Source of the DNA: a virus
DNA: 25,267 nt
Strand: one strand, 5' to 3'
Virus record (IMG/VR): IMGVR_UViG_3300037805_000555
Span: 1 to 25,267 of that record
The notes under the pieces are model-generated. The model searched no databases and had not been told where the DNA came from. It was given only the letters and a program-made list of their open reading frames with translations. Position 1 is the stretch's first letter. Each line of letters starts with the position of its first letter. Below are positions 1 through 25,267 of the stretch, in pieces. A program made the translations under genes and the position numbers.

Positions 1-49
1 GAATTATACAATTTTTGTAATTGATGAGAACAGCCTAGTTTTTTACTAA
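1..49 (+). CDS. C-terminal end of a gene truncated by the window start
   Basis: Frame 2 is open from the window edge to TAA at 47-49 and ends with the residues VIDENSLVFY. The next gene starts six bases later, which is the usual spacing here. Frame 1 is also open, to TAG at 70-72, but would overlap the next gene by 17 bases, so frame 2 is preferred. Too little is present to assign a function. Confidence 0.4.
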   Translation, partial: NYTIFVIDENSLVFY

Positions 50-55
50 GACATA

Positions 56-442
56 ATGAAAACAATAAATAGAATATTACAAGATAATTGATTTACTAGA
101 ACTGAAATAGCTGTATATAGAAAAATGTGAGTTACAAATTGAATGTGAGGCAAATGATGAATAAAGTTTACTAAAGAATTAGCGAAGTTGCCTTGATTTA
201 AAAAAGGAAAGAAAAAACAGCTTTTAGTTGATATGGATTTAGTTTCTGATATTCACGATATTCGGTTTTATTTATGATGAGGTTTATTTTCGTTTCTAAG
301 AGCTAATTGGACTTTTAGTTATAATATGATAAGATTATTCCATTGGACTACTCCTATGAGCAGATTTCTATTGTTTATGACATTATTTCTTTGAACTACT
401 TTAGTGGGCTTTCGTTATTTTACTTGGACTAAGATTTTATAA
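56..442 (+). CDS. Possible phospholipase A2-like phage protein (128 aa)
   Basis: The protein has 128 residues with TGA read as glycine; ten or so glycines are TGA. The central part reads DIHD at 65-68, then Y72 and a GGG run at 74-76, followed by RANWTF. His-Asp followed by Tyr-x-Gly-Gly and an Arg/Ala-rich helix resembles small PLA2-like proteins found in phages, where His-Asp is the catalytic pair. The C-terminus, about 101-124, is hydrophobic and aromatic and could touch membrane. The stop TAA shares its last base with the ATG of the following HNH gene (TAATG), so the two are probably translationally coupled. The PLA2-like reading is inference from a short motif. A lysis-associated or membrane protein would be an alternative. 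Confidence 0.75.
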
Positions 443-864
443 TGAGGAGAAAACAAACAGAGTATCTAAAATTGGCTTATATCACTTATAAAAATGCTAA
501 AATTTGTGTTAAATGTTATTCTACAATAAATATAGTAGTACACCATAAAAATAATGACTTTACAGATAACAAGGAACACAATTTACAAATCTTGTGCCAT
601 AGGTGTCATATAAAACATCATAAAAAAGGATTTGTTCCTTGGAATAAGTGAAAGAAAATGGATTTAGAATATAGGGAAAAAATAAGCATTTTTAATAAAT
701 GAAAAATAATCTCTGTTGAACAAAGAGAAAAGACAAGGGAGGCATTAATTTGAAATTCTAATAAGTTAAATAAATGATGAAAATTTATTAATTGAATGTG
801 ATTAACTCAATGGAAAAAACTAACTTGATTAAGTTCTACTGTGTTTTATAAACTAGCCAAGTAA
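442..864 (+). CDS. Free-standing HNH homing endonuclease (140 aa)
   Basis: A zinc-bound HNH nuclease core fills residues 18-62: Cys22-x2-Cys25, His34-His35, Asn47 and Cys52-x2-Cys55-His56, with His59. After it comes a WNKGK stretch at about 67-71 and a repeat of it (FNKGK), typical of the DNA-binding NUMOD3 segments that follow the nuclease domain in phage homing endonucleases. Read with the standard code the protein would stop at residue 69, just before the DNA-binding half. It has a close relative in the same window at 5923-6447, with all the zinc and HNH residues in identical register. Such genes spread by cutting DNA lacking them; the target here is unknown. Confidence 0.9.
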
Positions 865-866
865 TT

Positions 867-1559
867 ATGAATATATGGGAAAAAAATTATTCGCAATATG
901 AAGAATACTATTTAAGAAATGCTTGTAGTATTGTTACTTTATTAAATATTATGAAATATAATTTTGCTATTTTTGTTGTTCCTAATTTCATAATCAAGAC
1001 TGCTATCTTTTTTGAAAGATTAAAATTATTTAATCCTTTTAGATGAGCAGAATTTTCTCCTATATATAAAGCTTTTGCTTGGTATCTTAGTAAAAAACTA
1101 TGATTAAATTTTGAGGTTGTATTAAATAAAATATCTACATTAGATGATAATAGGACTTATTGAATATGAATAAAATGATATTGAACAGCTAAGTGGAATA
1201 AAATTAAAGAAGACTGAATTATAGATGAGGCTGATATGGATTATTTAGCTACATTTAGTTGATGAGTATGACACAATGCTTGATTTGATAATGAAACTTG
1301 ATGAACTTTTATAGATACAGATTGAGGGAAGAATGTTAGATTACCAATATCTGTTTTAAGATACTGATTAAGCCTATGACTTTTTTGGGATAATATAAGA
1401 ACTATATCTCCTGCCGATACATATACTGCTACTGTTACACATTTTACTGTCAGATTATTTCAAGCAGAGAAGAAATGAAAATTAGAAGAATATCTTAAAA
1501 CGAATAAAGATAATGTATTTGTTATGAAAGCGAAAGAGTTGTATTTATATGGTAGATAA
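867..1559 (+). CDS. Papain/C39-like cysteine peptidase (230 aa)
   Basis: Near the N-terminus is NACSIVTLLN, with Cys20 at the start of a helix as in papain-like and C39-like peptidases. Around 97-103 is YGIGIKG. At 131-139 comes SGGVGHNAG, with His136 as the likely catalytic His, followed by FIDTDGG at 148-154, which can supply the third polar residue. The order Cys-His-Asp fits the fold. A role in degrading or remodelling the host envelope, or in processing a phage protein, would suit its place at the end of a unit that closes with two terminators. No signal peptide is evident. The family assignment is by motif only; the role is inference. Confidence 0.8.
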
Positions 1560-1583
1560 TTATAATAGAATTACTTTAACAAG

Positions 1584-1593
1584 TAAGGAGGTG
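1584..1593 (+). promoter_or_regulatory. Isolated perfect Shine-Dalgarno sequence without a gene
   Basis: TAAGGAGGTG is a 10-base match to the usual anti-Shine-Dalgarno end of 16S rRNA. The nearest ATG that opens a frame is at 1627 and yields only 15 residues, too far away for initiation. Its first five bases could pair with CCTTA at 1640-1644. It stands out because most genes here have no such site. Confidence 0.4.
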
Positions 1594-1660
1594 CTAATCT
1601 CGTATAGCTCATAGAAGTTATATGTAATGAATAATGCTACCTTAGGGCTAAATACCCATT

Positions 1661-1684
1661 GCTACTTTAATTAGTAGCTTTTTT
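1661..1684 (+). terminator. Intrinsic terminator after the peptidase gene
   Basis: Stem GCTACT (1661-1666) with AGTAGC (1673-1678), a six-base loop and then six T. A second copy of GCTAC at 1636-1640 could pair with the same 3' arm. Confidence 0.7.
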
Positions 1685-1752
1685 CAACAAAAATATTGCA
1701 AAATAAATCAAGAACATTATAATTAGTTTACTAAATTCTCCTTAGTCCTAAA

Positions 1753-1774
1753 AGTCCTGTAAAAAGGGCTTTTT
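1753..1774 (+). terminator. Second intrinsic terminator
   Basis: Stem AGTCCT with AGGGCT (one G-T pair) and a loop of about six bases, followed by five T from the last stem base. It backs up the terminator about 90 bases upstream. Confidence 0.6.
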
Positions 1775-1804
1775 GTGTGTTTTATGTGAATATTGTGTGA
1801 ATAA

Positions 1805-1867
1805 GTAGTTAAAAACTTGTATAATAAAAAATAATATGTATAAGATAATTACTTATTATTTAACTAC
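1805..1867 (+). repeat. Nested inverted repeat around a TATAAT
   Basis: The outer arms are GTAGTTAAA (1805-1813) and its exact complement TTTAACTAC (1859-1867). Inside, AATAATA and ATAAG pair with CTTAT and TATTATT. The first arm lies upstream of the TATAAT at 1820-1825, so it can act as DNA (an operator), not only as RNA. It lies just before the early region. Confidence 0.5.
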
Positions 1868-1873
1868 CTCATT

Positions 1874-1954
1874 ATGAAGACAATGAAAAGAGCAGTAGTT
1901 CCTTTAGCTAAAATCAAAAAAGTGGAGAGAATTACTAGATTAAGAGAATTATAA
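1874..1954 (+). CDS. Possible 26-aa basic peptide
   Basis: ATG at 1874 opens 26 codons ending in TAA. The peptide is rich in Lys and Arg (MKTMKRAVVP at the start). It follows a possible promoter and ends eight bases before the next -35 box. There is no TGA codon to support translation. It could be a leader peptide or chance. Confidence 0.3.
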   Translation: MKTMKRAVVPLAKIKKVERITRLREL

Positions 1955-1962
1955 ATTATTAT

Positions 1963-1990
1963 TTGACATATTATATTTTTTAGATATAAT
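1963..1990 (+). promoter_or_regulatory. Promoter for the short structured RNA
   Basis: TTGACA at 1963-1968 and TATAAT at 1985-1990 are both consensus, with 16 bp between them. Transcription would start near 1997. Confidence 0.8.
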
Positions 1991-1996
1991 ATCTCA

Positions 1997-2135
1997 GTTG
2001 CAAATTAAATTTGTAATAACTGAATTTATAGTTAATATAGATTTACATTAAAAGACCTATATGTAGTGGTATAGTGTTTCTATGCCCTTACAGGTTTTTT
2101 AGAACACAAGTACCCACTACTACTTGTGTTTTTTT
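1997..2135 (+). ncRNA. Candidate short structured RNA ending in a terminator
   Basis: A consensus promoter is followed by about 140 bases without an open frame. Hairpin 1 has an outer stem of nine pairs (2050-2058 with 2092-2100, one G-T) and an inner stem GGTATAG/CTATGCC (2068-2074 with 2080-2086, one T-G). Hairpin 2 is the strong terminator at 2103-2130. The terminator loop carries ACTAC (2116-2120), which is complementary to GTAGT (2063-2067) in the internal loop of hairpin 1; it can extend to seven pairs if GG at 2068-2069 opens. That suggests a kissing contact. No known family is recognised. It could be a free small RNA or the attenuated leader of the operon at 2451. Confidence 0.55.
2103..2135 (+). 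terminator. Strong intrinsic terminator
   Basis: A perfect 10-bp stem, AACACAAGTA (2103-2112) with TACTTGTGTT (2121-2130), an 8-base loop and a run of T to 2135. Confidence 0.85.
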
Positions 2136-2450
2136 GTGCAAGTCTGACTAGGTAACTAGGGTAAACTATAATTCAGTTTCAGAGTTATGGATAAATATCA
2201 TACAGGACATTAAAGATTGTATGGGGAGTTGAAACTACACTGAGAGCGACAGCTATTGCAGATGTAACAAGTCATTCAGGAACTATTTTAATAGTTATCT
2301 CTAATAAGATTAAAGACTTTAAACCTGACCAGTAACTTATTCAATATGTAATAAGTGAAGTAGTCTTCCTATAAGTGAGGGGGGATAAAGGGGGGAGTGT
2401 GTCTAAAAACTCTTGCACTTGCAGTATCTTAGTTATTAATTTAGGAGAAT
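2136..2450 (+). other. Stretch without a convincing gene
   Basis: A frame from 2195 to TAA at 2336 reads like protein (for example VTSHSGTILIVISNK) but has no ATG, GTG or TTG in a sensible place. ATG at 2221 gives only 27 residues. Short hairpins lie at 2281-2296 (AACTAT/ATAGTT) and 2335-2356 (ACTTATT/AATAAGT). A G-rich patch sits at 2377-2400. The region may be a long leader for the next operon or a decayed gene. Confidence 0.5.
2377..2400 (+). other. G-rich purine patch
   Basis: Two runs of six G (2379-2384 and 2390-2395), separated by ATAAA, sit in very AT-rich DNA about 50 bases before the early operon. Two runs are too few for a quadruplex within one strand. Confidence 0.5.
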
Positions 2451-2687
2451 ATGAATTTAGAATTAATTAAGAAGTGAGATATTTTAAAAAAATATGCACT
2501 TTCTCAAAGTGAAATGGAGGACGAATTGGAAAGTTTTATTGATTATTGGACTGAACCGAATAAGAAATGAAAAGAGAGGTGGGAGTTTGAGAAAACCTTT
2601 GAGCCTAATAGAAGATTTTTAAGGTGGCTAAGAAACAATAAGAAGTGGGGAAAAAAGAGAGGGGATAGTAAAACTATTACAATTTAA
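2451..2687 (+). CDS. Small replication-type phage protein (78 aa)
   Basis: One of the few genes here with a clear Shine-Dalgarno sequence (AGGAG, four bases before the ATG). The C-terminal half carries FIDYWTE and then WEFEKTF and RFLRWLRNN. This F-x-x-Y-W ... W-x-x-x-x-T-F ... R-x-x-x-W-L pattern is common at the C-terminus of phage replication-initiation or helicase-loader-like proteins. Here it stands alone, without the usual N-terminal winged-helix domain. It opens the operon that runs to 4885. The replication role is inferred from the motif and position. Confidence 0.75.
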
Positions 2688-2700
2688 TTAATAAAAAGAT

Positions 2701-2877
2701 ATGGAAAATAAAGAATTATTACAATTTACAGAGAGGGAATTATATATGCTTTCTGCACTTATTAGATATACAGAAGGAGAAAGAGAAACTACTCTTGATG
2801 CAGAAATGAGTGTATTAGATGAGAAAATTATATTAAATTTAGGAATAATAATAAATAATAAAAAAAATGATAAGTAA
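2701..2877 (+). CDS. Hypothetical protein (58 aa)
   Basis: An acidic, mostly helical small protein with no TGA codon. It lies in tandem with its neighbours and overlaps the next gene by 11 bases. The fold and role are not recognised. Confidence 0.7.
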   Translation: MENKELLQFTERELYMLSALIRYTEGERETTLDAEMSVLDEKIILNLGIIINNKKNDK

Positions 2878-3277
2878 AAATATTAGAACAAAATGAGTAT
2901 TATTAAATGATTGAAGAAAATTAGATATTACAGAGGAACAATATGCGGGATTGAAGTTGCAACTTGAAGACAGTAAGTTTTCTGACCCTTTGGTTATTAA
3001 AGATGCTGATACTTGAGATATTATATTTGATTGAAAAGTTGGTGCTATTAAGGAATTTATACATAAGAAAGCTAAAGTTAATAGTTGAGATGTATTTATT
3101 TGTGAATTTTGAAATAGACACCCATTAAGTCAAGTTTGAGAATGTGATTGTAAAATAGAATTTGATTGTATGAGCTTTCAATTTCAAGATAGATTAAAAG
3201 AAATGTGATTTAATTTTGATTATCCAAGATTTATTACAGATGAAATGAGAATAGTTTACAAAAAGAAATATTTATAA
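2867..3277 (+). CDS. Hypothetical protein (136 aa)
   Basis: The reading frame has about ten TGA codons placed where glycine is natural (for example DTGD, FDGK, NSGD). Midway it has a Cys pattern C-x-F-G-N-R-H ... G-E-C-D-C ... D-C that could bind a metal. It overlaps the gene before and is separated from the one after by two bases. The family is not recognised. Confidence 0.8.
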
Positions 3278-3279
3278 TT

Positions 3280-3477
3280 ATGGAGCAATTTAACGAAATA
3301 GACCTAGAATATATTAGGCAATTTAATAAATGGGAAAAATGACCTACAAATAATGATTGAATAAAAATCTGACCTATTTGAGATTATGTAATTAATCCTG
3401 ATTGAGCTGAAAGAATAATAGTTTTAGATAAGTGGTGTGGATTTATAAAAATTCCTGTTCCACAAAGAATATTTTAA
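3280..3477 (+). CDS. Hypothetical protein (65 aa)
   Basis: Short and glycine-containing in code 25 (KIGPIGDYVINPDG), ending IPVPQRIF. A proline-rich, probably beta-rich fold. Two bases follow the previous stop. The role is unknown. Confidence 0.75.
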
Positions 3478-3491
3478 TAATTAATAATAAT

Positions 3492-3896
3492 ATGAGAATA
3501 AACATAGCTTTACATTGTTTAGTAAGATATAAACAATATAATAAGTTAAAAGGAGGAAATAAAAAAAAGTATGAACAAATTAATAGGCAAATTACAGCAA
3601 GTTTTATACATATTTACTGATACTGACAAATAAAAAGTTCATATAATGCTCAAAAGAAAGTAACTTTGTGAAACGAAACTTATGTATTTGATGACAAGGA
3701 TTGAAATTATAATTTAATCACATACTACATAACAGACAAAGACAGCTCACAAAGTTTTTTTGATGAAGCTAAAAAAAATAATATCAGAATTACTGAAAAA
3801 AAGAATAAATGAAAACATAAAAACACATTGAAACAAAACTACTATACTAAAGAAAATAGATACAACAGATATAATAAAAATAACACTAAAAAATAA
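3492..3896 (+). CDS. Hypothetical protein with a basic tail (134 aa)
   Basis: ATG at 3492 is preferred over an upstream in-frame ATG at 3432, which would overlap the previous gene by 46 bases. The middle is globular (ETYVFDDKDGNYNLITYYI). The last 40 residues are rich in Lys, Asn and Tyr and look disordered and basic, which would suit nucleic-acid contact. It is followed directly by the nuclease gene, with no spacer. The family is not recognised. Confidence 0.75.
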
Positions 3897-4316
3897 ATGA
3901 ATAAATTTGAAGAATGTTTAATAGAATGAGAAAGATTTGAACTTTTTGTAGCTAGTATTTTATATGATACTTGAAGATTATATACTAAAAACCCTGATAA
4001 ATATTGAATTGATTTATTATGAAAGGCAGGTAATGTTGAAGTGAAACTTGATACTAAATGAGAGGAAACTTGAAATCATTTTTTTGAAGTGAGTTATTGA
4101 TTAGCTCCTAGTTGAGTTTTTAAATATGATAGTATGCAATATTTTGTTATTTGAACTTATGATGAGTTCTTCCTTTTAGAAAAGAATGATTTAATGAGAA
4201 TGTTATTGATTTATTGAGAACAGAGATATTGATGAGATGATATGAAAAGCTTTTGATATATTGTTGCTAAGAAAGAGGTTAGAGAATGTGCTAGATTTAT
4301 TTATAAAAAAACATAA
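3897..4316 (+). CDS. PD-(D/E)XK-type nuclease (139 aa)
   Basis: Residues 37-50 read GIDLLGKAGNVEVK: Asp39, then Glu48-Val-Lys50, the D...ExK core of PD-(D/E)XK nucleases. An N-terminal helix (ERFELFVASIL) and a following EV at about 68-69 fit the fold. A size near 140 residues suits a Holliday-junction-resolvase-like or single-domain phage nuclease, acting on recombination or replication intermediates. The gene sits between small early genes and a NinG-like gene and overlaps the latter as TAATG. The nuclease fold is well supported by motif; the exact substrate is inference. Confidence 0.8.
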
Positions 4317-4885
4317 TGAGAAAAATTTGTTGTAAAAAATGTAAAACCTATTTTATTAAGCCTGAGAGCGATTTAGATATTATTAGGGTACTAGGAGTTA
4401 ATTTATGCAGTAAAAGTTGTCGTAGGGCTTATATTGCTATGAAAAACAACGAAAAAAAAGAGAAGCTAATGTTGAAAAAACAAAAAGTGAAAATAAAAAA
4501 ACAAAGCTCTATATCTTTTCTGACTAAAAAAGCTGACAAACTTTGGAGTGAGTGTGTTAAAATTAGAGATTGATATAAATGCCAATACTGTGATAAAACA
4601 GAATACTTAAATTCACATCATTTATTTACTAGGGCTAGAAAATCTACTAGGTGGGTTTTAAATAATGGTATTACTCTTTGTAGCTGACACCATACTTTAA
4701 GTTCTACATTTTCTGCACACCAAACTTGATTAGAGTTTTTTGAGTGGCTAGAAAAGAGAAAAGGTAGAGAATGGATAGATAAATTAAGCAGAGATAGTCA
4801 GGCAGTTATTAAGGTTACTCCTGCTTTTATACAAGAAAGGATAGAGTGATTGGAATTGTATAAAAAATGTATACAAATTAAATAG
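4316..4885 (+). CDS. NinG/Rap-like recombination protein with HNH-type zinc site (189 aa)
   Basis: An N-terminal Cys cluster (C5, C6, C9, then C31-x3-C35) is followed by a highly charged Lys/Glu linker (about 43-62) and the segment LTKKADKLWSECVKIRDGYKCQYC (69-92). Then come SHH at 100-102, CSGHH at 122-126 and a C-terminal helical part (FFEWLEKRKG). Order and spacing match lambda NinG (Rap), a structure-specific nuclease that helps recombination, with an HNH-like metal site. The TGA-coded Gly86 and Gly124 lie inside the motif, so the standard code would cut the protein at residue 85. It ends with TAG and closes the operon. Confidence 0.8.
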
Positions 4886-4921
4886 CTATACAAAGCAAAT
4901 CTACGATATAATAAAAAAGAT

Positions 4922-4949
4922 TTGACATTCTAACATAAAACAATATACT
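4922..4949 (+). promoter_or_regulatory. Promoter for the large RNA and the Rad52 operon
   Basis: TTGACA at 4922-4927 and TATACT at 4944-4949 with a 16-bp spacer. The start would be near 4956, eight bases before the closing helix of the RNA. Confidence 0.8.
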
Positions 4950-4963
4950 TAGATTAGTTCCTT

Positions 4964-5336
4964 AACATAGTCTAAAATAAAACAAAACAAGTACAGTAGA
5001 GCTTAGTGTTACTTATGTAGGTGGATTAGTTTAAATACTATGAGCTGTTTGATATAAGTTGTTATAAGGCTTCCTAAATAGGAGTGGCTGAGGTAATGTA
5101 AAACACATTGATTGAGATAATCATTAAGAGGGAAAACTGTATTGCAAACTGCTATGCTAACACTGTTGAGGTAAAATATGAGATTGAGAATGTAAAACAT
5201 CTCCTTGCGAGTTATTCAAATATGGGTATAGGCTCTGTAAAAACCTATCAATAATCAATGTATTTCCAAAAGAGCAAGTGTTCCAAGTGGAGAGTGGTTA
5301 AGACCTACCATACAGAGTTTTATTTTAGATTATGTT
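4964..5336 (+). ncRNA. Candidate large structured RNA closed by a 20-bp helix
   Basis: Bases 4964-4983 pair with 5317-5336 over 20 continuous pairs with only one G-T. Inside lie hairpins at 5053-5066 (TATAA/TTATA), 5072-5083 (TCCT/AGGA), 5095-5109 (AATGT/ACATT), 5186-5203 (GAGA-TGT/ACA-TCTC with one bulge) and 5228-5248 (ATAGG/CCTAT). The loop of the last (CTCTGTA, 5233-5239) is complementary to TACAGAG at 5311-5317, a possible pseudoknot that shares one base with the closing helix. Longer contacts are AGTGTTA/TAACACT (5005-5011 with 5158-5164) and CATTGATT/AATCAATG (5106-5113 with 5253-5260); the latter competes with a local hairpin. It has its own promoter and no open frame. The closed-ends layout recalls large phage RNAs such as ROOL or GOLLD, but I recognise no family and it is shorter than those. 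Confidence 0.65.
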
Positions 5337-5368
5337 AATGAACTAATTTTATTTCTTCATAATAATAT

Positions 5369-5923
5369 ATGAAAACACTATCTAAGGAGCAATTAGAATT
5401 ACTGAAAAAACCCTTACCAAAGGAAGCAGTAAGTCCACACCCTACCAAAACATATTTATCAAGTATAAAAGCTATATATGTTACTGAAAGATTTAATGAT
5501 GTATTTGGAGTATGAGTATGGAAAATTGAAACTGAGTTTATAGAAAAAGTGCAAGCAATGGTTGTTATAAAAGTAATTTTTACAGTTGCTGAATATAATA
5601 TACATATTGAGAATTATTGAGGGAATGATAATGCTGATTTGTGAGATGCTTATAAATGAGCTGTTACAGATGCAATTACTAAAATTGGTAGTTTCTTATG
5701 AATAGGAGCTGATGTTTTTAAAGGTAAGCAAAAATGAGAAAGAACTGCTTGAACACCTTGAACACAAAACACAAATGAACTACCTTGGTTTGCAGATGAA
5801 AATTTAAAAACATTAGTAGACTTAGTTAAACAATGAAAGAAAATTACATTATTAGAGGTAAAAAATAAATATAGAATTGCAAAAAGATATAATGATGATT
5901 TATTAGAATTATGAATAATATAA
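5369..5923 (+). CDS. Rad52-like single-strand annealing protein (184 aa)
   Basis: Residues 29-50 (YLSSIKAIYVTERFNDVFG...) match the start of the Rad52 core. The diagnostic block lies at 93-120: DAYKGAVTDAITKIGSFLGIGADVF, in the family pattern A-x-K-G-A-x-T-D-A ... LG-x-G-x-x-V-F-x-G. Proteins of this family form rings that anneal complementary single strands and drive phage recombination. The C-terminal 55 residues hold a short helical segment (ADENLKTLVDLVKQGKKI), possibly for partner binding. The gene heads an operon that includes Gp157, ParB-like and NinB-like genes and follows the structured RNA by about 30 bases. Its 3' end overlaps the HNH gene. Confidence 0.88.
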
Positions 5924-6447
5924 TGAGTAGAAACCCAATATTATATAGAAAGTTAGCCTTTAGTGTGTACTGTAATGCTAAGATTTGTGTTAAATGTTAT
6001 GCTCTAAAAAATATAGAGGTACATCACAAAGATGAAAACATTGATAATCATTTAGAAGAAAATTTACAGATTTTATGTAAAAAATGCCACACAAGATTGC
6101 ATAAAAAATGAATGATTGTTAGTGATAAGACAAGGAAGAAAATAGGTAAATCTCATTTATGATTAAAAAGAAGTTTAGAAGCAAGAGAAAAGATTAGATT
6201 ATCCAAAATAGGTAATAAAAATGCATTATGAGCTGTGCGAAGTTTAGAAACTAGAAGAAAAATGCAACTATGAAAAAAAGGTAAAAAAATAATTCAATTA
6301 ACAATGGATTGAGAAATTATTAAAGTATGGGACTATATAATAGAAGCTAAACGACAATTAAAACTTTCTAATATAAATAATTGTTTAAATTGAAGACATA
6401 AAACCTGTTGATGATACAAATGGAAATATTTTATTAATAACTTATAA
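5923..6447 (+). CDS. HNH homing endonuclease with NUMOD modules (174 aa)
   Basis: The HNH core has Cys22-x2-Cys25, His34-His35, Asn47 and Cys52-x2-Cys55-His56, in the same register as the protein at 442-864. NUMOD3-like repeats follow (KIGKSHLG, KIRLSKIG, KMQLGKKG), then a C-terminal NUMOD1/IENR1-like module (KIIQLTMDGEIIKVWDYI ... INNCLNGRHKTCGGYKWKY), which binds DNA. ATG at 5923 gives a TAATG overlap with the Rad52 gene and aligns with the start of the paralogue. An in-frame ATG at 5911 is possible but less likely. Insertion beside a recombination gene is typical of such mobile genes. Confidence 0.9.
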
Positions 6448-6449
6448 TT

Positions 6450-6938
6450 ATGAAATTATATGAATTAGCTAGGGTTTATCAGGAAGCAATAAATACAGTA
6501 GACACTGAAACCTGAGAAATTACTGATGAAGCATTAGAATTACTAGACAAAACTGACAAGGATATTGAAACTAAATGAAAAAATATCGCCATTGTTAATC
6601 AAGAACTAGATAATAATATTGATGCTTTAGATATAGAGATAAAGAGATTGACACAGATGAAAAAGGTTATGAAAAATAATCAAACTAGACTAAAAGAATA
6701 TTTAGCTTTTAATTTAGAAAAACTTTGATTAAAGGAAATCAAAACTGATTTATTTAAAATTGGTTTTCGTAAAAGTCAAATTGTTGAGGTTGATGAGAAT
6801 ATATTATTACCTGATAGATATGTTGTAACAAAAACTACACATACAGCCGATAAAAATTTATTGAAAAAAGCCTTAAAAGATTGAGAAGAAATAGAATGAG
6901 TTAAGCTTGTTGATAAGGAGAATTTATATATTAAATAA
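6450..6938 (+). CDS. Siphovirus Gp157-family protein (162 aa)
   Basis: The N-terminal third begins MKLYELARVY and holds the acidic stretch TGEITDEALELLD. A long coiled coil spans about 40-95 (IAIVNQELDNNIDALDIEIKRL). The C-terminal part KEIKTDLFKIGFRKSQIVEV, followed by LPDRYVV, matches the Gp157 family of phage recombination modules. In that family the gene is often beside an annealing protein or SSB gene and has been linked to phage resistance. Its place two genes after the Rad52-like gene agrees. The family is confidently recognised; its biochemical action is not settled. Confidence 0.88.
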
Positions 6939-6945
6939 AAAAACT

Positions 6946-7704
6946 ATGGAGAATTTAGAGAATAGTAAAATATTAATGAGTGATGATTATGCACTTTTCA
7001 CTATGAGTGATAAAAATAGACCTGTTACACATTGACAAGTTAAAAAAATAAAAGACAGTATTGGTAAAATTGGTTATATAAATGAAGCCCCAATATTAGT
7101 TGATGAGAATTTAGTTATAATTGATTGACAGCATCGTTTTTCTGCCTGTAAAGAATTAGGATTACCTATTTACTACCAAATAGTAAAAGGAAATATGGAA
7201 CAAATAATGATAGAATTAAATGCTAGTCAAAAAAATTGGACTTTGCCTAATTATATTAATCATTATGCAAAACAATGAAAAGAATGGTTTGTATATTTCT
7301 TAGAATTTCAAAAGAAATATGATTTACCAATTACAAGTGCAATGGCTTTATTAACTGATACTAAAAATAGTTGAAAAGCTATTAAAAATTGAGAATGATA
7401 TAATGAATATAAATACTCAGAAATAATTGCTGAAATGGTAAATAGAATAGAATGATTTGTAGATTTTGCTAAAAACAGATATTTTCTTAGAGCATTAGTT
7501 AGAGTTTATATTAGAGCTTGAGTAAAATGATTATTAAAAGTAGAGGAACAAATTATGGTAGTACAAAGACAATTTAGTACATTAGATTATTGTATTATAT
7601 TAGAAAATATTATTAATAGAAAAAAAAGAGCAAGAAACAGAATTGATTTAATTTGAATGTCTGATACAGCTAGAGGTTTGAAGTGAGCAAGTTTAAGAAA
7701 ATAA
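6946..7704 (+). CDS. ParB-like nuclease-fold protein (252 aa)
   Basis: The N-terminal 90 residues form a ParB/sulfiredoxin-type domain: VKKIKDSIGKIGYINEAPILVDENLVIIDGQHR (32-64), with the GQHR motif at 61-64 and then ACKELGLPIYY. Phage proteins with this domain bind nucleotides and DNA, and some act as nucleases. Residues 95-250 are helical and include a basic stretch RKKRARNRI near the C-terminus. The domain is certain by motif. Whether it serves replication, partition or DNA processing cannot be told from the sequence. It lies between the Gp157 gene and an unknown gene in one operon. Confidence 0.82.
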
Positions 7705-7726
7705 TTTATATATAATTAATAGAAAA

Positions 7727-8248
7727 ATGGAAAATAGAAAAGTATATGTTGGTATAAAAACAAAATTTGAAACAATGGTGTTTATGATAGAAACAAATAA
7801 AAGTATAAGCGATATTAGAAATTTTTATGAAACATACTGAGCAATTACTGTTACAAATGACTGAAAGGATATAAAAGACAGCTTGGAAGCAATGACTTGA
7901 ATGTTTATTGAATGAGATATAACTAGAGTTATAGCTAATTCTGATAATATAAAAGTTAAAATTTATGTAGATTTTGAAGATGCTAAAGAAGATGCAATAT
8001 TTTGAGAAAGATTTAGTAGAATGGATATTGATGAAGATGAATGACTAGATAGTGATACATTAGAAACTTATGACAAATTACTTGAAACTATGAGAAATTG
8101 TTGAAAATTTACTAGAAAAGATATATCTAAAATGAAAGACTTTAAATATAAATTAAAGAATGAAAAAGATAAAGGAAAAAGACAAAAATTAATGAAAGAA
8201 AGCATAGTTAGTATTATGACTGCTATGGTTTCTAATGATATAATATAG
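7727..8248 (+). CDS. Hypothetical protein (173 aa)
   Basis: The N-terminal half looks like a mixed alpha/beta domain (RKVYVGIKTKFETMVF ... RVIANSDNIKVKIYVDF). The centre is acidic (DIDEDEGLDSD) and the C-terminal 60 residues are Lys-rich and helical. It ends in TAG, whose G begins the GTG start of the next gene. The family is not recognised; the context suggests recombination or replication. Confidence 0.78.
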
Positions 8249-8631
8249 TGAAAACAAAAGAAGTAATAGAATTTTTGGAAACCCAATCAAAAGATGTTGA
8301 TTGGGTTATCCAAAAAAAAGAAACAAAGCAAGGTAGAAGCCTTGCACAAAATAGAACTTGGTATAAATTATTTTGAGCTATATCTAAACATTTATGATAT
8401 AATGTCCAAGAAGTAAAAATATATATGTTGAGCTGATGCTTCTGAACAAAGAAATTGAAAATGAGTAAAGAGGAAATAGAAGTGCCTGTTATTTCAAATA
8501 CATCTGATTTAACAAAAGAGCAATGAATATTTTTTATAGATACGATTATAGCTTTTGCAAAAATTAAGAATGTGCCTGTTGAAATAACAAGTGAAGAAGT
8601 GAGAAATTTATATGATAGCTACAAAGAATAA
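8248..8631 (+). CDS. NinB-like recombination protein (127 aa)
   Basis: GTG at 8248 is the start, overlapping the previous TAG by one base (TAGTG). The N-terminal part has RSLAQNRTWYKLFGAISKHLGY, and the C-terminal part SNTSDLTKEQGIFFIDTIIAFAK. A block Q-N-x-x-W/Y-x-x-x-x-x-I-x-x-x-L-G-Y followed by T-x-x-L-T-x-x-Q-x-x-x-F-I-D is typical of phage NinB-like and related recombination-mediator proteins that bind single-stranded DNA. The length is close to the family's usual 130-150. It lies in the same operon as the Rad52-like protein. Moderate certainty, by pattern only. Confidence 0.7.
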
Positions 8632-8864
8632 TGTTAAATACAAAATACCTGACAGAAGTTAGGAAAAACCTATGATTTAGTCAAACTGAATTAGCTAATG
8701 CTATTTGAGTAAGAACTGAAACTATATGGAGATACGAACATAATACAGGAATAAACATACAAAATATTAAAAAAATTGTAGATGTTTATAATGAATGAAG
8801 AACTAATTGAGATTTTATTTGTAAATCTATAACTCAGTTTGAGTTGAAAGATTTTTTAATATAA
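8631..8864 (+). CDS. Xre-type helix-turn-helix regulator (77 aa)
   Basis: Residues 6-40 read as a classic Xre/Cro helix-turn-helix: LTEVRKNLGFSQTELANAIG, then VRTETIWRYE. The TGA-coded Gly sits in the turn. The protein is small enough to be the DNA-binding domain alone, plus about 30 residues. It starts at the A of the previous TAA (TAATG). It probably represses a phage promoter; no site can be assigned. Confidence 0.82.
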
Positions 8865-8871
8865 AAAGATT

Positions 8872-8973
8872 ATGATTTATTTAATTGCACTAGCTATTCT
8901 TATATGGGTAGCTATTAGCATATGACCATTGTGGTGTCTTGTTGTGTTGTTTTTATTTTGGTTATTAAGTTAA
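8872..8973 (+). CDS. Tiny membrane protein (33 aa)
   Basis: Almost wholly hydrophobic (MIYLIALAILIWVAISIG, then a second hydrophobic stretch rich in Trp, Leu and Phe). One or two membrane helices. It sits in tight tandem with another tiny membrane protein. Holin-like or inhibitory roles are possible but unsupported. Confidence 0.6.
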
Positions 8974-8978
8974 AAATT

Positions 8979-9083
8979 ATGAAACAAATAAAATGGTTTT
9001 TAACAGAGGTATTTATAGTTTTAATTATAATTACTTTTATCTCTGTTAATATTTATTTATATGCAAAATCAGTATGAGCTTAA
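8979..9083 (+). CDS. Tiny membrane protein (34 aa)
   Basis: A charged start (MKQIKWFLTE), one membrane helix (VFIVLIIITFISVNIYLY) and the end AKSVGA, where the glycine is a TGA codon. It overlaps the next gene by ten bases. The role is unknown. Confidence 0.6.
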
Positions 9084-9238
9084 AAGATAAAATGAGAACA
9101 CAAAGGTTGCTAGAATTATATGAATTAAATCCAAAACTTGTTCAAATTTTGTGAACAAAGGCAGTAAATATATTCCTTGCAATAATTATTAAAGGTAAAA
9201 TAAAAAAGGCTATACAAAGGGCTAAAGATAGATTATAA
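9074..9238 (+). CDS. Hypothetical basic protein (54 aa)
   Basis: Predicted helical, with a hydrophobic middle (AVNIFLAIIIKG) between basic ends, so possibly amphipathic or membrane-attached. It is the last gene before the promoter at 9249. Confidence 0.6.
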
Positions 9239-9248
9239 TAAAAAGAGT

Positions 9249-9276
9249 TTGACATTGTATCATAAAAGACTATAAT
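9249..9276 (+). promoter_or_regulatory. Promoter of the AAA+ operon
   Basis: TTGACA at 9249-9254 and TATAAT at 9271-9276, 16 bp apart. A small hairpin TAGGT/ACCTA (9288-9302) would lie at the start of the transcript. Confidence 0.85.
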
Positions 9277-9329
9277 GATTATGAGCTTAGGTAAATAACC
9301 TACTTATCTTAATTATTAATTAGTTACTT

Positions 9330-9551
9330 ATGAGAAAATTTGATACAAAAGATATGACAATATTAGCAGAACATTTACTATGACTAAACAAAGCTAGTTG
9401 ATGACTAGATTGAATTATCTTTACACTAGGCGATGTATATGATGATAATCAAACAAAGAAAGAGTTTAAGAATATGTATGGTATGACACCACTACAAGCA
9501 GAACAATTAACTGCTAGATTTATTAAATACCTAGAGTGATTTACTGAATAA
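9330..9551 (+). CDS. Hypothetical protein (73 aa)
   Basis: First gene after the promoter at 9249. A mixed helical protein (MTILAEHLLG ... TPLQAEQLTARFIKYLEG). TGA codons, including one pair in a row (SGGLDG), support code 25. The role is unknown. Confidence 0.72.
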
Positions 9552-9600
9552 TCAATTATCCGAAATGATATAAAACTACATTTTAATTCATTATTTATAA

Positions 9601-10626
9601 ATGAGAATGTCAATAGAAAAAATGATTGCTGAAACAGTAATCTCTGAATTAGAGAGTAACTCTAAGGTTGGTAAATTACTAACTGATAAACTACAAAATT
9701 TAGGTTTTGAGCCTCAAACTACAAAGATACAAGTTAGAAGACCACATAGAAAAACAGTTGAATTAAATAATCAACATTTCAAATTTGAAACAGTATTAAA
9801 GACTGCAATAACTTGAGCTAATATTGCTCTAGTATGACCTGCTTGATGAGGTAAAACTACTCTAGTAGAAAATGTAGCAAAATCACTAACTTTAGATTTT
9901 TATTCTAAGTCAGTATCTGCCCAAACTTGAATACACGAATTTTTCGGATATATGGAGGCAACTTGAAAATATATACCTACACTATTTAGAAAAGCCTACG
10001 AGAAAGGTTGAATATTCTTAGTAGATGAATTTGATGCAGGTAATCCTAATGTTCTAGCTTCATTAAATCAAGCTACTGCAAACTGAATGTGTGCATTTCC
10101 TGATAAAATGGTTTCAAAACATAAAGACTTTATAATTGTTATGGCTTGAAATACTTATTGAACTTGAGCAACTGCTGAGTATGTATGAAGAAATAAAATT
10201 GATTGAGCTACTCTTGATAGATTTGCTTTCATAGAGCTTCCTTATGATGAAAAAATGGAGCTTACAGCATCTACAAATAAAGAATGGTGTAAATATGTAC
10301 AAAAGATTAGAAAGAGGGCAGAAACTAAAAAAGTTAGATGTATAATCTCTCCTAGAGCAACATTTATGGGGCAAGATTTATTAAAAGAGTGAATAGGTGT
10401 AGAAGATATTAAAAAAATGTTAATCTTCAAAGGTATGAGCCAAGATGAAATTAATCTAATAGATTTATCATTTGGAACAGCATCTAAAAAAAAGACAACT
10501 AAAAAACCTAAAACAGAAATTATAACAGATAGTGAATATGATAGTATGAGTGATTTAGAAAGAATACAAATAGCATCTGAGGAACTTAGAAGAACTATGC
10601 TACAAGAAAGAGTTAATAATTTTTAA
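9601..10626 (+). CDS. MoxR/CobS-like AAA+ ATPase (341 aa)
   Basis: Walker A is GPAGGGKTT at 79-87, with Gly82 and Gly83 both encoded by TGA. Walker B is IFLVDEFDAGNP (Asp142-Glu143). Sensor 1 is VMAGNTYGTG with Asn184, and candidate arginine fingers are R197 and R207 (LDRFAF). This is the MoxR/CobS/McrB-like branch of AAA+ proteins, which remodel partner proteins using ATP. Residues 255-341 form a charged C-terminal tail (KKKTTKKPKTE, then a helical end). The next gene, 11 bases on, is the probable partner. ATG at 9607 is an alternative start two codons inside. An ORF at 10417, visible with the standard code, is only its C-terminus. Confidence 0.9.
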
Positions 10627-10637
10627 TCTTAAATATT

Positions 10638-11396
10638 ATGAACAAAATAATTAGAAATGATTTTACATACTCTGAGTTTTTAGAGTATGTAACTACCACT
10701 AAAAGATTAGAAGATAATTGAAATGGCTCTGAGGAATGAAGTAGAGATTTTACATTAACTAATTCATTTAAAGAGGCTGTTGATTTAGCTAAGTATGGTT
10801 GGGATAGTTGATTAAAAATGTTAGAAGATATAGACTTAATAGCTGTTAATTGAAATTTAAGTACAGAGTTTGCTATTGAATGAGCTACTGTTGATGTTGC
10901 TAGATATGTAAATGGGCAACCTGATTGTATGATTAATTTTATAGATGAGATAGAGAGAGAAAAGCCACAAGTAACTATATATGTTCCTATATCTTATCAA
11001 GGTTGGGTAAATAGTGAAACTGCATCTAAATACTTAATAAGTGCCTTAAAGGTAATAGTAAAGAAAATGCAAACTCACGATGTAAAAGTATATTGAGTAA
11101 TAGAAACAAGCTTAGAACACGATGACCTAGTTGTTGTAAAATTAAAAGATTTTGGGCAACAAATAGTATTAAATAATTTTGCTTTTGCTTTCCACCCAAG
11201 TTTTTTCAGAAGACTATGGTTTAGGTATCTTGAAACTAAGCCTTATTGGAGAGGTTGATATTGATGAAAAGTTAGAGATATTCCTAAAAAATTAATGAAG
11301 ACACAAGTAGAAAAAAGCTATTGAGAAACTTGGTTTTTCCCTGAGATTAACTGACAAACTTTTGATGAAAAAGATATAGAGAAAAAAGGCTCTTAA
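10638..11396 (+). CDS. Probable partner of the AAA+ ATPase (252 aa)
   Basis: The gene follows the AAA+ gene by 11 bases and ends at a terminator. Its protein has FKEAVDLAKYGWDSGLKML early on, then VARYVNGQPDCMINFID, a beta-rich core with strands VTIYVPISY and HDVKVYGVIETSL, and a conserved-looking NNFAFAFHPSFFRRLWFR. This order resembles phage proteins found next to MoxR-type ATPases (I think of the DUF7192 family), which may be divergent VWA-like domains. No clear MIDAS motif (DxSxS) is seen, so a true VWA fold is not shown. ATPase plus partner may act in assembly or host takeover; that is inference. Confidence 0.78.
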
Positions 11397-11412
11397 TTGA
11401 GCCTCTATTTTA
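11387..11412 (+). terminator. Hairpin overlapping the end of the partner gene
   Basis: AGGCTC (11387-11392) pairs with GAGCCT (11399-11404), with the stop codon in the loop. The T run is only four bases (CTATTTT), so it may be a weak or partial terminator. Confidence 0.55.
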
Positions 11413-11429
11413 AAAACTAATAAATAAAA

Positions 11430-11663
11430 ATGGAAAAAATAAATCAAAAAGAAATATTTTTTAAGGCAAGTAGAAAAAAATCACAAACATACTGAGAATA
11501 CAGACAAATCATAAAAAGTTGAGATTTAGAATATGATATATCTTGAGCTAGTGATGATGTAATATTCCTCCACCCTATGAAAGTAGATACTAAAAGTATT
11601 AGAATAGACTGCGATAAAAAGACAGGAGTATTTAGGTTGATGTTTTGAGTAAAAGAAGTATAA
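11430..11663 (+). CDS. Hypothetical protein (77 aa)
   Basis: A Lys-rich start, then probable beta strands (DVIFLHPMKV, IRIDCDKKTGVFRLMF). First of a run of small genes that continues to 15418. The role is unknown. Confidence 0.72.
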
Positions 11664-11691
11664 TAAAAGTAATAAATGATAACAAATAAGT

Positions 11692-12060
11692 ATGTATATA
11701 AACTTTTCAAATCATAGTATAGACAGGTGTATTGAAAGACACCCTGAAATAAAGAAGCAGAAAGTTAAAAAATATGCTATAAAAGAAGCTAAAGAATTTT
11801 TAGAGGCAACTCTGAGAGAATGGTTAAGTAATGCTTGAAAACAAAATAATCAATTAAGGAGAAAAAGTGATAGTAAATGAAAAATTACAATTACAGACTG
11901 AATACATAAAATAGTTTATACAAAAGTAGAGATATGAGAGATATTACTTATTACCTATGGATTTAAAGATGAGAATACACTTTTAGAATGGGAGATATTA
12001 AAGATGCTACCAAATTCATATAATAAATACAAGAAAGGCAAATATAGTAATTTTAATTAA
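11692..12060 (+). CDS. Possible DUF4258/RelE-like small protein (122 aa)
   Basis: It begins MYINFSNHSIDRCIERHPEI. The pattern F-S-x-H-x-x-x-R-x-x-E-R opens the DUF4258 family and related RelE/BrnT-type proteins. Helices and a strand block (KIVYTKVEIGEILLITYGF) follow, which also fits that fold. RelE-like proteins are RNases or toxins, but the short match does not show activity, and no antitoxin gene is obvious beside it. An ATG at 11676 in another frame gives only 13 residues and is not used. Confidence 0.65.
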
Positions 12061-12066
12061 AAAAGA

Positions 12067-12282
12067 ATGAGAACAAATAATAACCTATCCCTAGACTGTC
12101 AAGATGCAGTAGATATTGGTTGAGATTACCAAGAGATAAGACAATTACAATGGAGTTTAAGACAAGAGTTTGATTTAGAAATAGAGGAGCAATTAATGGA
12201 TTTAGTTATCAAGAATAAGTTAAGAATTTGAAAAGTTTGTTCTTTACATAGTGGAGAGAATTGATTTAAAGGTAATTTTTAA
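12067..12282 (+). CDS. Hypothetical protein (71 aa)
   Basis: Helical and acidic in the middle (EIRQLQWSLRQEFDLEIEEQ), ending LHSGENGFKGNF. Six bases follow the previous stop. Not recognised. Confidence 0.7.
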
Positions 12283-12292
12283 TTAAACAGCT

Positions 12293-12496
12293 ATGAAAAC
12301 ACTAGACATAATAATATATGCAGATAAAAGTATAGAGGTACTAGAAGATTTATCTAATCCTACTTTACACGAGATATCTCTTATTAGAAAAAGAGTTATG
12401 GTATGATTAGATATGGAACAATATAATGCCTATATCGCTTGTAAGATATGAGCCGAACGAGAAGCTTATATTGATAAGATTTTAAAATTAATTTAA
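12293..12496 (+). CDS. Hypothetical protein (67 aa)
   Basis: A strand start (KTLDIIIYADKSIEVLEDL) and then helices (ISLIRKRVMVGLDMEQYNAYIACKIG). Small and tandem. Not recognised. Confidence 0.7.
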
Positions 12497-12501
12497 GAAC
12501 T

Positions 12502-12849
12502 ATGAAGACAATAAGATTAGAGCTTTCAAAAGAGTTAAGTGAGAAATGATTATTAGATGATATTGAAACAGAGTATTATTTTTATAAAAATCCAAATTGA
12601 GAATATGCGATAATCTATTACCCTGATGACCCTGAATGGATAAATGGATATAAGGCTTTAAATTTAGAAGAAGCGATAGAATTTATTTGAAAAAATATGT
12701 GTCAAATGAAATTACTATATCCTAATGCTTGAAAATGGATTATGGATTTACAATTTGCAGAAGACAATATTAAATGAAATAGTTTAATAGAAGTATTTGA
12801 ACAATTTATAGAATATTTATTAACTGAATGAATGATATGAAAACAATAG
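12502..12849 (+). CDS. Hypothetical protein (115 aa)
   Basis: A beta-rich N-terminal half (TEYYFYKNPNGEYAIIYYPDDPEW) and a helical C-terminal half (SLIEVFEQFIEYLLTEG). It ends in TAG and overlaps the next gene by 13 bases. Not recognised. Confidence 0.75.
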
Positions 12850-13043
12850 CAATATGAATAGGTATATGAATAGGTATACTGACTGGAGTAGTTACATATT
12901 TATTAATAGCAAATGTAAATATAGTCAAAAATGAAGATGTATGCACTCAAGAATTAAATACATATATTTGTTGAGAAGCACAACTTGAAGAATGAAAAAC
13001 TTATAATATTAAAAAAATTTATATAAAAGAATTATGAAACTAA
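12837..13043 (+). CDS. Small membrane-anchored protein (68 aa)
   Basis: An N-terminal membrane helix at about 2-25 (KTIAIGIGIGIGILTGVVTYLLIA; several glycines are TGA), then an acidic segment with two Cys (DVCTQELNTYICG). It overlaps the genes on both sides by about ten bases. It probably faces the outside of the membrane; the role is unknown. Confidence 0.68.
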
Positions 13044-13186
13044 TCCTAATAACCCTACTCCTAATCCCAACTATAACATATTCTAGTTATGAAATGCTAG
13101 AGCTAACTTTTATGTTAGAAGATTTAGGAGTGCTAAATGAGAGTGAAGTGTTTAATTTAATATTTGATGAATTATTTTATGACTAA
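13034..13186 (+). CDS. Small protein with a signal-peptide-like start (50 aa)
   Basis: It starts MKLILITLLLIPTITYSSYE, a positively charged residue plus a hydrophobic core and a polar region: a signal peptide or a short membrane anchor. The mature part of about 30 residues is acidic (EDLGVLNESEVFNLIFDE). It contains no TGA codon. It follows a membrane-anchored gene, suggesting a pair acting at or outside the membrane. Confidence 0.62.
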   Translation: MKLILITLLLIPTITYSSYEMLELTFMLEDLGVLNESEVFNLIFDELFYD

Positions 13187-13373
13187 AATAAAAGAAGTAT
13201 GTGCAACTTGTTTTACTAATAATGTAAACACAATGTGAGAATGTGAATGTAGTTATTGAACTTGAAGAATATTAGAAATAGATAAAAATACTCTTGATAA
13301 AATATATTACTTACAAGATAAATGATTTAAAATTTCATTACAGAATGCAAGACAAGTTTTAAAATGTGATTAA
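13179..13373 (+). CDS. Small zinc-ribbon-like protein (64 aa)
   Basis: Cys residues occur as C-x2-C near residues 8-11 and C-x-C near 23-25 (GECECSYGTG), a possible knuckle pair. The rest is a short alpha/beta tail. It overlaps the gene before by eight bases. The role is unknown. Confidence 0.68.
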
Positions 13374-13437
13374 TAAAGTGAACTGTGATTATTTAATAAA
13401 TAGAGAGAGTGAAGATTTTAATTGATAAGATAATGAA

Positions 13438-13806
13438 ATGACTGAAAAAGAATTAGAAAAAATTATAGAAAACTCTAAAGGATTATTATCTTTAAAAGCT
13501 AATTGGGACGATGAATGAGCTATACCTATTAAAAAAGAGATTTGGAATTTAGCAATAAAAACATTAAGAGAAATTTATAAAGATGATATTTTAAAAAAAT
13601 TTACCGAGCCTTGTATATCTCCTACTATTAATTGAGGTATAGATATTTCTTGGATAACAGATGATTATTCAATATTAATATGAATTTTTGAAGATGAGGA
13701 TATTTCTTATAGTATTTTAACTTTTGAGGGTAAAGATATTATTAAAGAATTATGATGAGAATACACTAAAGAAAGTATAATAAGAGATTTTAAATTGGTT
13801 AATTAG
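13438..13806 (+). CDS. Conserved-type hypothetical protein with NWDDEGA motif (122 aa)
   Basis: LKANWDDEGAIPI near residues 19-31, a helix, then ISPTINGGIDISW and two strands. This order (N-W-D-x-x-G-A-x-P ... P-T-x-x-G-G-x-x-x-x-W) recurs in small proteins of unknown function in bacteria and phages. ATG at 13438 is the only good start; ATG at 13433 hits a stop at once. It ends in TAG. Confidence 0.75.
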
Positions 13807-13840
13807 TTTATTTAATAAATAGAATATATTGAAAACCACT

Positions 13841-14071
13841 ATGTACATATCTTCCACTTGATATATTCAAGAAACAGCTAAGAATAATTACATAGAAAAA
13901 TGAGTTAGGAAAGTAATGACTATTGATTTTGATGATGAAGCTTGGGAAGAATATAAACAAACCAAAGCTTGAAGTATAGAAAGGAGAGATATGCTAGAAG
14001 AAAAAACATTGGAAGCAGTTGCTAATATAATTAATAATAAGAACAAATGAGAGAAACAAGAAAGCAATTAA
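13841..14071 (+). CDS. Hypothetical protein (76 aa)
   Basis: Mostly helical and charged (DFDDEAWEEYKQTKAG, then RRDMLEEKTLEAVANIINN). It overlaps the following gene by 25 bases. Not recognised. Confidence 0.68.
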
Positions 14072-14508
14072 TAGAAATACTAGAGCCTTATATGGATAAG
14101 ACTTTAAGTGAGGGGTGTTGGGTAGAATATAGAGATAAATATTGAACAGAAAGAACTATAATGTTAGATTGAAGACACCAAATATTTAGTGATAAATTTT
14201 CAAATTATGTTTTAAACTGAATACATAAAGTAGATTTATGTATCACTTGTACTGATATACAAAATAGAGAATATAGGAGAGAATACATACCCACTAAAAT
14301 ACTAGGACACTATGATATAACAGCAGTATTGAAGTATATAAATAAAAAATGATATACTATAAATAATTCTGAAATAAGAGGGGACTGAATAATAGACTGA
14401 AAAGAATATGAAGATAAATATTTTTGACATATTAAATATAGACCACTAAATCTTTACTCAGAACAACAAGAAGCTGATTTACTTGAATTATTAAAGAAGC
14501 TTAGATAA
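14047..14508 (+). CDS. Conserved-type phage hypothetical protein (153 aa)
   Basis: The centre reads ILGHYDITAVLKYINKKGY and the end HIKYRPLNLYSEQQEADLL followed by ELLKKLR. This pairing (a G-H-x-I-T-x-x-x-V-L block and a C-terminal P-L-x-x-Y-S-E-Q block) is seen in phage proteins of unknown function from uncultured bacteria. More than ten TGA codons fall at natural glycines. The role is unknown. Confidence 0.75.
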
Positions 14509-14560
14509 TATCAATAGAGAGTGTAGAAAAATATCTTAATAATTTAATAAAGAAATAACT

Positions 14561-14785
14561 ATGAGAGAAACACCAATAGAAGCAATAGAAAGAGTTGCTA
14601 AAGATATGAAATTATCTGAACATAAATTAATGAAACAAACCTGTAAAAAATGTGAGCAAGCATTCCTAGACTTAATAGCTACTCAATGTTGAATTGAAAA
14701 TGCTTTAGAATGTTTTACTAATGATATAGAAACAGATATATGTATTAAGTGCTTAGTTAGAATATGAAATAGATATATGGATTAA
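14561..14785 (+). CDS. Hypothetical Cys-rich protein (74 aa)
   Basis: C-x2-C near residues 27-30 (CKKCEQAF) and C-x2-C near 62-65 (CIKC), with two single Cys between. It could fold around one zinc. Helical ends. The role is unknown. Confidence 0.7.
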
Positions 14786-14801
14786 TTTTTAAACAGAAAT
14801 A

Positions 14802-15176
14802 ATGAAAAATATAGATTGGAATAATTTATCAAGAAAAGAAATATATGAATTATGAGAAGAAGCAGAAGAATGGGGGAGAGAAGTTATTTGTGATGAAATA
14901 TTACTTATACCTAATAAATATAAGCACGATAGTTGATATGGTTGTGTAGATATATTTTGATTTGATAGAGAAAATAATAAATTATATTTAGATAGATACC
15001 CCCACGATAGTATACAATTTGATTATTTTTCTGATATAAAAGCTAGTGATTTATGAATTGATTTTTATTTTAAATCAAAGGCACAGAGGATATTTTTAAA
15101 GAGAACTAAAAAGAAAAAATTTAAGTATCGTGCAAAATTAAGTACAGTTTATATTGAAGTAATTGAAAATGAATAA
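14802..15176 (+). CDS. Hypothetical protein (124 aa)
   Basis: An acidic helical start (RKEIYELGEEAEEWGREVI), then a beta-rich part (YGCVDIFGFDRENNKLYLDRYPHDS) and a basic C-terminus (KRTKKKKFKYRAKL). It overlaps the next small gene by eight bases. Not recognised. Confidence 0.74.
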
Positions 15177-15249
15177 ACAACAAATTACAAAACAAACTCA
15201 GAAACAATTATCTGAATTAATGGTAGAAGTATTTTTTGATTTAATATAA
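15169..15249 (+). CDS. Possible 26-aa peptide
   Basis: It overlaps the previous gene by eight bases. It is Gln/Lys-rich at the start, ending in a hydrophobic helix (ELMVEVFFDLI). No TGA codon. The position between coupled genes argues for it; its size argues against. Confidence 0.4.
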   Translation: MNKQQITKQTQKQLSELMVEVFFDLI

Positions 15250-15262
15250 TAACTAAACAATT

Positions 15263-15418
15263 ATGATATGATATATGGATACTAGGAATTGGTTATCTGA
15301 AGATGAAGTTGTTACTAAATTTTTTTCTTGAGAATGTGCATTAATAAAAATTAAAGAATTAAAAAGATTACAAAAAATAGAAGATAAATACAACTCTATT
15401 AGAGATATTATAACTTAA
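15263..15418 (+). CDS. Hypothetical protein (51 aa)
   Basis: An N-terminal NWLSEDEVVTKFFSGE and a helical Lys-rich C-terminal part. Eleven bases separate it from the methyltransferase gene, so it might be expressed together with it. Not recognised. Confidence 0.62.
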
Positions 15419-15428
15419 TATAGGAATA

Positions 15429-16172
15429 ATGAGATTAATACATTGAGAAGCATTAGATATATTGTCTAAGTGAACAGATAATAGTATAGAACTAATCCTG
15501 ATTGACCCCCCATATAACACTATTGCAAGTAAATGGGATAAATATGTTGATTTTAATAAATTCTTTGATATAGCTTGGAAAAAATTAAAACCTAATGGAA
15601 GCATAATAGTTTTTGCAAGTTGAAGTTTTACTCCTAGAGTTATGATGAGTAGCATAAATGAATATAAATATAAATATACTTGGATAAAAAACAATTCTAC
15701 TAATTTTGTTCATAGCAAAAATAGGCCTATGACAAAACACGAAGATATACTTGTATTTAGTAAAGCCCCAATGGGGCATATATCTCAAATATGAGAAGAA
15801 AGAAGAATGATATATAATCCACAAGGGCTTATTAAGATAGATAAGAAAATTTCTTGAAATAATTTTGGAACTATTGCTTGACATAGACCTAGCCATAAGA
15901 AAGAATTAAAAAGAGAATATACAAACTATCCTAATGATGTGATAGATGATATTCCTGAAAAACCTACTACTAAAAAACTACACACTTCTGAAAAACCTGT
16001 GCAATTATTAGAAAAACTTATATTAACACACTCTAATAATGGATTAGTAATGGACTGTTTTATGTGAAGTGGTAGTACAGGAGTTGCTTGTAAAAACTTA
16101 AACAGAGATTTTATTTGAATTGAACTAGATGAGAATTATTTTAACATAGCAAAAGAAAGGCTAGCTATTTAA
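15429..16172 (+). CDS. DNA N4/N6 methyltransferase, beta-type order (247 aa)
   Basis: The catalytic motif DPPY lies at residues 26-29 (LILIDPPYNT). The AdoMet-binding motif FMGSGSTG lies at 211-218, near the C-terminus, followed by GIELDENYFNIAKERL. Catalytic motif first and AdoMet motif last is the beta-class order of amino-methyltransferases (adenine-N6 or cytosine-N4). Before the AdoMet motif is HTSEKPVQLLEKLI, also typical. The size is normal for a phage orphan enzyme, and no restriction gene is next to it. It probably protects phage DNA or marks it; the target site is unknown. It closes the unit before the switch region. Confidence 0.92.
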
Positions 16173-16243
16173 TATAGCTTATATACACTAAGTAATTTGA
16201 CTTTACATCTTCTTCTAAAATTTGTAAGCTTAGTGTATGTAAC

Positions 16244-16271
16244 TTGTATTTAATAATAAAATCATTATAAT
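16244..16271 (+). promoter_or_regulatory. Possible promoter before the packaging genes
   Basis: TTGTAT at 16244-16249 and TATAAT at 16266-16271 with the 16-bp spacer common in this window. The start near 16278 would fall inside the terminator hairpin, so transcripts made here would escape it. Confidence 0.5.
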
Positions 16272-16298
16272 AGACTTATTAACACTAAGTCTTTTTTT
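16272..16298 (+). terminator. Intrinsic terminator one base before the late genes
   Basis: AGACTT (16272-16277) pairs with AAGTCT (16287-16292) across a nine-base loop, followed by a run of T to 16298. The next ATG is at 16299. Confidence 0.7.
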
Positions 16299-16478
16299 AT
16301 GCACGAAAGAATACATATATGATGTTCTTGTAAAGCTTGTAGAACACCTTGATATAGGAATAGCTTTAGGCAAGACCAAATCAAGATAGGACATAGAAAG
16401 AAAAGAAGATTATATAAACAGCATCTTAAAGTAGGAAATGATGAGGTAATTGAAAATGCACTTATATATACAGATTAA
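16299..16478 (+). CDS. Small Cys-containing basic protein (59 aa)
   Basis: GCSCKACRTPG near residues 8-18 (C-x-C-x2-C) is followed by a basic stretch GHRKKRRLYKQHLK. A likely DNA- or RNA-binding protein with a metal site. It heads the packaging unit directly after the terminator, with the ATG touching the T run. The exact family is not recognised. Confidence 0.7.
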
Positions 16479-16489
16479 CTAAGCCTATT

Positions 16490-17008
16490 ATGAAGCCTAG
16501 AAAAATAATTAATAAATGAGCTATATTTTGATACTATTCTGTTATAAAAGAAATTGAATGACAAGAGGTTAGGAGATTTGAATGTATCTGCATCTGTTGA
16601 AATATTAGGAATGTAAGATTAGATAAATTAAGATGAAAAGACAGTAATAGTTGTTGATGTATTAGAAAGAGGTATAAGTGAGGACATTGAATGACTTGAA
16701 CTAGATTTTATTATATATATAAGAACTTAAAGGCTAGATGTACTAATGAGTGGGCTACTTGATATACAGACTACTGAGAGAGATGAATAAAAAATCTATG
16801 GAATAGCTTTATAGATTTTAGAGATGATATGTATAAAGACTATTTAAAACACGAAAAGAAATATTGAACTAAAAATACAACTATTGATAGAATTGATAAC
16901 GAATGAAATTATCATAAAAGTAACTGTAAATGGAGTACAATTTTAGAACAATCTAATAATAAGAGAAGTAATATAGGTTACTATACAAATAAGAAATTTA
17001 TTTTATAA
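16490..17008 (+). CDS. Homing-type endonuclease, DRIDNxGNY family (172 aa)
   Basis: The N-terminal part has a Cys pattern (CICICG ... SCGC) like a zinc ribbon. The core carries GHGMTGTRFYYIYKNLKARC, then GERGI and FIDFRDDMYKD. The C-terminal TTIDRIDNEGNY and NCKWSTILEQSNNKR are the marks of a widespread phage and bacterial HNH-like endonuclease family often called homing endonuclease. It sits directly before terS, a frequent place for such genes. The family pattern is strong; activity is inferred. Confidence 0.82.
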
Positions 17009-17019
17009 TAAATACAACT

Positions 17020-17364
17020 ATGGCTTGATGAAGACCACCAAAGATTACACCTGCTGTACTGTCTAAATTAGAGGAGGGATTTACATATTCTTTAACTGAT
17101 GAAGAATGTTGCCTTTTTGCTGATATTTCGCCTAAAACCCTTTATAGATATATAGAAGACAATCCTAAGTTCTGACAGAGAAAAGAGATATTAAAGAGGC
17201 AACCCAATATTACAGCCAAGATGAATTGGACAAATGAAATAAAAAAATGAACATACAATAGTTCAAAAGAATGGCTAGAAAGAAAAGCTAAGAGTGAATT
17301 TAGTTTAAGACAAGAAATACAGGCAGAAGTTGAATGAAACATTATAATTAAATTTGATATATAA
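17020..17364 (+). CDS. terS: Terminase small subunit (114 aa)
   Basis: It begins MAGGRPPKITPAVLSKLEEG; the two leading Gly are TGA codons. The segment LTDEECCLFADISPKTLYRYIEDNP (about 26-50) is a helix-turn-helix that would recognise the packaging site. It continues with KEWLERKAKSEFSLRQEI, a helical oligomerisation segment. The length is typical for a small subunit. Its stop overlaps the terL start as TAATG, the usual terS-terL coupling. Confidence 0.88.
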
Positions 17365-18677
17365 TGGTTGAGAAAATAAAATCATTTGCTAGAGAGATTA
17401 CACTAGACTTAAAGTTTCTTAGAGCTTGGCAAAAACTATTCTTTAGTAATGCTAAAAGGTTTAATGTACTTGTTATTCACAGGAGAGCCTGAAAGACTAT
17501 CGTTGTGGTAGTTTTTTTGATATATAAAGCAATTAGACATAAATGAATGTATTGATATATCGCACCTACTTATAAACAGGCTAAATTGATTGCATTTGAT
17601 TTTCTTATGAGATTTGCCCAAAAGATACCTTGAACTGAGATTAATAAGTCTGAGTTAAAAGTTACACTATTTAATTGAAGCTCTATTATATTATTCTGAG
17701 CTGATACTCCTGATAGTTTGAGATGATTAGATTTGAAATGAGCAGTATTTGATGAATATGCACAACAGCCTAGTAATATCTACTGAGAGATTGTCTTCCC
17801 AATGATTAATGCGAACTGAGGTTGGGTTGTTTGGATATGAACACCTAAAGGAAAGAATATCTTTTATAGATTATATAATAAGGCAATCAAAGATGATAAG
17901 TTCTATGTAGATTATTTAACTGTTGATGATACAGGATTATTAAATGCTGAACAATTAGAGTTAGCGAGAGGCGAAATGAGTGAGGAAGAATTTAATCAAG
18001 AATATTATTTGAGTTGGACTGCATCTATCAAATGAAGTTATTACTGAAAACAAATTGAAGAAGCAAGGAGAGAAGATAGAATTAGAAAATGATTATTTGA
18101 TAGTTTATTACCTGTTTATACATTTTGGGATTTATGAATGTCTGATGCAATGGCAATAGTGTTTGCCCAATTTGTTTGAAACGAGATTAGAATTATAGAT
18201 TACTACGAGAATAGCTGACATTGATTTGAATTATATAGAGATTTGATGATATGAGAGATAGAGTTTTATTGAAGAATGAAGAAGTATAAATATTGAGGGC
18301 ATTATTTCCCACACGATATTGCAGTAAGAGAATTAAGCACAGGATTAAGTAGAATGGAAACAGTACAAGACTTATTCTGAATAGACAAATGTGATGTTGT
18401 TGAGAAGTTAAGTGTTATGGATTGAATTAATGCTTGAAGAAGAATATTTGAGAAGATTTACTTTGATGCTGATAATTGTGAGATATTCTTAGATAAATTA
18501 GCAAGTTATAAGGCTAAGGTTGATGAGAAGAATTGAACAGTATGAAAGCCTGAACACGATGAAAACTCACATTGTTGAGATGCCTTTAGATATATGGCAG
18601 TTTGATATACAAAAGCAATCGCCCCTGAATACAGTTGAGGAATAACACAGCCTGATTATTCTGATTATTTATATTAG
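17364..18677 (+). CDS. terL: Terminase large subunit (437 aa)
   Basis: Walker A is HRRAGKT at residues 39-45, where Gly43 is the TGA codon 17490-17492. Walker B is AVFDEYAQ with Asp130-Glu131. The ATPase coupling region follows (GWVVWIGTPKGKN). The nuclease domain starts at TFWDLGMSDA with its first metal-binding Asp and ends with HDENSHCGDAFRYMAV, the conserved last Asp. Length and order fit the motor that cuts and packages phage DNA. It ends with TAG. About 60 bases with a hairpin separate it from the portal gene. Confidence 0.96.
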
Positions 18678-18703
18678 TTATTAATTTGCCTTTTTTCTCT
18701 AAA

Positions 18704-18723
18704 TAATAATACTACGATTATTA
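18704..18723 (+). repeat. Short perfect hairpin before the portal gene
   Basis: TAATAAT (18704-18710) and ATTATTA (18717-18723) around a six-base loop ACTACG, 18 bases before the portal ATG. It may influence portal translation or be an operator. Confidence 0.5.
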
Positions 18724-18741
18724 GATAATAACTAAACTATT

Positions 18742-20685
18742 ATGGAATTGGATTTATTATGATTAACTAAAGATGAAATTCTTACTCAAGTTTCTGCTGA
18801 AAAGGATTTGAGTGCGAGTTACTTTGAAGAAAAAAGACAGCAGTTTAGAGATAGAATTAAACTGATTAACTGACAAGCTAAATGAAAAGATAAAGTAAAT
18901 ATTAATATTGCTTCATCTCAGATTAATACTCTTATTGCCTTATCATATCAAGATGAGCTTACTGTAAAGTTTCAATGAAGAAGCTTTGAAGATTATGAAG
19001 TGGCTGATAACCTAGAAAACCTAGCTAGATTTGATACAGATGAGATGAATATGGATTGGAAGAATTACCAAAAAGAGTTTGATAGACTATTCTATTGAGT
19101 ATCTGTAAGAATATTTGATAACTTTGATAGTAAAAGAAATGTTCCAATGTTTACAGTTCAAGACCCAATGGCTTGGTATGCTGACCCAACTCCAACTTGA
19201 TATACTGCTCAAGATTTTAGGTTTCATTGATTTGAAAGTGAAGTTACAATGACACAATTAAAAAATGAAAGTTCTGCATTAGTAGCATCTGCTTGATTTT
19301 TTAATCTTGATGATTTACAAACTACAATTTCTACTGAAAGAGAAAAGAATTTACAATATAGAAATGAGGCAGATAAATTAGCTTTTCAAAAAGATACTAC
19401 TGCAAATGCCTTAATTACTATTTATAATCATTATACAATTATAAAGTGAGAGAAATACTTTGTTGTAGTTGATAGTGATTGTAAAAACATACTGAAACTA
19501 ATTAAATTAGATGCTGTTAATGAAGAAGAAAAGAAAGATGCTAGTTTAATACCATTTCCTGTTGTTCTAAACTACTTTAGACCAAGTAGAGATAATCCTA
19601 TGGGTTATTCTGTTATGGATTATGTAGAAGACAAACAAAGAGCATCTAGTAAATTATTTAATCTACAATTAATCAAGGCAACAAAAGAAGCACTTGGTTG
19701 AGATTTTGTTTATGATGTGAATAAGATTAAGAATAGAGCTGATTTACAAAAACCTAGTATTACTTCAAGATATATTTGAATTAATCTTAAATCAGGAGAA
19801 AATATTTGAAATGTTGTACAAGAAGTTGCAAGAGAAAAACTTACACAAGATGTTGAGATGATGAGAAATAGCTTAAATAGAGAAGTACAAAACTCTACTT
19901 GAATTGATTGAATTATACAATGAGTTAGATGAGATAGAAGTATTACAGCTAGAGAAAGTCAAACTATACAACAGAATGCAAATCTTAATCTTGCTCTGAA
20001 TAATAAAGTGAATAGTTGGGGAGAGAAAGCCTTTTGGAAATTATGGTATAGATGTTATAGAGAATACTTCTCAGGAAGTGCAGAAAAGATTGTTAGATTA
20101 TCTAATTGATTTGGTAGTAATGTTATGAATTTCAAGAAAGTTGATTTTATCACTACAAATGATATAGATATTGATATAATAAATAAATCTGATGAAGATG
20201 CTAAAGTAGCAGAAGAAAAATTAAACATACCTAATTACCAAATACTTCTACAAGACCCAAATATTCCAAAGATAAATAAAACATTCATAAACAGGCATAT
20301 ATTAAGAATTAGTGGTACTCCTGCTAATATGATTAAGCAAATGATACCTGAAACTTATGAAGAACAAGATGCTAAAGAACAAATCTCAGTATTAAATCAC
20401 GATATAGAAATACAAGATATTGATGTACAAACAGACCAAGCAACATATCTTATGATATATAAAAGATGATTGCCTACTGATGCTATGAAGAAGATTACAG
20501 CTAAAAGAGAAGCAATATATAAAGAACAGTTAAAACAAAAAACACAGGCTTGACTTAATGTAGATTGAATGCCTCAATGACAACAACAATGAATGTGATG
20601 AGCAATAAACAACTCAATGGCTAATTCACAATCTGCACAAAGACAAGATTGAGAAAGTGCTAGTATTGCTGACATAGCTTGATAA
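18742..20685 (+). CDS. Portal protein (647 aa)
   Basis: It follows terL, where the portal belongs, and has a portal-like build. An N-terminal helical wing begins LLGLTKDEILTQVSAEKD. The core has MFTVQDPMAWYADPTPTG near residue 140, NYFRPSRDNPMGYSVMDYVEDKQ near 290 and a long stem helix region with SITARESQTIQQNANLNLA. The C-terminal 60 residues are Gln/Gly-rich and low in complexity. A length near 650 suits portals of phages with N4-gp56-type capsids. Portals form the twelve-fold ring through which DNA enters. Identity rests on position, size and these segments. Confidence 0.85.
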
Positions 20686-20696
20686 TAACAAAAACT

Positions 20697-20736
20697 TGCC
20701 CTTACTTATAATTTAATTATAATAGGGGCATTATTT
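20697..20736 (+). terminator. Terminator after the portal gene
   Basis: TGCCC (20697-20701) pairs with GGGCA (20726-20730), with an inner stem TTATAAT/ATTATAA. The T-rich tail is short (TTATTTT), so strength is uncertain. Confidence 0.6.
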
Positions 20737-20750
20737 TATAACATTTTTAT

Positions 20751-21026
20751 ATGGAAATACCTACTTTTGATAAAGATTTAGTTACTAAAGAAGCCATAGA
20801 AGCACATTTAACAGATATACAATTTAAGTATATAGCTTGTCATACTAATATTAACTCAATCAATATAATGTTAGGAGCAATTAAGGCAGATATAGAAGAA
20901 TGAAATGGAGATACAAAATCTTTAGAGATAGCTTTAGATGAACAAAATAATCAATTAGCATCTAATATATGAGCTATTGGTATTCATACAGACAATATAG
21001 AATTTTTAAAATCTAACCTAGACTAA
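20751..21026 (+). CDS. Hypothetical protein between portal and scaffold (91 aa)
   Basis: An acidic helical protein (LVTKEAIEAHLTDIQFKYIA ... SLEIALDEQNNQLASNIG) with likely coiled coil. The position suggests a head-assembly or accessory role. Not recognised. Confidence 0.72.
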
Positions 21027-21027
21027 A

Positions 21028-21690
21028 ATGGTAATATCAAGAGCAAATTCAATGTGAATAAATTTAATGGAGGGGACAAAAAATCCGTTTCAAGTAAGTA
21101 ATATTAGTAAATTACAAGATTTTTATGGTCTATCTTATATTGACTTATTTGATGAAACTGAAATGAAAAAGAAATGAGTTAAGAAAGAAGATTTAGAATA
21201 TATAAAAGAGAACAGAGAGGTAGAGTTCGCTAAAAAGCCTACTGAATGATTTGAATTAAGAGATGTTCAATGAAAAGAAAAGTATAAAAAACTACAACAG
21301 TTTTATGGATTTAGTCTAAAAGACACTCAAGATACTGATAAATTATTGAAATTAGGAATGAATAATGAAGATATATTATATATCACTTGAAAAGATTTAG
21401 ATGAGAAAAAAACAAGTAAATCAAAGGAAGTATTTAAAAAAATAGTAAAAGAAGCTCAAGATGAAGTTATTGCAGAAATGAAGAAAGATTTATGATGAGT
21501 TTCTCCTATCGCTTTGTGAAGTAAATGAACTCCTGAAATAGAAGATGCTAAAGAAGCTGAGATTGGTGGTATAGAATTATTAGATGAAATTAGTGAACTT
21601 AGAGAACAATATAAAAAAGAACATTGAAAATATCCAAGCTCTCAAATGAAATTAGAAACACTTAAAAAGAAATTATGAGTAAAGAACTAA
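21028..21690 (+). CDS. Hypothetical Lys/Glu-rich protein (220 aa)
   Basis: Highly charged and helical. FYGLSYIDLFD near residue 35 and FYGFSLKD near residue 95 are similar, suggesting an internal repeat of roughly 60 residues. The C-terminal part (LDEISELREQYKKEHGKYPSSQMKLETLKKKLG) looks like a helical hairpin. It may be a head or internal virion protein by position. It overlaps the next gene by 16 bases. Confidence 0.75.
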
Positions 21691-21941
21691 ATGCCTTAAA
21701 AGGTATGAAACAATTACAAAACTTCCCACCTTATCTAAAATTATGTAATGAAATAGAATTACAAATACAAGATTTAGATGCACAAATACTAGATACTATA
21801 TGAGAGAATGAATTGAAATATACTTATATGGATTTAAAGAAAGTTGAGAGATTGTTGTTAAAACAATTCCTTGAGTTACCTGAAAATATAATCTCTAGTT
21901 TTGATAATATTGTTGAAACAGTTGATAAAGAAGAAGACTAA
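21675..21941 (+). CDS. Hypothetical protein (88 aa)
   Basis: Helical throughout (LKGMKQLQNFPPYLKL ... EIELQIQDLDAQILDTIG). Only one TGA codon. Its stop lies in the loop of the terminator at 21931-21958. Probably a small head-assembly protein by position. Confidence 0.72.
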
Positions 21942-21958
21942 TAATCTTCTTTTTTTTT
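21931..21958 (+). terminator. Strong terminator before the scaffold gene
   Basis: AAGAAGA (21931-21937) pairs with TCTTCTT (21945-21951), followed by T to 21958. The last T bases are shared with the next -35 box. Confidence 0.8.
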
Positions 21959-21984
21959 GACAAAAATCTCTGTATACATATATT
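21957..21984 (+). promoter_or_regulatory. Upstream promoter of the scaffold-capsid pair
   Basis: TTGACA at 21957-21962 and TATATT at 21979-21984, 16 bp apart. Confidence 0.65.
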
Positions 21985-22010
21985 GAACAATGCAGTTGTT
22001 GCTGTATAAT
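21983..22010 (+). promoter_or_regulatory. Downstream promoter of the scaffold-capsid pair
   Basis: TTGAAC at 21983-21988 and TATAAT at 22005-22010, again 16 bp apart. It overlaps the upstream promoter by two bases, giving tandem promoters for the most needed virion genes. Confidence 0.65.
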
Positions 22011-22032
22011 AATAACACTTAACAAATTAAAT

Positions 22033-22611
22033 ATGAGCGATTGAGCAAATATTGACAATCTAAGTTCTGAGGAACTTAATAGTGCCTTGATGAACGATAT
22101 AGCAAAACTTGACTGAGGTTGAGGAGATGCACCTGCTGACACAAAACCTAAAGCTGAGGCTTGAGATTGAGAAGAAGCACCTACTGAGCCAACTGACCCT
22201 GCTAATGCAGATGATGAAAACCTTAGTAAGCCTGAAAAAAAGATTAAGAAACTCCTTTGACAAAGAAATGAGGAAAAGGATAAGAATATTACTCTTGAAA
22301 ACAGGATAAAAGAACTAGAAAAACAAAATGCCGATAACAAGTTTTATACATCTAATCCTGATGCTGAAACACACAAAGAGGCTATTGATAAACTAATTGA
22401 AGAAAGAGGTTTTACAAGAGATGAAGCATATTTAATAACAGCGAATAAAGATATATTAGCTGATAATAGAACTGCTACTGCTTGAAATAGATGAATTGTA
22501 TGAACAACACCTTGAGCAAATCTTAGGGATAAAAAACCTAACGATATGTCTTTAGATGAGTTAAATGTTACAGTAAGGGAAATGGAAAAAGCTTGAACAA
22601 TAGGTATTTAA
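22033..22611 (+). CDS. Capsid scaffolding protein (192 aa)
   Basis: The first 75 residues are acidic, Gly/Pro/Ala-rich and look disordered. A coiled coil follows (KKIKKLLGQRNEEKDKNITL, then ENRIKELEKQ). The rest is a helical C-terminal part (DMSLDELNVTVREMEKAG), which in scaffolds contacts the capsid protein. Size, composition and place directly before the capsid gene are typical. A minus-strand frame of 154 codons opposite this gene (21876-22340) is a shadow. Confidence 0.8.
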
Positions 22612-22635
22612 TAATTATTTATTAACTATAAGATT

Positions 22636-23553
22636 ATGGCTTCTATAACAAGATGAGATTTGAATGCTTGAGTATTACAAACTTGGCTATATAGAACAGT
22701 TTTAGAAAACTTTGAGCCAAATGTAGAATTTTTCAATATGTGAGAAAAACCTATGTTTGAAGATGGATATAATACTGTATCTTGGGCAAAATTTTCTCAA
22801 TTAACTGTTTCTACTGCTACTGCTACTCTAACTGATTGAGTAACACCTACTGAAACTGCATTTAATGCAACAGTAATAACTGCTAGTCCTGAGGAATATG
22901 GTATATATGTAAACTTATCTAGTATGTTACTAGATACTACTGCTATAAACTTTATACAAGGGTCTGCAAAAGAAATTGGGTCTAATATGGCTAGAATTAT
23001 AGATAACATTGTACAAGATGAAGTTATGACTTGAACTAATGTTAGATATAGTTGAGATGCTACTTCAAGAGTTACTATTGATGCTACTGATACACTAGAC
23101 TGAGAAGACTTAATTGGTGCATATACACAATTACAATCTGCTAATGCTCCAACTTACGAGGGTTACTATGTTGCAATTTTGCACCCACATACTGTTTACG
23201 ATTTAAAGAAAGATACATCTGTAACTTGATTTATTGAAACAAACAAATATGTAACTCCTGAAAAAATGATTAAAGGAGAAATTGGGGCAATCAATGGTGT
23301 GAGAATAGTTGTAAGTTCAAATGTTAATACATTTACTTCTACTGTTACTGTTTACCCAACATTAATTTGTGGTAGAGGTGCTTATGGTGTTCCAAGCTTA
23401 AACAGCCTACAAACATTTATAACTCCTAGAACTGCATCTGATAGCGACCCACTTGCACAAAGGGTCAAAGTTGGTGCTAAAGTTGCATTCGTTTCTAAAA
23501 TATTGCAAGAAGATGCAATGATTAGACTTGAAAGTGCCACTAGTTTTGCATAG
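22636..23553 (+). CDS. Major capsid protein, N4-gp56-like (305 aa)
   Basis: Marks of the N4-gp56 major capsid family: early LYRTVLENFEPNVEFFNMGEK, then YNTVSWAKFSQLTVSTA, and VTPTETAFNATVITASPEEYG with YVNLSSMLLDT. Later come GYYVAILHPHTVYDLKKD and EIGAINGVRIVVSSNV, and the end DPLAQRVKVGAKVAFV. This is an HK97-fold shell protein. Length is near the lower end of the family. By my count TGA encodes eight of 21 glycines, and none of the last 95 residues. It ends with TAG followed by a terminator. Confidence 0.93.
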
Positions 23554-23587
23554 CCAAAAACTATCTAAACTAAATACAATAGAAATT

Positions 23588-23608
23588 AAGACCTTAGGGT
23601 CTTTTTTT
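23588..23608 (+). terminator. Strong terminator after the capsid gene
   Basis: AAGACC (23588-23593) and GGTCTT (23598-23603) around a four-base loop, then T to 23608. Confidence 0.85.
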
Positions 23609-23641
23609 ATTATCTTAACTTTATTAAATAAGTATTTTTCT

Positions 23642-23669
23642 TTGACAAACAGATTAATATCAATATTAA
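23642..23669 (+). promoter_or_regulatory. Promoter of the Rha-type gene
   Basis: TTGACA at 23642-23647 and TATTAA at 23664-23669 with a 16-bp spacer. Confidence 0.65.
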
Positions 23670-23697
23670 AGTTGATTTATTAATAAATATAGATAGT

Positions 23698-23722
23698 ATT
23701 AGTATTTATTAATAATACTAAT
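23698..23722 (+). promoter_or_regulatory. Perfect palindrome before the Rha-type gene
   Basis: ATTAGTATT (23698-23706) and AATACTAAT (23714-23722) form a 9-bp inverted repeat with a seven-base centre, ending two bases before the ATG. A second palindrome, TTTATTAATAAA, lies about 20 bases upstream. Good candidates for an operator, or for an RNA hairpin that hides the start. Confidence 0.55.
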
Positions 23723-23724
23723 AT

Positions 23725-24432
23725 ATGGTTTCAGAATTAGTTAATTTAGTTAAATGAGAAGCAAGAACTACAAGTAATAGAATTTGAGAAGAATTTTGAG
23801 TTGCTCATATGGAAATACTTAGAAAAATTAGGAAATTTACTATGGAAATTTCCATAGAAGATTTTAATAAAATGTTTGTTAAATCTACATATGAAAATTC
23901 ATATAAAAGGATATTTGAAAATTATTCAATAAATAGAGATTGATATATGTTTCTCGTTATGAATATTCATAATAAAAAAGCTAATAGTAAAAAATTACAA
24001 TTTATTAAAGCTTTTAATGATATGGAGAAAATTTTATTACAACAACAAAATTCCGAATGGTTAACAACTAGAGAATTATGAAAGGCTATAAGATTACAAG
24101 CAACAGATACTATAAAAGATTTTATTGAATATGCAAAAGAGCAAGGTGCAAGTAGTGGAGTAAAATTTTATTATGCTAATTTAACTAAAGCTGAATATAA
24201 AGCATTAAAATTACTACAACATAATAAACCTAAAACTAGAGATACTTTAGATAAAATGGAGTTATTTCACTTAACAGTTGCAGAGAATATGTTAAAAGGT
24301 GTTATTGTAGAAGAAATGAAAAAAGGCACACATTATAAAGAAATATACTTATTATGTAAACTAGCACTAGATAAGTTTGCTGATACATTGTATTTAGATG
24401 ACATTTGACAAAAACAAATAAGAGCAGATTAA
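23725..24432 (+). CDS. Rha-family phage regulatory protein (235 aa)
   Basis: The N-terminal 115 residues follow the Rha pattern: RTTSNRIGEEFGVAHMEILRKIR (14-36), then FNKMFVKSTYENSY, NRDGYMFLVM and KKLQFIKAFNDMEK. Rha proteins are phage regulators first known from temperate lambdoid phages; they affect growth depending on host factors and resemble antirepressors. The C-terminal half (LTTRELGKAIRL ... LTKAEYKALKLL) is a separate helical domain. It has its own promoter, palindrome and terminator, so it stands as an independent unit among the virion genes. Confidence 0.82.
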
Positions 24433-24450
24433 TTTCTGCCCTTTTTTTTT
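24421..24450 (+). terminator. Terminator after the Rha-type gene
   Basis: GCAGA (24424-24428) pairs with TCTGC (24435-24439), with the stop codon in the loop and a run of nine T after a few C. Confidence 0.7.
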
Positions 24451-24505
24451 GCTTTTTATTTCTCAGGTATTAAGATATAAGTATTAATTAATAATTTTGC
24501 CAAAA

Positions 24506-25267
24506 ATGGATAATAAACAATTAACTCCACAACAAATATTAAATGAAAGTTATAATTGAAATTGAGCTGTGAGTACAACACCTTGAGCTTGATGAAATTT
24601 AATGGAAACTGATTTAGGAAATACTGTATGGGGAATTAGAAAAGTATCTACTGACTTATCTTTGTTTCATTGAATTTGGACTTATAATATACCACAAGCT
24701 TATTGGAGAATATCTGAAAATTGAACTGCTTTAGTTGATACAGATACTTCTACAAAATGTGTATCTAGTCTTTGACAGATGAATATGAATAGTTGAGCTA
24801 CTATTTGAGATATAACTCATTTACATAGTAGAAGACACCCAAGATACCAACCTAACAGATGACATTATTATGCTACTGCTTGATATATACCTGCTCCTAG
24901 TGCTACTTGAATAAGAGAATGGGGATTATTAAGTAATTGAAGTGCTGTTATGTTTAGATTAACAGATTGAGTATTAGAATGAGTAATGAGGAATACTGTA
25001 TGAACAACTAAGACTGTTGTTTTGGATTTACCTGCTTGAGCTGATTTATCTGCCTGAAACTTATACGATATACAATATCATTGGAGATGAGTATGAAATT
25101 ATTATTTTTACTTTAATCTGAAATTAGTTTGAGTAATTACTAATCTTTGAGGTTGAACACAAGTATCTACTGCTAATCCTGCTATGGCTGTACATTATAG
25201 ATGTGAAAATACAGATTGAACTGATGTTGCTATGAGTTTTGGTTGTGTAGATGTTACAAGTGAATGA
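24506..25267 (+). CDS. Virion structural protein, runs off the window (at least 254 aa)
   Basis: An early Gly-rich stretch (NGNGAVSTTPGAGG) is followed by WGIRKVSTDLSLFHGIW. The core contains HLHSRRHPRYQPNRGHYYATAGYI, then REWGLLSNGSAVMFRLTDG and VVLDLPAGADLS. Beta-rich segments with R-H-x-R-Y-Q-P-x-R-G and G-L-x-x-x-x-x-V-x-F-R-L-x-D-G are typical of a phage tail or head-attached protein in this gene position. The window ends exactly on an in-frame TGA, which is glycine here, so the gene goes on. By my count 26 of 31 glycines are TGA. Confidence 0.75.

Follow-up and report, generated by a model that had tools for sequence, protein, structure and literature searches.

In the gap between a NinG-like HNH gene and a Rad52-like gene, a 25-kb phage fragment (the window, that is, the whole stretch of DNA that was analysed) carries a noncoding segment whose two ends form a real, non-random stem of 29 pairs. 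The segment is possibly a long 5′ leader that precedes the Rad52-like recombination operon and is clamped by this stem, which would suit RNase III and release a noncoding RNA of ∼330–390 nt together with a trimmed mRNA. This reading is preferred but tentative, at somewhat below an even chance. Of the proposals in a preliminary description of this DNA, the dedicated promoter, the noncoding region, the end pairing, and the position as leader of the Rad52 operon are supported. The ornate interior fold proposed in the same description is not supported.

The source phage translates TGA as glycine (translation table 25); long open frames make up 60% of the window in table 25 vs 2% in table 11. The gap that holds the segment measures 483 bp, and the recombination genes that follow run in the order Rad52-like, homing HNH, Gp157, ParB-like, NinB, and HTH regulator. 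Among all genes of the window, a Shine-Dalgarno-like motif is present at 2 of 36 starts, from which it seems that translation in this phage begins from AT-rich unstructured leaders. An attenuator acting through upstream ORFs with Shine-Dalgarno motifs was dropped as a candidate, these motifs being so scarce in the phage. The features of the segment and its surroundings are collected in the table.

Features of the segment and its immediate neighbours (positions in the window)
Feature	Position	Strand	Remarks
NinG-like HNH gene	4316–4885		upstream neighbour of the segment
Promoter TTGACA-16-TATACT	4922–4949	+	11 of 12 consensus matches
5′ arm of closing stem	4954–4983	+	7 + 22 pairs; weaker positions 4951–4953 could extend it
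Noncoding interior, 333 nt	4984–5316	+	six frames noncoding; GC 34%; fold at shuffle level
Direct repeat AATGTAAAACA	5095 and 5189	+	within interior
Best-supported interior pairs	5105–5114/5252–5261, 5263–5268/5288–5293, 5294–5298/5307–5311	+	from pair probabilities
3′ arm of closing stem	5317–5346	+	from inverted repeat score; pair probability 0.95–0.99
AT-rich spacer, 22 nt	5347–5368	+	from closing stem to Rad52-like start codon; no Shine-Dalgarno motif, as is usual for this phage
Rad52-like single-strand annealing protein (code 25)	5369–5923	+	first downstream gene; Pfam Rad52_Rad22 E 2.8e-4; PHROG single-strand annealing families

The closing stem consists of 22 uninterrupted pairs (4962–4983 with 5317–5338, ensemble probability 0.99) and 7 extra pairs (4954–4960 with 5340–5346, probability 0.95) that lie beyond a single C-U mismatch. 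This mismatch and one G-U pair (+ strand) are the only non-Watson-Crick positions within the 30-base arms. The 20 pairs with one G-T described earlier between 4964–4983 and 5317–5336 were recovered exactly, and the true stem extends beyond them. As an inverted repeat the stem scores 29, the runner-up in the window scores 16, and none of 400 dinucleotide-shuffled whole windows reached the observed score (most shuffles gave 15–18, with a maximum of 25). As a control, other phage contigs of >9 kb were scanned, and 2 of 48 have a comparable inverted repeat with a score of 26 and similar spacing; one flanks a 102-aa ORF, and the other sits among short ORFs only. By itself, then, a long inverted repeat does not prove an RNA.

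The promoter ahead of the stem belongs to a small set. The region lies in a 20-kb half of the sister phage (see below) where only four sites have 11–12 of 12 promoter matches, all of them on the coding strand; three of the four have flanking letters in common. Usual promoter spacing predicts a transcription start at ∼4955–4957, on the bases that open the 5′ arm; we estimate the probability that a helix would by coincidence begin so near this position, within a gap of 483 bp, at roughly 3%. A promoter-pattern scan found no further + strand promoter ahead of the Rad52-like gene, and no terminator was found past the 3′ arm. Of the other three strong promoters, two also have small hairpins near the predicted start (∼1996 and ∼9283).

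The earlier claim that some 400 bases without a gene follow a promoter holds up, with the promoter found and codon scores marking all six frames of the interior as noncoding. A minus-strand ORF of 100 aa (5009–5311) was rejected as a gene, its codon score resembling that of off-frame sequence. Interior GC content is 34% vs 27%, within the top 1.9% of equal-size windows. The fold of the interior is a different matter. Compared with shuffled sequence, its minimum free energy has a z of +0.14 on the + strand (+0.23 in a repeat run) and −0.84 on the − strand; Watson-Crick runs of at least 7 number 2, vs 3.4 expected from shuffles; and the longest complementary run, of 9, is equalled by 20% of shuffles. 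The segment as a whole has a z of ∼−2.7 to −3.6, and all of the excess stability is due to the closing stem. When the identical fold test was calibrated on the phage K lncRNAs, the lnc002 interior gave a z of −4.0 and lnc001 a z of −1.4. The consistent pairing that the preliminary description saw throughout the segment is thus reduced to the closing stem, the only element to beat shuffled sequence; the interior folds as its shuffles do, an outcome that the same description had named as counting against it. The letters of the proposed seven-pair pseudoknot (5233–5239 with 5311–5317) do pair, but over a length expected by chance, and base 5317 belongs to the closing stem. As these controls with shuffles and lncRNAs caution, a list of hairpins compiled by eye from AT-rich DNA can be pure chance.

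A search for relatives identified one near-identical phage, IMGVR_UViG_3300038326_000452 (39.6 kb), which has 11 kb of the searched stretch in common at 99.94% identity. The identical copy of the segment that it carries, in the same orientation, is the sole homologue found. Searches with the Rad52-like, NinG-like, AAA, Gp157, and terminase proteins, as well as an alignment of terminases, gave this phage as the only relative sharing the region. Segment DNA had only short chance matches in other code-25 phages, and distant BLAST of phage and plasmid collections yielded nothing convincing. The arm pattern occurs in the source phage and its twin only among 2.9 million viral contigs. The internal repeat pattern TGAGGTAA..ATGTAAAACA had 48 matches in viral contigs, about the chance level; one matching contig with a good enclosing helix (L080) was rejected, as the match lies in coding sequence. 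Neither the segment sequence nor an inverted repeat of similar spacing was found in the code-25 phages reached through their terminase (L009–L012, L105–L107, and L127, several of them fragments) or in a NinG-bearing code-25 phage (G012). Since the only homologue is identical, covariation gives no information on either the stem or the interior. One of the terminase-found sequences, L105 (JALZUP010000340.1), is filed under a Robiginitomaculum MAG; it is a phage with recoded TGA whose terminase has 50% identity to that of the window, and the entry is probably misbinned.

The sister phage also differs from the window by a NUMOD3/HNH homing endonuclease gene at 442–865, which is missing there with an exact junction at 443/866. 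Identity to the sister phage is 88% in the left flank of this insertion and 99.94% in the right, so that a divergence breakpoint falls on the insertion. The two homing endonuclease genes of the phage are 71% alike in DNA across 141 bases (493–630 and ∼5972–6109), which suggests copying inside the lineage.

We infer a course of transcription, from start site through cleavage and release to a function of the released RNA, that would account for the segment as a clamped leader. RNA polymerase would start at ∼4955–4957, so that the transcript would open at the very beginning of the 5′ arm. The 3′ arm would be transcribed ∼330 noncoding bases later, and the arms could then close into the 29-pair stem, its foot 22 bases ahead of the Rad52-like start codon. 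In this form the stem may shield the 5′ end of the transcript from 5′-end-dependent decay. A perfect duplex of 22 pairs has the size that RNase III cuts. RNase III processing stems have ∼20 or more uninterrupted double-stranded pairs, and the stem offers 22 at a probability of 0.99; processing is proposed on account of this size. Cutting of both arms by host RNase III would free the noncoding RNA of ∼330–390 nt and leave an operon mRNA with a short AU-rich leader, suited to translation that is free of Shine-Dalgarno sites. It is rather unlikely that the RNA so released represents a new closed-end class from phages that read TGA as glycine, derived by RNase III from the leader of a recombination operon and acting alone, perhaps in recombination or in taking over the host.

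The stem score reached by 0 of 400 shuffles, the rare near-consensus promoter at the start of the stem, whose flanks resemble those of two others, the near-perfect pairing of the arms, the lack of a second + strand promoter ahead of the Rad52-like gene, and the noncoding interior, GC-enriched like the phage K lncRNAs, favour a clamped leader. The interior at shuffle level, the comparable repeats in 2 of 48 contigs, and a homologue that is identical argue against it. The segment could instead be an independent structured noncoding RNA that has its own function and folds into a defined three-dimensional shape, like ROOL, GOLLD, and the phage K lncRNAs, and that lies upstream of the Rad52-like gene incidentally. 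The promoter of its own, the closed ends, and the GC-enriched noncoding interior are consistent with such an RNA. Phage K provides a precedent in its abundantly transcribed lncRNAs outside Rfam (PMC9241854), and lnc002 likewise has a perfect inverted repeat, of 18 bp. This explanation is nevertheless doubtful, given an interior z of ∼+0.2 vs −4.0 for the interior of lnc002 and −1.4 for lnc001, complementary runs at chance count, a 3′ arm that no terminator follows, the absence of an Rfam match, and conservation limited to the identical copy. Alternatively, the stem by itself may serve as a 5′ stabiliser or translation-control leader around a dispensable loop. This is in keeping with the stem being the sole feature above chance and with the small hairpins that are predicted to begin the transcripts from two of the other three strong promoters. 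It is judged unlikely, as a 333-nt loop would be costly for a stabiliser and the GC enrichment of the interior would be left unexplained.

A role in DNA rather than RNA is improbable. In favour of an invertible segment, or of what is left of a small mobile element bounded by terminal inverted repeats, a near-perfect 33-bp inverted repeat surrounds 333 bp here, and 2 of 48 other phage contigs have repeats of this kind. However, MITE-like elements exist in several copies with target-site duplications; this segment is single copy, the 2.9 million viral contigs have no instance of its arm pattern beyond the source phage and its twin, and no target-site duplication is evident in the flanks. An invertible promoter would lie inside the repeats and be served by a recombinase, whereas here the strong promoter is external to the repeat, a + strand scan found none inside it, no tyrosine or serine recombinase (Phage_integrase and Resolvase domains) was found in the 39.6-kb sister record, and the orientation of the segment is equal in both phages. 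GC skew was uninformative for a replication origin, as the skew tracks transcription, and a retron noncoding RNA was excluded, RVT_1 not being found in the sister record. Least probable is a chance or neutral leftover pairing with no function; conservation could not be shown and the interior is at chance level, but no shuffled window reaches the stem score and the stem falls on the predicted transcript start. If processing of the clamped leader does occur in this way, it would reveal how phages of TGA=glycine hosts, with genes that lack Shine-Dalgarno sites, control a recombination operon. The long noncoding RNAs of phages, themselves little understood, would also gain a compact closed-end member. 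If the stem alone matters, the segment would be an ordinary leader stabiliser.

Other parts of the window contain noncoding structure as well. A unit of 138 nt at ∼1996–2133 (+) is a much stronger small-RNA candidate than the 4964–5336 segment. It is noncoding, is preceded by a perfect consensus promoter (TTGACA-16-TATAAT, 1963–1990, +), and consists of three tandem hairpins that end in a terminator with a T run. The unit folds with a z of −5.6 to −7.3, an upstream GTAGTGG is complementary to the loop of the terminator (CCCACTAC), and no Rfam match to the unit rises above chance. Just past a gene ending at 1559, the noncoding stretch 1575–1692 ends in a terminator-like hairpin, GCTACTTTAATTAGTAGC-TTTTTT, and a second terminator-like hairpin, AAAAGTCCTGTAAAAAGGGCTTTT, lies near 1750. 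At the start of the NinB-like gene, two strong hairpins (CCCAATCAA..TTGATTGGG and GCAAGGT..GCCTTGC) occupy 8264–8345, and the surrounding 397 nt (8001–8397) have a z of −5.5.

The Rfam scan that the preliminary description had suggested gave no match in the window at the gathering score and none up to E 5 in 4900–5420. No tRNA genes were found in either the window or the sister record of 39.6 kb. Assignment of the segment to ROOL or GOLLD is not supported, given the lack of a covariance-model match, the lack of tRNA neighbours, and the shorter length. Like these RNAs the segment is phage-borne, noncoding, and large, but many GOLLD RNAs exceed 800 nt (PMC12286853) and the segment measures ∼395 nt. 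ROOL and GOLLD usually adjoin phage tRNA genes and have an elaborate structure with covariation support, pseudoknots, and multimers, whereas the segment has no tRNA neighbours, and its one homologue found, being identical, offers no covariation in support of a structure. HEARO and OMEGA RNAs resemble it in being noncoding, roughly 340 nt, and near HNH genes (size and IsrB role: PMC12286853). They differ in that the segment has no Rfam match and its neighbouring HNH genes are of the NinG-like and NUMOD3 homing types, not IscB or IsrB.

Transcription of the phage K (Kayvirus) lncRNAs lnc001 and lnc002 has been shown by RNA-seq (PMC9241854). They share with the segment an AT-rich phage, noncoding sequence, an early promoter, GC enrichment (33–35% vs 29% for the phage K genome), and a place outside Rfam; they differ in being longer (635 and 1154 nt), in lying beside tRNA genes, and in their RNA-seq-shown transcription. 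The inverted repeat of lnc002, 38009–38026 and 38574–38591 in Staphylococcus phage K (L188), encloses ∼550 nt with no Rfam match. Pre-rRNA processing stems release rRNA. In contrast to the stems at which RNase III processes pre-rRNA and phage polycistronic RNAs, the stem described here brackets an RNA that is no known RNA, and its cleavage is only proposed; it is like them in being a long, near-perfect stem that brackets a noncoding RNA upstream of coding RNA.
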